Positions 1-64,000 of a stretch of 64,000 nt of DNA are shown here, one piece after another (positions within the stretch are counted from its first letter, which is position 1; every line of letters begins with the position of its first letter). The position numbers and the translations under genes are program-made. The DNA is taken from contig NZ_OX424407.1 of assembly GCF_949152215.1 (NCBI RefSeq), positions 686,530 through 750,529 on the forward strand, written 5' to 3'. The notes beneath the pieces are model-generated. The model was given only the letters and a program-made list of their open reading frames with translations. It had not been told where the DNA came from and made no database searches. The DNA is from Lancefieldella sp. Marseille-Q7238 (GTDB lineage Bacteria; Actinomycetota; Coriobacteriia; Coriobacteriales; Atopobiaceae).

Positions 1-2074
1 AGTACAGTTTGGCGCCTGCCGGAATGCGGTTATCCACCATCAGAAGATGCAGTTCTTCCTCGCCGTTTCGCTCGTTCACGGCAGAAAGCAGCATGCCACA
101 AGAATCAATACCCATCATGGCTCTGGGCGGGAGGTTTGTGATAGCAATCAAAGTCTTTCCAACCAATTCGTCCGGCTCGTAATAAGCGTGAATTCCGCTT
201 AAAATCACGCGGTCCGTATCCGTTCCATCATCCAAGACGAACTTGAGGAGCTTCTTACTCTTTGGTACAGCCAAGCACTCCTTGACCTTGACGGCGCGGA
301 AATCACTTTTGCTGAACGTATCAAAATCCACAAAATCAGTGAACAACGGTTCAATTTTCACTCCGGAGAAGTCAATCTTTTCGTTTGGCGCGAAGAAGCC
401 GCTTGCCTCAGAAGCAGTCTCTGCCGCGACCTCAGACGTGGCCTCAGACGCGGTTTCAGATGCGCCCTCTTCTTTGGCTCCTGCATCCTCATGCGCTTCT
501 TTATTGTTCGGCCTTGAGGGTCTCATTTGCGGGAAGAGCAGAACGTCGCGAATCGAAGGTTGATCACAGAAGAGCATAATCATGCGATCGATTCCGTAAC
601 CGACACCGCCTGCGGGGGGCATACCGTACTCAAGAGCGCGGATGAAGTCGTAATCGTACTCCATGGCCTCATCATCGCCCTGACGCTTGGCCTCCATTTG
701 AGCGGCAAAACGCTCTTCCTGATCCACGGGGTCATTAAGCTCAGAATAGGCGTTTGCATATTCGGCACCCTTGATAACCAGCTCAAAGCGATCAGTCAGA
801 CGAGGATCATCGTCTTTACGCTTGGTTAAAGGAGATACTTCTGCCGGATAGTCACATACAAATGTCGGATTTATGATGCTTTTCTCGCCAAGCTCATCGT
901 AGATCTCAAAGAGAAGCTTTCCGGCTCCCCACTCAACGTTCCACTCGATATCAAAGCGATCAAGCACCTCACGCAATTTTTCAACGGGGGTGTCAATGGA
1001 GAGATCCTCACCCGTAACCTCAGACGCTATCTCTGAAAGAGGCGCCACACGCCACTCACCCGACAGGTCAATCTCGGTACCCTGGAAGGTAATAACCTCG
1101 TGGCCAGCTTCGTAGCCGCAGGCACGGCGAGCGATATCCTGGAAAAGCTCTTGAGAAAGTTTGCGCATACCGGCCAAATCAGAGTAGGCAGCATACGCTT
1201 CCATGGAGGTAAACTCGGGGTTGTGCGTAAGATCCATACCCTCGTTTCTGAATTGACGACCAATCTCAAAGACGCGCTCAAGGCCGCCAACAATCAGACG
1301 CTTGAGCGGTAGCTCGGTAGCAATGCGCAGATAGTTTTCGGTGTTTAAGGCGTTGTAGTGCGTGATAAACGGCTTGGCATTAGCGCCACCGAGAATCTCC
1401 TGCAAAACGGGAGTCTCTACCTCCATATAACCGTCGTCTTCCATATGCTGGCGGATGATGGAAATGATTTGAGAGCGCTTACGGAATACCTCGCGTACCT
1501 CAGGATTCATAATAAGATCAACGTAGCGCTGGCGATAGCGGACTTCGCGATCAGTAAGACCGTGGAACTTCTCTGGCAGCGGGCGCAGCGACTTAGACAA
1601 CCACCTCAGGCGAACAGGCGCGATGGAAAGCTGGCCGCGGCGAGTGCGCATCACCGTACCGGTGGCACCGATAATATCGCCCAAATCAAGCATGCCGAGA
1701 AGATCCCAACTTGCTTCATCGAGATTATTGATACGGCAGAACAGCTGCAGCTGACCGGTATGGTCTTCGATAACGACAAAGGCAATCTTGCCCTGATTGC
1801 GAATGGCGCGGACGCGGCCCGCAACAGCGTATTCGTCTTCAGTGCTCTCGCCGTTCTCAAGCGCGGCGTAGCGTTCTTCCAGTTCGGAAACGTGCGCGGT
1901 AACCTCAGACTGTATAGGATACGGATTGATCCCGGCATCAAGTAAGGCTTGGCGGCGAGCCCTGCGCTGGGCGCGCTCGTCATTGACTGACACTTCAGCG
2001 CTGTTTTTCTCGGCGGCATTGTTCTTCTCGGCAACACCATTCTTTTCGACAGCGTTTTGCGCGTTTTCCGACAT
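1..2074 (-). CDS. lysS: Lysyl-tRNA synthetase (class II) with C-terminal MetRS-type tRNA-binding domain, 3' end outside window
   Basis: Charges tRNA-Lys with lysine in the cytoplasm. The reading frame begins at ATG 2074 after an AGGAGG only 4 bases upstream and is still open at base 1 (over 690 codons). After an Ala/Asn/Glu-rich tail of about 30 residues come an OB-fold anticodon-binding domain and the class II core, with motifs such as FEIGRQFRNEGMD and GVGYGIDRMIMLF. Ordinary bacterial LysRS (about 500 aa) would stop after LLFPQMRP near residue 520. Here an Ala/Ser/Glu-rich linker follows (around residues 530-560), then a second domain reading FRAVKVKECLAVPKSKKLLK, ILSGIHAYYEPDELVGK, NLPPRAMMGIDSCGM and IPAGAKL. 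This is the Trbp111/MetRS C-terminal tRNA-binding fold. The core identity is certain; the extra domain is read directly from the frame. It lies downstream of greA on the same strand. Confidence 0.95.
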   Translation of the reverse strand, partial: MSENAQNAVEKNGVAEKNNAAEKNSAEVSVNDERAQRRARRQALLDAGINPYPIQSEVTAHVSELEERYAALENGESTEDEYAVAGRVRAIRNQGKIAFVVIEDHTGQLQLFCRINNLDEASWDLLGMLDLGDIIGATGTVMRTRRGQLSIAPVRLRWLSKSLRPLPEKFHGLTDREVRYRQRYVDLIMNPEVREVFRKRSQIISIIRQHMEDDGYMEVETPVLQEILGGANAKPFITHYNALNTENYLRIATELPLKRLIVGGLERVFEIGRQFRNEGMDLTHNPEFTSMEAYAAYSDLAGMRKLSQELFQDIARRACGYEAGHEVITFQGTEIDLSGEWRVAPLSEIASEVTGEDLSIDTPVEKLREVLDRFDIEWNVEWGAGKLLFEIYDELGEKSIINPTFVCDYPAEVSPLTKRKDDDPRLTDRFELVIKGAEYANAYSELNDPVDQEERFAAQMEAKRQGDDEAMEYDYDFIRALEYGMPPAGGVGYGIDRMIMLFCDQPSIRDVLLFPQMRPSRPNNKEAHEDAGAKEEGASETASEATSEVAAETASEASGFFAPNEKIDFSGVKIEPLFTDFVDFDTFSKSDFRAVKVKECLAVPKSKKLLKFVLDDGTDTDRVILSGIHAYYEPDELVGKTLIAITNLPPRAMMGIDSCGMLLSAVNERNGEEELHLLMVDNRIPAGAKLY

Positions 2075-2101
2075 GCATCCTCCTGGGATTTCAATAAATA
2101 A

Positions 2102-2126
2102 GCCCCGCGCCGGACAGACACGGGGC
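2102..2126 (-). terminator. Rho-independent terminator after greA
   Basis: Reading the minus strand, GCCCCG pairs with CGGGGC around a 13-base loop and is followed by TTATTTATT. It sits between the greA stop and the lysS start, so lysS probably has its own promoter or depends on read-through. Confidence 0.6.
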
Positions 2127-2150
2127 GAACTCTTGTATGTTCCGGCCGGT

Positions 2151-2630
2151 CTAGCGGGTAATTGCGGTAATGGTGTATTTCTTCACCTTGCCGTTCGGCG
2201 TGGTGAATTCTACCTTGTCGCCCTTTTTATGGCCGATAAGCGCCTCTCCTGCGGGTGATTCGTTTGAAATCTTATGTTCAAGCGAATTGGTCTCGGTGGT
2301 GCCCACGATAATGTACTTTGCCGTCTTTCCCTTTGCGTCTTCAAACTCAACGGTAGTGCCAATGGCTACCGTGATTCTGCGCTTGCTGCCGCCTTCAACG
2401 ACTTTCGCGACAGAGAGAATCTGACGGATCTCATTGATGCGGGATTCGTTGTGCGACTGCTCTTCCTTGGCGGCGTCGTACTCGGAGTTTTCGGAAAGGT
2501 CACCAAAGCCGCGAGCTTCCTTGATGCGTTCTACAATCTCGTCATGCTTTTCGCCCTCGCGATACGCGAGCTCTTCAACAAGCTTTTGACGACCTTCGGG
2601 GGTAAGTACAATCTCTTTGCTGGTATCCAT
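2151..2630 (-). CDS. greA: Transcription elongation factor GreA
   Basis: Rescues backtracked RNA polymerase by stimulating transcript cleavage through the secondary channel. The 159-residue length is usual for GreA. The N-terminal coiled-coil domain carries the signature GDLSENSEYDAAKEEQ (about residues 43-58), which holds the acidic tip residues that coordinate the catalytic Mg2+. The C-terminal FKBP-like domain contains SPAGEALIGHKKGD near residue 124. It starts at ATG 2630, lies upstream of lysS on the same strand, and is followed by a terminator hairpin. Identification is secure. Confidence 0.97.
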   Translation of the reverse strand: MDTSKEIVLTPEGRQKLVEELAYREGEKHDEIVERIKEARGFGDLSENSEYDAAKEEQSHNESRINEIRQILSVAKVVEGGSKRRITVAIGTTVEFEDAKGKTAKYIIVGTTETNSLEHKISNESPAGEALIGHKKGDKVEFTTPNGKVKKYTITAITR

Positions 2631-2701
2631 CGGATTCTTTCTGTTAATAGGACTGGTGCAGGGTTGACTGGATGTGGTCTGGCGTTGCGCGAGAAGCGCG
2701 T

Positions 2702-2935
2702 TTACTCGGCCTTCTTCTCGTCCTCGACGATTTCCACATCAACGTCATCGTCCTCCTTCTTGGAAGACTTCTTGGCGTCTTTGTCGTCGTCAATATCTTC
2801 TTCCATACCCTCGCGAACAGACTTGACTGTCTGACCTAACGACTTACCGAGCTTCGGAAGGTTCTTCGGCCCAAAAATCACAAGAACGACCACGAGAATA
2901 ATGAGGATCTCAGGAATGCCAAGACCAAGAATCAT
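2702..2935 (-). CDS. tatA: Sec-independent translocase protein TatA/TatE
   Basis: Pore-forming component of the twin-arginine export system. The 77-residue protein has an N-terminal membrane helix (about residues 5-20, IPEILIILVVVLVIFGP). The hallmark FGPKNLPKLGKSLGQ amphipathic helix follows, then a highly charged Asp/Lys/Glu tail. No tatB or tatC lies beside it, so the other Tat parts must be elsewhere. A likely client in this window is the twin-arginine BMP lipoprotein at 47897-48910. An AGGTAGTT-type site precedes ATG 2935. TatA versus TatE cannot be separated by sequence alone. Confidence 0.93.
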   Translation of the reverse strand: MILGLGIPEILIILVVVLVIFGPKNLPKLGKSLGQTVKSVREGMEEDIDDDKDAKKSSKKEDDDVDVEIVEDEKKAE

Positions 2936-3043
2936 AGGAACTACCTCCGTGACAATTTAAGTGTATATCGCTCATTCACGCGTACGCGCGATGTCGCATC
3001 CGCTAGTATAACCGAGAAAGCAACGGAATAACAAGGAATTAGT

Positions 3044-3904
3044 ATGCTCACATCTGATCTACAAGCGCTTCTGCTTTGGTCGCTCATCATTTGTCTCGCG
3101 ATTATCGGTATTTACCTGCTGTTTTTATGGATTCTTCGACTTCGCGGCATTTATGTCACGCGTACGAAATTTGGCGTCACAATGGTGTTTGACTCCGTCG
3201 ACACCGACAACACTCCCGTGCGCCTTCTGAATGTCAACGGAACGTACCAGTCGGTAAGCTACATACCCAAACAGCTCCGCGCCGAGCTGGCAGTTGAGTA
3301 TCATCGCCTTATGGCACGCTTGATTGAGGAGGTCACCGCCACGCCGCGAGAAGAGCCGCGCGACCGTGTGCTCGTCTTGGGAGGCGGTGGATTTTCGCTC
3401 CCGAAATATCTCATCGCTCACTGCCCTCAGCTGGATATCACTGCCGTAGAGATTGATCCCAAGATTGTCGCAATTGCACATGAGCGTTTCTTTCTTGATG
3501 AAGTGCTCGCTCAAAGCAACGCTGATCACGGTGGCAGAGTGCATATCATCACGGACGACGCCTGGAAGGTTCTTCAAAACGAGAAAGCTGACTCGCTCGC
3601 TGTTATCGTAAACGAGGTGTTTGCAGGTAAAAAACCTCTTGGCCCCATGGAGACCGCTCAAGGAGCGGCGCTGGTACATGAGCGGCTGCGCAAGGGTGGC
3701 CTTTACCTGGCAGACATCCGCTGCCCTTTGGAAGGTCCCACGTCAGCGCCGCTTGCTGAAGTCACTAAGGAATTTGGAAGCGTTTTTGCCCATGTAGTCT
3801 ACATTCCGGAATGGCCCAGCACGCCAAAGACCGCGGGAAACAACGTATTTCTCGCTACAGACGCGGATATCGCGTATCCAAAAGGTACTATTGTTGTGAA
3901 ATAA
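3044..3904 (+). CDS. Membrane-anchored spermidine-synthase-like / SAM-dependent methyltransferase-fold protein
   Basis: The first about 35 residues are a single membrane helix ([20 protein letters not shown]). The remainder looks like the spermidine-synthase-type Rossmann fold: a glycine loop [15 protein letters not shown] near residue 102, the acidic ribose-binding strand [18 protein letters not shown], and DDAWKVL further on. Such proteins (SpeE-like, non-polyamine) are common in actinobacteria and have no settled substrate. The catalytic Asp context of true spermidine synthases (GDG / D-x-x-DP) is not clearly present, so I do not call it SpeE. It is divergent from tatA; the malolactic enzyme starts 21 bases after it and may be co-transcribed. 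Confidence 0.7.
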
Positions 3905-3924
3905 AACCGACATCGGGAGGCATC

Positions 3925-5577
3925 ATGAAGCGCGGCCTTGACCTTTTGAACGACCCTTTTCTGAACAAGGGAACAGCTTTTACAGCTGAAGAGCGCGCAA
4001 AGTACAACCTTGTGGGACTTTTGCCTCCCCATATTCAAACCATTGAGGAGCAGGTCAGACAAGCCTATGAGAACTATTCGACAAAGGCTGATAGTGAGGC
4101 TAAACGCCACTATCTGATGCGTTTGTTCTCAAAGAACCGGACTCTGTTCTATAACCTCTTCTCCAAGCATCTTGAGGAATTCATGCCCGTGGTGTATGAC
4201 CCCACCATCGCGCCCGATATCGAGAAGTACTCTGAGCGCTACGTCGATTCGCAATATGCCTGCTTCCTGTCTGCTGACCATCCCGAAAGCATCGAGGCGT
4301 CGCTGGTCAATGCCGCCGCCGGCCGCGATATCGACCTCATTGTGGTTACCGACGCCGAAGCAATTCTCGGCATCGGCGACTGGGGCACAAACGGCGTTGA
4401 AATCTCCGTTGGCAAGCTCATGGTATATACCGCGGCCGCCGGTCTTGACCCTAGCCGCGTCCTTCCAGTTGTTATCGACGCGGGCACTCATCGCCAAGAA
4501 CTTTTGGACAGCGATCTTTATCTTGGCGAGCGTCACGGACGCTTTGATGACGAGAAGTACTACGAGTTTGTTGACCGCTTTGTCACCTGCGCTGAACAGC
4601 TGTTCCCCAACCTCTATCTGCACTTTGAGGATTTCGGGCGCAGTCATGCGACCGTATTGCTCGACAAATACAAAAATACCTATCCCGTGTTTAATGATGA
4701 CGTTCAAGGCACCGGCATTGTTACCCTTGCTGGTATTTTAGGCGGTCTGAATATCACCGGCGAAAAGCTCGCCGACCAGATCTATCTCTGTTTTGGCGCC
4801 GGCACCGCAGGCTGCGGCATCGCTAATCGTATTCTGCAAGAGTTTGTGGACCAGGGTGTGGACCGAGAAGAAGCACGCACGCATTTTTACCTGGTAGACC
4901 GCCAGGGGTTGCTTTTTGACGATATGAATTCCTTGACGCCTGAACAGCGTCCCTTCGCCCGCAAACGCTCCGAGTTTGAAGACGACGCTGACCTTACAAC
5001 GCTTCTGGACGTAGTACGCGCCGTTCATCCCACCATTATGGTAGGAACGTCTACCGTCCACGGGGCTTTTACCGAAGACGTTGTCAGAGAAATGGCCGCT
5101 CTCTGCAAGCGTCCTATGATTTTCCCGCTCTCTAACCCCACAAAGTTAGCCGAAGCCACAGCCTTTAATGTGCTTACGTGGACCGAAGGACGCGCGCTGG
5201 TAGCCACCGGAGTTCCATCCGATGATGTCACGGTCAACGGCGTCACCTACCAGATTGGTCAGGCAAATAACGCCCTTATCTACCCCGGTCTTGGTCTTGG
5301 CGTTCTCGCCTCAAAAGCACGTCTTCTAACCGATCAGATGATTTCTTTGGCAGCTCACTCCCTGGGCGGCATTGTCGACACTACACAACCTGGAGCCGCA
5401 GTTTTGCCTCCCGTTTCCCGCATCACCGAGTTCTCGGAACGTATCGCCACAGGCGTTGCTAAAGAGGCTGTCAAGCAGGGGTTGAACCGCAAGCCAATCA
5501 CGGATGCCTCAGCTGCCGTCCATAACCTCAAATGGGTTCCGGTCTATCAGGAACTTGAGGTGCACTTGTTGAGCTGA
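3925..5577 (+). CDS. mleA: Malolactic enzyme / NAD-dependent malic enzyme family
   Basis: Decarboxylates L-malate, in malolactic enzymes directly to L-lactate with bound NAD+ and Mn2+, in malic enzymes to pyruvate. Start ATG 3925 is preceded by GGGAGG; a longer frame upstream overlaps the previous gene. The 550 residues match the malolactic subgroup closely in memory: [17 protein letters not shown] at the N-terminus, [24 protein letters not shown]-type loop ([14 protein letters not shown]), [29 protein letters not shown] and [18 protein letters not shown]. Malic enzymes of the SfcA/MaeA type are of similar length but differ in these blocks. No malate permease (mleP) or LysR regulator (mleR) is adjacent, unlike in lactic acid bacteria. 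Family is certain; the malolactic assignment is likely but needs a tree. Confidence 0.8.
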
Positions 5578-5860
5578 CCGTCTATCTGCCTGTATTTACG
5601 CAGCGTACCCATTACCTCAAATCCGCGCGACGTACTCCGAGCGCAAGCGTGTAAAGATTGATCGCCCTCCTATGGTCAGCATGAACAATGAGCTGCAGGA
5701 AAACTTCCGTGGCACAATCACAATGGCTCAGCGAAGCCCTTGACCTTTGCAGAGTATATCGCTACGCTACTGCCAGAAATGGCTTATGGACGCGTTGTCT
5801 TTATGCATCGATTATCAGGTAGTTTTAGGCAGTTTGATCTCCCGTATAAGGAGGTGCTTT
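5578..5860 (+). promoter_or_regulatory. Non-coding region with probable promoter ahead of the mgtA leader
   Basis: No convincing gene was seen here. TTGACC at 5740-5745 and TACGCT at 5763-5768 are 17 bases apart and could form a promoter with a weak -10. That would give a leader transcript of roughly 320 bases before mgtA. I looked for the conserved core of the M-box Mg2+ riboswitch and did not find it. A short frame ending at about 5736 carries no known motif. Confidence 0.35.
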
Positions 5861-5995
5861 ATGTCCGATCACAGTCGAAGTCCCCGTTCAAGCGCGGAGC
5901 CCCATCTTTACGCGTTGTGGCTTTCCTTCGGCATAAAGCGCTGCGAAACTTGCCGCGTTCTTCTCGCCCGCCAGTCCTTCGTTTCTTACCGATAA
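5861..5995 (+). CDS. Possible 44-residue leader peptide upstream of mgtA
   Basis: ATG 5861 follows a near-perfect ribosome binding site (AAGGAGGTG) at good spacing. The predicted peptide is basic, begins MSDHSRSPRSSAEPHLY and ends FVSYR, with a CETC pair in the middle; I recognise no family. It ends 98 bases before the mgtA start. In Salmonella, translation of the proline-containing mgtL leader ORF senses Mg2+/proline and controls mgtA transcription, so a leader role is a reasonable inference from position. It could also be a small protein in its own right or a chance ORF. Confidence 0.4.
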   Translation: MSDHSRSPRSSAEPHLYALWLSFGIKRCETCRVLLARQSFVSYR

Positions 5996-6093
5996 GAACG
6001 ACACAACTTATGTGAAGCATATGTTCCGCGCCAGGTTCTCACCCACCGGCCGACGCCGACACACTCGGCATGACTCCGAAACGGAGGTGCGCA

Positions 6094-8922
6094 ATGTCTT
6101 CAACCAGGCGCGCAATTCACAACCACAGCAACCGTACGCTCACGAGCGGAGACCTCGGAACTCTGCTGACCTTTGCTGCCGCCCACTCCGAACGCAGCGT
6201 CTGTCACAAAGCACACACTACGCCCCAGGGGCTGCCGATTGACATCGCTCAGGCCAAGCTTGACCTCAATGGTCCCAACGCTATCTCGGAGGCCGTTGAG
6301 GATCCAGCGGTTATTCGATTTATCAAAAGCTTTGCAAGCCCCTTTACACTCATTTTGGTAGTACTCGCCGCAATCTCCTATGTCACCAACGTTATGCTGG
6401 CGCCACCCGGAGAAAAAGATCCCTCTACGGTCATCATCATTGCCGTTATGGTGCTCATCTCAGGCATCATTGATTTCGTGCAAAGTTCAAAAGGCGCTTC
6501 TGCAGCCGCGGCGCTCTCAAAGATGGTTACCGCCACCACATGCGTAATCCGCCAGCCAATCAGCTTTGACAGCTTCGATGATGAGGCTGCAGCTGCCAAA
6601 GACAGCAACGGCTCCGGCAATCATACCGAAGCCGCCGGAGATAACGACAGCTTTAGCGCAGAAATCCCTTTTGCCGAGGTAGTCGTTGGAGACGTAGTGC
6701 TTCTCGCCAGCGGAGACATGGTACCTGCCGACTGCCGCGTGCTTGACGCCAAGGATCTCTTTGTAAACGAAGCTGCCCTGACCGGAGAATCCGAGCCTGT
6801 CGAAAAGCTGACGGGTGTTGTTCACGCGCGGCGGCGAGCCGATGGAACACGCTATCCGCTTTCCCTCTCTGAGTGCACAAATCTGCTGCTCGCAGGTACC
6901 ACCGTACAATCAGGCAGCGCTCGCGCCGTTATAGTGGCCACAGGAGACGAGACCTATGTAGGGCGCATTTCAAAGGCGCTCAGGCAGCCGCCTGCCGAGA
7001 CAAGCTTCGATGCGGGTTTGAAATCGGTCTCTAAGGTTCTTGTTGTCTTTATGCTGGTCATGTGCCCGATTGTGCTGCTTGTCAATGGCATCATGAAAGG
7101 AGACTGGCTGGACGCGCTTTTGTTCAGCGTCTCGGTTGCCGTCGGCATTACGCCGCAGATGTTGCCCGTCATCGTCACCACCTGTCTCTCACGCGGAGCC
7201 ACGCGGATGGCAAAACAAGATGTCATCGTCAAGAGCCCTTCTGCCATTCAAAATCTCGGCGCCATCGATATCCTCTGCACCGACAAGACCGGCACCATCA
7301 CGGCAGACGAGGTCATACTTGAGCGTCATCTGAACGTCCTCGGCGAGGAGGACGAATCCGTTTTACGCCATGCTTTTTTGAACAGCTATTTTCAGACAGG
7401 GCTTCGCAATCTCATCGATAAGGCCATCATCAAAGCTACTAGGCGCCTTACTGATATAGACCATCTGACCGGCGATTACCTCAAAATCGATGAGGTTCCC
7501 TTTGATTTTGAGCGTCGCCGTATGAGCGTGGTGGTCAAGGACGACTCGGGCAGAACCCAGATGATTACCAAGGGCGCCGTCGAGGAAATTCTCACCGTCT
7601 GCACCTCCGTTGATCTTGGCAGCGAGGTGTCTCCCTTGACCGAAGCGCAGCGCCGCGAAGTGCTTCGACGCGTGCAACATCTCAACGCCGAAGGCATGCG
7701 TGTCATAGCGGTAGCGCAGAAGGACGACCCGCGGCCGGTAGGTGAATTTGGCGTCGATGATGAGTCCGAGATGACTCTCATTGGCTATCTGGCATTTCTT
7801 GATCCGCCTAAAGCAAGCGCTGCTGAAGCTGTCAAAAAGCTTGGCGAGAGGGGCGTCAGCGTCAAAGTTCTTACGGGCGATAATGAAGGCGTCGCGGCGG
7901 CCGTTTGCGAAAAAGTCGGCATCAAAGTCGACGTGCTTCTTTTGGGCGAAGAAATTGAAGCTCTCTCCGATCAGACGCTCCGTAAGCGGGTTGAAGAGAC
8001 GCAACTCTTTGCCAAACTTTCTCCCATGCAGAAAGCGCGTGTTGTTGAAGCGCTCCGCCGAAATGGCCATATCGTAGGCTTTATGGGCGACGGCATCAAT
8101 GACGCGGCTGCCATGCGTGCTTCTGACGTCGGCATCTCTGTGGATACTGCCGTTGATGTAGCGAAGGAATCAGCTGACATCATCCTGCTGCAGAAAGATC
8201 TTCTCGTCCTTAAAAGCGGTGTTGAGGAAGGCCGGCGTACCTATGGCAATACAATCAAATACATCAAGGCAACCGCCAGTTCAAACTTCGGAAATGTTCT
8301 TTCGGTTATGGTTGCCAGTATTCTGCTTCCGTTTTTGCCTATGTCCGCGCTCCAGCTCTTGCTCTTGGGACTTGCTTATACGCTGACCTGCATCGCAATT
8401 CCCTGGGATACGGTTGATGAGAGCTTTTTGGCAAAGCCCCGCTCATGGGAAGCCCGCTCCATTACAGGCTTTATGCTCTGGATAGGACCGGTAAGTTCCA
8501 TCTTTGACATACTCACCTTCGCGCTCATGTTCTTTATCATCTCCCCGGCCCTTTCAGGTGGCACCTGGGCAGAACTGACCGCCTCCGGCGCTCTCGCCGC
8601 CCAAACTCTTTTTATCGCGTCATTTCAGACAGGCTGGTTCATAGAATCCATGTGGACCCAGACGTTTGTCCTGCACGCTTTGCGCACCGAGAAACTGCCT
8701 TTCATTCAAAGCCGCCCCTCTGCAGCCCTGACAGCGCTTACGATTATTGGCATCGCAGCGGTCAGTGCACTGCCTTTCCTGCCTGTAGTATCTACCGCCC
8801 TCGGTCTAGTTCGTCTACCGGTAGTCTTTTTCGGCTGGCTTTTAGCGCTTATGCTTGGCTATCTGATTCTTATCAGCATCGTCAAGACAATCTACATACG
8901 ACGGCATGGCTCACTGCTGTAA
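6094..8922 (+). CDS. mgtA: Magnesium-translocating P-type ATPase (P3B, MgtA/MgtB)
   Basis: Imports Mg2+ across the cytoplasmic membrane at the cost of ATP. I chose ATG 6094 because GGAGGT lies 6 bases before it; an in-frame ATG at 6070 lacks a site. At 942 residues it is a little longer than enteric MgtA (about 900) because of an Asp/Ser/Asn-rich insertion in the actuator domain near residues 160-185. Visible landmarks: TGES (NEAALTGESEPVEKL), the phosphorylated Asp in CTDKTGTIT (about residue 397), the hinge FMGDGINDAAAMRASDVGIS (D-x-GD-GxNDA), and paired membrane helices at both ends. The IxTTxL-type M4 and M5/M6 regions read as expected for P3B pumps. The gene is monocistronic, followed by a bidirectional hairpin. 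Confidence 0.93.
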   Translation: MSSTRRAIHNHSNRTLTSGDLGTLLTFAAAHSERSVCHKAHTTPQGLPIDIAQAKLDLNGPNAISEAVEDPAVIRFIKSFASPFTLILVVLAAISYVTNVMLAPPGEKDPSTVIIIAVMVLISGIIDFVQSSKGASAAAALSKMVTATTCVIRQPISFDSFDDEAAAAKDSNGSGNHTEAAGDNDSFSAEIPFAEVVVGDVVLLASGDMVPADCRVLDAKDLFVNEAALTGESEPVEKLTGVVHARRRADGTRYPLSLSECTNLLLAGTTVQSGSARAVIVATGDETYVGRISKALRQPPAETSFDAGLKSVSKVLVVFMLVMCPIVLLVNGIMKGDWLDALLFSVSVAVGITPQMLPVIVTTCLSRGATRMAKQDVIVKSPSAIQNLGAIDILCTDKTGTITADEVILERHLNVLGEEDESVLRHAFLNSYFQTGLRNLIDKAIIKATRRLTDIDHLTGDYLKIDEVPFDFERRRMSVVVKDDSGRTQMITKGAVEEILTVCTSVDLGSEVSPLTEAQRREVLRRVQHLNAEGMRVIAVAQKDDPRPVGEFGVDDESEMTLIGYLAFLDPPKASAAEAVKKLGERGVSVKVLTGDNEGVAAAVCEKVGIKVDVLLLGEEIEALSDQTLRKRVEETQLFAKLSPMQKARVVEALRRNGHIVGFMGDGINDAAAMRASDVGISVDTAVDVAKESADIILLQKDLLVLKSGVEEGRRTYGNTIKYIKATASSNFGNVLSVMVASILLPFLPMSALQLLLLGLAYTLTCIAIPWDTVDESFLAKPRSWEARSITGFMLWIGPVSSIFDILTFALMFFIISPALSGGTWAELTASGALAAQTLFIASFQTGWFIESMWTQTFVLHALRTEKLPFIQSRPSAALTALTIIGIAAVSALPFLPVVSTALGLVRLPVVFFGWLLALMLGYLILISIVKTIYIRRHGSLL
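8678..8710 (+). repeat. Direct repeat copy 1, inside the 3' end of mgtA
   Basis: This 33-base stretch coding for part of the mgtA C-terminus recurs just after the mgtA stop (8942-8974) with 30 of 33 bases identical. The shared core is CACCGAGAAACTGCCTTTCA. Read directly from the sequence. Confidence 0.85.
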
Positions 8923-8941
8923 CCCATATATATCATCAAAA

Positions 8942-8974
8942 CTTTGCACACCGAGAAACTGCCTTTCACTAAAA
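8942..8974 (+). repeat. Direct repeat copy 2, downstream of mgtA
   Basis: Second copy of the 33-base segment at 8678-8710, now non-coding and lying between the mgtA stop and the terminator hairpin. It looks like a small duplication of coding sequence into the 3' untranslated region. Confidence 0.85.
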
Positions 8975-8976
8975 CT

Positions 8977-9008
8977 GATGCCTGCAAGCACGCTTACTTG
9001 CAGGCATC
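8977..9008. terminator. Bidirectional terminator between mgtA and the ABC pair
   Basis: A 12-base perfect stem (GATGCCTGCAAG with CTTGCAGGCATC) around an 8-base loop. On the minus strand it is followed by AGTTTTAGT, on the plus by GTCTT, so it could end both convergent transcripts. Confidence 0.7.
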
Positions 9009-9040
9009 GTCTTAACCGAAATCCTATCCTTCGCCAATCT

Positions 9041-10774
9041 TTAGGCAATCTTCCAGCCAACGGTCTTCTCGCGCATATTGACAAAGTCAGCGTAGAGACC
9101 GCCTTCCGCCATAAGCGATTCATGGGTACCGCGCTGCACGATATGTCCATGGTCAAGCACCAGTATTTGGTCGGCGTTGCGCACTGTCTTTAAGCGGTGA
9201 GCGATCATGATGACCGTTTTTGACTGCGTAAGCTCAGCAATAGCGCGCTGGAGCTCGAGCTCATTTTCAGGATCAACATTGGCTGTCGCCTCATCAAGCA
9301 CCACAATCGGCGCATCCTTCAGAATGGCGCGAGCGATGGAAAGACGCTGACGCTCACCGCCGGAAAGCGAAGAGCCACTCTCTCCCAGCCGCGTCTCATA
9401 GCCGTTGGGCAACGCCTGTATAAACTCCTCACAACAGGCACGGCGAGCGGCTTCTACCACCTGCTCATGCGTCGCCTCAGGGCTACCAAACTTGATATTG
9501 TTTTCAATAGTGTCGTCAAACAGGAAAACGCCCTGAAAAACGGTGGAGAAATTCTGCAACAGCGAATCAACCTTGTAGTCACGCACATCGTGTCCTCCCA
9601 AGGTGACTTTGCCGGAATCTACATCCCAAAAACGCTCAATCAGACGGGCTAGCGTTGTTTTACCGGACCCGCTAGGACCCACGATAGCACATGAAGTGCC
9701 TGCAGGAATAGAAAGACTTACGCCATCGAGGATGCGGCGGTCATCATAGCCAAAGGTAATATCGGACACTTCGATGTCAAAGGCATCGGCCTTCTCGATG
9801 GCCGCGCCCTCATCCATGGGAGGCGTGGCGAGAAGTTCATTTGTCTGCTCCATAGCAATTTCGATATTGCGAAGAATCGCCGAAAAGCGTCCGGCCGCCT
9901 CTAGACGACTGAACAGCATAAACGATACCACCACTACGGTCAGGCAGGTAGCCGTAGCGAGGCTGCCGGAGAGCCACAGCCATACAGACATCAGGCACAT
10001 GACAACGCTTGTGGCCTTAGAAACCACCATCTGCAAAATCGAGAAGCGCAGCGCCTTAAACTCAAGGGCTAAAGCCTGGGCTCGGCAATCATCAACGGTA
10101 TACGCAAGTTTGCCTTCCGCATCGTCCACAAGAGAAAACGCGCGCACTACGCTGATACCACGCACATATTCAAGCACCGCGCTTACAAGAGCGGTGTTGG
10201 CTGCAGAAAATTTTTCAGCCGTCACGCGTACGTAGCTTTGCAAAAGTTCCATGCTCAGACAAAAGAGCGCCAGCGTCACGGCAGCCATAAGGCCAAGGCG
10301 CCAGTCAAGCGCGCACAAAAAGATGACAACAATCAGGGAAAACACCAAGCCACCAACGATGGTCATATACAAAAGGCCACCAAGATTTTGCATAGCGTCA
10401 AGCTGGTTGGTCATAATTGACGTCACTTCACCAAGGCTGTTCTCGTTGAAATAACCCATGGGCAAATGGCGCAGCGTATCCCCGACCTCGGCGCGTTTTT
10501 TACCTGCCATGCTGAAGTTGGCGTCGCAGAAATTCTCGCTCTTGAAGTGCGAACACACAAAGGTACCCGCAATGCTGATACCCATAACTCCTAGGGCGAG
10601 AAGAGCTGTCTGACCCGAAAGCGTCCCGGCAGTCAGCGCGCTGAAGACTATCCAGAGCGCGGTTATCTGCAGGCCCTCAAACAGGCAGCACAAAATGGTA
10701 AACAGGAGGCCCTTGTAGAGCCTGTCACGATACGCGCTTCCAAATTGGAAGTACATTTTCAAAACAGAAAGCAT
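9041..10774 (-). CDS. ABC transporter, fused permease and ATPase (second half of a heterodimeric pair)
   Basis: A 577-residue half-transporter: six membrane helices in the first about 300 residues, then a nucleotide-binding domain. The latter shows Walker A GPSGSGKTT (about residue 363), the signature SLSGGERQR, Walker B PIVVLDEATA and the H-loop IAHR. It starts 15 bases after the partner gene at 10790-12607 and ends the operon at the bidirectional hairpin. The pair resembles the YbtP/YbtQ and IrtA/IrtB class in its membrane-domain wording (HLPMGYFNENSLGEVTSIM). That class imports iron-siderophore despite the exporter fold; other members are drug exporters. Substrate is therefore unassigned. 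Confidence 0.85.
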   Translation of the reverse strand: MLSVLKMYFQFGSAYRDRLYKGLLFTILCCLFEGLQITALWIVFSALTAGTLSGQTALLALGVMGISIAGTFVCSHFKSENFCDANFSMAGKKRAEVGDTLRHLPMGYFNENSLGEVTSIMTNQLDAMQNLGGLLYMTIVGGLVFSLIVVIFLCALDWRLGLMAAVTLALFCLSMELLQSYVRVTAEKFSAANTALVSAVLEYVRGISVVRAFSLVDDAEGKLAYTVDDCRAQALALEFKALRFSILQMVVSKATSVVMCLMSVWLWLSGSLATATCLTVVVVSFMLFSRLEAAGRFSAILRNIEIAMEQTNELLATPPMDEGAAIEKADAFDIEVSDITFGYDDRRILDGVSLSIPAGTSCAIVGPSGSGKTTLARLIERFWDVDSGKVTLGGHDVRDYKVDSLLQNFSTVFQGVFLFDDTIENNIKFGSPEATHEQVVEAARRACCEEFIQALPNGYETRLGESGSSLSGGERQRLSIARAILKDAPIVVLDEATANVDPENELELQRAIAELTQSKTVIMIAHRLKTVRNADQILVLDHGHIVQRGTHESLMAEGGLYADFVNMREKTVGWKIA

Positions 10775-10789
10775 CGGCAGCCCCTTTCG

Positions 10790-12607
10790 TTAAGCCTCGT
10801 CAAGTGCGCCCATATGTGCGCGGTACATAGTCGCATAGAGCGGACAGGTATCCATCAGCTGGTCATGCGTGCCTTGAGCCTCGATGCGTCCGTCGTTGAC
10901 AACCACGATTTTGTCGGCATTTTGCACAGTCGAAAGGCGGTGCGCAATGACTACGAGCGTTTTGCCAGCTACAAGTTTTGCTACCGCAGACTCGACTTCA
11001 GCTTCCGACTCGGGGTCCGCATACGCCGTAGCCTCGTCAAGTAAGATGATTGGTGCGTTTTTGAGCATCGCACGCGCGATAGCTACGCGCTGGCGCTCGC
11101 CGCCCGACAGATGACCACCCGAGCCTCCTACAACTGTTTGATAGCCGTCAGGAAGCGACTGTATAAAGTTGTGACACCCGGATGCCTTAGCGCACGCGAT
11201 AACCTCATCGTCCGTAGCGCCTTTGCGGCCCATCCGGATGTTGTCCATAATAGTTTCATCAAAAAGGTAACTGTCTTGATCAACATAGGCCACAAGGTCA
11301 GCAAGCTGGGACGCTGCCAGCATGCGGATATCCTTTCCTCCAATAGAAACCGAACCTTCAGTGGGATCCCAGAATCCCGCAACAAGGCGCGCGAGGGTCG
11401 ACTTGCCGGAACCGCTGGGGCCAACGAATGCCGTTACCTGGCCGGATGCAACCGTAAGATCGATGCCGTGAATGACCTCATCGGCATCGTAGGCAAAATG
11501 AACATCAGTGAGCACAATGTCAGTACCTTCAAGCGCGCAGGGCTTCTCGGCACGCTTTTGGTCGGGGTAGTTCAGTACCTCTGAAATCTCCTCAACAATT
11601 GTTCCAACCTGGGCAAGCGAATCGCCAAAGCTCATCGCGGCATACAAAGGTTGAAAGACGCCAAGCGACAACACCGCGCACATAACAAACGTTGAAGGCG
11701 AAAGCGTACCCTGCATAACAAAGAGGCATCCCAGCGGCAGTACCGTCACCAATGTCGCGGGAGCGACAGAAAGCATAGCGTCCTGCCAAATTTGGCAGTG
11801 GCTCATCCAGTCGATAAAAGCATGTGCGGAAGCGTACACCGCCTTTGAGAACTTTTCGTAGGAACTTGCCGACTGGCCGAACGCCTTAATAACCTCAATG
11901 CCCGAAACATACTCAACCGAGGCGTTATTCATCTCTTTGCCGGTAGTAATGGTATTTTGATACCAGAACGCGTAGTCTTTCATCATGCCCGCCAGGCAGC
12001 CCAGGCCCACGACGATAGTCAGCAGCGTGGCAAGAGCCAGGCGCCAGTCAAGAATCGCCAGATATATAAAGACCGCAAGAACAACGGTGAGGTTTGACGT
12101 CAGCTCGGGAACGGCATGAGCAAGTGTTGTTTCGATACTGTCTATTTTCTCAACAAGCAGGCGCTTAAGCGTGCCTGACGGAGTATCCAGCACGTATCCC
12201 ATAGGAACGCGTGTGAGCTTCTGCGCAAGACGAACGCGCAGGTTTGCGATGGTAGCAAACGTCGCAATGTGGGAAACCGTTGTCGAAAAATGATGGAAGA
12301 TAATCTGCACGATATAGCCTACGGCAGCGATAAGACCCCACTGCAGGTAAAATGACCAATCCCGAACGCCGTTAAAAATGCCGACCACCATAGTGCCGGC
12401 AACGACATACGGCACCATGCTCCCCATAACGCCAATAATGGCGAGAAGAACGGAGAACGCGTAGGTACCCTTTCTGTCTGACCACTCAAGCAGCACGGCT
12501 ACGGGATTTACTTGAGGCTGCTGATTTGCAGTCTCTTCCTTCTGCTGTCCGGAATTTTGTTGGGGATTTTGCGCAGTCTCCCCCTGCACAACCTCTTGTG
12601 CATCCAT
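10790..12607 (-). CDS. ABC transporter, fused permease and ATPase (first half of a heterodimeric pair)
   Basis: The 605 residues begin with a Gln/Asn-rich cytoplasmic tail of about 40 residues. Six membrane helices follow, including VPMGYVLDTPSGTLKRLLVE, which matches the YbtP/IrtA-like group. The nucleotide-binding domain has Walker A GPSGSGKST (about residue 396), signature HLSGGERQR, Walker B PIILLDEATA and H-loop IAHR. Together with the next gene it should form a heterodimer. About 80 bases upstream of the start lies a 37-base inverted repeat (12688-12724), a likely operator. The combination of a regulated YbtPQ/IrtAB-like pair suggests metal or metallophore transport, which is inference; a multidrug exporter is the alternative. 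Confidence 0.85.
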   Translation of the reverse strand: MDAQEVVQGETAQNPQQNSGQQKEETANQQPQVNPVAVLLEWSDRKGTYAFSVLLAIIGVMGSMVPYVVAGTMVVGIFNGVRDWSFYLQWGLIAAVGYIVQIIFHHFSTTVSHIATFATIANLRVRLAQKLTRVPMGYVLDTPSGTLKRLLVEKIDSIETTLAHAVPELTSNLTVVLAVFIYLAILDWRLALATLLTIVVGLGCLAGMMKDYAFWYQNTITTGKEMNNASVEYVSGIEVIKAFGQSASSYEKFSKAVYASAHAFIDWMSHCQIWQDAMLSVAPATLVTVLPLGCLFVMQGTLSPSTFVMCAVLSLGVFQPLYAAMSFGDSLAQVGTIVEEISEVLNYPDQKRAEKPCALEGTDIVLTDVHFAYDADEVIHGIDLTVASGQVTAFVGPSGSGKSTLARLVAGFWDPTEGSVSIGGKDIRMLAASQLADLVAYVDQDSYLFDETIMDNIRMGRKGATDDEVIACAKASGCHNFIQSLPDGYQTVVGGSGGHLSGGERQRVAIARAMLKNAPIILLDEATAYADPESEAEVESAVAKLVAGKTLVVIAHRLSTVQNADKIVVVNDGRIEAQGTHDQLMDTCPLYATMYRAHMGALDEA

Positions 12608-12687
12608 ATTGCCTCCCTGCGACCGGCTTCAACATCAAACATCTGTCTTTATGGCAAACATTGACAGGCATTGTGATTTTGAAGCCG

Positions 12688-12724
12688 ACTATCAAAAGTT
12701 AGCCAATGATAACTATTTGATAGT
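12688..12724. promoter_or_regulatory. Long inverted repeat, probable operator of the ABC pair
   Basis: ACTATCAAA-AGTTA, an 8-base spacer, then TAACT-A-TTTGATAGT: 14 paired bases per arm with one extra base. It is AT-rich, lacks a T-run and lies about 80 bases upstream of the minus-strand start at 12607. It therefore reads as a regulator binding site rather than a terminator. The regulator is not in the window. Bases 12608-12870 otherwise hold no gene that I can support. Confidence 0.6.
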
Positions 12725-12870
12725 GTCATACCGCTTCGAGAAGAAGGCAAGAAATATCTTCAAAAATCGGTAAAAGCTACAAAACATCCAACTCATTGAG
12801 TCCATAGCTTTTATGTATGGTTTGCTCCAGATGCTCTAAAGGGGTTCTCACGGCACGTCGGCAAGCTCAG

Positions 12871-13170
12871 CTATGCGCCCCTACGCGTACCTCTGAAGGC
12901 AAAGTCACGTCCGGCGGCATGAACAATACCTTCGATAGTATTGCCTTGCACACGGCCTCCACAGGTAAATACAACAGGCCCCACAAAGGTCGCTACGTTT
13001 CCGCCAAAGGTAAACGAATCGCCTTGCACGCGGCCGTTCTCAATAGCAAGTTCCATACCAAGAGCACTCATAGTTCCCGTAAGAGTTTCATCCTCAGCAT
13101 GCAAAATCGCGGTGCCCGTCTTCGGACCCATGGGAGTTTCGGCCGTTATGTCATATGTTCCGTCAATCAT
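12871..13170 (-). CDS. Small conserved-looking protein of unknown function
   Basis: I do not recognise a named family. ATG 13170 (MIDGTYDITAETPMGPKTG) is preceded by GGAGG at 5-6 bases, better than the upstream in-frame ATG at 13215. The 99-residue product has no signal peptide or membrane helix. It alternates short hydrophobic strands with glycines (GTAILHAEDETLTGTMS, GRVQGDSFTFGG, GRVQGNTIEGIV), suggesting a small all-beta barrel. The near-repeat GRVQGDSF / GRVQGNTI, about 24 residues apart, hints at an internal duplication. It stands alone, divergent from the dehydrogenase gene. Confidence 0.6.
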   Translation of the reverse strand: MIDGTYDITAETPMGPKTGTAILHAEDETLTGTMSALGMELAIENGRVQGDSFTFGGNVATFVGPVVFTCGGRVQGNTIEGIVHAAGRDFAFRGTRRGA

Positions 13171-13421
13171 GTTGCCTCCGTCATTTTTGGTACATGCTTC
13201 GTTGAGCTGTTTCATTTAACTGTTTCGTTGAACAAAAGCGTGACAGCAAGCAGCCGACATGTCAATTTCCAAGGGGCTTCTCGCCACGTCAGCCCTGCCG
13301 TTCACGTTTGTTACTATCACGGTCGCGGAATACCTTCGCAGAATCTGACTTTTCAGACTCTCATGGGGTATATGAGAACGAACGTAAGACATCGTCTCTT
13401 CAAGGGAGGAAGGACAGTCCG

Positions 13422-14372
13422 ATGGATATTTCAAACGTAAAAAAGGTAACTGTTGCCGGCGGAGGCGTCCTTGGCAGCCAAATCGCTTTTCAGACGGCAT
13501 ACATGGGATACGACACCACCATTTGGCTTCGTACCGACGCGTCGATTGGTCGCGCGCAGCCCAAGATTGATCGTCTTAAGGAGATTTATCTGAATACCCT
13601 TGAGGCTCTCAAAACCAATCCAAGCGCATACGCGTACGGTCTTGTCGCTCAGGAAGAGATTACTGCAGAGAAACTCGATGAGCTTAAGAAGCAGGTTGAA
13701 AAGGTATACGCTCATCTGAAGCTTACCGTTGACTGGGACGAAGCATTCAACGATGCCGATTTTGTCATTGAATCCGTCGCCGAAGAGCCAAAGCAGAAAA
13801 TCGCGTTTTATACCGAGCTCGCAAAGCATCTGCCCGAGAAGACCGTTGTCGCGACAAACAGCTCAACCATGATTCCCAGCATGTTTTCCGCATACACTGG
13901 CCGTCCAGAAAAGTACCTCGCGCTGCACTTTGCCAACGAAATCTGGAAGAACCCGCTTGCGGAAGTTATGGGACATGCAGATACCGCACAGGAAAATCTC
14001 GATCTGGTGGTAGCGTTTGCCGCAAGCATCCGTATGATTCCTGTCAAAGTATTGAAAGAGCAGCCTGGCTATCTCTTGAATTCAATGCTCGTTCCCTTGC
14101 TATCAGCAGCCGAGGGTCTTTGGGCAGGTGGCGTAGGTTCGCCGGAGGACATCGACAAGGCATGGATGATTGGTACCGGCGCTCCGGCAGGACCGTTCAG
14201 GATTTTAGACATCATCGGCCTTACGACCGCTTATAACGTTGGTATGCTCAATCCTAAGGCTCAGCAGGAAGGCACACTCGAAAACCGCATTGTTACACTT
14301 CTTAAAGAGAAGATTGATGCAGGAGAGCAGGGCATTAACGCCGGCAAGGGCTTCTATTCGTACAAAAAGTAG
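13422..14372 (+). CDS. 3-hydroxyacyl-CoA dehydrogenase family protein (NAD-dependent)
   Basis: Members oxidise 3-hydroxyacyl-CoA or related beta-hydroxy acids (3-hydroxybutyryl-CoA, L-gulonate) with NAD+. The start ATG 13422 follows GGGAGGAAGGA. The 316 residues have a Rossmann loop VAGGGVLGSQIAFQTA (GxGxxG-like, residues 10-25), the ES(V)AE strand after a long helix, the NSST catalytic serine region (ATNSSTMIPS), and LHFANEIWKNPLAEV where the catalytic His sits. The C-terminal helical domain contains GYLLNSMLVPLL. The spacing and HFANEIWKN wording differ from typical Hbd/FadB, so the substrate is uncertain. It is single-gene and ends in a perfect palindromic terminator. Confidence 0.8.
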   Translation: MDISNVKKVTVAGGGVLGSQIAFQTAYMGYDTTIWLRTDASIGRAQPKIDRLKEIYLNTLEALKTNPSAYAYGLVAQEEITAEKLDELKKQVEKVYAHLKLTVDWDEAFNDADFVIESVAEEPKQKIAFYTELAKHLPEKTVVATNSSTMIPSMFSAYTGRPEKYLALHFANEIWKNPLAEVMGHADTAQENLDLVVAFAASIRMIPVKVLKEQPGYLLNSMLVPLLSAAEGLWAGGVGSPEDIDKAWMIGTGAPAGPFRILDIIGLTTAYNVGMLNPKAQQEGTLENRIVTLLKEKIDAGEQGINAGKGFYSYKK

Positions 14373-14425
14373 GCCCACGGCGCAACGCAAACGTTACCGA
14401 GCGCACATGTGAACTGCTTGACAAC

Positions 14426-14459
14426 AACACCCCGAGAAGGTCGACCTTCTCGGGGTGTT
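14426..14459. terminator. Perfect 34-base palindromic terminator
   Basis: AACACCCCGAGAAGG-TCGA-CCTTCTCGGGGTGTT is self-complementary end to end and is followed by TTCTCT. It can end the dehydrogenase transcript. Each arm contains the CGAGAAG word discussed in the findings. Confidence 0.75.
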
Positions 14460-14493
14460 TTCTCTCGCGTCTCTTGTAATCTACATCCTCAGC

Positions 14494-14760
14494 CTACAGG
14501 CGTATCTTGTAGAATTCAGACCCATGAAACACTCTGAGGACTACCGCACGCCCTTCCACAACGCTGTAGATGCAGACATACTCATCGCAGAACAACTTGC
14601 GGTATCCGAGCCGGCGCAAATCAGCATCGTGATGAAGAGGCCCAAGTAAGGGGTTTTCCTCTAAAAGACCCATAGTATCCAGCAGCTTTTTCATGAACTT
14701 CTTGGCAGACGCTGGTTCGACTGCTTTGCTTCTATAGCTCGCAAGAAAACCGTGAGAGAA
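14494..14760 (-). pseudogene. Remnant of a RelE/ParE-superfamily toxin gene
   Basis: The frame from 14694 gives 66 residues ending HDADLRRLGYRKLFCDEY and VVEGRAVVLRVFHGSEFY. This is the C-terminal half of a RelE/ParE/YoeB-like mRNA interferase or gyrase toxin. The same frame stays open upstream to 14760 with toxin-like sequence (FLASYRSKAVEPASAKKFM) but offers no ATG, GTG or TTG there and meets two stops at 14761-14766. The first helix and strand of the fold are missing and no antitoxin gene is adjacent. I read it as a 5'-truncated, probably inactive remnant; a functional short form starting at 14694 is less likely. Confidence 0.6.
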
Positions 14761-14769
14761 TTATTATGC

Positions 14770-14803
14770 AAGCTTAATCAAGTCTCAAGAATTGGTTAAG
14801 CTT
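14770..14803. repeat. Inverted repeat between toxin remnant and membrane protein gene
   Basis: AAGCTTAATCAA at 14770-14781 is nearly complementary to TTGGTTAAGCTT at 14792-14803 (8 perfect outer bases, one internal mismatch). It lies 65 bases before ATG 14869. It could be an operator, possibly left from the lost toxin-antitoxin module, or part of the promoter. Confidence 0.45.
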
Positions 14804-14868
14804 ACTAGGTCACCATGAAGCAAGACGAAGACGAAGGGCGTCTTCGTGTCGTCGGAAGGACGATTATC

Positions 14869-15411
14869 ATGGAGAAACTAGAAAAAGTAGAGTTCATTCG
14901 CGAGAAGTGCGCTGTGAGCTATGGGGATGCCAAGGCAGCTCTTGATGCCTGCGGTGACAACGTACTCGACGCTATCATCTGGCTTGAAAAACAGGGCAAG
15001 ACGGCTCAGCAAGCAACAAGCTACACCACCGAAGCCAATGCGCAACCGGAGGTTTCACCGGAGATGGAAGCGGCGCAAGCGGCCTACCAGGCATCCAGCA
15101 AAAAATCAGAGTTTTCTCAGCATGTAGACTCAGCTTGGGGAGATTTCAAAAAACTGCTGAACAAAGGTGTCGAAACCAAATTTATTGCTACGCGCCATGG
15201 CGAGCAAATCATAACCATGCCTGTCATTATCCCCATCATCGGCCTCTTTATTTGGGGATTCACCATTTGGCTGCTCATCATCGGCCTCTTTTTTGATATG
15301 CGCTATCACATCAAGGGAGCGCATCCGGTCACGGTCGATGTCAACGACGCCATGGACAAAGTAGCCGACGCCGCTGAAACCATTAAGAAAGACGTTACCG
15401 TAAACGACTAG
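14869..15411 (+). CDS. DUF4342-type protein with UBA/TS-N-like domain and a membrane helix
   Basis: The start is ATG 14869 with GGAAGGA upstream; an in-frame ATG at 14815 adds a poorly conserved charged tail. Residues 1-45 (VEFIREKCAVSYGDAKAALDACGDNVLDAIIWLE) resemble the UBA/TS-N-type three-helix domain of elongation factor Ts seen in DUF4342 proteins. An Ala/Gln/Ser-rich linker follows, then a hydrophobic segment around residues 119-143 (VIIPIIGLFIWGFTIWLLII) and a soluble charged tail. The role of this family is unknown; clients could be membrane or envelope proteins. It is followed 62 bases later by the two-component pair, possibly in the same transcript. Confidence 0.6.
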   Translation: MEKLEKVEFIREKCAVSYGDAKAALDACGDNVLDAIIWLEKQGKTAQQATSYTTEANAQPEVSPEMEAAQAAYQASSKKSEFSQHVDSAWGDFKKLLNKGVETKFIATRHGEQIITMPVIIPIIGLFIWGFTIWLLIIGLFFDMRYHIKGAHPVTVDVNDAMDKVADAAETIKKDVTVND

Positions 15412-15473
15412 GAAGGCGTGGCGCCCGAGGGGGTTACAATGGCGAAAACAAATCGGGACATCTAGGTGTTTAT

Positions 15474-16178
15474 ATGACCAGGATACTTATCGTTGAGGAT
15501 GAAGAAAAGATCGCCCGTTTCATAGAACTCGAACTGACGCATGAGGACTATGAGGTGGATAAGGCGCTGGACGGCAGAACCGGCGTTGAAATGGCACTCT
15601 CAACCGAGTATGACCTCATCCTGCTTGATATTCTTCTTCCCCAGCTTAACGGTCTTGAAGTCCTGAGGCGGATTCGCCGCGAGAAGAACACGCCCACCAT
15701 CATGCTGACCGCACGTGATTCTGTCATGGACAAAGTTGCCGGACTGGACGCGGGCGCTGACGATTACCTCACAAAGCCTTTTGCCATTGAGGAACTTCTC
15801 GCCCGCATTCGTGTAGCGCTCAAACACCATGACGCGACTAGCGATTCCTCTCACTCAACGTCTGAGGCCCCGGCAACCAACTCCTTTACGATGAAGGGAG
15901 TTACCCTCGATGTAGATCGCCGCGAGGTATGCGTGGGCCACAATTCCGTAGAACTTACCAACAAAGAGTTTGAAGTTCTGCACATGCTTATGGAGCATGC
16001 CGGCGTTGTTATGAGCCGCGAGCGCATCGCGTCCGGCGCCCTGGGCTACGATTTTATAGGCGATACCAACAACGTTGACGTACATATCGCCCACCTGCGC
16101 GCCAAGCTTGACGACCGCTACAACATCAAACTCATCAGCACTGTCCGCGGAGTGGGATATGTCATCAGAGAAACGTAA
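15474..16178 (+). CDS. Two-component response regulator, OmpR/PhoB family
   Basis: The 234 residues comprise a receiver domain with the phospho-acceptor Asp52 (LILLDILLPQ), acidic pocket EDEE at 8-11 and the conserved Lys in LTKPF. A Ser/Thr/Ala-rich linker leads to a winged-helix DNA-binding domain ending STVRGVGYVIRE, the usual OmpR ending. The start ATG 15474 overlaps no upstream gene; TACAAT at about 15436 could be a -10. It overlaps the sensor kinase gene by 20 bases, so the two are translationally coupled. The signal and targets cannot be read from sequence; the kinase ArlS/ArlR-like layout is only suggestive. Confidence 0.93.
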   Translation: MTRILIVEDEEKIARFIELELTHEDYEVDKALDGRTGVEMALSTEYDLILLDILLPQLNGLEVLRRIRREKNTPTIMLTARDSVMDKVAGLDAGADDYLTKPFAIEELLARIRVALKHHDATSDSSHSTSEAPATNSFTMKGVTLDVDRREVCVGHNSVELTNKEFEVLHMLMEHAGVVMSRERIASGALGYDFIGDTNNVDVHIAHLRAKLDDRYNIKLISTVRGVGYVIRET

Positions 16179-17550
16179 GCGGATAGGAAAATGGGCAAAG
16201 AACCTGGTGAAGACGCGCTCAACCAGCCGCTCCGAATCTTCAACCGCCCGTTCCATCAGCTGGGGTTTTTGGTGGCGCAAGCTGCTCAATTATCTCTTCT
16301 TTAACCTGCTGCTTTTTGCCTGTGTGGCGCTCATCCTCGTGTACTCGTATAACAAGAGTCTGCCGCAAGGTACCTTTACCTTCGGATTTTTTCCCGCGCA
16401 CTATCACGCGATCTCCCTTACCTTCCCCAACACGCTCAGTAGCTTTTCCACTGTCCGCTATATCGTCCACAGTCCTGACTCAAGCGTTACAGCGTTTGAG
16501 CTTGGAAAAGATCTCATTGCCCTCTGGCCTCTTTACGCAGCCGTTCTTATCTGGGAGCTCTTAGATCTCCTGCACTATTTCAATGACACGCGCCGCGTCA
16601 AACGAGCCCTGCTCCCCTTAAACACCCTTGCGCTCAAAGCAGAAAAGCTCGGCAACGCCGATCTTCTCGCCAGCGTTCACCCCAACGCTTCAACAGACGG
16701 CGCTTCGCTCAGCCACGGTAAAATGGAAAGCCTGGAACAGGCTATCGAACGGGCAAGTGTTGATTCGCCCCAAATTCACACCGGCAATGAAGACCTGGCC
16801 AGCATTGAAATCGCTCTCAATAAACTCCTGCACCAGATGCAGGAGGCGAAACTTCAGCAGATGCGCTTCGTCAACGACGCCAGCCATGAACTGCGCACGC
16901 CTATCGCGGTTATCCGAGGGTATACCGACATGCTTGACCGATGGGGCAAGACCGACGAAGCCGTGCTGGACGAATCAATCGCCGCGCTCAAATCGGAAAG
17001 CGAACACATGCACGACCTTGTCGAGCAGCTGCTCTTCCTTGCACGCGGCGACGCGGGCAGAAATACGCTTACCAGGGTTCCCTTGAATTTCGCGCAGCTT
17101 GCCTTTGAGGTATGGGAAGAATCAGACATGATTGACGCCAGCCATCACTATGTACTGGGGTTTGACAAATCAGCGCTTGCCGACAACCGCTACCAAACAG
17201 TCGGCGACATCGCGATGCTCAAACAGTCTCTGCGTATCATTGTTCAAAACGCCGCCCGTTATTCACCCGCCAAAACGCCCATTACCTTTGATATCTCCTA
17301 TGACGAGAAGAACGTGCAGGTATCGATAGAAGATGAGGGCATGGGCATATCTGAAGCGGCAGTCGCTCACATTTTCGAGCGATTCTGGCGAGCCGATAAT
17401 GCCCGTGCTAAAAGCAACGATGGTTCCGGCCTCGGATTATCTATTGCAAAGTGGATTGTCGACAGTCATGACGGCTCTATTGACGTGCTTTCGCGCGAAG
17501 GTGTAGGCACTCGTTTTAGCATTGCTATACCTCGCGTCGCGCTACGGTAA
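16159..17550 (+). CDS. Two-component sensor histidine kinase
   Basis: The start ATG 16159 (MSSEKRKRIG) lies inside the end of the response regulator gene, after GGAGTGGG. The 463 residues contain two membrane helices (about 42-62 and 125-140) bracketing an extracytoplasmic sensor segment of about 60 residues. A HAMP-like linker follows, then the dimerisation/phospho-acceptor motif NDASHELRTPIAVIRGY (His about 243). The ATPase domain has N-box IIVQNAARYSP, G1 EDEGMGIS, F-box FERFWRAD and G2 GSGLGLSIAKWIVDSHDG. All catalytic motifs are intact. Its 3' end overlaps the convergent treR-like gene by 26 bases. Confidence 0.93.
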   Translation: MSSEKRKRIGKWAKNLVKTRSTSRSESSTARSISWGFWWRKLLNYLFFNLLLFACVALILVYSYNKSLPQGTFTFGFFPAHYHAISLTFPNTLSSFSTVRYIVHSPDSSVTAFELGKDLIALWPLYAAVLIWELLDLLHYFNDTRRVKRALLPLNTLALKAEKLGNADLLASVHPNASTDGASLSHGKMESLEQAIERASVDSPQIHTGNEDLASIEIALNKLLHQMQEAKLQQMRFVNDASHELRTPIAVIRGYTDMLDRWGKTDEAVLDESIAALKSESEHMHDLVEQLLFLARGDAGRNTLTRVPLNFAQLAFEVWEESDMIDASHHYVLGFDKSALADNRYQTVGDIAMLKQSLRIIVQNAARYSPAKTPITFDISYDEKNVQVSIEDEGMGISEAAVAHIFERFWRADNARAKSNDGSGLGLSIAKWIVDSHDGSIDVLSREGVGTRFSIAIPRVALR

Positions 17551-18244
17551 AAAACGAGAAGTAGTCCGGCCGGTGCCTTGACTGCGTAAACTCAAACATT
17601 CTGCCATAGCTGTCAAATGTCTGCCCTGTCACAACCGCAAGATAATCAGTGCTGTCAAGGTCAAGAAAACGCCGATCTTCCGCTGTCACCCGCTCCACGG
17701 TAACGGTTCGTTTGCTAGTTGCGATTTGCATGTCGAGTTTATTTTCGAGGTATTCATAGATAGAGCGTCTCGCCTTATCCTCCGTAAGGTTGGCTGCAAG
17801 CTCGGCAAGAAAGTAGTTGTAGTCCAAAATCAGAGCCTTACCGTTAATTATCCGGACACGAACCACATAGTAGAGATTGGCTCCTTCTTCAAAACCGGTA
17901 CGTGCCGCCAGCTCGGCATCAGCCGTAACGCGCTCAAACGTGACTACCTTTGTTTTGGCATCAAGATCGTTGCGCTGAGCGGCTTCTTTGAAAGTTTCTA
18001 TACCACCCAGCTCAAACAAGGCGCGCGGCCGTTTCTGATAAATAACGCGAACTCCCTTGCCATGCACTGGCTGCAGCGCTCCCTGTTGGCTCAAAAGGGC
18101 GATCGCTTTTCTCAAGGTATTATGCGAGCAGGCATATTCCTTGGTCAGAGTGGCCTCAGAAGGAATCAGCGACTGATAGGGATATACTCCTTGCTCAATC
18201 TTTGTTAAAAGATCGCGATAAATTTCATCATAAATTGTTCTCAT
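17525..18244 (-). CDS. treR: GntR/HutC-family repressor, probably trehalose operon regulator
   Basis: The N-terminal winged helix reads MRTIYDEIYRDLLTKIEQG, then SLIPSEATLTKEYACSHNTL and GKGVRV, typical GntR. The C-terminal UTRA ligand domain (from about residue 85) includes RIINGKALILDYNYF. The length of 239 residues equals that of B. subtilis-type TreR, which binds trehalose-6-phosphate. It is divergent from treP and treC, which supports the role. I prefer ATG 18244 after GGGGA; a TTG 12 bases upstream is possible. Likely operators lie in the 305-base divergent region. Its 3' end overlaps the kinase gene tail to tail by 26 bases. Confidence 0.82.
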   Translation of the reverse strand: MRTIYDEIYRDLLTKIEQGVYPYQSLIPSEATLTKEYACSHNTLRKAIALLSQQGALQPVHGKGVRVIYQKRPRALFELGGIETFKEAAQRNDLDAKTKVVTFERVTADAELAARTGFEEGANLYYVVRVRIINGKALILDYNYFLAELAANLTEDKARRSIYEYLENKLDMQIATSKRTVTVERVTAEDRRFLDLDSTDYLAVVTGQTFDSYGRMFEFTQSRHRPDYFSFFTVARREV

Positions 18245-18312
18245 ACATATCCCCAATGCTATTTAGTTGCAGTTCTTTCAGACTTGCGCATGCGGTAAAC
18301 AGCATAGCACCT

Positions 18313-18336
18313 ACTTATCCAAATAATCTGCATAAG
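18313..18336. promoter_or_regulatory. Candidate TreR half-site pair in the treR-treP divergent region
   Basis: ACTTAT and ATAAG arms lie 13 bases apart here. The right side CTGCATAAG resembles TTGCATAAG in the tighter palindrome at 18421-18436. A second site with wider spacing is plausible for a GntR dimer but weaker. Confidence 0.35.
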
Positions 18337-18420
18337 ACGCTGAGGGGCGATTTTGCAACGCTTACAGTATCGAGTCTTTCAATTTTTTATTTTCAGACAG
18401 AGAAGCGCTACGATGTTCTT

Positions 18421-18436
18421 ACTTATTTGCATAAGT
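18421..18436. promoter_or_regulatory. Candidate TreR operator upstream of treP
   Basis: ACTTAT-TTGC-ATAAGT is a perfect 6+4+6 palindrome, the size expected for a GntR dimer. It sits about 115 bases before the treP start and between the divergent genes. The rest of the 18245-18549 region is AT-rich with no gene. Confidence 0.5.
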
Positions 18437-18549
18437 TTGTGATGCGCTTGAGCGAAAAAGACCTGGCGGGGTCTCAGTAAAAACAGACCCCCAGTAAACT
18501 ACATTTCGGCTCCTTCGTATTCACAATACGTGCGAGGAAAAGAGGAAAA

Positions 18550-20562
18550 ATGGCAAAGTACGACCATGATGCTCGGGAGCTCCTCAAGCTCGTTGGCGGC
18601 AAGGATAACATCGCGGCGGCTTCGCATTGCATGACCCGCATGCGTTTTGCCCTCAAGGATCCTTCTAAGGCCGATGTTCCTGCTATTGAAAAACTTGCAT
18701 TGGTGAAAGGCAGTTTCACGCAGGCAGGCCAATTCCAGGTCATTATCGGTAACGACGTTGCAGACTTTTACGATGTCTTCGTCGGTATTTCCGGCGTAAG
18801 CGAGGCCTCAAAGCAAGATGTCAAATCCGCTGCTCTTGGAAATACCAACATCCTGCAGCAAGCTATGGGCGCCATTGCTGAGGTATTTGCTCCTCTTATC
18901 CCCGCCATCATTACTGGCGGTCTTATCTTGGGTTTCCGCAACGTCCTTGGCGAGATGCCCTACTTCGGACCTGAAGGCAACCAGACGCTAGCGTCGCTTT
19001 CCGTCTTTTGGACTGGCGTGTACAACTTCCTCTGGCTGATTGGCGAAGCAGTCTTCCACGCCGGCATCCCCGTTGGAATCTGCTGGTCAATTACGAGGAA
19101 GATGGGCGGCACCCCGATGCTTGGCATCGTGCTCGGCCTTACCCTCATCTCCGGCCAGCTGATGAACGCCTACGCCGTTCCGGGAGCAACCGCCGCCGAT
19201 TGGGCCACCCATACCTGGGATTTTGACTTTGCTCAGGTTCGTATGATTGGCTATCAGGCGCAGGTCATCCCCGCTATTCTCGCCGCTATCACCTTCAACT
19301 ACCTCGAACGCTTCTTCAAAAAGATCACTCCGTCCGTCATTCAGATGATTGTGGTGCCGTTCTGCTCGCTTCTGCTTGCCGTCATGGCCGCCCACTTTGT
19401 ACTCGGCCCCATTGGCTGGACCCTCGGTTCTTGGATTGGCAATATCGTTCTTGCCGGCATCACAAGCCCGCTTGCCTGGCTCTTTGGCCTTGTTTTTGGC
19501 GCCGTATACGCTCCCCTTGTCATCACCGGCCTGCACCATATGTCCAACGCCGTTGACATGCAGCTCATCGCAAGCTCCAACAATTACGGCACGCCACTGT
19601 GGCCCATGATTGCACTTTCCAACATTGCTCAGGGCTCATCAGTTCTTGCCATGTCAATACTTCAGAAGCATGACGAGAATGCCCAGCAGGTCAATATTCC
19701 CTCTATTATCTCCTGCTACCTGGGCGTTACCGAACCTGCAATGTTCGGCGTCAACCTCAAGTATGGCTTCCCCTTCGTATGCGCCATGATCGGCAGCTCC
19801 ATCGCGGGAGGCGTTTGTACTGCTTTCGGCGTCAACGCCCTCTCCATCGGTGTCGGCGGCCTGCCGGGCGTCCTCTCGATTCGCCCCGAATTTATCGGTA
19901 TCTTTGCTGTCTGCATGATCATTGCCGTAATCATTCCTTTTGTCCTCACCTTTATGGTCGGCAAGCGTCAAGGTATCGACAAGAACGAGGAAGTCGCTGA
20001 CGGCAGCGCTATAAGCACCAACGGTACTGACGATGACAAGAGCGCCAACGCCGCTGTCGCAAGCGCAACAGTCGCCGAAAATCTTGCCGCCGCAGCCGAT
20101 CTTGTCGCTGACGGCACCATTAAAGCCTGCGTCAACGGAGCGGCTCTCACGCTTGCTGAAGTCAACGATGGCGTCTTTTCTGCCGGCATGATGGGAGACG
20201 GTCTTGCAATCGCACCGTCCGATGGCAGCGTTTTGGCACCCTGCGACGGCGTAGTGTCCGTCATGATGGAAGAAACAGGCCACGCTGTCGGGCTCAAGCT
20301 TCCCAATGACCTTGAACTGCTAATTCATATTGGCCTTGATACCGTCGAGATGAAAGGAGAAGGTTTCTCCTGCCATGTCCATCAGGGAGATATTGTTCGC
20401 AGCGGTCAACCGCTGGTAACATTCGACCGCAATAAAGTGGCCGCAGCAGGACACAAAGATACCGTCCTTATGATCGTGACCGAGCCGGGTCAGGCGACCG
20501 ATTTAGCGTACGTCACCTCCGGACAAGTCAAAGCGAACGAGACCGACGTCATTACGTACTAA
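18550..20562 (+). CDS. treP: PTS trehalose-specific transporter EIIBCA
   Basis: Imports trehalose across the membrane with phosphorylation to trehalose-6-phosphate. The 670 residues contain all three domains in one chain. EIIB (1-90) has the phospho-Cys27 in ASHCMTRMRF. The EIIC channel (about 105-475) includes GGLILGFRN and HHMSNAVDMQLI. EIIA of the glucose type (about 520-670) has the phospho-His in LLIHIGLDTVEM. Most enteric TreB proteins lack EIIA and borrow Crr; here it is fused through an Ala/Asp-rich linker. AGGAAAAGAGGAAAAA precedes ATG 18550. It is followed by treC after a 120-base gap with a hairpin. Confidence 0.92.
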   Translation: MAKYDHDARELLKLVGGKDNIAAASHCMTRMRFALKDPSKADVPAIEKLALVKGSFTQAGQFQVIIGNDVADFYDVFVGISGVSEASKQDVKSAALGNTNILQQAMGAIAEVFAPLIPAIITGGLILGFRNVLGEMPYFGPEGNQTLASLSVFWTGVYNFLWLIGEAVFHAGIPVGICWSITRKMGGTPMLGIVLGLTLISGQLMNAYAVPGATAADWATHTWDFDFAQVRMIGYQAQVIPAILAAITFNYLERFFKKITPSVIQMIVVPFCSLLLAVMAAHFVLGPIGWTLGSWIGNIVLAGITSPLAWLFGLVFGAVYAPLVITGLHHMSNAVDMQLIASSNNYGTPLWPMIALSNIAQGSSVLAMSILQKHDENAQQVNIPSIISCYLGVTEPAMFGVNLKYGFPFVCAMIGSSIAGGVCTAFGVNALSIGVGGLPGVLSIRPEFIGIFAVCMIIAVIIPFVLTFMVGKRQGIDKNEEVADGSAISTNGTDDDKSANAAVASATVAENLAAAADLVADGTIKACVNGAALTLAEVNDGVFSAGMMGDGLAIAPSDGSVLAPCDGVVSVMMEETGHAVGLKLPNDLELLIHIGLDTVEMKGEGFSCHVHQGDIVRSGQPLVTFDRNKVAAAGHKDTVLMIVTEPGQATDLAYVTSGQVKANETDVITY

Positions 20563-20605
20563 AGTTGCATCCTAAGCGTAACTACAATTGTCGTACGCCA
20601 TTATC

Positions 20606-20644
20606 GCGAGACCTGCCGAGCCCGATGGGTTTGACAGGTCTCGC
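20606..20644 (+). terminator. Intercistronic hairpin between treP and treC
   Basis: GCGAGACCTG pairs perfectly with CAGGTCTCGC around a 19-base loop; no T-run follows. It is more likely to lower treC expression relative to treP, or to stabilise the treP 3' end, than to stop transcription fully. Confidence 0.5.
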
Positions 20645-20681
20645 GCAACCGCATCTAAAACCACACATGAAAGAAGCGACT

Positions 20682-22391
20682 ATGTCAGAGCAGTCACCCA
20701 AAACAACAGCCGCCCCTGAGATCACGAGCGCACGCGCCGAATTTCTCGGTACCAAGGTCGCCTACCAGATCTATGTCCGCTCCTTTCAGGACTCAAACGG
20801 CGACGGTATAGGAGACCTCCGTGGCATCACGCAGCGTCTTGACTACCTGCAAAAACTTGGCATCGATTACCTTTGGATTACGCCGTTTTTTGTTTCTCCG
20901 CAACATGACAATGGCTACGACGTCGCAGATTATCGCAACATCGAACCTCTCTTTGGTACTATGGCAGACTTTGACGATCTCTCGGCCGAGGCAAAAAAGC
21001 ATGGCATCAAGCTGATGCTCGATATGGTCTTCAATCACACATCGACCGACCACATATGGTTTCAGCGAGCGCTTGCCGGCGATCCCAAATATCTTGCCTA
21101 CTACAAGTTCGTCGATGGCGAACCTGACACGCCGCCAACCAACTGGCAATCCAAGTTCGGGGGAAGCGCCTGGGAGTGGGTCCCCTCACTTCACAAGTGG
21201 TACCTGCATCTCTATGACACTTCACAGGCCGATCTCAACTGGGCCAATCCGGAGGTCCGCGCAGAGCTCGCTGACGTAGTGCGCTTTTGGCGCGATAAGG
21301 GCGTTGACGGTTTTCGCTTCGACGTAATTAATGTTATTTCCAAGCCGGATATCCTTGAAGATGACCCCTTGGGAGACGGCCGACGTTTTTATACGGACGG
21401 ACCGCATGTCCATGAATACCTGCAGGAACTTGTGGAGAAAAGCGGCATCGATGGACTGATGACCGTCGGGGAAATGAGCTCCACCTCTATTGAAAACTGT
21501 ATTCGCTATTCTAATCCTGCCGATCATGAACTTGCCATGGTATTTTCGTTTCATCATCTTAAGGTTGATTATCTCAACGGCGAAAAGTGGGCACTCAAGG
21601 AGCCGGACATCAACGAGCTGCACAATCTGCTGAAATCATGGCAGGAGCACATGACAGCTGGCGGAGGCTGGAACGCACTTTTCTGGGCCAATCATGACCA
21701 GCCGCGACCAAATTCTCGCTTTGGCGATACCGTGCACTACTGGGAAAAATCCAGCAAGCTGCTTGCTGTCACCACACACCTTCTGCGCGGAACTCCCTAT
21801 ATCTACCAGGGAGAAGAGTTAGGCATGACGAATGCGGACTTCACTACTATCGAACAGTATCGCGATGTGGAGTCTCTTAATTACTTTACGATTCTTCAGA
21901 ACCAGGGATACTCACCCGAGGAAGCGCTTCATATCGTCTCCGAGCGCTCCCGCGACAACAGTCGCACCCCGGTTCAGTGGGACGCGACAAAAACCGCGGG
22001 GTTCACTTCCGGAACACCATGGATTGGAATTCCTGAAAACCATACGACCATTAACGCCGCCGCGGAAGTTGATGACCCCGACTCGGTATTCTCCTTCTAC
22101 CGGCAGCTCATTGCCATCAGGAAAGCCCATCCCGTCATCAGCGAGGGTGATGTTCACTTCATCGATACTGCCGGCGAGAACATCATCGCCTATGAACGCA
22201 CTCTGAACGACTGCCGTGTATTGGTTTTTACAAACTTCTCTGATCAAGAGGTCAGTTCCGTGTCGACCGATCTATTCAACGGCTTTGATGTTCTTATCGG
22301 TAACTACCCCGATACTGCTACTGACGCACACTCACTGCTACTGCGGCCTTTTGAGGCACGAGCATTCATTAGGTCTTCACATGCAAAATAG
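20682..22391 (+). CDS. treC: Glycoside hydrolase family 13 protein, probable trehalose-6-phosphate hydrolase
   Basis: Would cleave trehalose-6-phosphate to glucose and glucose-6-phosphate in the cytoplasm. ATG 20682 gives 569 residues (family about 550-560); ATG 20667 is a possible alternative. GH13 blocks are intact: DMVFNHTS, the nucleophile in GFRFDVIN, the acid/base Glu in TVGEMSS, and FWANHDQPR. The subfamily opening YQIYVRSFQDSNGDGIGDL and HDNGYDVADY is shared by oligo-1,6-glucosidases and phosphotrehalases, so the substrate is assigned from its place after treP and beside treR. An oligo-1,6-glucosidase activity is the alternative. Confidence 0.83.
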   Translation: MSEQSPKTTAAPEITSARAEFLGTKVAYQIYVRSFQDSNGDGIGDLRGITQRLDYLQKLGIDYLWITPFFVSPQHDNGYDVADYRNIEPLFGTMADFDDLSAEAKKHGIKLMLDMVFNHTSTDHIWFQRALAGDPKYLAYYKFVDGEPDTPPTNWQSKFGGSAWEWVPSLHKWYLHLYDTSQADLNWANPEVRAELADVVRFWRDKGVDGFRFDVINVISKPDILEDDPLGDGRRFYTDGPHVHEYLQELVEKSGIDGLMTVGEMSSTSIENCIRYSNPADHELAMVFSFHHLKVDYLNGEKWALKEPDINELHNLLKSWQEHMTAGGGWNALFWANHDQPRPNSRFGDTVHYWEKSSKLLAVTTHLLRGTPYIYQGEELGMTNADFTTIEQYRDVESLNYFTILQNQGYSPEEALHIVSERSRDNSRTPVQWDATKTAGFTSGTPWIGIPENHTTINAAAEVDDPDSVFSFYRQLIAIRKAHPVISEGDVHFIDTAGENIIAYERTLNDCRVLVFTNFSDQEVSSVSTDLFNGFDVLIGNYPDTATDAHSLLLRPFEARAFIRSSHAK

Positions 22392-22445
22392 CCGCTACGA
22401 TGCTTTGATGGGATACGCGGGCTTTATCAAACAAAGATAAGCGAC

Positions 22446-22471
22446 GAGGACGCCCTTGTGTGGGCGTCCTC
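22446..22471 (+). terminator. Terminator-like hairpin after treC
   Basis: GAGGACGCCC pairs perfectly with GGGCGTCCTC around a 6-base loop, 55 bases after the treC stop. The T-run is absent (AAGCGG follows), but the stem is strong. Confidence 0.55.
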
Positions 22472-22546
22472 AAGCGGTGATTAAACGTGCAAAGCCAAGA
22501 TCTGGGTACTCGCACCTTTATCTTTATGCCAGGTCTTGCACGATCA

Positions 22547-24778
22547 TCAGCTATTCCTTCTCTTCAGGCGAAGAACACTTGTTGTTGTGATAAGCGCAGC
22601 TCCTGCTATACCAAGGCTAAGAGGGATGAGGAGATTTGTGGAGTCAGAGGTCTGAGGGAGATTACCTTTGCCGCTCCTACGAGATCCAGACCTGCGGTTG
22701 TTACCCTGTCCAGGATCAGTGTTGTTCTGGTTCTGACCTTGATTATTCTGATCTTGTCCTGAGTCGGAGTCCTGTCCTGCGGAGTTGCTAACAGTAACAG
22801 TAGCGCTTCTAGAGACGGCTGTGAGACCTGAGGCGTTATTAGTGGCAACACAGTAATAACGAGCAGTGCCTACTTCTGAGGTATTTACAGTAAGAGTTTG
22901 ACCTGTACCAACAGAGACGTCAGCGGCAGGAGCATTGCTGTTCTCAGTACTGGCAGGCTCGGCAACTCTGAACCACTCGTAGGTCAACTGTGAATTGCTG
23001 CCCTCAACGCCATCAGGAAGGTTTGCCTCAGCGCTCAGTGTAACAGCATTGCCCTTCTCGACACTTACATCTTGGGGCTCAGAGGTGAATACGGGAGTGA
23101 CAAAGGCTGTTGCATAGCTGATAGGAGTCCTTGCAAGTCCAGTGGCTACGTCGTAGTCGCTTGGGACAAAGGGTGCTGACTGGTCTCCCTTAAGATAGTT
23201 GCGCATTTCATCCAGCAAAGCCTTAGTTTTTGCGTACACCTCGGCGCTCGCTTGCTTATGGAGCTTGTTTGCGAGTTTTGTGCGTTCAGAGGTCGGTGTC
23301 TGCTGCATAATCTTGTCGACTACTTCCTGCTGGGCAATAAGCTGCTTTTGCAGGGCGTCGAGATATGCGCGGGTATTGGCGGCGAGTTTGTCTCGATTGT
23401 TGTAGGCGAGCGTATTGATGTCCATGAGAACATAATCGAGCGATCCATTGTCGGTGCTGGCATCCATAGCAGCGTCTACGCTATCTACGTTTTCTCTAGG
23501 ACCTGTGTGAGCCTCATTCCAACTATCTACAGGCGGATACAAAGTGGTATCTACCTCGGTGAGAAGGGCTGAGTAGCTAGGAATTGCAATGCTGAATTCG
23601 GAGCGAGAGAGAGCTACCCACTGAATGGTTGCGATGTCAGCACTCATACCCGGGCGAATTTGATACATGTGCGCCTCAACCGTGCGATTATTACCAATGG
23701 CGTAGAGGCCTGCATTGGTATTAGCGTTGAGGGTGCTATCCTGCTCACCCCGGGCGGCGAAGGAGCGCAGCATGGTGAAGAGATCAACCTGGCTGACACC
23801 AGGGGTGAAGAGGAGCTGAGGGTCATTTACAGAGGCCACGCCATGCGCCCCCATGGTGTAGCTTCCCTCGGCGAGCGGAGCGCCAAAGTAGGCACGACCC
23901 TGCGCAAGGCGGGTATATTGTGAAGCGCCAGGCTGAGGATTGCCGTAGGAAGTAGCAACGTCAAGAGTGCCATCTTCAAAATACGTGGCACTACCAGCGT
24001 TTACTGCTGTTTCTTCAAGCCGCTCTGAGTGTAGACAGACATTCTCGTTGTTAAGATCGATTTGGTATTTGAGTTGTCCAATGTTCGGATTGACCGAGGC
24101 CTTGTTGGGATATGCGCCAGTAAGATTGATGGCAATCCACTGATGACCTGAGAGCTGAGTAAAGAGCCAAGTTTCAGTGTTGTCAGCAATGACAATCTGA
24201 TTGCAATCGTAGTTGCCGTACTGATCGATAAGCCTACCAAGGAGCTTAACGCCTTCACGTGCTGTAGGGCTGCAGGCCAGTACGATATCGGCAATAGTGT
24301 ACTCACCGAGGCCACTGGGCGTTGCGCTTCCGTTGCCACAGGGATCAACAGCCTTGACTTGATTGTTATAGTCTGTAGTGAGAGTAGCAGAGACGCTCAC
24401 GCCCATCTCGTTAGTGCCGGCCTCAGAGTAAGCATCATTGCGCCCGTCCCAACCTGAAGGAAGATCGCGCACGTAGGTGTAACGATAGCTTGTTCCAGCA
24501 TATGTCCACCTGAAGTTTGACTCATCCGACGAGAACTCGGGGTTCTGACGAGCCTCTTGGATCCCAAATGCCTTGGGATGACGCTGCGCGTAATCTTCTG
24601 CACGGCCAACGTAGACATCGCCGGTGCGTGTGAGCTGTGGCCCCACATAGATCTGCGTACAGGCAAGCGCATCTTTTGGCAGCGCCAAAAAGAAGGACAG
24701 CGTCACAGCGACCACTGAGCTAATAATCCCCCAAAGGCGCCTCTTGTGTGATGTTTTTATTCCGCTCATAACATACAT
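22547..24778 (-). CDS. Secreted, cell-wall-anchored C69-family peptidase (dipeptidase type) with Ig-like domain
   Basis: C69 peptidases are N-terminal-nucleophile hydrolases acting on dipeptides or related amides. The signal peptide (basic start, then SSVVAVTLSFFLALPKDALA) ends right before CTQIYVG. Cleavage there would expose the Cys expected to be the catalytic nucleophile. The peptidase domain follows to about residue 440, with GTNEMGVSVSATLT and DNTETWLFTQLSG. Then come a helical segment and an Ig-like domain (VTLSAEANLPDG ... ARYYCVATNNASG). A Gln/Asn/Gly-rich spacer follows, then LPQTS, a hydrophobic helix and KRRNS: a sortase substrate. The start ATG 24778 follows GAGAGG; ATG 24766 is possible. 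Base composition and Asn/Gln/Ser-rich wording differ from neighbours, possibly due to surface selection. Confidence 0.87.
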   Translation of the reverse strand: MYVMSGIKTSHKRRLWGIISSVVAVTLSFFLALPKDALACTQIYVGPQLTRTGDVYVGRAEDYAQRHPKAFGIQEARQNPEFSSDESNFRWTYAGTSYRYTYVRDLPSGWDGRNDAYSEAGTNEMGVSVSATLTTDYNNQVKAVDPCGNGSATPSGLGEYTIADIVLACSPTAREGVKLLGRLIDQYGNYDCNQIVIADNTETWLFTQLSGHQWIAINLTGAYPNKASVNPNIGQLKYQIDLNNENVCLHSERLEETAVNAGSATYFEDGTLDVATSYGNPQPGASQYTRLAQGRAYFGAPLAEGSYTMGAHGVASVNDPQLLFTPGVSQVDLFTMLRSFAARGEQDSTLNANTNAGLYAIGNNRTVEAHMYQIRPGMSADIATIQWVALSRSEFSIAIPSYSALLTEVDTTLYPPVDSWNEAHTGPRENVDSVDAAMDASTDNGSLDYVLMDINTLAYNNRDKLAANTRAYLDALQKQLIAQQEVVDKIMQQTPTSERTKLANKLHKQASAEVYAKTKALLDEMRNYLKGDQSAPFVPSDYDVATGLARTPISYATAFVTPVFTSEPQDVSVEKGNAVTLSAEANLPDGVEGSNSQLTYEWFRVAEPASTENSNAPAADVSVGTGQTLTVNTSEVGTARYYCVATNNASGLTAVSRSATVTVSNSAGQDSDSGQDQNNQGQNQNNTDPGQGNNRRSGSRRSGKGNLPQTSDSTNLLIPLSLGIAGAALITTTSVLRLKRRNS

Positions 24779-25193
24779 CAACCTCTCAAAAATGAAACGT
24801 GATTGTATTGCTTTCAGGATTCCCTGATGAATCTGACCATCAGCTTGAATTATATAGACTCGACGATTCCAGATGCATCACAAAAGAGGAGAGTAGGGTG
24901 AACGGAAAGCGAACGGAAATCCACAGTTCCTTAAGCTATGTTCCAGTACCCATTGTTTGCGAAGAGAGCGCTTGTTCGCTACACGAGAGACGCTTGCAAT
25001 GAGAGCAACACTTGCAGTGAGGATGACTGTTTTATACGGTAATACGTCTTTTTAGACCGACACTAACGCTATCTCTTCTCTGCAAACCACAGGTAGCTCT
25101 CCCAACTGTGGTCTTCGTGGTTGTACTATACTACCAGCAGACATGACCTGTGATTATACAAGTGCAATCTCACCGCACTAAGAAGGGATACTC
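24779..25193. other. 415-base intergenic region, no gene seen
   Basis: It separates the divergent C69 peptidase and galE genes and should hold promoters for both. An imperfect inverted repeat ACCACAG ... CTGTGGT lies around 25087-25113. A 67-codon frame at 24799-25002 has no ribosome site or recognisable motif and I leave it out. Confidence 0.5.
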
Positions 25194-26249
25194 ATGAGCC
25201 AAAAGAAGGACCCCAAAGACACCTGCGTACTTATCACCGGAGGCGCCGGTTTTATTGGCAGCCATACCGTAGTTGAATTGCTCAATAAGGGCTATGAGGC
25301 AATCATCGTTGACGATCTTTCCAATGCGTCGGAAAAAGTTATCGACCGCATCAAGACCATCGTGGGCGAGAAAAACGCCGAACGCCTCACGTTCTACGAG
25401 GCCGATGTCAACGATCGCCCTAACCTTGACCATATCTTTACCGAGCACGCCGTCGACCGCGTTATCCATTTTGCCGGCTTCAAAGCTGTCGGCGAGTCGG
25501 TTACCAAACCAATTGAGTACTACGCCAACAACCTTGGCTCCACGCTTACCCTTCTGGATGTTATGCGCACCCACGGCTGCAAGTCCATCATCTTCTCCAG
25601 CTCGGCCACCGTCTACGGCGATCCCGATTCATTGCCGCTGACCGAAGAGAGCCCCAAAAAACCTGCGACCAACCCCTATGGCTGGACCAAGTGGATGATT
25701 GAACAGATCCTGACCGACGTCCACACCGCCGATCCTGAATGGAACGTCGTTCTGCTTCGCTACTTTAACCCCATCGGCGCCCACCAGTCCGGCCTTATCG
25801 GCGAGGATCCCACGGGCATCCCCAATAACCTCGTGCCGTATGTGGCGCAAACGGCCATCGGCAAGCGTGAGGCCATTCATGTCTTTGGCAATGACTACCA
25901 GACTCCTGACGGTACTGGCGTCCGCGACTACATCCACGTCTGCGATTTGGGATCCGGTCATGTCGCCGCTCTCGACTGGATGAACGGCCGCACAGGCGTT
26001 GAGATTTTCAACCTCGGCACCGGCGTAGGCAGCTCCGTCCTTGACGTCATCAAAGCGTTCTCAAAGGCATGCGGCAAAGAGCTCCCCTACGTTATTGAAC
26101 CTCGCCGCGCGGGAGATGTGGACGCCAACTACGCCGATTGCTCTAAGGCGGCCAGAGAGCTCGGATGGAGCGCTCAGTACGACCTCGACGACATGTGCCG
26201 CGACTCCTGGAAGTGGCAGTCCATGAACCCCGACGGCTACCGCAGTTAG
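25194..26249 (+). CDS. galE: UDP-glucose 4-epimerase
   Basis: Interconverts UDP-glucose and UDP-galactose using bound NAD+. The 351 residues are slightly above the usual 338 owing to a short charged N-terminus. Visible are the NAD loop GGAGFIGSHTV (residues 16-26), IVDDLSNAS, HFAGFKAVGESV, the catalytic SSSATVYG serine/threonine strip and Tyr-x-x-x-Lys in YGWTKWMIE. The substrate loops RYFNPIGAH and GTGVRDYIHV also match GalE. AAGAAGGGAT precedes ATG 25194. The polyprenyl synthase starts 32 bases after the stop, suggesting a galE-polyprenyl synthase-PG-binding operon directed at envelope precursors. Confidence 0.95.
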   Translation: MSQKKDPKDTCVLITGGAGFIGSHTVVELLNKGYEAIIVDDLSNASEKVIDRIKTIVGEKNAERLTFYEADVNDRPNLDHIFTEHAVDRVIHFAGFKAVGESVTKPIEYYANNLGSTLTLLDVMRTHGCKSIIFSSSATVYGDPDSLPLTEESPKKPATNPYGWTKWMIEQILTDVHTADPEWNVVLLRYFNPIGAHQSGLIGEDPTGIPNNLVPYVAQTAIGKREAIHVFGNDYQTPDGTGVRDYIHVCDLGSGHVAALDWMNGRTGVEIFNLGTGVGSSVLDVIKAFSKACGKELPYVIEPRRAGDVDANYADCSKAARELGWSAQYDLDDMCRDSWKWQSMNPDGYRS

Positions 26250-26281
26250 CGCCTGCTTGTCCGGCGCACCAAGGAGCCATC

Positions 26282-27406
26282 GTGAACTTTGCCGATTATC
26301 TTGCCTTAGTCAGGCCTCGTATCGAGAAGGACCTCAAAGCTGGACTTCCTTCTGTCACAGGCGATGCCAACGAACCTGAAGCGGTCTCCGCGCACGCAAC
26401 CGATGACTTGAACGCCTACCTCTACGAGCCGTTGCGCCAATTTAGCGCGCAAGGAGGCAAACGCGTACGGCCGGCGCTCGCTCTGCTTGGAGCCGAAGCT
26501 GTCGGAGGCAATCCTCAAGAGGCGTTCCCCATCGCAAGCGCCATCGAAGATTTTCAGTCGGCGGCGCTTATCCATGACGACATCGCTGACGGTTCAAAAT
26601 TACGACGCGGCAATCCCTGTCTTTATCGCACTCTTGGCGTTGGCCTTGCCATTAACGTAGGAGACGCGGCGCTGGTCAACGTTGTATCACGTATTGCCCG
26701 CAGCGATACGTATAACAACGATGTCAAAATCCGCCTTATCGATGCCCTTCTTTTGATGCAGGAGCATACTCTGGAAGGCCAGGCGCTCGATCTCGGCTGG
26801 ACCCGAGAAAATCGATGGGACATCACATCCGATGACTATCTTTTTATGGCGACGTCAAAAACGGCCTACTATTCCGCCGCTTGCCCGCTGGTAGCCGGCG
26901 CCATTGTAGGTGGTGGCAGCCAAAGGCAGCAGTCGGCGCTCAGATCCTTCGGCATGAAAGCCGGGCTCGCCTTCCAGCTTCAAGACGATCTCTTGAACCT
27001 CGTCGGCGATGGCACAGCGCAAGGCAAGGACTTCCGCTCCGACATCACCGAAGGCAAACGTACGCTTTTAGTGGTCCGGGCTTTAGAGGCGCTGCTCGCC
27101 TCCACGCAAGAGGGCGAGACGCAAACGGCTTCTGAGCAAAGCGACATCCACGTCACCAACGCAGCTCTTTCCGCTGATGTTCGAGGCGAGCTCATTTCTC
27201 TTTTGTCGTCAAAGACAAATGACCCTATACTGTTAGAGCGCGCCGTTGCGCTCATCGAGTCCTCCGGCGCTCTTGACTTCGTCCGCTTGCGGGCCCAAAG
27301 CCTTATAGCTGAGGCCAAGGAACATCTCAATGGGGCAGAGTTCGACGCTGAAGCACGTGACACGCTGCTGTCGATGGCTGACTTTTTTGTGGATCGGAAG
27401 AGGTAA
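26282..27406 (+). CDS. Polyprenyl (geranylgeranyl/farnesyl-type) diphosphate synthase
   Basis: Condenses isopentenyl diphosphate onto an allylic diphosphate to make isoprenoid chains. I use GTG 26282 after AAGGAGCC; an ATG-initiated frame from 26165 would lie inside galE. The 374 residues show GGKRVRPALALLGAEAVGG, the first aspartate-rich motif in ALIHDDIADGSKLRRG (DDxxD-like), and the second in FQLQDDLLNLVGD. The product chain length cannot be read safely; residues before the first motif (EDFQSAAL) lack the two bulky aromatics of strict FPP synthases, which favours a longer product. An internal Gln/Ser/Thr-rich insertion occurs near residue 280. The next gene starts 9 bases after the stop. 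Confidence 0.88.
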   Translation: MNFADYLALVRPRIEKDLKAGLPSVTGDANEPEAVSAHATDDLNAYLYEPLRQFSAQGGKRVRPALALLGAEAVGGNPQEAFPIASAIEDFQSAALIHDDIADGSKLRRGNPCLYRTLGVGLAINVGDAALVNVVSRIARSDTYNNDVKIRLIDALLLMQEHTLEGQALDLGWTRENRWDITSDDYLFMATSKTAYYSAACPLVAGAIVGGGSQRQQSALRSFGMKAGLAFQLQDDLLNLVGDGTAQGKDFRSDITEGKRTLLVVRALEALLASTQEGETQTASEQSDIHVTNAALSADVRGELISLLSSKTNDPILLERAVALIESSGALDFVRLRAQSLIAEAKEHLNGAEFDAEARDTLLSMADFFVDRKR

Positions 27407-27415
27407 CAAGAAATT

Positions 27416-28345
27416 ATGGACCCTATCACGCCCGGCAGCACCGGCGCTGCCGTTGAGGATATTCAGGAACGTCTGGTAAAGCTCGATTACGATATTGATG
27501 CTACAGAGCGCGAGAAGCACTCCTTTGGCCGCACGACCGCCAACGCCGTTGCGCGCTTTCGGCTTGACCATGATCTTTCGCTCGGCGAAGACGTTGACAT
27601 CGCCACATGGGTGTTGCTCGTTGACGAAAGCTACGAGCTGGGAGACCGCACACTGTACCTGCGTCTGCCAAACTTCCATGGACACGATGTACGTCAGCTT
27701 CAGGAGCGCCTGAATATCTTGGGATTTTCCTGTGGAGAGCCGGACGGCCAGTACGGCGTTCACACCGAGGCCGCGGTAAAGCTCTTCCAGGAAAGTGTCG
27801 GTGAGCTTGCTGACGGCATGGCGTTTCAAGATACGCTCGACGCCATTGAGCGTCTGCGTCACGTATGGTCCGGCAAGCAGGCAAAAGGGCCCCATCCCCA
27901 GGGCGGCATGGGATTTGCACGTGCGGCGAACGTGTTGGAAACCATCGCGCTTGCCATCACGGGCGAAGATCCCATTGCCCGAAATGTCGCCGGACGCGTG
28001 GCCAATCTTGCCAGAGCGACTTCCGAGGCGTCCGGCATCGAGCTTGTTGACTCCATCGATACTCCCACAAGCTGCACGGCCATTCTCGCCATCACGTCAA
28101 GCCCAGCGCCAGTTAAGCCCGCCCGCGGCAAGACGGTTATCGGCAGCGTCACCATGGACGAAAACGAGACGCTTCCTATGCGCCTGCGGACAGCCTTTCA
28201 GTCGGCGGAGGGTTCGCCTCAGATCGTGCGCATCTCGCTGCCCGAAAGAAGCTCGGTAGAAGGTTCGTTTACCCTCGCGGACGCACAAACTCTTGCAGTT
28301 CTTGTATTAGATGCAATTTGCGGCGCATTTATCGGCCGTAGCTGA
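27416..28345 (+). CDS. Protein with two peptidoglycan-binding domains, no export signal
   Basis: The 309-residue protein starts at ATG 27416, 9 bases after the polyprenyl synthase. Two PG_binding_1-type repeats can be seen: residues 4-60 (GSTGAAVEDIQERLVKLDYD ... AVARFRLDHDL) and 78-140 (HDVRQLQERLNILGF ... EAAVKLFQESVG). The C-terminal half is not recognisable. There is no signal peptide or membrane helix, so it should be cytoplasmic. That domain layout recalls actinobacterial CwlM, a cytoplasmic two-PG-domain amidase homologue that controls MurA. Here the amidase motifs (HGG, zinc ligands) are absent or unrecognisable. glmU, which makes the UDP-GlcNAc that MurA uses, lies just downstream past a tRNA. 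Function is unknown; a regulatory role is inference. Confidence 0.7.
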   Translation: MDPITPGSTGAAVEDIQERLVKLDYDIDATEREKHSFGRTTANAVARFRLDHDLSLGEDVDIATWVLLVDESYELGDRTLYLRLPNFHGHDVRQLQERLNILGFSCGEPDGQYGVHTEAAVKLFQESVGELADGMAFQDTLDAIERLRHVWSGKQAKGPHPQGGMGFARAANVLETIALAITGEDPIARNVAGRVANLARATSEASGIELVDSIDTPTSCTAILAITSSPAPVKPARGKTVIGSVTMDENETLPMRLRTAFQSAEGSPQIVRISLPERSSVEGSFTLADAQTLAVLVLDAICGAFIGRS

Positions 28346-28405
28346 TACACTCATAGAGCATTCATTTTCAAGCATGTATGCCGGCGACCAACGTAGTGAT
28401 TACAT

Positions 28406-28480
28406 TGGGGTATCGTCCAATGGTTAGGACACGGGTTTTTGGTGCCTGTAATGTGGGTTCGAATCCTACTACCCCAGCCA
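28406..28480 (+). tRNA. tRNA-Gln (anticodon UUG)
   Basis: Cloverleaf with acceptor TGGGGTA/TACCCCA, D arm with AATGGTTAGGA, and anticodon stem CGGGT/GCCTG around loop TTTTGGT (anticodon TTG). The T arm has GTTCGAATC, and the 3' CCA at 28478-28480 is encoded. Sequence closely resembles other bacterial tRNA-Gln in the acceptor and anticodon regions. Confidence 0.95.
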
Positions 28481-28513
28481 TGCCTGCTTGAGTATGATGA
28501 GTATGTAAGGGAC

Positions 28514-28535
28514 TTGACGCGGCATTCCGCGTCAA
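28514..28535. promoter_or_regulatory. Perfect palindrome between tRNA-Gln and glmU
   Basis: TTGACGCGG-CATT-CCGCGTCAA, nine paired bases per arm, placed 28 bases before the glmU start. The left arm begins with TTGACG, which could double as a -35 box. It has no T-run, so an operator or a 5' untranslated hairpin is more likely than a terminator. Confidence 0.5.
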
Positions 28536-28562
28536 CGCACAGTTCGCTTGGAGGCTTTTCAC

Positions 28563-29951
28563 ATGCCACTTACTGCGATTGTCCTCGCTGCCGGCGAGGG
28601 AACGCGCATGAAGTCCCGCCACCCCAAGGTAGTGCACAATCTACTTGATAAACCCATCGTTTGGTGGACCGTCCGCGCCGCGCAGGCTGCCGGTGTCGAA
28701 CGCACCATCGTTGTCGTGGGCAATCATGCAGACGAAATCAAGGCTGCGCTATCCGATTTCGATGGAATCGAATATGTCGAGCAGACCGATCGGCTTGGCA
28801 CCGGTCATGCGGTTCGCGTAGTCCGCGATGCTCTTGGTGGCTTTAATGGACCTGTCGTTGTCATTAACGGCGACGCTCCCCTCATGCGCTCAGAAACAAT
28901 CAAAGCTCTTGTTGATGAAACGCGCGCGCACCACAACGCCTGTACCTTATTGACCATGACGCCTCCGGATCCCACGGGATATGGGCGCGTTATTTTTTCA
29001 GACGGGCACGTCGCCGGCATTGTTGAGCATAAGGACGCCACCCCTGAACAGCGCAAACACGAACGCGAATGTAACGTAGGCGTGTATTGCTTCTGCGGCG
29101 GTCGTCTTACCGCAAACATTGACCTTATCGCCAACGACAATACGCAAGGCGAATACTACCTCACCGATATGGTTGGCATATACGTCGGCCAAGGAGAGCC
29201 GATGTCCGCCGTTCATGTCGATGACTACCACGAGGCGCTGGGTGTCAATTCCCGCTCACAGCTCGCCGACGCCACTCGCATCATGCAGGAGCGCATCAAC
29301 GAGCACCTGATGGCGGAAGGCGTTACAATGCTCGATCCGACCACGGTCTGGGTCGGCGCGGACGTCACCGTGGGCCAGGATACTGAGATTCTTCCGATGA
29401 CCATGCTCTACGGCGCAACGCATATCGGGTCTGACTGCGTTATCGGACCGAATACGCGCCTGACCGACACGACTATCGGTGACGGCTGCGTTGTCGATGA
29501 AACCGTCGCTCTTTCCGCGGTTGTCGAGGACGGCGCCACCTGTGGCCCCCGCGCCTATCTGCGGCCTGGCGCTCACCTCATGCCGCACGCCAAGGCCGGA
29601 ACGCACGTTGAGATTAAAAATTCAACCATCGGCGCAGGTTCCAAAGTTCCGCATCTTTCCTATATCGGCGATACCACTATGGGCGAAGGCGTCAATGTTG
29701 GTGCTGGATCGATTACCTGCAACTATGACGGCTACCACAAGTTCCCTACCACCATCGGAGATCATGTGTTTATCGGCTCGGACACCATGATGGTAGCCCC
29801 GGTCACTATCGGTGATGGCGCGCTGGTGGGCGCCAGCTCCTGCATCACACAGGATGTTCCCGCGGACGCTCTTGCTCTTGAGCGCAGCGAACAGCGTATT
29901 GTTGAAGGATATGCCGCTACAAGGCGCGCAAAGCTTGAGAAAGAGGATTAA
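28563..29951 (+). CDS. glmU: Bifunctional GlcNAc-1-phosphate uridyltransferase / glucosamine-1-phosphate acetyltransferase
   Basis: Makes UDP-GlcNAc for peptidoglycan in the cytoplasm. ATG 28563 is chosen after GGAGG at 8 bases. The N-terminal pyrophosphorylase domain has the nucleotide loop LAAGEGTRMKSRHPKVVH (residues 8-25), GLGTGHAV-like RLGTGHAVRV and NGDAPL. The C-terminal left-handed beta-helix (from about 245) shows hexapeptide repeats and the acetyltransferase region GSITCNYDGYHKFPT with TIGDHVFIGSD. The 462-residue length is normal. The stop codon is directly followed by the ATG of prs, so the pair is co-transcribed, a common bacterial arrangement. Confidence 0.97.
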   Translation: MPLTAIVLAAGEGTRMKSRHPKVVHNLLDKPIVWWTVRAAQAAGVERTIVVVGNHADEIKAALSDFDGIEYVEQTDRLGTGHAVRVVRDALGGFNGPVVVINGDAPLMRSETIKALVDETRAHHNACTLLTMTPPDPTGYGRVIFSDGHVAGIVEHKDATPEQRKHERECNVGVYCFCGGRLTANIDLIANDNTQGEYYLTDMVGIYVGQGEPMSAVHVDDYHEALGVNSRSQLADATRIMQERINEHLMAEGVTMLDPTTVWVGADVTVGQDTEILPMTMLYGATHIGSDCVIGPNTRLTDTTIGDGCVVDETVALSAVVEDGATCGPRAYLRPGAHLMPHAKAGTHVEIKNSTIGAGSKVPHLSYIGDTTMGEGVNVGAGSITCNYDGYHKFPTTIGDHVFIGSDTMMVAPVTIGDGALVGASSCITQDVPADALALERSEQRIVEGYAATRRAKLEKED

Positions 29952-30947
29952 ATGTTTGAGCAACTGTGTCAGCCACTTAACGTCGAGAAGAACATCAAAC
30001 TGTATTGTGGTACGGGTAACCCTGAACTTGCCCGCAAAGTTGCTGAAATCCTCCACCTTGAACTTTCCGGTCTGCTGCTGGAAAAGTTTGCCAACGGCGA
30101 GATATACGCTCGCTTTGATGAGTCCGTCCGCGGCGATGAAGTCTTTTTCGTTCAGACACTAGCCGGGAAAAACGTTAATGACCTGGTTATGGAAACGCTT
30201 ATCGTCGCCGATGCCGCCAAGCGGGCGTCCGCGAAGAACTTTACGGCCGTTATTCCCCACTACGCGTATGCGCGCCAGGATCGCAAGGCCGCTGCCCGCG
30301 AGCCCATCACCGCGCGCCTCATGGCCAACCTGCTTGAAGAGGCCGGCGTTGACCGCGTCATCACCCTTGATTTACACCAGGGTCAGATCCAAGGCTTCTT
30401 CGATGTTCCCGTTTCACACCTGACAGCGCTGTACCTCTTGGGCGACTACTTTAAGAAAAAGCCATTCAACTGGGAAAATACTGTTGTCGTTTCCCCGGAT
30501 ATGGGTCGCGCAAAAGCAGCCAAAAAGCTTTCTGACTATCTTGACTGCGGTTTGGCCATTGCCCACAAGAGCCGTCCCCGTCATAACGAGTCGGCCGTTA
30601 TGGGCATCATCGGTAACATCACCGGTAAGACCTGCATCGTCAACGATGACATGATTGATACCGCAGGTACCCTTTGCGCTTCCGTTCTCAAACTCAAGGA
30701 AATGGGAGCAGGCGACATCTACGTCTGCGCTACGCACGGCATCTTCTCCGGCCCTGCCATTGAGCGCCTGAATGAAGCTCCGATTGAAGAGTGCGTGGTC
30801 ACCGATGGCATTCCTTGTGCCGCAGCCAATCAACCAGGCTCAAAGATCAAGACCATTACCGTTGCAAACGAGCTCGCAGAGGCGATTTACGCCGTCTACA
30901 CGGATCGCCCCGTTTCCGACATCTTTGGCGGCGACCTCAACCTGTAA
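29952..30947 (+). CDS. prs: Ribose-phosphate pyrophosphokinase (PRPP synthetase)
   Basis: Makes PRPP from ribose-5-phosphate and ATP for purine, pyrimidine, His and NAD synthesis. The 331 residues contain KFANGEIYARFDESVRG, the ATP-binding region HYAYARQDRKAAAREPITAR (two segments), LDLHQGQIQGFFDVPV, and the PRPP loop IVNDDMIDTAGT. That loop differs from the usual VDDMVDTAGT only conservatively. It abuts glmU with no gap. A strong hairpin follows. The flagship motifs are all intact, so it should be active. It starts about 15 residues earlier than many homologues. Confidence 0.96.
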   Translation: MFEQLCQPLNVEKNIKLYCGTGNPELARKVAEILHLELSGLLLEKFANGEIYARFDESVRGDEVFFVQTLAGKNVNDLVMETLIVADAAKRASAKNFTAVIPHYAYARQDRKAAAREPITARLMANLLEEAGVDRVITLDLHQGQIQGFFDVPVSHLTALYLLGDYFKKKPFNWENTVVVSPDMGRAKAAKKLSDYLDCGLAIAHKSRPRHNESAVMGIIGNITGKTCIVNDDMIDTAGTLCASVLKLKEMGAGDIYVCATHGIFSGPAIERLNEAPIEECVVTDGIPCAAANQPGSKIKTITVANELAEAIYAVYTDRPVSDIFGGDLNL

Positions 30948-31005
30948 AAACAATTTGCAGGAACAACGCCTGTAGCAATAACATAAGTCATCCCTGATGC
31001 AAAAG

Positions 31006-31044
31006 CGAGAAGACCTTGGAACTCAAAGCTCCAAGGTCTTCTCG
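31006..31044. terminator. Strong bidirectional terminator between prs and pcp
   Basis: A 15-base perfect stem (CGAGAAGACCTTGGA with TCCAAGGTCTTCTCG) around a 9-base loop. TCTCT follows on the plus strand and CTTTTGC on the minus strand. The arms again contain CGAGAAG. Confidence 0.8.
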
Positions 31045-31083
31045 TCTCTACACACCCATGAGCGACGACGTTGTGAACAGCAA

Positions 31084-31734
31084 CTAGTGGGTAGTGCCAA
31101 AAGTTGCGTCCACGATGTCGGTCTGATGCTCTACAGCGGCAGTCAAAGCGAGCTCAAGGCCGCGTGTCATTATTTCAAGAGGAAGACTGGGCGTATTTCC
31201 CGGCTGCTTGGTGGCCTGCTCGGTTGCAAAAGGAACGTGCAGGAAAGCGCCGCGCGCCTCGGGATGCTTGGTGGCAAGCGCGTGCAGCATGGAATACATC
31301 ACGTCGTTGCAGACGTACGTTCCGGCCGTGTATGATACGGTCGCCGGAATACCTGCCTCATTCATGGCCGCAACCATCGCACGAACAGGAAGCGTTGCAA
31401 AGTAAGCGTCAGGGCCGTCTTCGACGATCTTCTCGGCAAGCGGCTGATTGCCATCATTGTCGGCAATGCGCGCGTCCCGGTAATTGATGCCGACAAATTC
31501 CGGCGTAATCTTCGCGCGGCCACCCGCCTGGCCGACGCAAAGCACAATGTCAGGATCAATATGATCAATTGCGGCCGAAACCGCATCTGCTCCGGCGCCA
31601 AAAACCACCGGAACCTCCAGCTTTACCACGTCAGCGCCGGCTATGGTATCGGGAAGCGCACGGACGGCTTCCCAAGCAGGATTGATTTTCTCGCCACCAA
31701 AGGGCTGAAAACCGGTTACCAAAATTGTTGCCAC
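31084..31734 (-). CDS. pcp: Pyrrolidone-carboxylate peptidase (pyroglutamyl peptidase I)
   Basis: Removes N-terminal pyroglutamate from peptides; cytoplasmic cysteine peptidase C15. The 216-residue length is typical. Catalytic landmarks: the opening TGFQPFGGEKINPAWE, Glu in PEFVGINYRDARIADN, the nucleophile Cys in SYTAGTYVCNDVMYSML, and His in FLHVPFATEQ. The last gene of a minus-strand unit DUF969-DUF979-pcp, a neighbourhood recurrent in bacteria, which suggests the two membrane proteins move a peptide or pyroglutamate-related substrate. The start is ATG 31734, preceded by GGAGGTC. Confidence 0.95.
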   Translation of the reverse strand: MATILVTGFQPFGGEKINPAWEAVRALPDTIAGADVVKLEVPVVFGAGADAVSAAIDHIDPDIVLCVGQAGGRAKITPEFVGINYRDARIADNDGNQPLAEKIVEDGPDAYFATLPVRAMVAAMNEAGIPATVSYTAGTYVCNDVMYSMLHALATKHPEARGAFLHVPFATEQATKQPGNTPSLPLEIMTRGLELALTAAVEHQTDIVDATFGTTH

Positions 31735-31773
31735 GATGACCTCCTATCAAAGCGTTGTGAAAGTCGCACCTTT

Positions 31774-32751
31774 TTAGAGTGCTACCAGTACAATCATCAT
31801 AACGATTTGCACCGTAAGCATAAAGATGGCAGGAACGACTTGTTTCTTGATAACGCCATACTCATCGTCCATCTCAAGAATCGCCACGGGAACAATATTG
31901 AAGTTTGCCGCCATTGGCGTCATAAGCGTACCGCAGAAACCGCAGGTCAGAGCAAGCGCGCCAACAACGGTGGGATCTGCTCCGAGCGAAAGCACAAACG
32001 GAGCTCCGATACCCACGGTAAGCACGGTAATTGCCGCGAAGGCGTTACCCATAATGGCGGTAAAGAGCGCCATTCCTACGCAGTAGACGACAATACCGAC
32101 AATCAAATTACCCTCGGGAATAACGCCTCCCACAAGGTGAGAAATGACTTCACCCACGCCGGCAGCCGTAAAGGTCGCGCCAAGAATCGAAAGGAGCGTA
32201 GGTAGCATAACCAGCGGCCCTACGATATCAAGCATGCGCCTTGAGTCATCAAGAAAGAGCTTGGGAGTATTCACGCCGGGCCGCATACATAAAAGAATGC
32301 CGCAGCCTACAAAAACGCCTACCGTAAGTCCTACAAGCGTTGAAATCTTAGGGAAGAGGAAGGCGAAAATCAGCGCAAAAACACCGATGCTGAACGACGC
32401 TAAAAAGATTTTGTTGCCGATGCTCGAATACGCCACGGCCATCTCTTCTTCGGTGGGCTTTGTCGTATCTTCTCCGCGCCCAACTTGTTTGAAGACCGCA
32501 GGAAGCAGCATGATGATAAGACCGATGCCGGTCAGCTCGGAGGGAATCCATTTTCCTACAATAAAAAGCAGGCCGAGCATGGTCCAAAAAATCCCGGTAC
32601 CGATACGCTTAACGTTGGTTTTGTCGCGGAAATTTGAAACGCCTGCGTACATCGCCACGAGACCAATAAGCACAAAGACAATTTCAAGTAATTTTGCCGA
32701 AAGCGTAATTTTCGGGTCGGTGGAAGTGTAAAAAGCGATAAGAGCGTCCAT
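31774..32751 (-). CDS. DUF979 family membrane protein
   Basis: The 325 residues form about nine to ten hydrophobic helices, with the opening LSAKLLEIVFVLIGLVAMYA and the re-entrant-like stretch GNAFAAITVLTVGIGAPFVL. Later comes LALTCGFCGTLMTPMAANFN, wording typical of the ion/dicarboxylate transporter superfamily. DUF979 proteins nearly always pair with DUF969, here overlapping by one base at 32751 (start/stop ATGA-type overlap). They likely form two halves of one transporter. Substrate is unknown; linkage to pcp points to peptides or 5-oxoproline. Confidence 0.85.
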   Translation of the reverse strand: MDALIAFYTSTDPKITLSAKLLEIVFVLIGLVAMYAGVSNFRDKTNVKRIGTGIFWTMLGLLFIVGKWIPSELTGIGLIIMLLPAVFKQVGRGEDTTKPTEEEMAVAYSSIGNKIFLASFSIGVFALIFAFLFPKISTLVGLTVGVFVGCGILLCMRPGVNTPKLFLDDSRRMLDIVGPLVMLPTLLSILGATFTAAGVGEVISHLVGGVIPEGNLIVGIVVYCVGMALFTAIMGNAFAAITVLTVGIGAPFVLSLGADPTVVGALALTCGFCGTLMTPMAANFNIVPVAILEMDDEYGVIKKQVVPAIFMLTVQIVMMIVLVAL

Positions 32752-33506
32752 TACGCCTCACCTCCTGTCTCAGTAGTGGCATCGCCCGTTGCAACGACGG
32801 CCGTATTTCCGGCCTTATCCGCGGCGGCCTCGATGTCGCGCTTTTGATATCGGCGGTCGAGGAATATATAGTATGCCGAGGTAAATGCAACGGCAATGAG
32901 AGCTACCGGAAGCTCGATAGCCGCAAGATGCGAAAGTTCAACGGCGTATCCAAGCTCCTTAAGTGTGCTTTGCACCAGCAGCATGCCTGACGAACCCACA
33001 AAGAGCACTTGACCGAAGAACCACGCGACATTTTCCATGCCGGACGCCATGCCCTTAAGATCATCGCGGTGACGAGGTGTCATCAGCGTCGCGTCAGGAT
33101 CGTCCGCCGCCTCAGCCATAGGCATAACCACGGGCTTAATAAACCCGGCGACGCCGCCAAAGCCAACGTTAAACGCGGCGAAAATGAGGCGGAAAACGCC
33201 ATAGGCCGCCATGATGATGCCGCCGCTGGCGCCCTTAACGCGCCGCATGAGCTCACGAGCCGCATTGCGAAGGCCGTTTCGTTCAAGCGTGCCCGTCAGC
33301 ACAAAAACTACCACGCAAATAAGCATGGTACGCGTTGAGACAAAGCTCTTTCCCAGCGTCTGCAAAAATACGATCGGGTCCATGCCGGCAATCACCGCGG
33401 TAACGCATGCCGCTATGAGAATCGTAAGAATCGAATCCCACTTAAACGCGAAGCCAACCACGACTACCAGGATGCCAAGCAGTTTGACCAACTCGGTTAT
33501 ATCCAT
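32751..33506 (-). CDS. DUF969 family membrane protein
   Basis: A 251-residue membrane protein with six or so helices, opening DITELVKLLGILVVVVGFAF and containing FRLIFAAFNVGFGGVAGFIK. The soluble tail is Ala/Thr/Glu-rich. GGAGGCGGT lies just before ATG 33506. It is the first gene of the unit with DUF979 and pcp. The match to DUF969 rests on remembered family wording and on the partner gene; transport function is inference. Confidence 0.85.
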   Translation of the reverse strand: MDITELVKLLGILVVVVGFAFKWDSILTILIAACVTAVIAGMDPIVFLQTLGKSFVSTRTMLICVVVFVLTGTLERNGLRNAARELMRRVKGASGGIIMAAYGVFRLIFAAFNVGFGGVAGFIKPVVMPMAEAADDPDATLMTPRHRDDLKGMASGMENVAWFFGQVLFVGSSGMLLVQSTLKELGYAVELSHLAAIELPVALIAVAFTSAYYIFLDRRYQKRDIEAAADKAGNTAVVATGDATTETGGEA

Positions 33507-33642
33507 ACCGCCTCCTCTAGGTTTACTACATCACGGTATAGAATTGCACACATCGCCCTTGCTATGCGTGTAAAGGACGAAATTTTGAGCAATATGTTAC
33601 ATTGCGTATACAAAGACGGCCCAAACCGGTAAGGGAATCTTG

Positions 33643-34272
33643 ATGAAAGCAAACAGACAGCCGCAGACCATCTCCACATCTCTCAAGGCTCCTTCTCTTG
33701 TGTGCGGTCTCGGCAACCCTGGCGAGAAGTACGCGCACACCAGGCATAACGTCGGCTTTGCTGTAATTGACGCGCTTGCCGAACGCTATGACGCGCGCTA
33801 CTGGAAGCATGAAGCGGGCTGTCTGGTTGCCACCATCATAGTCATGGATGCAGACACACAACGGCGAGAGGTTCTTCTCGCCAAACCGCAGGATTTTATG
33901 AACACCAGCGGAGGACCTCTCTCAAAGCTCGCTCAGACGAGGCGCATCTCTCCTGCCGACATACTTGTCGTTCATGATGAAGTTGATCTTGCAGCCGGAA
34001 GCGTACGAACACGAGCCAGCGGCGGACTTAATGCCCATAACGGCCTGCGCTCCATTGCAGACAAGTTTGGCACCCGCGATTTCATGCGCCTGCAGTGCGG
34101 CATCGGGCGCCCGCCTGGTCGAATGAAGGTAGCTGGCTACGTCTTGAAAGAGCTCAAAGGCGCCGCTCTTGAAGAGTTTCTTGTCACCGTTGAGGTGGCA
34201 GCCGATGAGGCGGAGAAACTGTTCAAGGCACCTCTGACAAAACCTGTCCTCAAGGGTTTTCTCGCCACATGA
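33643..34272 (+). CDS. pth: Peptidyl-tRNA hydrolase
   Basis: Releases tRNA from peptidyl-tRNA dropped by ribosomes. ATG 33643 follows AAGGGA; a TTG just before it gives the same frame. The 209 residues hold the signature LVCGLGNPGEKYAHTRHNVG with the catalytic His near residue 37, KPQDFMNTSGGPLSKL, the catalytic-site Asp in VVHDEVDLAAG, and GGLNAHNGLRSI. A short extra N-terminus (about 16 residues) precedes the core. The gene stands alone; no ctc/rplY neighbour is present. Confidence 0.95.
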   Translation: MKANRQPQTISTSLKAPSLVCGLGNPGEKYAHTRHNVGFAVIDALAERYDARYWKHEAGCLVATIIVMDADTQRREVLLAKPQDFMNTSGGPLSKLAQTRRISPADILVVHDEVDLAAGSVRTRASGGLNAHNGLRSIADKFGTRDFMRLQCGIGRPPGRMKVAGYVLKELKGAALEEFLVTVEVAADEAEKLFKAPLTKPVLKGFLAT

Positions 34273-34348
34273 GCGCGCTAAGCGTTATACAATAACGTTT
34301 GCACATTTTTTCGGCCGAACCCAGACGCGCCGTTTAAATGATTTGCAG

Positions 34349-34366
34349 GTCGAGCGTAGGCTCGAC
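34349..34366 (+). promoter_or_regulatory. Short hairpin upstream of nfnA
   Basis: GTCGAGC-GTAG-GCTCGAC, a perfect 7-base stem with a 4-base loop, 44 bases before nfnA. With the flanking TGCA...TGCA bases it may be longer. It could be a 5' leader structure or the tail of the pth transcript; no T-run follows. Confidence 0.4.
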
Positions 34367-34409
34367 TTACTGCACGAGGATATCCGGTTCGGGAGAGGAG
34401 TACCGCTGA

Positions 34410-35252
34410 ATGTATAAGATCCTCGAAAAGACGCAGTTCTCTGAAAAGGTTTTCAAGTTTCGCATTGAGGCACCTGAGATGGCCAGGCACGCACATGCCG
34501 GCCAGTTCCTCATGGTGCGCGCCAACGAAACCGGCGAGCGTGTTCCGTTTACGTTTGCCGACTGGAATCCTGAAGAAGGCTGGGTCGAATTCATTTTCAT
34601 GGTAATCGGTAAAACCACGGAGATGCTCTCTACCTATGAGGCAGGCAACGCTATCCAGGACGTTACCGGTCCGCTTGGCCAACCCACTGAAATGGGTGAA
34701 GGTAGATGGGCGGTTATCGGAGGCGGCGTTGGCTTGGCCATTGCCTTCCCTGTTGCTCGCCAACTCAAGGCTACCGGTCATGAAGTTCACGCCATCATGG
34801 GCGCCCGCACCAAGGACCTGCTGCTCCTTGAGGAGCAATTCCGCAGCGTGCTTGATGACAAGCATCTCCATATCACCACCGACGACGGCTCCTACGGCGA
34901 GAAGGGCGTTGTCACCGCTCCGCTTGAGCGCCTGCTCCAGGAGAAAAAGGTTGACCATGTATTCTGTGTCGGCCCCGTTCCTATGATGAAGTTCTCAGCG
35001 CTCACGGCCGAGAAGTACAACACGCCCATCATTGCCTCCCTCAACCCCATCATGGTTGACGGAACCGGCATGTGCGGCTGCTGCCGTGTCGAGGTTGGCG
35101 GCGAGACCAAATTCGCCTGCGTTGACGGCCCTGACTTTGATGCCACCAAGGTTGACTGGAACGACCTCCGCGCACGTCAGGCGGCATATCTTACGGAAGA
35201 GGGTCAATCGCTGAAGGCGTATGAGGAGACGAGGTGCGCATGCCACAGGTAA
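34410..35252 (+). CDS. nfnA: NADH-dependent reduced ferredoxin:NADP+ oxidoreductase subunit A (PyrK-like)
   Basis: The small subunit of the electron-bifurcating transhydrogenase: FAD and a [2Fe-2S] cluster. The 280 residues have a ferredoxin-reductase-like FAD domain (VPFTFADW, residues 49-56), an NAD loop WAVIGGGVGLAIAFPVARQL, and GPVPMM. The cluster cysteines lie in MCGCCRVEVGGETKFACVDG near residues 225-245. GGAGAGGAG precedes ATG 34410. It overlaps the next gene, nfnB, so the two subunits are coupled. PyrK of dihydroorotate dehydrogenase is similar, but the partner here is NfnB, not PyrD. Confidence 0.87.
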   Translation: MYKILEKTQFSEKVFKFRIEAPEMARHAHAGQFLMVRANETGERVPFTFADWNPEEGWVEFIFMVIGKTTEMLSTYEAGNAIQDVTGPLGQPTEMGEGRWAVIGGGVGLAIAFPVARQLKATGHEVHAIMGARTKDLLLLEEQFRSVLDDKHLHITTDDGSYGEKGVVTAPLERLLQEKKVDHVFCVGPVPMMKFSALTAEKYNTPIIASLNPIMVDGTGMCGCCRVEVGGETKFACVDGPDFDATKVDWNDLRARQAAYLTEEGQSLKAYEETRCACHR

Positions 35253-36637
35253 ATGGTCGTTACATTCCTAATGTAAAAGCTCCTCGTACTGCCGATAACG
35301 AAGAGCCAGCTGATGTCCGCGCAAAGGACTTCCGTCCGGTAGACAAGGGCTTCACCAAAGAGATGGCAATCGCGGAGGCCAACCGCTGCCTTGACTGCAA
35401 GAACCCGCTTTGTGTACAGGGCTGCCCGGTCAGCATTAACATCCCTCGCTTCATTGAGGCTATCCGTGCCGAAGAATTTGGCCGTGGTCTTGATATCATC
35501 CATGAGGCGTCCATGCTTCCCGCTGTCTGCGGCCGTGTATGTCCGCAGGAAAACCAGTGCGAAGGCGTCTGCGTCATGGGCAAACGCAGTGAACCAGTAG
35601 CCATCGGCCAGCTGGAACGCTTCCTTGGAGACCAGCCCGAGCTTGCCTCCGAAACCAAGGTTGCTCCCAGAAACGGCAAGAAGGTTGCCGTTGTCGGCTC
35701 CGGTCCCTCCGGCATCGCCTGCGCCGGTGAGCTTGCGCGCAATGGCTTTGATGTTACAGTATTTGAAGCATTCTTCACAGGCGGCGGCGTGCTGGTATAC
35801 GGCATCCCCGAGTTCCGTCTGCCAAAGGCTGTTGTCAAGCGCGAGATTGACGGTCTTAAAGATCTCGGCGTGAAATTTGAGTACAACTCAGTTGTAGGCC
35901 GCATTACCGATGCCGATGAGCTCTTTGAGAAGGGTTTCGACGCCATCTATATCGCCACCGGTGCCGGCCTGCCGAAGCTCTTGAACATCCCCGGAGAGAA
36001 CCTTCCCAACGTCTTCTTCGCAAACGAATACCTTACGCGCGTGAACCTTATGAAGGCAAACCAGTTCCCCGAGTATGACACCCCCACCAAACACGGCAAG
36101 TCCGTTATCGTCTTCGGCGGCGGCAATGTTGCCATGGATGCGGTCCGCACGGCAAAGCGCCTGGGCGCCGATCGCGCAATTATCGCATACCGTCGTACCG
36201 AAGAAGAGATGCCTGCTCGCCGCGCCGAGCTGCACCATGCCAAGGCTGAAGGTGTCGAGGTTATGCCGCTGGTTTCTCCGCTTGAGTTCATTGCCGGAGA
36301 AGGCGGCACCGTATGCGCTGTACGTGTTCAAAAAATGGAACTTGGCGAGCCCGATGACTCCGGTCGTCGTCGCCCCGTACCTATTGAAGGTGCCATTGAG
36401 GAGATCCCTTGTGACGTTGCCATCTCTGCTATCGGCACCAATGCCAACCCCTTCGCCAAGATGATTGGTGACATCAAGCTCAATAAATGGGGTTACATTG
36501 AGGCCGATGATGAAGGTCGTACATCGGATCCGCGTATCTGGGCTGGTGGCGATATTGTCACCGGCGCGGCTACCGTTATTTTGGCTATGGGGGCTGGCAA
36601 AGCCGCCGCGGCTTCAATCACCAAGCACCTCGCATAG
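35240..36637 (+). CDS. nfnB: NADPH-dependent glutamate synthase beta-like / NfnB subunit
   Basis: FAD and [4Fe-4S] protein that oxidises NADPH (or reduces NADP+) and passes electrons to ferredoxin and NfnA. The 465 residues begin with cysteine clusters CLDCKNPLCVQGCPV and CGRVCPQENQCEGVCVMG. The FAD loop VAVVGSGPSGIACAGEL (about 150) and the NADP loop VIVFGGGNVAMDAVRTAKRL (about 290) follow. GTSD-style AGGDIVTGAATVILAMGAGK closes the protein. GTG 35234 is an alternative start. Without an adjacent gltB-like large subunit, and with nfnA immediately upstream, NfnB fits better than glutamate synthase. Confidence 0.87.
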   Translation: MPQVNGRYIPNVKAPRTADNEEPADVRAKDFRPVDKGFTKEMAIAEANRCLDCKNPLCVQGCPVSINIPRFIEAIRAEEFGRGLDIIHEASMLPAVCGRVCPQENQCEGVCVMGKRSEPVAIGQLERFLGDQPELASETKVAPRNGKKVAVVGSGPSGIACAGELARNGFDVTVFEAFFTGGGVLVYGIPEFRLPKAVVKREIDGLKDLGVKFEYNSVVGRITDADELFEKGFDAIYIATGAGLPKLLNIPGENLPNVFFANEYLTRVNLMKANQFPEYDTPTKHGKSVIVFGGGNVAMDAVRTAKRLGADRAIIAYRRTEEEMPARRAELHHAKAEGVEVMPLVSPLEFIAGEGGTVCAVRVQKMELGEPDDSGRRRPVPIEGAIEEIPCDVAISAIGTNANPFAKMIGDIKLNKWGYIEADDEGRTSDPRIWAGGDIVTGAATVILAMGAGKAAAASITKHLA

Positions 36638-36708
36638 GCGCCGCTACAACGCGTTTTTGTCGATACGCCGCAACTTTTGGTCATCAAGAAGTTGACCTCA
36701 AACAACGT

Positions 36709-36741
36709 AACCCCGACTGTCTCTTTGACAGCCGGGGTTTT
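36709..36741 (+). terminator. Terminator after nfnB
   Basis: AACCCCGACTGTC pairs with GACAGCCGGGGTT (one mismatch) around a short loop and is followed by TTTGACAG. It lies about 70 bases after the nfnB stop. Confidence 0.75.
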
Positions 36742-36755
36742 GACAGCCGTGGTTT

Positions 36756-36781
36756 CTTCTCGCTTCACAGGTACTTCTCGC
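36756..36781. repeat. Two direct copies of CTTCTCGC between nfnB and the next gene
   Basis: CTTCTCGC at 36756-36763 and again at 36774-36781, 18 bases apart, in non-coding sequence. This is one of the densest intergenic occurrences of the window-wide CGAGAAG word (see findings). Confidence 0.7.
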
Positions 36782-36852
36782 ACGCAGACATAAGTGTCGC
36801 CAGATTCGCTACACTAGGAGATACCATCCACGCTACCCACATAGGAGAAGAG

Positions 36853-37320
36853 ATGATAGATGTAACCGAAGCGAAGGCGCTTGTTGAAAAAGCCGTTCCC
36901 GGCAGAGACCGCGCGGAGGCTGACACCCTCTCCGCAGCGGCTATCGATTGGGCTATTAAAAATCTCATTGGGCGCACCGAGGCACGTATTCGCACCTACG
37001 CAATGTACGGCAAAACAGCTATCGCCGTCAAGATTGCCCCGGGCGTTAAAGACAGGGAGGGAAGCGGCAATTCGTTTTACAGTGATTTGGTTGCGGAGAG
37101 CAATACCGAGGTTGCCGATGCCATTGCTGATCTCATCAACGGCCGTGAACAAACACTTCTCTCGCCTATCCAAACCGCTCGAATCCTCAATACCTACAAT
37201 GCGCGCACGGTAAAATTTGTACGGTCACTCAGGCAGTTGGGATTTACCGTTAAAACAGGTGATGAGCCGTGCGGTAATGCTCGACTTGACAACAGTACTA
37301 TCGTCGTCATGTGGGAGTAA
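36853..37320 (+). CDS. Hypothetical protein
   Basis: Not recognised. ATG 36853 follows TAGGAGAAGAG. The 155 residues have no signal peptide or membrane segment. They look like a mixed alpha/beta cytoplasmic protein with a central basic stretch (IGRTEARIRTYAMYGKTAIAVKI) and a C-terminal VKFVRSLRQLGFTVKTGD. The last segment resembles a winged or receiver-like strand-helix, too weak to name. It is a single gene between the nfnB terminator and the convergent adenine deaminase, with which it shares a terminator. Confidence 0.6.
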   Translation: MIDVTEAKALVEKAVPGRDRAEADTLSAAAIDWAIKNLIGRTEARIRTYAMYGKTAIAVKIAPGVKDREGSGNSFYSDLVAESNTEVADAIADLINGREQTLLSPIQTARILNTYNARTVKFVRSLRQLGFTVKTGDEPCGNARLDNSTIVVMWE

Positions 37321-37346
37321 AACGGCAAAGGTAAACGGCAGAAATA

Positions 37347-37376
37347 AAGCGGCGCCCGCAGATGCAGACGCCGCTT
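37347..37376 (-). terminator. Terminator after the adenine deaminase gene
   Basis: On the minus strand AAGCGGCG pairs with CGCCGCTT around a 14-base loop and is followed by TATTTCTG. It marks the 3' end of the purine gene block. Confidence 0.65.
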
Positions 37377-37456
37377 ATCAGAGCTTACCGGAGTTGCCTT
37401 ATCGAAGCGTTGTTTACAATCGATGGCTATCCCCGTCAAACGATTATGCCAAACAA

Positions 37457-39292
37457 TTACGCCTCGTCGCCGATAACCAGCGGTACAAATTGGAACGTAT
37501 CAGTGTCCACATAGCCACGGTTGGTAAGGCGCAGGCTCGGAATGCACGCCAGCGACAGCAAGCCCATGGTCATAAACGGAGAAGGCATGGTGCAGCCCAT
37601 GTTCGCCCACGCCGCTTCAATGGTATCGACGTCAGCTGCGACCTTTTCAACATGCTCAGGACTCATCAGGCCACAGATAGGAAGCTTCACAAGACCGAGA
37701 ATCTTTCCATCTTGAACGGCAACCTCGCCGCCGCCGCACTCCACCAGTGTCTTTGCGGCCAACGTCATATCAGCGTCATTGTCGCCGACAACAAGCAGAT
37801 TATGAGCATCATGAGCAACCGTTTGGGCAAGGGCGCCATGGATGCCAAAACCCTTTACAAAGCCGTACGCGTACGTACCGGTATTGTGATGACGCTCAAA
37901 GACGAGAACTTTCAAAAGATCTTGTGACGGATCGGCGGTAAGGCAGCCGTCAACAATTGGCGCCAGGGCCTCGGTGCTACCGGTAATGGTGGAACCGGGA
38001 GCGACTACCATAGACCTTACGGTAGCAGAGGAGCCGGAAAGAGCCTGGCCGTTTGCGTCAACAGCGGGAATACGGAAGGTATTCTCGTCAATGTCTACGG
38101 ACACATGCATGGTATCGGTCATCCATGAAGGATACACATAGCCGCCCGCCTCAAAAAGAGCCTTGCCGTCTTCGGCCACTATCTCGCCGTCAATAATGGT
38201 ACGCGTCACGTGGAAGTCCTTAAGATCCTCAAGGAAGACGAGGTCGGCGCACTTTCCGGGGGTGACGGAACCCATGTCCTCGCCTACCTGGAAGTAGGTG
38301 GCGACGTTGATGGTAACCATCTGGATAGCGGTAACAGGATCAATGCCCTCACGGACGGCCATCCGCAAAATACGGTCAAGATGCCCGTCGGAAACCAGCG
38401 TGTTGGGGTGGTTGTCGTCAGAAACAAGGTTGCACAGGCGCGTATCAATCTTGCCGCTTGCAACAGCGGGGGCAAGGTCATGGAGATTCTGCCATGCGGA
38501 ACCTTCGCGAATCTGAGCGTACATACCCAGACGCAACTTAGCAAGGACATCTTCCGCCCTGATGGACTCATGGCAAGAAGAGACGCCGGAGGCAATATAG
38601 GCGTTAAGACCGCGATCCGTCTCGCAGACGCTGTAGTGGCCGGTAGCAGTACGACCCGCCTTCAGCGTTGCGTTCACCTCTTCAATGGCATTGTCCTGGC
38701 AGGAAAGGATGCCGGGGTAGTTCATCATTTCACCGAGAGCAACAACACCATCCCAGCTCATGGTTTCCTCAACGCCCGCGGCATCAACGCTTGCGCCGGT
38801 GTCCTCAAAGCCCGGGACGGCCGGAACGCAGGAAGGCGTTGTAATCATTGCTTTCAGCGGAACCTTTGTAGCAACCTTGGCGACCTCAGCAACGCCCTCA
38901 AGACCGGTCACGTTGCAAAGCTCGTGGGGATCCCAATAGATGCCCGTGGTGCCGTGAGGCACGACTGCGCGAGCATATTCGTCGACTCCAACCATAGAAC
39001 TCTCAACGTGGATGTGTCCGTCCATAAAGCCTGGCGCCACAAGCGAGCCTTGAGCGTCAATGACGCGGGTCTTCTCGCCAATGCAGTGTTCTGCCGTGTA
39101 GGGAGCAATGCCCAGATACGCCACACGCCCGCAGGCAATGGCAATATCGGTATCCTCAAGAATTTCATGCGTGGTGACGCTGATTAGGCGGGCATGGCGG
39201 ATAACCAGCTCGGCAGGTTCCTGCCCCTGCGCAACCCGGATGAGAGTCCTGTTGCATTCCCACAAAGGCATCTTGCAAAACTTGTTAAGCAT
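37457..39292 (-). CDS. ade: Adenine deaminase
   Basis: Converts adenine to hypoxanthine and ammonia, the entry of adenine into the purine catabolic block. The 611 residues match the Ade/AdeC amidohydrolase family: metal-binding motif PGFMDGHIHVESSM (residues 90-103), GTTGIYWDPHELCNV, GHYSVCET, SGVSSCHES and LVSDDNHPNTLVSDGHLD. The C-terminal domain contains HHNTGTYAYGFVKGFG and ends FVPLVIGDE. ATG 39292 is preceded by GGAGACCGAT. It is the last gene of the minus-strand purine cluster, directly after an AzgA-type permease. A 325-codon frame on the other strand is its shadow. Confidence 0.95.
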   Translation of the reverse strand: MLNKFCKMPLWECNRTLIRVAQGQEPAELVIRHARLISVTTHEILEDTDIAIACGRVAYLGIAPYTAEHCIGEKTRVIDAQGSLVAPGFMDGHIHVESSMVGVDEYARAVVPHGTTGIYWDPHELCNVTGLEGVAEVAKVATKVPLKAMITTPSCVPAVPGFEDTGASVDAAGVEETMSWDGVVALGEMMNYPGILSCQDNAIEEVNATLKAGRTATGHYSVCETDRGLNAYIASGVSSCHESIRAEDVLAKLRLGMYAQIREGSAWQNLHDLAPAVASGKIDTRLCNLVSDDNHPNTLVSDGHLDRILRMAVREGIDPVTAIQMVTINVATYFQVGEDMGSVTPGKCADLVFLEDLKDFHVTRTIIDGEIVAEDGKALFEAGGYVYPSWMTDTMHVSVDIDENTFRIPAVDANGQALSGSSATVRSMVVAPGSTITGSTEALAPIVDGCLTADPSQDLLKVLVFERHHNTGTYAYGFVKGFGIHGALAQTVAHDAHNLLVVGDNDADMTLAAKTLVECGGGEVAVQDGKILGLVKLPICGLMSPEHVEKVAADVDTIEAAWANMGCTMPSPFMTMGLLSLACIPSLRLTNRGYVDTDTFQFVPLVIGDEA

Positions 39293-39394
39293 ATCGGTCT
39301 CCTTTCGGTGTGACCATGAGTGATGCTAAAAACATCAGTAGTCATTATTGAAGAACAAACAAAGACTTTGGAACAGGTTCAATCGGACAAACGG

Positions 39395-40777
39395 TTACAC
39401 AAAGAAATACTTGACGATAAACAGCAGCGCAATGACGTACATAGCAACGCTGACCTTCTTGCGGCGCTCTTTTCCTCCCAAAGCATTGATGACCACATAT
39501 GAGATGAAGCCTGTCGCCATACCCTCAACGATGCTATAGGTAAACGGAATGGTAAAAAGACAAATAAACGCCGGCATTGCTTCTGACATGTCAGAAAAGT
39601 CAATGCTCAACAGCGAAGATATCATCAAGAATCCCACAATAACTAAGGCAGGAGCCGTCGCAAATGAGGGGATTGCCAAAAAGATTGGCGAGAGGAATAG
39701 CGCAATGCCAAACATGATTGCCGTTACCAGCGAAGTGAGCCCCGTTCTTCCGCCGGCCGCAATGCCCGCGGCGCACTCGACGACAGCAGTGGTTGCAGAT
39801 GTGCCGGTAGCGGCTGCGGTCATGCAGGAAACAGATTGGGAAACGAGGGCGTTCTTAAAGCGCGGGAATTTGCCATTATCGTCAAGAACGCCGACTTTGG
39901 TAGCGGAACCCACAAGTGCGCCGAAGGTCTCAGAGATATTGGTGAACAGGTACGCAATCACAATGGTGGCAAAGCCAACGCTGAATATCTGTGAGAAGTC
40001 CATCTTGAGGAAGGTAGGCGCCATGGATGGAATAGCAAGACCACGAGAAAAATCAGGAATGAGACTGCCATATCCTGCCGCAGGATCAGGAACGTATAGA
40101 CCGCTCAGTTGGCAGATAAGACCCAAACCCCAGGTAATAAGGATGCCAAGCAGAATGTTGCCCTTAACGTTATAGATCATAAGGAGCGCCGTGATAACGA
40201 TGCCTGCAAGTCCTAAGATGGCGGAAATGCCACCGGTAGAGAACGTACCCGCCTCGATACTGCCATGGAACGGGAAAATGGTCACCAGCGTAGAAGGGCT
40301 GTCAACGACGATTCCTGCGCTCTTGAGACCAATAAACGTAATAAAAAGTCCGATACCAGCAGTAATGGCAAGCTTCAAGCTGTGCGGAATCGCATCGAGA
40401 ACCACTTCGCGAATCTTGGTAAGCGAAATGATGAGGAAAATAAAACCCTCAACAAAAAACGCTGCAAGAGCCACTTGCCAACTGTATCCCATGCTCAAAA
40501 CGACCGTATAGATCATGAATGCATTCAATCCCATGCCCGGCGTAATGATGAAAGGATAATTTGTCGACAGCGCCATAAGAAGCGTTCCCAAGGCAGATGT
40601 CACCGCCGTTGCCGTAAAGACCGCGCCACTGTCCATGCCTCCGGCACTGAGGATTGACGGGTTTACTACAAGAATATACGCAATAGTGACAAATGTGGTA
40701 ATACCAGCGATTACCTCGGTTTGAATATTGGTATTGTGCTCTTTTATATAAAAAAATGACTCAATCGTATCCTTCAT
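39395..40777 (-). CDS. AzgA-type purine permease (adenine/guanine/hypoxanthine), copy 1
   Basis: Proton-coupled nucleobase uptake in the AzgA/GhxP branch of the NCS2-related family. I chose ATG 40777 with AGGAGG at 9 bases; the longer frame upstream lies in AT-rich non-coding sequence. The 460 residues form 12 or more helices with TTFVTIAYILVVNPSILS, the TGTSATTAVVE substrate motif, and GMGLNAFM near residue 83. It is paralogous with the second permease at 42506-43888 (whole blocks such as AGITTFVT[IV]AYILAVNPS shared). Position next to ade suggests adenine import, which is inference. Confidence 0.9.
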   Translation of the reverse strand: MKDTIESFFYIKEHNTNIQTEVIAGITTFVTIAYILVVNPSILSAGGMDSGAVFTATAVTSALGTLLMALSTNYPFIITPGMGLNAFMIYTVVLSMGYSWQVALAAFFVEGFIFLIISLTKIREVVLDAIPHSLKLAITAGIGLFITFIGLKSAGIVVDSPSTLVTIFPFHGSIEAGTFSTGGISAILGLAGIVITALLMIYNVKGNILLGILITWGLGLICQLSGLYVPDPAAGYGSLIPDFSRGLAIPSMAPTFLKMDFSQIFSVGFATIVIAYLFTNISETFGALVGSATKVGVLDDNGKFPRFKNALVSQSVSCMTAAATGTSATTAVVECAAGIAAGGRTGLTSLVTAIMFGIALFLSPIFLAIPSFATAPALVIVGFLMISSLLSIDFSDMSEAMPAFICLFTIPFTYSIVEGMATGFISYVVINALGGKERRKKVSVAMYVIALLFIVKYFFV

Positions 40778-41123
40778 GAGCACACCCCTCCTAACTACTC
40801 GGTTTCCATACCTTTTTGACTTGGCTTTTGTATCCTCGCCTCCTTCTCGCCAAAAGACATGTTTTGGCAAGCATGTCTGTATACATCACTCCTTGCACAT
40901 ACAACAAATCCCAAAACAATGGCCGCATGCGCTCAACAAAAACATGACAAACTGGGTGAAACAAACATGCGAAACAGCTCTCAAAACCAAACAAATAGTT
41001 TGTAATGCAAACTAAAATACTGTTATGAATACAATACAGCTCCCCTTGAAAAAAGAGGAGCCGTATCGGTAATTGGTCAAAAAAGACAGGCGACCGGTAG
41101 TTTGTTCAAACCCTCTGTAGAAC
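40778..41123. promoter_or_regulatory. AT-rich regulatory region with palindrome AGTTTG-N5-CAAACT
   Basis: No gene. The palindrome AGTTTG-TAATG-CAAACT at 40997-41013 is flanked by AAACAAAT and AAAATAC and could bind a regulator of permease 1 and ade. The region also contains one CTTCTCGCC word (about 40831-40848). The terminator of the upstream guanine deaminase gene is at 41034-41066. No purine-riboswitch core was found. Confidence 0.45.
41034..41066 (-). terminator. Terminator after the guanine deaminase gene
   Basis: On the minus strand ATAC-G-GCTCC pairs with GGAGC-T-GTAT, with TTTTTT inside the loop and TTGTATTC after the stem. It separates guaD from permease 1. Confidence 0.5.
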
Positions 41124-42413
41124 CTAGAAAATTCTGGCACCCGCAACATACTTCTGTGCGATAGTTCCACCTTCACTTGCAAGGTAGACATAACGCTCTA
41201 CACGCTGCGCAATATCCAGCTCACGCACGCTGCAAATACCACTATCATCCAGTACGAGAGCATCGAACTCATATCCTTCGGCAAAGCTGCCAACCTTGCC
41301 AAAGAGGGAACCTCCGCCTAAAGTGGCCAGGTAGAATGCTTCTTGAATGGTCAGAGGAGCAAAGCTCTGATCCACACACCTCCAACGCAGCTTAGAAACA
41401 CCTACGGCATCGGAAATAGCTCTGAACATGGAAAGATTTGCTCCGCCAGCAACGTCGGTACCAAGCCCAACGTTCAATCCTTCGTCCAAATACCTCTTGA
41501 TAGGTGCGATTCCGGATGAAAGGAACATATTGGATTGCGGACAGTGGGCAATATAGGTTCCCGCCTGCTTCATAAGAGAAATCTCTTCATCGGTTGAGTA
41601 GACACAGTGCGCCATCACAGTCTTGGTCAGACCGCCGAGAAGGCCAAAATGCTCATACGTCTGACCATAGCACGTTGACCAAGGGCATAATCCTTTGACC
41701 CAATCGATTTCTGAAAGGTTCTCCGAGAGATGGGATTGCACGGGCAGACCGTACTCTTGCACTAAATTGCCAAGACCCTCCATAAGCTCATCGCTGCAGG
41801 TTGGCGTAAAACGCGGTGTAAGAATAGGCTGCGTGTTAACATATGCGCCTTTTACATCTTCAAGCCACTTCCTTGTTGCCGTAAGGGAAGCCTTCGCGGA
41901 GCTCTCGCAAAGAAATTCGGGGCTGTTGCGATCCATATTGACTTTGCCCACATACGTCTTTAGACCTGTGTTTTCGAGCTTATCCATAAGAAGCTTCGTA
42001 GCAGGTACATGAAGCGTTGCAAAAATAGCAGCCCGGGTAGTTGAAGAATGTCTGAGATCATCCACGAACATGTCATACGCCTCAGAAGCGTACTTCAGGC
42101 CCTCATAGTTACTTTCTTCCGGAAAGGTATACGTATTAAGCCAGTCGAGCAACTCAAGATCCATGGCAATACCGCGGAAAGTGTACTGCGGAGCATGTAC
42201 ATGAATATCGTTTAAGCCCGGCGTAATGAGCATGTTGCCGCAATCAATGAGCGGCAGTCCTTGGTACTTCTCGGGAAGTTCGTCAAATACACCCTGAGAA
42301 ACCCCGTCAACACAGACAACATACGCGTCTTTTCTGGTGTCAAATTGCGTAGGTGAGATGTTGTAGCATATGTCGCCCTTTAGGATAAAGGAACGGTCAG
42401 TCTTTGTATCCAT
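41124..42413 (-). CDS. guaD: Guanine deaminase
   Basis: Converts guanine to xanthine and ammonia. The 429 residues show the guanine deaminase signature PGLNDIHVHAPQYTFRG (zinc ligands HVH, residues 69-85), the helix HLSENLSEIDWVK, AHCVYST (zinc His), AHCPQSNMFLSSG and GTDVAGGANLSM (catalytic Asp). The C-terminal composite domain reads EGYEFDALVLDD. It starts at ATG 42413 (GAGGTACG before it) and lies between the two purine permeases, supporting guanine as substrate. Other amidohydrolases (SsnA-type) lack the HAPQ block. Confidence 0.93.
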   Translation of the reverse strand: MDTKTDRSFILKGDICYNISPTQFDTRKDAYVVCVDGVSQGVFDELPEKYQGLPLIDCGNMLITPGLNDIHVHAPQYTFRGIAMDLELLDWLNTYTFPEESNYEGLKYASEAYDMFVDDLRHSSTTRAAIFATLHVPATKLLMDKLENTGLKTYVGKVNMDRNSPEFLCESSAKASLTATRKWLEDVKGAYVNTQPILTPRFTPTCSDELMEGLGNLVQEYGLPVQSHLSENLSEIDWVKGLCPWSTCYGQTYEHFGLLGGLTKTVMAHCVYSTDEEISLMKQAGTYIAHCPQSNMFLSSGIAPIKRYLDEGLNVGLGTDVAGGANLSMFRAISDAVGVSKLRWRCVDQSFAPLTIQEAFYLATLGGGSLFGKVGSFAEGYEFDALVLDDSGICSVRELDIAQRVERYVYLASEGGTIAQKYVAGARIF

Positions 42414-42505
42414 CGTACCTCCTCGACGTCAGCGTAAAGCGACGTTTTATCGTTACATCCCGCGCATCTTGCGGTACAGATTATCATCCCGCTTTTGTCG
42501 CGCTG

Positions 42506-43888
42506 CTATATGAGCAGGTACTTGATAAGAAAGGCAACAGCCAGCACGTACATCATGGGGCTGATTTTTTTGCGCTTTTCCGAACCGCAACACAGATTCA
42601 CTACCACATATGAAATAACACCGAGATACATGCCTTCGGCGATGCTGTAGGTAAAGGGCATTGCGATAACGCAAAGAAAAGCGGGAATACCCTCGGTAAT
42701 GTCGGTAAAGTCAACACCAAAAAGAGCACCCATCATAGAGAAGCCCACAACTACCAGCGCCGGCGCAGTTGCAAACAGAGGAATTGCCAAAAAGAATGGA
42801 GAAAGCAGCAAAGAAAGCAAAAAGAGTACTGCCGCAACTAAAGAGGAAAATCCTGTACGCCCTCCTTCCGTGATACCCGCTGCGCACTCAACGGGAACGC
42901 ACGTAGGTGAAATACCCAGAGCTGCAGAGAGCATCGTAGTTACGGACTGTGTCACAAGAGCCCCTTTGGCTTTACGGAGGCTGCCATCATCCTCAAGAAG
43001 ATTCGCCTTTGAGGCAAGGCCCAAAACAGTGCCGATGGTATCAAAGAGCGACGTAAACAGAATTGCGAACACAACAGTTAAAAAGCCGACTTCGCCAATA
43101 TGCGAAAAGTCAAATTTGAACAGAATGGGAGACAGAGAAGGAATCGAGATTCCCTGAGAGAAATCAGGGATCAGACTCGTGTAGCCTGCGTCAGGCTGCG
43201 GAACATAGAGACCGGCAAGCTGGCAGAGCAAACCCAAACCCCAGGTTATAAGGATGCCAAGTAAAATACTGCCCTTAACTCCTTTTGCCATAAGGATTGC
43301 CATTATCAGCACGCCGACAAGAGCGAGAACGGCTGAAATACCTGCCGTTGAGAAGGTTCCCTCGGCAAAACTCGTGTGGAAATTAATCATGCTGACCAGC
43401 GTTGCTGGATTACTGACGACAACGCCGGCTCCTTTAAGACCAATCAGCGCAATAAAAAGACCGATACCGGCCGTAATGGCAAGCTTAAGGCCAGACGGAA
43501 TCGCGTCAATCACCATGTCGCGAAGCTTGGTCAGCGACAAGAGCAGGAAAACGGCGCCTTCCACAAATACGGCTGCCAACGCCGTCTGCCAGCTGTAACC
43601 CATGCCAAGCACTACGGTATAAGCGAAATACGCATTGAGACCGAGACCCGGTGCCAGAATAAAAGGATAGTTCGTTGTCAACGCCATGATGCAGGTGCCG
43701 ATAAACGAAGCTAAAGCCGATGCCGTAAAAACCGCTCCGCTGTCAAGGCCTGCGGCCGAAAGCACGCTGGGATTGACCGCCAGGATATACGCGACCGTAA
43801 CAAACGTTGTCATACCAGCAATAAGCTCAGTTTTAAGTGACGTTCCTCTCTCTTTGAGATGAAACCATTTCTCAATCATCGTTTCCAT
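42506..43888 (-). CDS. AzgA-type purine permease, copy 2
   Basis: Same fold and length (460 residues) as copy 1 and a clear paralogue; differences cluster in the loops. It has MTTFVTVAYILAVNPSVLS, GLGLNAYFAYTVVLGMGY and CVPVECAAGITEGGRTG, where copy 1 has TAVVECAAGIAAGGRTG. ATG 43888 is preferred over an upstream TTG. It lies between xdhC and guaD on the same strand, suggesting guanine/hypoxanthine/xanthine uptake, which cannot be decided from sequence. Two tandem but non-adjacent paralogues each beside a different deaminase point to divided substrates. Confidence 0.9.
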   Translation of the reverse strand: METMIEKWFHLKERGTSLKTELIAGMTTFVTVAYILAVNPSVLSAAGLDSGAVFTASALASFIGTCIMALTTNYPFILAPGLGLNAYFAYTVVLGMGYSWQTALAAVFVEGAVFLLLSLTKLRDMVIDAIPSGLKLAITAGIGLFIALIGLKGAGVVVSNPATLVSMINFHTSFAEGTFSTAGISAVLALVGVLIMAILMAKGVKGSILLGILITWGLGLLCQLAGLYVPQPDAGYTSLIPDFSQGISIPSLSPILFKFDFSHIGEVGFLTVVFAILFTSLFDTIGTVLGLASKANLLEDDGSLRKAKGALVTQSVTTMLSAALGISPTCVPVECAAGITEGGRTGFSSLVAAVLFLLSLLLSPFFLAIPLFATAPALVVVGFSMMGALFGVDFTDITEGIPAFLCVIAMPFTYSIAEGMYLGVISYVVVNLCCGSEKRKKISPMMYVLAVAFLIKYLLI

Positions 43889-43977
43889 ATGAAGCAATCC
43901 TTTCAAAAGAACCTATCCTCATTCGCATTCAGCGAAAAACCTTTGATATCCCACGCTTCGGCTGTGCTTCGAAGGCG

Positions 43978-44487
43978 CTAGACTTCAGACTTTACGGCAT
44001 CCTCGCCAACCATTCCGTTAACAAGATTGACGGCCTTCTCGACTGCATTAATAACATCTTGATAACCCGTGCAGCGGCACAGATGTCCGGAAAGCATCTT
44101 TCTGATTTCGTCACGCGAGTACGTTTTTCCGGTATTAACGATCTCCATGGTGCTCATGATGAGACCAGGGATACAAAAACCGCACTGCACGGCAAACTCA
44201 TCAACAAAAGCCTGCTGGACGGGATTAAGAGTGCCATCAGCAGCCTGAAGACCCTCAACTGTCAGGATATCCTTACCTTGCGCCCACTCAGTCAGATAGA
44301 GACAGGTATCGGTAGCTACGCCATCAATGAGAACCGTGCAGGCACCGCATTCTCCCACCTCACAACCACGCTTGACACTGGTAAGACCCAGTCTGTTGCG
44401 CAGAGTATCCAGAAGTGATTCACGCGGATCAAAACCAACCTGGACTTCTTTGCCATTTACCGTACATTTGAGAATTTTATGATCCAT
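43978..44487 (-). CDS. xdhC: Xanthine dehydrogenase, [2Fe-2S] subunit
   Basis: Electron-transfer subunit of a molybdenum hydroxylase. The 169 residues contain the plant-ferredoxin-like cluster motif CEVGECGACTVLIDG (residues 42-56) and the second cluster motif QCGFCIPGLIMS with CRCTGYQDV. The length is that of E. coli XdhC (159). Its start overlaps the xdhB stop by one base (TAATG). Third gene of the xdhABC unit. Cysteines are complete, so it should carry both clusters. Confidence 0.95.
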   Translation of the reverse strand: MDHKILKCTVNGKEVQVGFDPRESLLDTLRNRLGLTSVKRGCEVGECGACTVLIDGVATDTCLYLTEWAQGKDILTVEGLQAADGTLNPVQQAFVDEFAVQCGFCIPGLIMSTMEIVNTGKTYSRDEIRKMLSGHLCRCTGYQDVINAVEKAVNLVNGMVGEDAVKSEV

Positions 44488-45368
44488 TACAGTTCAGCCC
44501 CTCCCCTGCGAGCCGCTTCAGCAAAGGAGCGTTTCGACATTTCCTTGATTAGCTGAAGTCTGAATTCTTTTGATGCACGCCAGCTGTCGCGCGGATTGGT
44601 GTCAGCGACCGCAAGCTCACCAATCTTTTCGGCAGCCTCAGCGACAGGCATACCACGCAGCGCTTCTTCAGCAGAAAGCGCACGCATCGGCGTTGGTCCC
44701 GCAACACCAAAAGCAAGGCGAACGTCAGTTACGGTTGTTTTGTCAGAAGAGAGCTTTACCAGGCAGCAGCAGCCCATCGTGGCGATCTCAAGAGCCCTGC
44801 GTTTTCCATACTTAAAGTAATAGCCGGTAAATCCCTCATAATGGCTCTTGGGAATCCTAATCTTAACCAGAACCTCATCGCGCTTTTTCGTAGAGCGACC
44901 GGGACCCGCATACCACTCTTCAATAGGAATGGTTCTTGCACCTTCAGGACCCTTAACATCGAGAAGCGCTCCGTAGGCATAGAGCGTCGATGCGGAATCG
45001 GCCGATGTGGCGGCATTGCAGACATTTCCTCCGATGGTACCCGAGACGCGGAGCTGCGGACCACCAGGCGTATCGCAAGCTTCGCCAAGCACGGGAATGG
45101 TATCCTGAATAACCTTGCTCGTTGTCACATGATGGAACCAGGTAATCGGTCCTATCCCAACAGTACCGTCTGAGCTGAGGCTGACTCCGTCAAGCTCGTC
45201 ATGAAGCTCATGGATGGACACTAGATGGGCCCCGGCAAATTTGCCTTCACGTATCTTTACCAACACGTCAGTACCGCCGGCAACCACGATGGATTCAGGA
45301 TCTTCCGAAAGAGCTCGGATTGCGTCGTCAACGCTGGTAGCGCTATACAATGATTCGATATCATACAT
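44487..45368 (-). CDS. xdhB: Xanthine dehydrogenase, FAD-binding subunit
   Basis: Carries FAD and passes electrons to NAD+. The 293 residues match E. coli XdhB (292). The PCMH-type FAD-binding opening reads VVAGGTDVLVKIREGKFAGA (residues 31-50), then TIGGNVCNAATSADSA and RVSGTIGGN. The C-terminal CO-dehydrogenase-flavoprotein domain reads LAFGVAGPTPMRALSAEEAL. It starts at ATG 45368 directly after the xdhA stop TAA and overlaps xdhC by one base. It is the only visible FAD subunit in the cluster and could in principle also serve the second xanthine dehydrogenase. Confidence 0.94.
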   Translation of the reverse strand: MYDIESLYSATSVDDAIRALSEDPESIVVAGGTDVLVKIREGKFAGAHLVSIHELHDELDGVSLSSDGTVGIGPITWFHHVTTSKVIQDTIPVLGEACDTPGGPQLRVSGTIGGNVCNAATSADSASTLYAYGALLDVKGPEGARTIPIEEWYAGPGRSTKKRDEVLVKIRIPKSHYEGFTGYYFKYGKRRALEIATMGCCCLVKLSSDKTTVTDVRLAFGVAGPTPMRALSAEEALRGMPVAEAAEKIGELAVADTNPRDSWRASKEFRLQLIKEMSKRSFAEAARRGGAEL

Positions 45369-47711
45369 TTAAATCAGCCCCTCTCTCTTAAAGCCCTCGA
45401 ACAAACGTTGAGGAGTCATGGGCTCTTCGTAGAACTTAACTCCGGTTGCATCCAAAATAGCATCACGAATGGCAGCAGCTGGAGAAATAGTCGTTGTCTC
45501 GCCCACAGCCTTATTGCCGTACGGTCCCGTAGGATCATCGGTCTCTACAAACTGGGCCTCAAGATCAGGCACATCCATAGTTGTAGGAATCTTGTAATCC
45601 AAAAGCGTAGGATTAAGAACGCGAGCGTTCTTCGGATCTACCAGAATTTCCTCGTAGAGGGCAAACCCAATGGATTGCGACATGCCGCCATGAACCTGCT
45701 GTTCCACAAGCTTGGGATTGATGAGCCTGCCGGAATCCTGTACGTTAATAATCTTGTTGATGGTAACTTGGCCCAAGGGCATATCCACCGTAACGTCTGC
45801 AAACGTACAACCAACGGCAATGGTGTTGGAGTGTATATTGATGGTAGCGCGCCCATAGAGCTGATCGCAGTGCTCCATGTTGTAGTACGCCTCAAGGGCA
45901 AGCTCCTCCAGATCACAAACCTTATCGCCAACCGCATCAAAGATTGCATGATCATGTAAATCAAGGGTTCCCTGTGCATTGGGATATATATACGATGCAA
46001 ATTCAAGAATCTTTGATCTGAGTTGCTCGCCCGCCTTCTTGACCGCCGTACCCGAGACATAGGTCTGGCGAGAAGCATACGCACCCGAGTCATACGGAGT
46101 TACATCGGTGTCTTGGAATGAAACGATATGCACGTCTTCACTATCCACTCCGATGGCCTCCGCTGCCATCTGTGTAAAGACCGTATCAGCGCCCTGACCG
46201 ATCTCGGTTGCCCCCATCTGCAGCTGAACGCTGCCGTCTTGGTTAAGCGTTACTGCAGCCGTAGCAGTCTCAAGCGCAAACGGTGCCACCGCCGTCTTAT
46301 AGACAAAACATGAAACACCAACGCCGTGACGGATGGGGCCGGTCTCGTTTGCATACTCTTTCTTCTTTTTATCCCACTCGATATACGCCTTGCCCTTCTC
46401 GATACACTCAGGCAAACCGCAGGTATTTGCTGCAACATAATGTCCGGGACTGAACTCATCCACATAGCCTTTTTGAATAGCATTGGCCATACGGAATTCA
46501 ATGCCATCCCAGCCCATGTCATATGCAATATCGCTCATGAGACATTCTGCAGCCCAGTTACCTTCGGGAACGCCGTACGCACGCATAGCACCTGTATGAG
46601 GTCCATTGGTGTGAACGGTCCATGCCTCGCAGGAAATGGCATCCTCACACGTATGATAGAGCCAGCGGAACGTATTGACAGAATTCAAAATCAGGGCGTG
46701 ACCGTGGTGGATATAGCCACCCGTATTAGACCATGCTTTGATGGAGCGAGCATGCAGGTGCATATCATCATCCACGCTTGCCTCAACATCAAAACTCTTG
46801 GGCTGACGGCCGCTTGTAGCATAGAAGAGCTCTTCACGGCTCAGCTCGAGTTTTACACACCTGCCGCCTACCTGATGGCAGAGCCATGCATTCAAAGGCT
46901 CGTAATGAACGTCTTGTTTCGTACCAAATCCGCCGCCAATATACGGCTTGATAACTCGAACCTTTCCCCAAGGAATACCCAGCGCCTGGCCAATTACACG
47001 ACGAACGATATGAGGAATTTGCGTTGATGAAACGCAGACGATTTTGTCATTTTCCTCATAACAATACGAAACACACGTCTCAATATGAGCCTGGCTCTGC
47101 TCGGCCGTAGTGAGATGAGCTGAAAAATGATGATAGGCAGGGTCGTGTAAAACCTCATCGACACTCTTGTAGCCTTTTTTAACAAGGTCGTCTTCGCTGG
47201 TTTGCACATGCGTGTGTGCGACCACATTGTCGGGCTTTCCTTCTTGAATAGGATGCTCAGTACCTGCAAGAGCCTCCTTGGGATCGTAGACAACCGGCCA
47301 CTCTTCATATTCAACTTTGATTTTGGCAAGAGCCCTGTCACAGGCTACGGTATCCTCAGCAACAACAGCGGCGATATTGTCCCCATAAATACGTACGCGC
47401 GCATCAAGAAGTTTACGATCGGGAAGATCGCGTTTCTCGGCACGTGAATCCGCATACCACGGGTGACCAGCCACAGGATAGGGATGTTCAGGTACGTCGA
47501 AACACGTATAGATGCCAACAACACCAGGTACCTTACGAGCCTCGGACGTATCGATAGATTTGACAATGCCATTTCCTATGGTTGCATGCAAAATCTTCGC
47601 TTCAAGGCACGGTTTGGGACAGAGGTCGTCGGTATAGTTAGCACGACCGGTGACCTTGTCATACGCATCAACTCGTATGAGCGGTCTGCCAACTTCTTTT
47701 AATTTCTTCAT
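45369..47711 (-). CDS. xdhA: Xanthine dehydrogenase, molybdopterin-binding subunit
   Basis: Catalytic subunit that hydroxylates hypoxanthine/xanthine. The 780 residues (E. coli XdhA 752) have the first domain GRPLIRVDAYDKVTGRANY, then the cofactor loops YIGGGFGTKQDVHYEP and GAMRAYGVPEGNW. The C-terminal molybdopterin motif is TEIGQGADTVFTQMAAEAIG, with catalytic Glu in KAVGETTTISPAAAIRDAI. ATG 47711 follows GGGAG; a TTG codon precedes it. First gene of the unit. Whether it also needs a labile selenium atom, as some purine hydroxylases do, cannot be told from sequence. Confidence 0.94.
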   Translation of the reverse strand: MKKLKEVGRPLIRVDAYDKVTGRANYTDDLCPKPCLEAKILHATIGNGIVKSIDTSEARKVPGVVGIYTCFDVPEHPYPVAGHPWYADSRAEKRDLPDRKLLDARVRIYGDNIAAVVAEDTVACDRALAKIKVEYEEWPVVYDPKEALAGTEHPIQEGKPDNVVAHTHVQTSEDDLVKKGYKSVDEVLHDPAYHHFSAHLTTAEQSQAHIETCVSYCYEENDKIVCVSSTQIPHIVRRVIGQALGIPWGKVRVIKPYIGGGFGTKQDVHYEPLNAWLCHQVGGRCVKLELSREELFYATSGRQPKSFDVEASVDDDMHLHARSIKAWSNTGGYIHHGHALILNSVNTFRWLYHTCEDAISCEAWTVHTNGPHTGAMRAYGVPEGNWAAECLMSDIAYDMGWDGIEFRMANAIQKGYVDEFSPGHYVAANTCGLPECIEKGKAYIEWDKKKKEYANETGPIRHGVGVSCFVYKTAVAPFALETATAAVTLNQDGSVQLQMGATEIGQGADTVFTQMAAEAIGVDSEDVHIVSFQDTDVTPYDSGAYASRQTYVSGTAVKKAGEQLRSKILEFASYIYPNAQGTLDLHDHAIFDAVGDKVCDLEELALEAYYNMEHCDQLYGRATINIHSNTIAVGCTFADVTVDMPLGQVTINKIINVQDSGRLINPKLVEQQVHGGMSQSIGFALYEEILVDPKNARVLNPTLLDYKIPTTMDVPDLEAQFVETDDPTGPYGNKAVGETTTISPAAAIRDAILDATGVKFYEEPMTPQRLFEGFKREGLI

Positions 47712-47832
47712 CAAAACTCCCTTTCCTGCAAATAAAGTCTCGGTGCTCTTGCGTCAGGTAAAAGGGCGCCGATCCTATAGTCCGCACATCTTACAGACAT
47801 GATATGTGCGATGACGCACGCACGGAGCTTTC

Positions 47833-47866
47833 AAGGTCAGACGCACCTACCTGTGCGCCTGACCTT
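47833..47866 (-). terminator. Strong terminator-like hairpin after the BMP lipoprotein gene
   Basis: AAGGTCAG-A-CGCAC pairs with GTGCG-C-CTGACCTT around CTACCT. On the minus strand it follows the stop of the BMP gene by about 30 bases and is followed by GAAAGC. It lies between the ABC importer and xdhABC units. Just upstream a looser repeat, CGCACAT ... ATGTGCG, spans about 47786-47813. Confidence 0.6.
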
Positions 47867-47896
47867 TATGACGGCGCTTTACAACGGCGCCGATTC

Positions 47897-48910
47897 TTAT
47901 ACGAAAGAGCCGTCGGAGATCTTCTTGACAATCTCTTCATACTGCGACTTAACGTCGGCAGAAACAGCATCGGAATACGTACCCACGGCCACACCACCGT
48001 TGGAGAGATCTCCGTACACGGTCTTCTTGCCAAACTTTCCGGCTTCAATGTCATCGAGGACCTCATTGGTCATCTTAACGTTATCGGTTACCACAGAGCA
48101 GATGATGCAGGGGTTATCTTTAGTGATGTCTCCCGGCTGTCCAATATCGTAGCGATCACTGCCGGCCGCAGCCAAAGCTTCACGGGCACCCGTATCAACG
48201 ATTGAAGCATCACCGAACATGACATCGATATTCTGGGTGCTGATCATGCCGCTTGCAAGCTCCTTGCCCTTGGCAGCATCGGAGAACGATCCCGCATAGG
48301 CGGTGGTTACCTGAATGCTCGAGTCCACCTTTTTAGCCGCCTCGGTATATCCCTTAATCTTGTTCTTTGTGGTATCAAGCTCAACACCGCCGATAAAGCC
48401 AATGCTCTTGGTCTTTGTCATAAGCCCGGCAAGGGCGCCCGCAAGCTGACCTATCTGGATGGTGTTTGGAATGGTGCACTCAATGTTTGCAACATCAGAG
48501 ACCTCATCGTTAAAGATGCAGAACTTGGCATCGGGATTTTCTTTTGCCACCTGTTTTACATCGGCGGTGTACTGATTTCCCGGAGCAACAATCAGATCGT
48601 AGCCCTGGTCAACGTAGTTTTGCATAGTGGAGACCCAGTCTGCCTGAGCAACGGACTCAGAATATGCAGTCTCCCAGCCATGCTGCTTTGCGGACTCAAC
48701 CATGGCACCATAGCAGCTTGCACCCCAGCCACCGTCATTGACGGGGCCATCTAAAAACATGGCAACTTTTTTGGTCTTCTTGGACGAATCCTCACCACCC
48801 GACGAGGTTTCCTTGTCATCACAACCTGCAAGGGACAGGCCTGCGGTTGTTGCTGCTGCCGCTCCGAACAAACCCAAAAAACCGCGACGGCTCACGTTAC
48901 GATAATCCAT
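47897..48910 (-). CDS. BMP-family substrate-binding lipoprotein of a nucleoside ABC importer (Tat-type signal)
   Basis: Extracellular purine-nucleoside receptor of the BmpA/PnrA/NupN group. ATG 48910 follows GGAGGAAGTC. The N-terminus MDYRNVSRRGFLGLFGAAAA has the SRRGFLG twin-arginine motif and then LSLAGC, a lipobox, so it is probably exported folded by Tat and lipidated at Cys30. The body has DGPVNDGGWG, YDLIVAPGNQY, IGFIGGVELDTT and MFGDASIVDTGAREAL, typical BMP. Unusually it is the last gene of its operon, after ATPase and both permeases, separated from them by a hairpin. Confidence 0.9.
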   Translation of the reverse strand: MDYRNVSRRGFLGLFGAAAATTAGLSLAGCDDKETSSGGEDSSKKTKKVAMFLDGPVNDGGWGASCYGAMVESAKQHGWETAYSESVAQADWVSTMQNYVDQGYDLIVAPGNQYTADVKQVAKENPDAKFCIFNDEVSDVANIECTIPNTIQIGQLAGALAGLMTKTKSIGFIGGVELDTTKNKIKGYTEAAKKVDSSIQVTTAYAGSFSDAAKGKELASGMISTQNIDVMFGDASIVDTGAREALAAAGSDRYDIGQPGDITKDNPCIICSVVTDNVKMTNEVLDDIEAGKFGKKTVYGDLSNGGVAVGTYSDAVSADVKSQYEEIVKKISDGSFV

Positions 48911-48927
48911 GACTTCCTCCATTCAAT

Positions 48928-48949
48928 GTACCGGAATCCTTTCCGGTAC
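48928..48949. promoter_or_regulatory. Perfect hairpin between the ABC permease and BMP lipoprotein genes
   Basis: On the minus strand GTACCGGAA-AGGA-TTCCGGTAC, a nine-base perfect stem with no T-run, ends about 18 bases before the lipoprotein start. Such structures often protect or cleave the mRNA so that the binding protein is made in excess of the membrane parts. Confidence 0.5.
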
Positions 48950-49012
48950 TTCTTTTATTTCAGCGACAGCACCTGTCGCACAAACCACATACCAACATAT
49001 ATACGTACAGAG

Positions 49013-49948
49013 CTAACGAGATTCCCGGTAATACGGTTGACCGTTGGCCTTAGGACCAATTTTTCCGGCTCCAAAAAACACAAGTGCCAAAATCGTAAAG
49101 ACGTACGGGAGCATCTGGAAGAACTGGTATGGGACCTGTTGCGCAAAAATCTGCAAATTAATCTGGAATCCATCGAAGAAGCCAAAGAGAAGGCAGGCTC
49201 CCAAAATACCCTGCGGACTCCAACGACCAAAGATAACAGCAGCAAGGGCGATAAAACCACGGCCGGCTACAATACCATCAGCATAGGTAGAGGTATACAC
49301 CAGCGTCAAAAATGATCCGCCAATTCCTGCCAAGGCACCACAAACAATACACGCCAGATATTTTGTCTTGATAACATTTACGCCAAGCGTCTCTGCTGCC
49401 TGAGGATTTTCTCCTACTGAACGATAGCTCAGGCCGGAGCGGAACTTAGTAAAGAAGATAATTGAAAGCGGGATGGCAAGATACGCAAGATATGCGAGAA
49501 GAGACTGCCTAAAGAAAATCTTTCCGATAAAAGGAATATCGCTCAAGAACGGAATGGCAATAACGGGCATCGAGGCACCCTGGACAAGTCCTGAACTATC
49601 GCCAAAGATAATCTTATATGCAAACATCGCAATGCCGGGCGTAAGAATATTGATCGCCATGCCCACAACTACCTGGTTCACGCAGAGCGTAACGGTACAG
49701 AAGGCATAAATCAGATTTACAAGCACTCCTGAACATGCTCCTACCAAAACACCAAGCCAAAGATTGCCGCTCTTATATGCGACGACAAAGCCAATAAAGG
49801 CACCGATGGTCATAAGGCCATCAAGACCAATATTTACAAGACCTGCACGCTCAGAATAAAGCTCACCAAGAGCCACCAGCAGAAGTGGTACACACATTCT
49901 TACTGAGGCAGCAAAAATATCAGGAAGCGCAGCAATAAGAGCATCCAT
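49013..49948 (-). CDS. Nucleoside ABC importer permease 2
   Basis: Branched-chain-amino-acid-type (LivH/BPD_transp_2) membrane permease, 311 residues, eight or so helices. Landmarks: SERAGLVNIGLDGLMTIGAF near residue 28, the coupling-helix region RSVGENPQAAETLGVNV (EAA-like) and AALAGIGGSFLTL. It overlaps the upstream permease by one base at 49948. Family wording matches NupC/NupQ-type permeases in BMP operons. Confidence 0.9.
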   Translation of the reverse strand: MDALIAALPDIFAASVRMCVPLLLVALGELYSERAGLVNIGLDGLMTIGAFIGFVVAYKSGNLWLGVLVGACSGVLVNLIYAFCTVTLCVNQVVVGMAINILTPGIAMFAYKIIFGDSSGLVQGASMPVIAIPFLSDIPFIGKIFFRQSLLAYLAYLAIPLSIIFFTKFRSGLSYRSVGENPQAAETLGVNVIKTKYLACIVCGALAGIGGSFLTLVYTSTYADGIVAGRGFIALAAVIFGRWSPQGILGACLLFGFFDGFQINLQIFAQQVPYQFFQMLPYVFTILALVFFGAGKIGPKANGQPYYRESR

Positions 49949-51066
49949 TATGCCTCCACCTCCGCTTTCTTAGAATCGTTGCTTTTCTCGTCTGTCATCT
50001 TTCCCGTAATTGCAGGAAGAAGAACAGCCTTAATCTTGGGCAGCTTCAACATAGCAATACCAGAAACCGCAAAGATAATGATAAGAGCGCGAATAATCTC
50101 GGTAATGGCGGTAGGCACCATAATGCCAACCTGCATGGAAGTAGCTCCGGTAGTAAGCATTCCAAAGAAAAGCGCAACTACCATAGAGCCTATAGGATTA
50201 AGTTGGGCAATAAGCGCAATAGCTACGCCATCAAAGCCAACTCCCGTTCCAAAACCGGCGAGCAGACGGTACTGCTTACCCAAAATCTCGACAGATCCTC
50301 CAAGGCCGGCAATGGCGCCGGAAATAATGAAGGAAAGCACCATGAGTTTGCCAACCGAAAAACCATTCACGCGAGATGCAATGGGGTTAATACCAACCGC
50401 ACGGATCTTAAAGCCAAACGAGGTCTTAAAAATGACATACCAAAGGAAAAATGCAAGAAGAATTGCAAGAATGACACCTACATGAAATTTGGCAATACGA
50501 GGCAGTTGTGCACTATCGGGAATAGGAAGTGTCTCGGGGTTGTCTCCACCACGGAAAGGCCCCGTATAAACCCAACTCATAAACAAGACGGCCACATAGT
50601 TCAGCATGATTGACGTAATCATCTCGTTGAGGCCTCGAGTTATTTTCATGATACCAGGAAGCAAGCCCCAGATGCCCCCAACCACAATTCCCACGAGAAG
50701 TGCGACAACGATGGCCACTATGCCTTCAAGATGAAAACCAAGAACCGTCATAATGGCACACGTAGCACCCATGACAAACTGGCCTTCTCCTCCCAAGTTA
50801 AAAACACCGCACTTGTATGCAAAGGCAGCGCACAATGAGGTAAAGATCAAGGGGCATGCACTCATGAGTGTCTGTGCAATACGTGACTTACTTCCCACAG
50901 AACCTGAGAACAAAAGCGCATATCCTTTAATAGGATTTTTTCCCAAGCACGCAATGATAATGGCACCGATTATGAGCGCCAAAATAATGGAAATAACCGG
51001 AACGAGCGCAGAAATAAGATGCTCTCTGTTGGTTCCCCCAAAAACGCTAAACGTTTTCTTACTCAC
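49948..51066 (-). CDS. Nucleoside ABC importer permease 1
   Basis: 372-residue BPD_transp_2 permease. I use GTG 51066 (VSKKTFSVF) because AGGAGG lies 8 bases upstream; the longer frame begins inside the ATPase gene. It starts inside the end of the ATPase gene (8-base overlap). Landmarks: FNLGGEGQFVMGATCAIM, coupling loop RAVGINPIASRVNGFSVG and IAGLGGSVEILGKQYRLL. A soluble Lys/Glu/Ala tail ends the protein. It should pair with the next permease to form the channel. Confidence 0.9.
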   Translation of the reverse strand: MSKKTFSVFGGTNREHLISALVPVISIILALIIGAIIIACLGKNPIKGYALLFSGSVGSKSRIAQTLMSACPLIFTSLCAAFAYKCGVFNLGGEGQFVMGATCAIMTVLGFHLEGIVAIVVALLVGIVVGGIWGLLPGIMKITRGLNEMITSIMLNYVAVLFMSWVYTGPFRGGDNPETLPIPDSAQLPRIAKFHVGVILAILLAFFLWYVIFKTSFGFKIRAVGINPIASRVNGFSVGKLMVLSFIISGAIAGLGGSVEILGKQYRLLAGFGTGVGFDGVAIALIAQLNPIGSMVVALFFGMLTTGATSMQVGIMVPTAITEIIRALIIIFAVSGIAMLKLPKIKAVLLPAITGKMTDEKSNDSKKAEVEA

Positions 51067-52588
51067 GAGACTGTCCTCCTGTCTGGCCTGCCATAGCAAG
51101 AGAGATTTCTTTGACAGGTGGATTATCGCCGGGATAAATTCCCATAATTTCGCCCTCAAAAAGAACAACGATTCTGTCAGATAGCTTCAAGACCTCGTCA
51201 AAGTCCGCACTAATAAGCAACACCGCGCAACCCGCATCACGTTGCGCAATAATCGAATCATGCACAAACTCGGTAGCCCCAATATCCAAACCACGTGTTG
51301 GATACACTGCAACCATAAGCTTGGGATTTCCGTCAAGCTCACGGGCAAGAATAACCTTTTGCTGATTGCCGCCTGAAAGACTGCGGGCAGACTGATTTAC
51401 GGAGACGCAGCGAATATCGTTCTTCTCACGCATATTTTCTGCATATTCCTGAATCTTATCGGTTCTCAGCCATGCGCCATGACCAAAGGAAAAACGCTCC
51501 GATGTAGTCTGCTTAAGAATCAGGTTGTCGGCAATAGACATGTCTCCCACAAGACCCATTCTGTTACGGTCTTCCGGGATGTTTGCCATTCCAAAATCGA
51601 TGAAATCTTGCGGCGAGAAGAGCGCAACTTTACCCTCTGTTGTCTCTACTTCACCCCTCTCAGGGGCAACAAGACCGGTAATTACCTGTGCAAGCTGAGA
51701 TTGGCCATTCCCGTCAATACCTGCTACACCTAATACCTCTCCTGCATGGATGGTTAAAGACACGTCCTTAAGACCGCCATGCTTGATTTCCGGATGAAGC
51801 GCTACGTGTGTTAAGGTCATGATTGGCTGATCGGAGCTGGTGTGTTTTTCGTAATAGCTTTCCGTAAACTCTCGGCCAATCATAAGATCGGCAAGTTCTT
51901 GTTCGGTCGTATCGTTGATATTCACCGTTGCAATGGAGCGTCCGGCGCGAAGCACGGTTATGCTGTCAGAAATGCGCATAACCTCACGCATTTTATGAGA
52001 GATGAAGATAATGGATTTACCTTCAGCCGTCAGGGAGTTCATGATATCAAAGAGACCTTCGACTTCAATGTCAGTAAGCACGGCGGTTGGTTCGTCAAGA
52101 ATGAGGAGGTTGGCACCGCGGTACAAAACCTTGAGAATCTCAATTCTTTGCTGTTCGCCAATGGACATCTCGGAGACCTTTGCGTCAAGGTTAACCTCAA
52201 GGCCATAGCGAGCAGCTAAAGCTTCAATGTCTTTCTTGTCTTGCTCTTTTTGCATAATAGGAGACGCGTGCACCTTGGTTCCAAGAATGACATTTTCCAG
52301 CCCTGTCATGGCCTCTATTAGCATGAAATGCTGATGCACCATGCCAATTCCCTGCTCAACCGCGTCACGGGGAGAGTCTATCTTGACTTCCTTCCCGTGC
52401 ATGAAAATCTTTCCCGCAGAAGGAGTATAAAGGCCCATAAGGCAGTTCATGAGCGTTGACTTGCCCGCGCCGTTTTCTCCTAAAAGGGTATGCACCTCCC
52501 CTTCTTGGATAGACAGGCTGACATCGCGGTTTGCATAAAATGAGCCAAACCGTTTGTCAACGCCTTCCATCCTGAGAAGCTCTCCCAT
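51059..52588 (-). CDS. Nucleoside ABC importer ATP-binding protein (two ATPase domains)
   Basis: The 509-residue protein contains two nucleotide-binding domains as in sugar/nucleoside (RbsA/NupO/YufO) importers. Domain 1 has GENGAGKSTLMNCL (Walker A, about residue 37), SIGEQQRIEILK and LLILDEPTAVLT. Domain 2, from about residue 256, has GIDGNGQSQL (a degenerate Walker A), RSLSGGNQQKVILAREL and the degenerate Walker B MVAVYPTRGLDIGA. The asymmetry is typical of the family. It is first in the importer operon (ATPase, permease, permease, BMP), 89 bases after the XdhD-like gene. Confidence 0.92.
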   Translation of the reverse strand: MGELLRMEGVDKRFGSFYANRDVSLSIQEGEVHTLLGENGAGKSTLMNCLMGLYTPSAGKIFMHGKEVKIDSPRDAVEQGIGMVHQHFMLIEAMTGLENVILGTKVHASPIMQKEQDKKDIEALAARYGLEVNLDAKVSEMSIGEQQRIEILKVLYRGANLLILDEPTAVLTDIEVEGLFDIMNSLTAEGKSIIFISHKMREVMRISDSITVLRAGRSIATVNINDTTEQELADLMIGREFTESYYEKHTSSDQPIMTLTHVALHPEIKHGGLKDVSLTIHAGEVLGVAGIDGNGQSQLAQVITGLVAPERGEVETTEGKVALFSPQDFIDFGMANIPEDRNRMGLVGDMSIADNLILKQTTSERFSFGHGAWLRTDKIQEYAENMREKNDIRCVSVNQSARSLSGGNQQKVILARELDGNPKLMVAVYPTRGLDIGATEFVHDSIIAQRDAGCAVLLISADFDEVLKLSDRIVVLFEGEIMGIYPGDNPPVKEISLAMAGQTGGQSRE

Positions 52589-52677
52589 ACCGTACCTCCT
52601 CTTTTAACGCATATCGATCAGGTCACACCGCAATGTATGAACATCATGAAAACACGCGAAGCGCGTCTCACCTTTTA

Positions 52678-55449
52678 TCACTTTTGAGCTTTTGGCTTAC
52701 GGTAGTACGAATCTTCCAGGGGCAGCTTGGTGCGCATAACGTGATCCAGCGCATAGTAGGCATTCGCAACAGCAGGCGCCGTTGGAATCGTTGCAATTTC
52801 ACCGATACCCTTGCCGCCATAGGCGACCGGCAGCAAGTGTTCCTTCTCAACGTAGATTGCCTCAATATGCGGGATATCAGGCGCATGGAAGAGTCCGAGT
52901 GTGGCGTATCGAGACTTGGGCACGCAGTCATGGAGTTTGAAATCCTCCGTAGTCGCGTAGCCAAGAGACATCAAAACGCCGCCTTCAATTTGCCCTTGGA
53001 TTGCAATAGGATTGATGACCTTACCTGAGTCATGAGCGGCATATACATCGGTAACTTTGCCCTCATCATCAAGCACTACGCACGTAGTAGCAAAGGCATA
53101 GCAGATATGACTCTTGGGATTAGGTTTATCGGCACCAAGCTTATCGGTTGGTTCAAAGTATACATAACGGAATTCATGGCCTTCAAGCTTCTGAAGACCG
53201 GCAACGGGATCTTGTGGATAGATGCCTCCACCTGCAACCAGCGCCTTTCCGTCCGCGTAGCCGACACCTTCATAGGGGCGGCCGTCGGAATAGACAATAG
53301 TCTTACCATCGCCGTTTGCCTCAACAGGCTCAGCAGACACTTCTTTACCGGCTTCCAGATCTAAAAGAGCGTCACGCAGCAGAAACGCCACACCACGGAC
53401 GGCTTCACCGGTAACCACAGTCTGGCGCGAACCGGAGGTGGTACCCGAGTCAGGGGCATTTTCCGTGGAGCATTCTCCATTGACGATGACTGATTTGGGA
53501 AGCCCTGTCGCTTCCGCTACGTCCTGCAAAAAGACCGTATTGCAGCCTTGACCGATGTCAGAGGTAGCAGAATACACGACGACCTTGCCATTTTCAATGC
53601 GGATGTTTGCGCGTCCCGCGTCAGGCAGTCCGACGCCAACGCCTGAGTTTTTCATGGCACACGCGAGACCAGCATGGTCTTTATGCGCCTCATATACGTC
53701 TTTGACCGCCAGAAGCGTCTCTTTGAGAGCCGTTGATTGATCGCAAATCTGCCCGTTAGGGAGCACGTCTCCGGGGGCGACGGCGTTGCGCCAACGCATT
53801 TCCCACGGAGTGATGCCTACCTTTTCAGCGAGAAGATCAATAAGTTCTTCGAGGGCAAACTCGGTCTGGCAGACGCCGAAACCGCGGAATGCGCCAGCCG
53901 GCGGATTATTGGTGTAATAGCCAAAACCGCGAATATCGGTATTTTGGTATTTATAAGGGCCGACCGCATGTGTACAGGCGCGCTCAAGTACGGGGCCACA
54001 GAGTGACGCGTAAGCGCCGGTATCAAAATTGACTTCACAGTCAAGACCGGTCAGATGACCTTCGGCATCGCAGCCAAGGGTAAAATCAGCCTCCATGGCA
54101 TGGCGCTTCGGATGAAAGGCTAAGGATTCGTTTCGGGTAAACTTGCACTTCACCGTTCTGTGGAACTTGTAAGCGGCAAGCGCTGAAATGTGCTGAACCG
54201 TAACGTCTTCCTTGCCGCCAAAGCCGCCACCCACAAGCATGGTCTCGACTACAACGCGATTGGGCGTCTTATCCCACCCAAACATATGCGCAACCTCTTT
54301 GCGCGTATCGTAGGCACCTTGGTCAGTGGAAAGAATCTTCACACCATCTTTATAGGGAAAGGCAACGGCGCATTCAGGTTCAAGAAACGCGTGCTCGGTA
54401 AAGGGTGTCGAGAAGTGCCTGGTAACCGTAAAGGCGGAATTTTTGAGCGCCTCTTTGGCATCGCCGCGCGTAATATGGCGGCTTTGACACAGATTGGTGT
54501 CGGCTTCCTCATGAACGAGCGGCGCTCCCTCAGTGCGAGCCTCATAGATATCACGTACCACGGGAAGCTCTTCATACTTAACCTTGACCAGCTTTTTTGC
54601 AGCTTCAAGAGTCTTCTCGTCTTCCGCGACAACCATACAGATAGCGTCGCCCATATCGCGCGTAAGCGAACCCTCGGCAATAAAGACATCCCAGTCCTGC
54701 TGGATATGGCCAACCTTATTGACCGGCACATCCTCCGCCTTGAGAACGCCAAGAACACCAGGAAGGGCTTCCGCAGCGGCGGTGTCTATCTTAATCACAC
54801 GCGCACGGGGATACTTTGAGCGGACACACGATCCGTATACCATGTCGGGGTACTCAACATCAGTGACATCATCGGGATATTTACCGTAACCGAGTACCTT
54901 GGGACGAACGTCTACACGAAACGCCTTGGAGCCGACACCGTAATTATCGCCACGCTCAAGGTCAGGATCGATTTCCTCTTCGCCGCGAAGAATACGCGCG
55001 GCTTTCAGAATGCCTTCGATAATTTTCTTGTAGCCCGTGCAGCGGCAGATATTGTTTTTGATTGCCTCTTTGACCTCATCCTCAGACGGATCAGGGTTGC
55101 GGCGTATTAGAGCCGCACCACTCATAACCATACCGGGAATACAAAAACCGCACTGGACCGCGCCGACAGAGCCAAAAGCGTATACAAAGGCTTCCTGCTC
55201 TTCATGGGAAAGACCCTCGACAGTCTCTATAACCTTGCCGTTTGCCCGTTTTGTGTTCATAACGCAGCCGCGCGTGGCAACACCATCGATAACAACCGTA
55301 CAAGTGCCGCAAGCCCCTTGCGAACAGCCGTCTTTAACGGACAACAGATGCAGATCATCGCGGAGAAAACGGAGCAGCGACTTGCTTTCAGTCGTAGTAA
55401 CCGTTTCGCCGTTCACCGTAAAGGTGTACCGCTCAACCTCTTCAGCCAT
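52678..55449 (-). CDS. xdhD: XdhD-type xanthine dehydrogenase (fused FeS and molybdopterin domains, selenium-dependent family)
   Basis: A 923-residue molybdenum hydroxylase with the FeS domain first (residues 1-160: CSQGACGTCTVVIDG, QCGFCIPGMVMSG, CRCTGYKKI) and then the molybdopterin domain. The latter has VGGGFGGKEDVTVQH, AGAFRGFGVCQTEFALEEL, SDIGQGCNTVFLQDVAEA and GGKGIGEIATIPTAPAVANA. It lacks the FAD domain of eukaryotic XDH. This matches the XdhD/YgfN family linked to labile-selenium hydroxylases. ATG 55449 follows AGGAGAGG; upstream frame rejected. Neighbours ygfK and ssnA strengthen the call. It needs an external flavin partner: YgfK or XdhB here, since no ygfM is adjacent. Confidence 0.9.
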   Translation of the reverse strand: MAEEVERYTFTVNGETVTTTESKSLLRFLRDDLHLLSVKDGCSQGACGTCTVVIDGVATRGCVMNTKRANGKVIETVEGLSHEEQEAFVYAFGSVGAVQCGFCIPGMVMSGAALIRRNPDPSEDEVKEAIKNNICRCTGYKKIIEGILKAARILRGEEEIDPDLERGDNYGVGSKAFRVDVRPKVLGYGKYPDDVTDVEYPDMVYGSCVRSKYPRARVIKIDTAAAEALPGVLGVLKAEDVPVNKVGHIQQDWDVFIAEGSLTRDMGDAICMVVAEDEKTLEAAKKLVKVKYEELPVVRDIYEARTEGAPLVHEEADTNLCQSRHITRGDAKEALKNSAFTVTRHFSTPFTEHAFLEPECAVAFPYKDGVKILSTDQGAYDTRKEVAHMFGWDKTPNRVVVETMLVGGGFGGKEDVTVQHISALAAYKFHRTVKCKFTRNESLAFHPKRHAMEADFTLGCDAEGHLTGLDCEVNFDTGAYASLCGPVLERACTHAVGPYKYQNTDIRGFGYYTNNPPAGAFRGFGVCQTEFALEELIDLLAEKVGITPWEMRWRNAVAPGDVLPNGQICDQSTALKETLLAVKDVYEAHKDHAGLACAMKNSGVGVGLPDAGRANIRIENGKVVVYSATSDIGQGCNTVFLQDVAEATGLPKSVIVNGECSTENAPDSGTTSGSRQTVVTGEAVRGVAFLLRDALLDLEAGKEVSAEPVEANGDGKTIVYSDGRPYEGVGYADGKALVAGGGIYPQDPVAGLQKLEGHEFRYVYFEPTDKLGADKPNPKSHICYAFATTCVVLDDEGKVTDVYAAHDSGKVINPIAIQGQIEGGVLMSLGYATTEDFKLHDCVPKSRYATLGLFHAPDIPHIEAIYVEKEHLLPVAYGGKGIGEIATIPTAPAVANAYYALDHVMRTKLPLEDSYYRKPKAQK

Positions 55450-55599
55450 GTACCTCTCCTTACGCACCCGGGAGAATGTTGTGTGTCGTACCCCGAGCCC
55501 GTTTACCAAGCAATCATCTCACAGCGCAATGCCATCAGACAGCTATTACACTAAAACAAAAATTTAGCCTACCTAACAGCTTTTCGGTGACCGTATGCA

Positions 55600-55648
55600 A
55601 GTAAGCGGTTAGCGAGAAAAACGTATCTTCTCGCTAACTATGCTTACT
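55600..55648. terminator. Long hairpin between ygfK and xdhD
   Basis: Inner arms GTTAGCGAGA / TCTCGCTAAC (10 perfect) within outer arms AGTAAGC / GCTTACT. It lies just past the ygfK stop on the minus strand. The inner arms contain the CGAGAA word. Confidence 0.65.
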
Positions 55649-55678
55649 CGCTATGCTCGCCTTCTCTCCTGCTCCCCT

Positions 55679-58672
55679 CTATACATTCAGGAGATACCGG
55701 TAATCATCTCTGACGGTTACGACCATCTTACGGATATGTTCCGGAAGACCACAGGCCTCATCATCAACATTGTAAATTCCCACGCCGCCGTCAAGACGAA
55801 TCAGGAAGCCGTCTTCAGTCGGAAGGAAGCCCTCATTTTCAGAATTGTCAAAATCTTCACGGCTCCAGAAGGCAGTGAATTTGTCCTTATAGGGGCGGCC
55901 CTCAGAATACGGACAGAAGACAGCGCAATTACCACATTCATTACACATGCCGTCAACGTGAATGATTTGCTGCTGGCGCAGGCCCAAAACTTTGATTGCA
56001 ACGTTTGCGCGGTTCGGGCACACCTCAACGCAGGCTTCACACACCGAAGGACATGAGAGGCAACGAGATTGATCACATGAGGCGGGATCTCCGCAGAGCT
56101 GCCCGCGCTTACCAAAGATCTTGGCGACATCTTCCTCAAGATTGGAGTTCTCTTTACCCGAGAAATTGAAGCCTGCTATGGCAACAGCCACAGTCATGGC
56201 GTCGGCGATGCCTTTCACCACCGTTGCGGGACCGCGGCGGCCATCGCCAACAGCAAACACATGGTCAACGGAGGTCTGAAGGTTTCCGTCAACAACAGGA
56301 CGACTCTTCTCGTCAAGGGCGATGCCGGAAGTGGTATACAAGCTGGAGTCAATTTGCTCTCCCACGGCTGTAATCACTGCGGTTGCGGGAACCGTAGTGA
56401 ATTCGCCGGTACCCTCAGGACGGCGGCGACCAGATTCGTCAGGCGCGCCGAGTTTCATAATCTCACACGTCAGCTTCGCGTCAGCAAAATCTCCCGGAGC
56501 GAGAAGTTCCATGAACTCTACGCCGTCGTCGAGAGCCATTTGAAGCTCTTCCTCGTCAGCCGGCATATAGCGCTTAGTGCGGCGGTACACAAGACGCACG
56601 TTTTGAACGCCTGCCACGCGCTTCGCCGCACGGGCAACATCCATGGCCGTGTTACCGGCTCCGATAACAACAACGTCGGTGCCAAGATCAACAGATGCCG
56701 GATTACTCTTGAATTGCTCAAGGAACTCAAGGGCGTCAAGGGCCTCGCCGGACTTCAGCGTCTTGCGGCCGGGAGCCCATGCTCCAATAGCTACGACTAC
56801 ATCGGTATAGCCTTCGGAAAGCAAGGTGTTGACATCCTTGATTTCGACGCCTGTTGTAAAAGCGGCGCCGTATGCCTGGCAAAGTTTCACATCGTTGTCG
56901 ATTGCCGCCTCAGAGATGCGAAAATTGGGAATGACGTGACGTACAATGCCTCCGAGCTTGTTCGTACGCTCAAAGACAGTGACCTTGACACCCGCGCGCG
57001 ATAAAAACGACGCTGCGGCAAGACCGGCCGGACCGGCGCCAACGACAGCAACGTTCTTGCCTTCGACTGCGCCACGAGAAGCGAGCGTTGGAAGAACCTC
57101 CGCCAGGCCCTTCTCGGCAGCAGTCAGTTTGCAGCCGCGAATATGGACATGCTCGTCAACATAGTTGCGCATACAGGAATTAGTGCAGGTATGCGGGCAG
57201 ATGGTACCCGTAATGAACGGCAGCGCGTTGCGCTCAAGAATAATGTGAAGCGCGTCAGCGTAACGGCCTTCATCGACCGCCTTAAGATAGCCGGGGATAT
57301 CCTGATGGATAGGACAGGAATCGCGGCAGGGCGCAATGAAGCAGTCAGTTAAGGGCAGCTTACCGCGCACATGGCGATCAGGCTGAGGCTTGATTTCCTT
57401 GTGATAGCGCGCGTCTTTAAGCGACCGCTCAAGCAGCGCAGCAACTTTCTCGGCATCAACGCCAGAAAATGGCCTGGTATCGCCATCGGTAAAGAGCCTG
57501 GCAATCTGTGTCATGCGCTCATAGCCGCCCGGCTTCAAAATGGTGGTTGCCATGGTAACGGGCCAAATGCCGGTATCCACCAGCTCCCTAATGTTGTTGT
57601 AATCCGCTCCGCCGGAATACGAGATACGAAGCTTGCCGTCAAACTGCTCGGCCATACGCTTCGCCAGGGACAAAGAGAGCGTCCAGAGGGAACGGCCGGA
57701 CATGTACATCTCTTCGCTGGGAAGCTCGCCACGGGTAACGTCCACTGGGAACGTATTGGTCAGCTTGACGCCAAACTCAACGCCGCTTTCCTCGCACAGC
57801 TTTATGAGACGCTCAAGCATGGGTACCGCGTCGTCCCACTGCAAATCCTCGAGGAAGTGGTGATCATCAAAGGCGATGTAGTCGAAGCCCAAAGCGTCAA
57901 GCGTCTTGCGAGCGTAGTCATACCCCAAAAGTGTGGGATTGCACTTGATAAACGTGTTGAGACCCTTCTCGGTAATGAGATAGGTAGCAATGCGCTCAAT
58001 CTCATCCGGCGGGCAGCCGTGAAGCGTAGACTCGGTAATGGAATCAGAAATACGCGCCGGAATGGAATCAATGAAGGCAGCATCAACGTTACGGAAGCGA
58101 CCAACATTGGCTTTTGCCCAGGCGATTGCCTCCTTGAAAACGGGCGTCTCGGAGGCGTCCTTCATGTCATTGATGTACTTATCTACCTTGGGTGTCTTTA
58201 TGCCCTCAAGGTCATAGCCGACAGACATGTTAAAGACGAAGCCATCAGGATCTCCCAGACCAAGCTCACGGGCAAGGATATGGCAGATGACCCAGGCTTT
58301 GACGTATTCATCGAACGCCTGGGGTACCGTGAGCTCCGTAGACCACTCGCAGTTGTATCCCTCGTCTGACGCGAGGATGCAAGGTTTATTGACACAGGCG
58401 GAAAGCTCTTCGCCATCCATCTTCTGAACCGTCTTGAGCTCAAAGAAGCGGGCACCGGTAACGTAGGACGCTACGATGTTTTGCGCGAGCTGCGTATTTG
58501 GCCCTGCGGCAGGTCCAAACGGAGTCTCAATCTTCTCCCTGAAGATGGGACGGGCGGCCCCTGTCGTCTTGGCGAAAGCACGCTCACCAAAAATAGTCTT
58601 TTGAGCCTCATACTCGCCGAGAATCCAATTCATCAGATGGTCAAATCTCATGGGACGCATAATGTCGCTCAT
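55679..58672 (-). CDS. ygfK: YgfK: putative selenate reductase / flavin and FeS oxidoreductase
   Basis: The 997 residues (E. coli YgfK about 1030) combine an N-terminal dihydroorotate-dehydrogenase-like half (PFGPAAGPNTQLAQNI near residue 55; FELKTVQKMDG), then a glutamate-synthase-small-subunit-like module. The latter has FeS cysteines (CRDSCPIHQDIPGYLKAV, CPHTCTNSCMRNY), FAD loop VAVVGAGPAGLAAASFL and NADP loop VVVIGAGNTAMDVARAAKRV. The C-terminal 4Fe-4S ferredoxin cysteines are CLSCPSVCEACVEVCPN and CNECGNCAVFCPYSEG. ATG 58672 is preceded by AAGGAGAGG. In other bacteria YgfK sits with XdhD and SsnA, as here. The reaction is not established; an electron partner for XdhD is inferred. Confidence 0.9.
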   Translation of the reverse strand: MSDIMRPMRFDHLMNWILGEYEAQKTIFGERAFAKTTGAARPIFREKIETPFGPAAGPNTQLAQNIVASYVTGARFFELKTVQKMDGEELSACVNKPCILASDEGYNCEWSTELTVPQAFDEYVKAWVICHILARELGLGDPDGFVFNMSVGYDLEGIKTPKVDKYINDMKDASETPVFKEAIAWAKANVGRFRNVDAAFIDSIPARISDSITESTLHGCPPDEIERIATYLITEKGLNTFIKCNPTLLGYDYARKTLDALGFDYIAFDDHHFLEDLQWDDAVPMLERLIKLCEESGVEFGVKLTNTFPVDVTRGELPSEEMYMSGRSLWTLSLSLAKRMAEQFDGKLRISYSGGADYNNIRELVDTGIWPVTMATTILKPGGYERMTQIARLFTDGDTRPFSGVDAEKVAALLERSLKDARYHKEIKPQPDRHVRGKLPLTDCFIAPCRDSCPIHQDIPGYLKAVDEGRYADALHIILERNALPFITGTICPHTCTNSCMRNYVDEHVHIRGCKLTAAEKGLAEVLPTLASRGAVEGKNVAVVGAGPAGLAAASFLSRAGVKVTVFERTNKLGGIVRHVIPNFRISEAAIDNDVKLCQAYGAAFTTGVEIKDVNTLLSEGYTDVVVAIGAWAPGRKTLKSGEALDALEFLEQFKSNPASVDLGTDVVVIGAGNTAMDVARAAKRVAGVQNVRLVYRRTKRYMPADEEELQMALDDGVEFMELLAPGDFADAKLTCEIMKLGAPDESGRRRPEGTGEFTTVPATAVITAVGEQIDSSLYTTSGIALDEKSRPVVDGNLQTSVDHVFAVGDGRRGPATVVKGIADAMTVAVAIAGFNFSGKENSNLEEDVAKIFGKRGQLCGDPASCDQSRCLSCPSVCEACVEVCPNRANVAIKVLGLRQQQIIHVDGMCNECGNCAVFCPYSEGRPYKDKFTAFWSREDFDNSENEGFLPTEDGFLIRLDGGVGIYNVDDEACGLPEHIRKMVVTVRDDYRYLLNV

Positions 58673-58769
58673 TTGGTTTCCTCTCCTTATAACCAATGTG
58701 AGTTATAGTCCCCGCACTTATGGCGTCCGCGGGCGACGCCCTACCCTCTTGTCATGCAAACACATGTGT

Positions 58770-58798
58770 CGAGAAGCGCTTCTCAAAAGCACTTCTCG
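58770..58798. terminator. Hairpin region after ssnA made of CGAGAAG words
   Basis: GAGAAGCGCTTCTC (a perfect 14-base palindrome at 58771-58784) is followed by AAAAGCACTTCTCG. So CGAGAAG and CTTCTCG can pair across 58770-58798. It lies just after the ssnA stop on the minus strand and before ygfK; terminator function is likely but alternative pairings exist. Confidence 0.5.
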
Positions 58799-58810
58799 CC
58801 ATATCCTACC

Positions 58811-60166
58811 TTAGTACTGGCGATTGTTGAGAGCTCCCCAGAGCTTCTTCGCCTCAACCATAGTCCAGTTGTTAATCTTGTCTTCGTCATACGCTACAAA
58901 TTCGCGGTCCTTGTAAAGAACCTTGCCGTTGACAATGGTGGTGCGGCAGTTCTTGCCCTCAAAGCCAAAGAGCATATGACCATCGATGTTCTCGTCGGAG
59001 AACGGCGTGAACGGCTTGTAGTCAAAGATTGCGATGTCGGCAGCGGCGCCAGGCGCAAGTTTGCCTAAGGGCTTGCCGTTGGACTTTACAGAGAAGTACT
59101 TTTCCGCCATCTTGACGTTATTCTTAAAGAGCATAGTCATGGCCTCAACCCAACCAACATTTGGCATACAGGCGTTGTGGCGCTGGATGGGCAAAAGAAC
59201 CTTGAGTGATTCCAACATATCGTGCGTGTAGGCATCTGTACCCAGGCAAACATTGATGTTGCGCTTGAAGAATTCGAGTACCGGAGCGCAGCCAACCGCA
59301 TTGCCCATATTGGATTCCGGATTGTTAACGATGCTGGTATTGGTGGCGGCAAGAATATCCATATCGGCGGGAGTTACATGAATGCAGTGTCCAAGCATGG
59401 TCTTCTCGCCCAAAAGTCCGTGATCGAGCAGGCGATGCACGGCGGTAGTGCCGTGGTTTAACGCGGAATCATAGACGTCGTCCATGCCTTCACAGACGTG
59501 AATATGGAAGCCGGTCAGGCCGTTGTTGGCCTCAACCATCTTGTCCAGCGTCTCATCGGAGAGCGTAAAGAGCGCATGGCCGCCAAACATAGCGGCGATC
59601 ATATCATCGTCTTCAGCTTCTGCCCATGTGGCGAATGCAACGTTTTCGGCGATAGCCTCATCGCACTTGGTCTGCCCGTCGCGGTCTGACGTCTCATAGC
59701 AAAGACACGCGCGGATGCCGAGTTCCTGAGCAACGTCCTTGATGGCAAAAAGCGAACCCGGAATCTCGTAGAAGCTGGCGTGGTGGTCAAAAATAGTTGT
59801 AACGCCATTGCGCAGCGAATCAAGAATAGTTGCATACGCACAGGCACGGGTACCGTCAAGCGTAAGATGACGGTCGATGTTCCACCATTGCTGCTCGAGA
59901 TTTTCAAGGAAGTTATGGGGGTTGCAGCCTGTAATGGCAAGACCGCGGGCCAGGCCGGAATAAATGTGGGTGTGACAGTTGATAAGACCCGGCATAATAA
60001 CGCCGCCATACGCGTCAAGCTTCTCCGCGTTGGGATACGCGGCTTCGAGCTTCGCGCGCGTGTCAACGGCAACGATCTTCTCGCCCTCGATTGCGACGGC
60101 GCCGTCTTCAACGTAAGGATTTGCCTTGTCGCGCGTAATAACACGACCGTTCACAATAAGCAGCAT
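58811..60166 (-). CDS. ssnA: SsnA: putative aminohydrolase of selenium-linked purine metabolism
   Basis: The 451-residue amidohydrolase has VIMPGLINCHTHIYSGLARG (metal ligands, near residue 58), LDSLRNGVTTIFDHHASFYE, FHIHVCEGMDD, MLGHCIHVTPADM and CLGTDAYTHDML. These correspond to the ATZ/TRZ-like family in which SsnA belongs. It is first in the minus-strand block with ygfK and xdhD. In other bacteria it appears in purine/urate-degrading clusters; the exact substrate is not settled. ATG 60166 follows AAAGGGGTTCC. The divergent YheO-like regulator starts 343 bases away. Confidence 0.9.
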   Translation of the reverse strand: MLLIVNGRVITRDKANPYVEDGAVAIEGEKIVAVDTRAKLEAAYPNAEKLDAYGGVIMPGLINCHTHIYSGLARGLAITGCNPHNFLENLEQQWWNIDRHLTLDGTRACAYATILDSLRNGVTTIFDHHASFYEIPGSLFAIKDVAQELGIRACLCYETSDRDGQTKCDEAIAENVAFATWAEAEDDDMIAAMFGGHALFTLSDETLDKMVEANNGLTGFHIHVCEGMDDVYDSALNHGTTAVHRLLDHGLLGEKTMLGHCIHVTPADMDILAATNTSIVNNPESNMGNAVGCAPVLEFFKRNINVCLGTDAYTHDMLESLKVLLPIQRHNACMPNVGWVEAMTMLFKNNVKMAEKYFSVKSNGKPLGKLAPGAAADIAIFDYKPFTPFSDENIDGHMLFGFEGKNCRTTIVNGKVLYKDREFVAYDEDKINNWTMVEAKKLWGALNNRQY

Positions 60167-60509
60167 AGGAACCCCTTTGCCACGTGCCGCAGATCAGCTA
60201 CGGCTTATAAAATGACGGATGTGCCCTCTCCGGCGCTCCGTTCGGACATATCTAAAGGGAGTCCGACTGCCCCATCCCGCAGAGCGTCCAGATGCTCCTG
60301 CAGGCATTTTGCAAACAGTTAGTTATTAAACCTAACTTTTAATTAGACTTCATATTCTCACAGTTTTTTTGTATGTAAAAGAATTATCGGTGTACGGTCA
60401 TTTATCTGGGTAAGCGGTCTTGTTAAACGCATTGCTTCGCAAAAAGCGCAAAATGCTAGGATATAGATTGCTCTGTGAAACAGATAGTGCTTACAAGGAG
60501 TAGTCGGAT
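60167..60509. promoter_or_regulatory. Divergent promoter region of ssnA and the YheO-like regulator
   Basis: No gene. The palindrome AGTTAG-N9-CTAACT lies at 60317-60337, followed by the AT-rich TTTTAATTAGACTTCATATTC. This region should carry the ssnA promoter. Toward the regulator, TTGCTT near 60432 and GATATA near 60459 could serve as -35/-10. Purine-responsive or self-regulation by the adjacent regulator is a natural inference. Confidence 0.4.
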
Positions 60510-61154
60510 ATGAACAATCAGCAGATTGAATTTCTAAAGCGCCTGGCTCACGGCATAGCCCTGCAATTCGGCCCTGATTGCGAGGTTGTCGTTCATGACC
60601 TGCGCTCCGACGACCCTGCCAGCACTATTGTTGCGATTGAGAATGGTCATATCACCGGTCGCAAGATTGGCGACGGCCCCTCAAACGTAGTGCTCAAGGC
60701 GCTTCACTCCGATTCCGGGAAACTCCATGATTCTTACTCCTACCTTACTAAGACCGAAGATGGCAAGATTCTCAAATCTACTACCATCTACCTGCGCGAC
60801 GATGACAATAAGCCCATTGCAATCTTTGCCATTAACTATGACATCGCGCTCTTCTCGGCAATGGAAGAAGCTTTGCACGCGTTTACCACACACAGTGACC
60901 CTTCCGATGCAGCTCCGCAAACCATTCCGCATAACGTTACCGATCTTTTGGATGAGCTCATTGATCAAAGCGTCCGCTTAGTCGGCCGTCCGCGCGCGCT
61001 GATGACAAAAGACGACAAAATCAAGGCGATTCGTTTTCTGAACGACTCTGGCGCCTTCCTTATCACGAAATCAGGACAGAAAGTCTGTTCCTACTTTGGC
61101 ATCTCAAAATATACGCTCTACAGCTACCTTGACGAGGCAAAAAACCAGGACTAG
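60510..61154 (+). CDS. YheO/DauR-like transcriptional regulator (PAS-like plus HTH)
   Basis: Start ATG 60510 after AAGGAG. Residues 1-115 (EFLKRLAHGIALQFGPDCEVVVHDL; KSTTIYLRDDDNKPIAIFAINYD) match the YheO-like PAS domain; residues 155-214 (KDDKIKAIRFLNDSGAFLITKSG ... YFGISKYTLYSYLDEA) the helix-turn-helix. Proteins of this class (DauR, YheO) regulate catabolic genes in response to small molecules. Its position, divergent from ssnA-ygfK-xdhD and 13 bases before an M20 hydrolase, makes it the best candidate controller of the purine block. Confidence 0.8.
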   Translation: MNNQQIEFLKRLAHGIALQFGPDCEVVVHDLRSDDPASTIVAIENGHITGRKIGDGPSNVVLKALHSDSGKLHDSYSYLTKTEDGKILKSTTIYLRDDDNKPIAIFAINYDIALFSAMEEALHAFTTHSDPSDAAPQTIPHNVTDLLDELIDQSVRLVGRPRALMTKDDKIKAIRFLNDSGAFLITKSGQKVCSYFGISKYTLYSYLDEAKNQD

Positions 61155-61167
61155 ATTGAGGTATATA

Positions 61168-62472
61168 TTGGGGAGATTACCTGAAAATTTACCTGAAACG
61201 GCACGACTTACCGCTCAGTTGATAGCCATCGAAAGCACTGATCCCGGTACCTATGAGGCGGCTATCGAAGGCTTCATTAAGCAGTGGGTTATTAAACACT
61301 GCTCGTTCAAGCTTGCGGGACATTCTTTTCCTCTGATACAAGAACTTGAAGCCCTTCCCGGCCGCACCTGTCTGCGCGCGATACTCCCTGCCACCTGTGC
61401 CGATGGCGATACCGATAGCCGGCCTGCCGGTGACAAAACCTCCCCTGCCGCCTGCAGCGTAGCTTCTGATAGTAAGTCTCTTTCCCCTTCCTACCTCACG
61501 TTCATTTGCCATATGGACACCGTGACCGACGGGGACAGCTGGGATCCTGAAACGCCCGCGTTCACGCCTGTTTACAAAAGCGGTCTCCTCTACGGTCGCG
61601 GCTCATGCGACATGAAAGGCGGCCTCGCCTGTGCGCTTCTCGCCTTCCGCGACGCGTGCCAAGCCGCCGCTCGCACAGGCTCGCTTCCCAAAAAATCTCT
61701 CTCCGTCATCTTTACCGTTGACGAAGAGGCCGATATGCGCGGTGTTGAACATGCCATCGATGCCGGCTGGCTTGGCGAGAAGGGCTGGGTGCTTGATGCC
61801 GAGCCCACCAACAACTGCATCCGCGGCTCGCACAAGGGACGCACCTGGTTCAAAATCACAGTCGATGGCATCACCGCACATGCCAGCACACCGTGGGAAG
61901 GCGCTGATGCCATTGCGGCTCTGGCCGTAGTAATCAACGAGATTCGCACAGGCATACAGGCGCTGCCCAACCATCCTGAACTGGGCCGCTCAACGGTTAC
62001 GTTTGGACAGGTCAAGGGAGGATATCAACCCTATGTTGTTCCCGACAAGGCAGAGCTCTGGATTGACATGCGCCTGGTGCCGCCCGCGAACACTAGAACC
62101 GCCGAAAAGATAGTTCAAGCCGCGTTGTCGAGCGCGGAGGAACAGGTGTCCGGCGTACATGCCCACTACGACATCACCGGTAACCGACCACCCGTAGTAC
62201 TTCCCGCTGAGTCAGAGCTTCTCGCCGCAGTGCGTTCCTGCGCTCAGGCATGTGGAACACCGGCGGGGCTTGCTGTCTTCACGGGCTACACAGATACGGC
62301 TGTTACAGCGTCTACATGCAAAAACACTGACTGTCTGTCATACGGACCGGGTGAGCTCGAACGAGCCCACAAGCCCAACGAATACGTTCCTGTCGCCGAT
62401 CTTGAGCGCGTATATCATGTGTTCAGGGAGCTGACGTCAAGACTATCTGATGACACGACTGCAAGCGACTAA
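61168..62472 (+). CDS. M20-family metallohydrolase (ArgE/DapE/ACY1-like)
   Basis: No ATG is in place; TTG 61168 follows GAGG at 6 bases and gives 434 residues. Zinc site motifs are intact: FICHMDTVTDGDSW, GRGSCDMKGGLAC, the catalytic Glu in FTVDEEADMRG, Asp/Glu in VLDAEPTNNC, and the last His in LERAHKPNEYVPV. The dimerisation domain has WFKITVDGITAHASTPWEG. An inserted Ala/Ser/Asp-rich stretch (about residues 75-110) is unusual. In other selenium-purine clusters an M20 enzyme (YgeY) occurs, so this may play that role, but I cannot separate it from generic deacylases or carboxypeptidases. It probably shares a transcript with the regulator. Confidence 0.8.
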   Translation: MGRLPENLPETARLTAQLIAIESTDPGTYEAAIEGFIKQWVIKHCSFKLAGHSFPLIQELEALPGRTCLRAILPATCADGDTDSRPAGDKTSPAACSVASDSKSLSPSYLTFICHMDTVTDGDSWDPETPAFTPVYKSGLLYGRGSCDMKGGLACALLAFRDACQAAARTGSLPKKSLSVIFTVDEEADMRGVEHAIDAGWLGEKGWVLDAEPTNNCIRGSHKGRTWFKITVDGITAHASTPWEGADAIAALAVVINEIRTGIQALPNHPELGRSTVTFGQVKGGYQPYVVPDKAELWIDMRLVPPANTRTAEKIVQAALSSAEEQVSGVHAHYDITGNRPPVVLPAESELLAAVRSCAQACGTPAGLAVFTGYTDTAVTASTCKNTDCLSYGPGELERAHKPNEYVPVADLERVYHVFRELTSRLSDDTTASD

Positions 62473-62493
62473 GGCTTTTTCCGTTTGCACAAC

Positions 62494-62526
62494 AAGCCCC
62501 TCTCGCCAATAAGACGAGAAGGGCTT
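62494..62526. terminator. Terminator-like hairpin after the M20 gene
   Basis: AAGCCC-C-TCTCG pairs with CGAGA-A-GGGCTT around CCAATAAGA. It lies about 20 bases after the stop, between convergent genes. The arms again contain CGAGAAG / CTCTCGCC. The T-run is short. Confidence 0.55.
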
Positions 62527-62601
62527 CGCAGTACTCTGAAACAGTGCTACCTGTCACATTGCCATAAAAGACGGCCTCTCCATTATCCTAGCAAGAAGAC
62601 T

Positions 62602-63117
62602 CTACATTGCCATCGTAGGTGCGGTGTAGACGCGAGCGGCATTTTCACGGTCAAGATCAAAGAGGTTCTTGGCATCGCCGCCAAAAAGCTCGACGGCCTT
62701 GATTTGGTCAGACGCGTTTGCCTCCTCTTCACCCTGCTCTTCAACGTACCAATCGAGCAGTTTCATCGTGCGGTAATCGTTAACGCTCTGCGCAACGGCA
62801 TAGCACTCGTTAATGCTTGCCGTGATGTACTGCTCATGCTCAAGAGCGGCCTTAAGCGGTTCAATGATTTCCGTAAAGGTAAGATCCGGCTGAGCAATCG
62901 CCTCCATCTTGGGCATCCAGTCGTTGTCAAGCAGATAGCGGCGCAGGATACGAGCGTGCGCCACCTCTTCCTGAGACTGGATGACATACCAATTCGCAAA
63001 CCCCTTGAGTCCTTTGTCCTCAAAGAAATCAGCAAAGGTCAGATAGAGATAGGCAGAGTAAAACTCCTTGTTGATTTGCTTGTTAAGAATCTCTCCAACT
63101 TTAGCGTCAAGTGCCAT
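62602..63117 (-). CDS. ftnA: Ferritin (non-haem, FtnA type)
   Basis: Stores iron in a 24-subunit shell. The 171 residues form the four-helix bundle with ferroxidase ligands: Glu in NKEFYSAYLYL (near 16), EE..H in QSQEEVAHARIL (near 50), Glu in HEQYITASINE (near 92) and EEQGEEE (near 128). There is no haem Met of bacterioferritins. AAAGGGG precedes two adjacent ATGs (63120 and 63117); I use the second by spacing. It is a single gene, convergent with the M20 gene. Confidence 0.93.
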   Translation of the reverse strand: MALDAKVGEILNKQINKEFYSAYLYLTFADFFEDKGLKGFANWYVIQSQEEVAHARILRRYLLDNDWMPKMEAIAQPDLTFTEIIEPLKAALEHEQYITASINECYAVAQSVNDYRTMKLLDWYVEEQGEEEANASDQIKAVELFGGDAKNLFDLDRENAARVYTAPTMAM

Positions 63118-63227
63118 CATACGCCCCTTTCAAAGGTAGTTGTTCTGGCGAGAAGTGCTTGTATTCAGCTCGCCATTCGTTGTATACGGTACCCGCGCCG
63201 CACTGATTTAGACAGCTCGGCACACAC

Positions 63228-64000
63228 CTAATCGCGCGTAAGTTTGCGGTGGAGGCGATGCGGGCGGGATGCCTCGGGACCCAGGCGCTTCTCGCGATCA
63301 GCTTGATAGGACTCAAAGTTGCCCTCAAACCAATGCCAGCGACCCGGATTTTCGTCGTCTCCCTCCCATGCCAAGATATGCGTGGCAACGCGATCCAAAA
63401 ACCAACGGTCATGGCTGGTAACCACCGAGCAGCCCGGGAAACGCTCAAGAGCGGCCTCCAGGCTTTCCAACGTTTCGATATCAAGATCATTCGTAGGCTC
63501 ATCGAGCAACAGCAAGTTTCCTCCCTGCTTCAGCGTAAGAGCAAGATTAAGACGGTTCCTCTCGCCACCCGAAAGCACGCCAGCACGTTTTTGCTGATCG
63601 GAACCTTTGAAGCCAAAACTTGCCACATACGCGCGGCTGGGAATTTCAGTAGTTCCTACCTTGACGAAATCGTTGCCATCGGAAACCACTTCCCAGAGAG
63701 TCTTATTGGGATCAATGCCGGAACGCAGCTGGTCAACGTAGGAGAGTTTGACAGACTCCCCCATTTCAAGCGCGCCTGAATCTACGGATTCTTCCTTAAC
63801 GATCATCTTAAACAACGTTGATTTGCCTACGCCGTTGGGGCCAATCACGCCAACAATGCCGTTACGCGGCAGACTGAACGAGAGATCGTCGATAAGCACA
63901 CGCTCGCCGAAGGCCTTATGCACGTGGCTGGCCTCCAAAACTTTTTGGCCAAGACGCGGACCGACGGGGATCTGAATCTCAGTAAAATCAAGTTTCTTTG
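63228..64000 (-). CDS. ettA: Energy-dependent translational throttle protein EttA (ABC-F), 5' end outside window
   Basis: The C-terminal half of an ABC-F ATPase that binds the ribosomal E site and senses ATP. The frame is open at the right edge, reading back from LGQKVLEASHVHKAFGERVL. The second nucleotide-binding domain shows GPNGVGKSTLFKMI, LSGGERNRLNLALTLKQG, LLLLDEPTNDLDIETL and VVTSHDRWFLDRVATHILAW. The ending FEGNFESYQADREKRLG is characteristic of EttA (family about 555 aa). The rest lies beyond base 64000. No antibiotic-resistance type linker can be judged because the centre is missing. Confidence 0.9.
   Translation of the reverse strand, partial: KKLDFTEIQIPVGPRLGQKVLEASHVHKAFGERVLIDDLSFSLPRNGIVGVIGPNGVGKSTLFKMIVKEESVDSGALEMGESVKLSYVDQLRSGIDPNKTLWEVVSDGNDFVKVGTTEIPSRAYVASFGFKGSDQQKRAGVLSGGERNRLNLALTLKQGGNLLLLDEPTNDLDIETLESLEAALERFPGCSVVTSHDRWFLDRVATHILAWEGDDENPGRWHWFEGNFESYQADREKRLGPEASRPHRLHRKLTRD

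Follow-up and report, generated by a model that had tools for sequence, protein, structure and literature searches.

In mycobacteria, CwlM is an essential protein (PMC4946905, PMC6180346). Its binding partner in M. tuberculosis depends on phosphorylation: FhaA for the phosphorylated form, and a MurJ linker of about 140 residues for the unphosphorylated one (PMC6180346). Phosphorylated CwlM moreover stimulates MurA (PMC4946905); in vitro this stimulation proceeds via a REEEL helix, a contact described for mycobacteria only, and a 2025 study reported a modest in vivo effect of CwlM on MurA (PMC12723410). A PTG/TGT tail motif is present in most CwlM clades, not in all (PMC4946905). A survey of CwlM homologues required PG-binding and amidase domains together, and it reported that signals were lacking in every homologue found and that some had degenerate sites (PMC4946905).

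Results

The window, i.e., the whole stretch of 64,000 nucleotides from Lancefieldella sp. Marseille-Q7238 that we analyzed, contains an open reading frame of 309 amino acids plus stop on the forward strand (27416..28345). From the reading frame, Pfam, hydropathy and reciprocal matches we assigned it as the gene of a CwlM-type protein without signal peptide. Pfam found two PG_binding_1 domains (E 1.8e-19 for the whole protein). In a genome-wide search the two copies scored 50.8 and 25.1 bits against a curated cut-off of 23, confirming the two PG-binding domains of the original prediction, and this protein was the sole source of PG_binding_1 matches, two in number, in the 1.6-Mb genome. The first domain comprises about residues 1–75 (27416..27640, forward strand; the Pfam match is shorter). 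Its model, with pLDDT of 82–98 for the blocks covering residues 1–80, superimposes on the N-terminal domain of SleB (6tci, Z 13.8, 70 residues). The second comprises about residues 88–153 (27677..27874, forward; Pfam 89–144) and matches 1lbu (Z 10.5, model residues 74–153). A conserved inter-domain junction, residues 75–94 (27638..27697, forward), is common to CwlM-type proteins by alignments and motif. Residues 166–309 (27911..28342, forward) are probably a decayed Amidase_3 domain that has lost its catalytic residues, as judged by alignment and model. The protein is 100% identical to that of Atopobium sp. oral taxon 199 F0494 and 88% identical to that of Lancefieldella rimae (NCBI: Atopobiaceae, Coriobacteriales, Coriobacteriia); from this placement we read the class sampled in our searches as Coriobacteriia.

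The upstream gene ends with a stop codon that is in frame with the ATG and four codons 5' of it, and hence no upstream start could add a signal peptide; the original prediction had named such a start as one possible refutation. We also searched the first 40 residues for an 11-residue stretch with a mean Kyte-Doolittle value of at least 1.8, a test by hydropathy only and not by a dedicated signal-peptide program. None of the 121 class rows, which include three short ones (L021, L251, L252), had such a stretch (maximum 1.69), compared with 3.2 and 2.5 for controls taken to be exported. Among CwlM-type rows from elsewhere in the phylum, 32 of 34 likewise had none, and the other two reached at most 1.89.

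The 309-residue query matched in 55 of 60 relatives, including all 46 good genomes. A family profile (A1), built from an alignment of 20 family members, matched in 291 of the 296 Coriobacteriia genomes sampled (267 of 268 good ones), almost always with a single match per genome. It also matched in 275 of 296 genomes sampled from the phylum, a figure that is not a CwlM count, as the weakest matches are other PG-binding proteins. Outside the class, the A1 matches listed end at model position 135–232 of 304 and lie mostly in frames of 320–450 amino acids. Two variants of the gene were seen on the way. One genome (G027, C1:1663272-1663826) carries a second, partial copy beside the full one, 70% identical to residues 1–185 (L021). 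In G121 (family f2, genus g61) a CwlM-type protein lacks the first PG-binding domain, its match starting at model position 72 (L249), and other g61 genomes gave similarly low scores with the profile.

Kinship with CwlM was supported by reciprocal searches. In all eight genomes of family f52, which we ourselves read from its sequences as mycobacterial-type, the best match of profile A1 was a CwlM-type protein (E 9e-19 to 2e-27), with the PG-binding tandem followed by an amidase-type part as read from sequence in 8/8. One of these, L199, the sole f52 protein scanned for domains, has two PG_binding_1 domains and Amidase_3, and it carries the REEEL and PTGTFT stretches known from CwlM (PMC12723410, PMC4946905); in the f52 rows, REEEL occurred in three of eight and a PTGT tail in all eight. 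With L199 as query, the 309-residue protein came first in the genome of the window (E 6e-13, 36% identity over L199 residues 13–165), followed by an amidase in a 956-aa frame (2.6e-4). BLASTP gave 37% identity between the two over 119 residues.

The junction can be written roughly as G-D-R-x-L-Y ... G-x-D-V-x-x-L-Q. This motif occurred in 118 of 121 class rows, in 33 of 34 CwlM-type rows elsewhere in the phylum and in 1 of 18 other open reading frames used as controls; it was written after the alignments had been seen and is descriptive more than a test. In L203 (G458), the sole control that matched, a long hydrophobic stretch can be seen by eye immediately ahead of the PG-binding part. A tandem tree placed the 21 class rows included in it on one side of a branch (100/99). 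The Lancefieldella protein has two PG_binding_1 domains, the junction and the missing signal peptide in common with CwlM (Rv3915/MSMEG_6935). It also has tandem and junction in common with CwlM-type proteins of other Actinomycetota (L178, L179, L181–L183, L187), which keep the H-E-H-E residues that the Lancefieldella protein has lost altogether. We noted that these proteins and others combine a full amidase catalytic set with the absence of a signal-like stretch.

The tandem is the conserved part of the protein, and the remainder is tolerated or lost. Across 86 class sequences, 19 residues were listed as invariant; 18 fall within the tandem, and the stretch from residue 76 to 104 holds 12. In the 136 pairs formed by 17 sequences, mean identity was 55% for the tandem versus 26% for the C-terminal half.

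We then compared the partners of CwlM. Besides FhaA (FhaA_N plus FHA) and MurJ, the genome of the window encodes two kinases, one of them PknB-like with four PASTA domains, as well as a PP2C phosphatase and a short FHA protein, so that PknB, FhaA and MurJ accompany the protein in the same genome as they do CwlM. Two EPSP-synthase-type genes were found, in which MurA was not told apart from AroA; one of their products presumably is MurA. The kinase, PP2C and FHA gene cluster also holds an open reading frame of 953 amino acids with FtsW/RodA and PBP transpeptidase domains (L274:8871-11729, at about C1 1072870-1075728 of the genome of the window).

The contact sites known from mycobacteria differ. 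The Lancefieldella protein has neither a REEEL helix nor the PTG/TGT tail, which in mycobacteria is phosphorylated and serves FhaA binding and MurA activation. In the last 60 residues, a PTG/TGT motif was found in 1 of 121 class rows (L024, inside the domain and with no tail) and in 10 of the 34 CwlM-type rows elsewhere, being missing in 24. The REEEL helix was absent from all 121 class rows and present in three of these 34, all from f52; the stretch aligned to it reads GFARAANVLE in the Lancefieldella protein. We did not adopt an equivalence between the C-terminal GTFT/GSFT of Atopobiaceae and Coriobacteriaceae and the mycobacterial PTGTFT tail: the class members L155, L159, L164, L228 and L230 lack the stretch, and the strand-helix order of this region would fit the last strand and helix of an amidase. 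The Pfam match of Lancefieldella MurJ spans residues 75–511 of 566; with only about 55 residues beyond it, the protein is too short for a CwlM-binding linker of the M. tuberculosis type. Without the tail, the REEEL helix and the linker in MurJ, the known mycobacterial mechanism is not transferable as it stands. The documented contacts (tail with FhaA, REEEL with MurA, MurJ linker) thus look absent or altered, and the protein may reach the same partners via other surfaces or may serve another target.

A CwlM descendant recruited to another intracellular job, such as muropeptide sensing or a division scaffold, with no control of MurA, FhaA or MurJ, would agree with the alteration of all three contacts and with the clustering of invariant residues in the tandem, a possible muropeptide holder. 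We regard this as rather unlikely, since PknB with its PASTA domains, FhaA and MurJ are all present and 134 of 149 class genomes, among them 119 of the 124 good ones, have FhaA_N. The likeness to CwlM drawn by the original prediction stands as kinship, by reciprocal best matches, junction, order of parts and a probable amidase-like fold, but the mycobacterial contacts are not conserved.

The C-terminal half had been described as unrecognized and as lacking amidase motifs. Neither Pfam (best match only E 0.32) nor NCBIfam (zero matches) gave a match of note, and Amidase_3 (PF01520) was not listed for the protein at E up to 10, a range in which HMMER filters drop most matches above E ~0.1. Position and model, however, make a decayed Amidase_3 domain the most likely identity of this half. 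Aligned jointly with the amidase of CwlM it was collinear, but the loop of the first histidine, the segment ahead of the last strand and the tail were missing. A profile-profile alignment was collinear over 148 of 151 columns. As in CwlM, the C-terminal part sits at the place of Amidase_3 and the zinc-site residues are lost; the amidase half here is about 60 residues or more shorter and is unrecognizable by sequence. An attempt to prove amidase kinship from sequence alone failed, with insignificant hhalign values (P 0.03 and 0.023, probability 0.8 and 2.1%). The profile-profile score was 19.6, compared with a maximum of 16.5 in 150 column-shuffled controls, 11.4 for the reversed target and 9.6 for the reversed query.

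Structure prediction, which had been proposed as a check, gave support short of proof: the eight best rows for the C-terminal half were Amidase_3, but unrelated folds followed closely. AlphaFold2 gave a pLDDT of 89.3 for the whole protein, with a pTM of 0.60 that leaves the domain arrangement uncertain, and a pLDDT of 89.0 with a pTM of 0.83 for the C-terminal half. The eight best PDB entries for this half (VIA-align; Z 7.2–8.2, 106–111 residues, rmsd 3.4–3.7) represent six different proteins, Rv3717 occurring three times, among 1000 re-aligned chains. Lumazine synthase and archaeal riboflavin synthase folds came next at Z 7.1, a small margin; the lower amidase rows lie within tie range of this value, and by the tool's own note a Z of about 8 may mean a common arrangement only. 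With the whole model, AmiB reached Z 8.0 and other amidases 7.1–7.9, a range that also took in RpiB (7.4) and lumazine synthase (7.1). The top Foldseek match of the C-terminal half was again Rv3717 (E 0.012, prob 0.95, TM-score only 0.42); at E ≤0.001 Foldseek found no PDB match for the whole protein or the C-terminal half. The models support an amidase-like fold, one that the C-terminal half probably has in common with the exported Amidase_3 enzymes Rv3717, CwlV and AmiC2 (Z ~8), from which the Lancefieldella protein differs by lacking zinc ligands, export and active-site loops.

The insignificant sequence-profile match and the near scores of lumazine and archaeal riboflavin synthase folds and of RpiB would also suit an unrelated α/β domain fused to a CwlM-type tandem, which would be compatible with a regulatory role. 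We consider such a fusion improbable in view of the same architectural place, the near-complete collinearity, the eight leading Amidase_3 rows and the precedent of other lineages, in which catalytic residues have been lost while the amidase is still recognizable.

Loss of the catalytic residues was complete in the class. The H-E-H-E set (zinc ligands plus catalytic Glu) was found in none of the 121 class rows, and none had a histidine at either His position; the missing amidase motifs of the original prediction are thereby borne out. In our chosen set of CwlM-type rows elsewhere in the phylum, 15 of 34 kept H-E-H-E. Distributing the intact and the lost state over the tandem tree takes at least six changes over 55 rows, or eight losses if regain is disallowed, with several forks open. 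Two genera of family f19 have lost the amidase domain outright, a further difference from CwlM. Their proteins (L251 and L252, with wider loci L260 and L261) are 167–168 residues long and stop after the tandem, and the next genes start 153 and 36 bp further on. L251 and L252 are sister rows on the tree (99/95), hence a single loss of the C-terminal domain suffices; a third f19 genus (L241) keeps it. Loss of FhaA did not track loss of the domain: G117 lacks FhaA_N, G126 has it, and the domain-keeping G157 lacks it.

Directly upstream of the CwlM-type gene lies a polyprenyl synthase gene (26282..27406, forward; PF00348, 1.5e-58). Its stop at 27406 is separated from the CwlM-type ATG by 9 nt on the same strand, an arrangement from which co-transcription appears likely. 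We counted neighbors in 79 named loci, i.e., the best matches among those listed, from Atopobiaceae and Coriobacteriaceae by their titles. Polyprenyl synthase was directly upstream in 52 of 77 loci with enough flank. Downstream, a tRNA-Gln gene (28406..28480, forward) is followed by glmU (28563..29951, forward). The proximity to glmU that had been pointed out is real in the window, but the weight given to it was not borne out, as glmU was downstream in only 11 of 74 loci; we dropped a role tied to glmU as not general.

In other orders of the class, a PcsB-like NlpC/P60 hydrolase gene was directly downstream in eight of eight loci (L254–L261), and likewise in L262 from the same order; none of this type was found downstream in L263 or in the window. 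The NlpC/P60 profile was seeded from L258, L259, L260, L262, L270 and L271, where it matches by construction; independent evidence for these six came from Pfam scans. Such a gene was also directly downstream in three loci of other classes (L265, L270, L271), the one in L265 being an M23 gene instead. The adjoining NlpC/P60 gene could hint at a role tied to extracellular hydrolysis. Elsewhere in the window, 22547-24781 (reverse strand) encodes a peptidase C69 that contains an Ig-like domain; a sortase-like LPQTS stretch is visible by eye close to its C-terminus.

PG_binding_1 proteins are usually extracellular, and we counted this together with the NlpC/P60 neighbors of L254–L262 in favor of a protein that is exported without a signal and sits in the wall, bound to peptidoglycan. 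We set this aside as highly improbable, because the signal is absent, in the window there is no room upstream for one, and CwlM of M. smegmatis is cytoplasmic by cysteine accessibility (PMC4946905).

Discussion

We propose, with moderate confidence, that the 309-residue protein takes the place of CwlM in the Coriobacteriia. It would be located in the cytoplasm, apparently has no catalytic activity, and would regulate peptidoglycan synthesis at the level of precursor synthesis or export. It would descend from a PG-binding/amidase architecture in which the working part is now the tandem, and chiefly the junction. The tandem probably binds a pathway protein or a precursor, in the cytoplasm or at the inner leaflet, and this binding would adjust the peptidoglycan supply. 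The amidase half would be a vestige that at most stabilizes or presents the tandem.

A wider proposal, for which we have distinctly less confidence, is that across the Actinomycetota the conserved activity of CwlM resides in the tandem, acting as a cytoplasmic precursor sensor or carrier independent of phosphorylation, with the amidase as a repeatedly decayed relic and the forms of 167–168 residues as a natural minimal CwlM. Repeated decay of the amidase is partly known, because some degenerate sites have been reported (PMC4946905). Our search for literature on CwlM with Coriobacteri, Eggerthella or Collinsella found none, with preprints outside its scope and few subscription papers covered. 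Relative to the literature found, a class-wide Coriobacteriia form of CwlM with an unrecognizable amidase half appears to be new; we did not find it in print. It seems to have gone unrecognized because its decayed amidase half no longer resembles an amidase, and a survey requiring an amidase domain would be expected to miss the Coriobacteriia forms.

These results add gut and oral bacteria, e.g., Collinsella, Olsenella and Lancefieldella, to those with a CwlM-type protein. A class-wide form lacking an amidase signature, tail and MurA helix, together with a natural truncation to the tandem, suggests which part may hold the ancestral function. The tandem-only and reduced forms are small proteins on which this ancestral function of CwlM could be tested.
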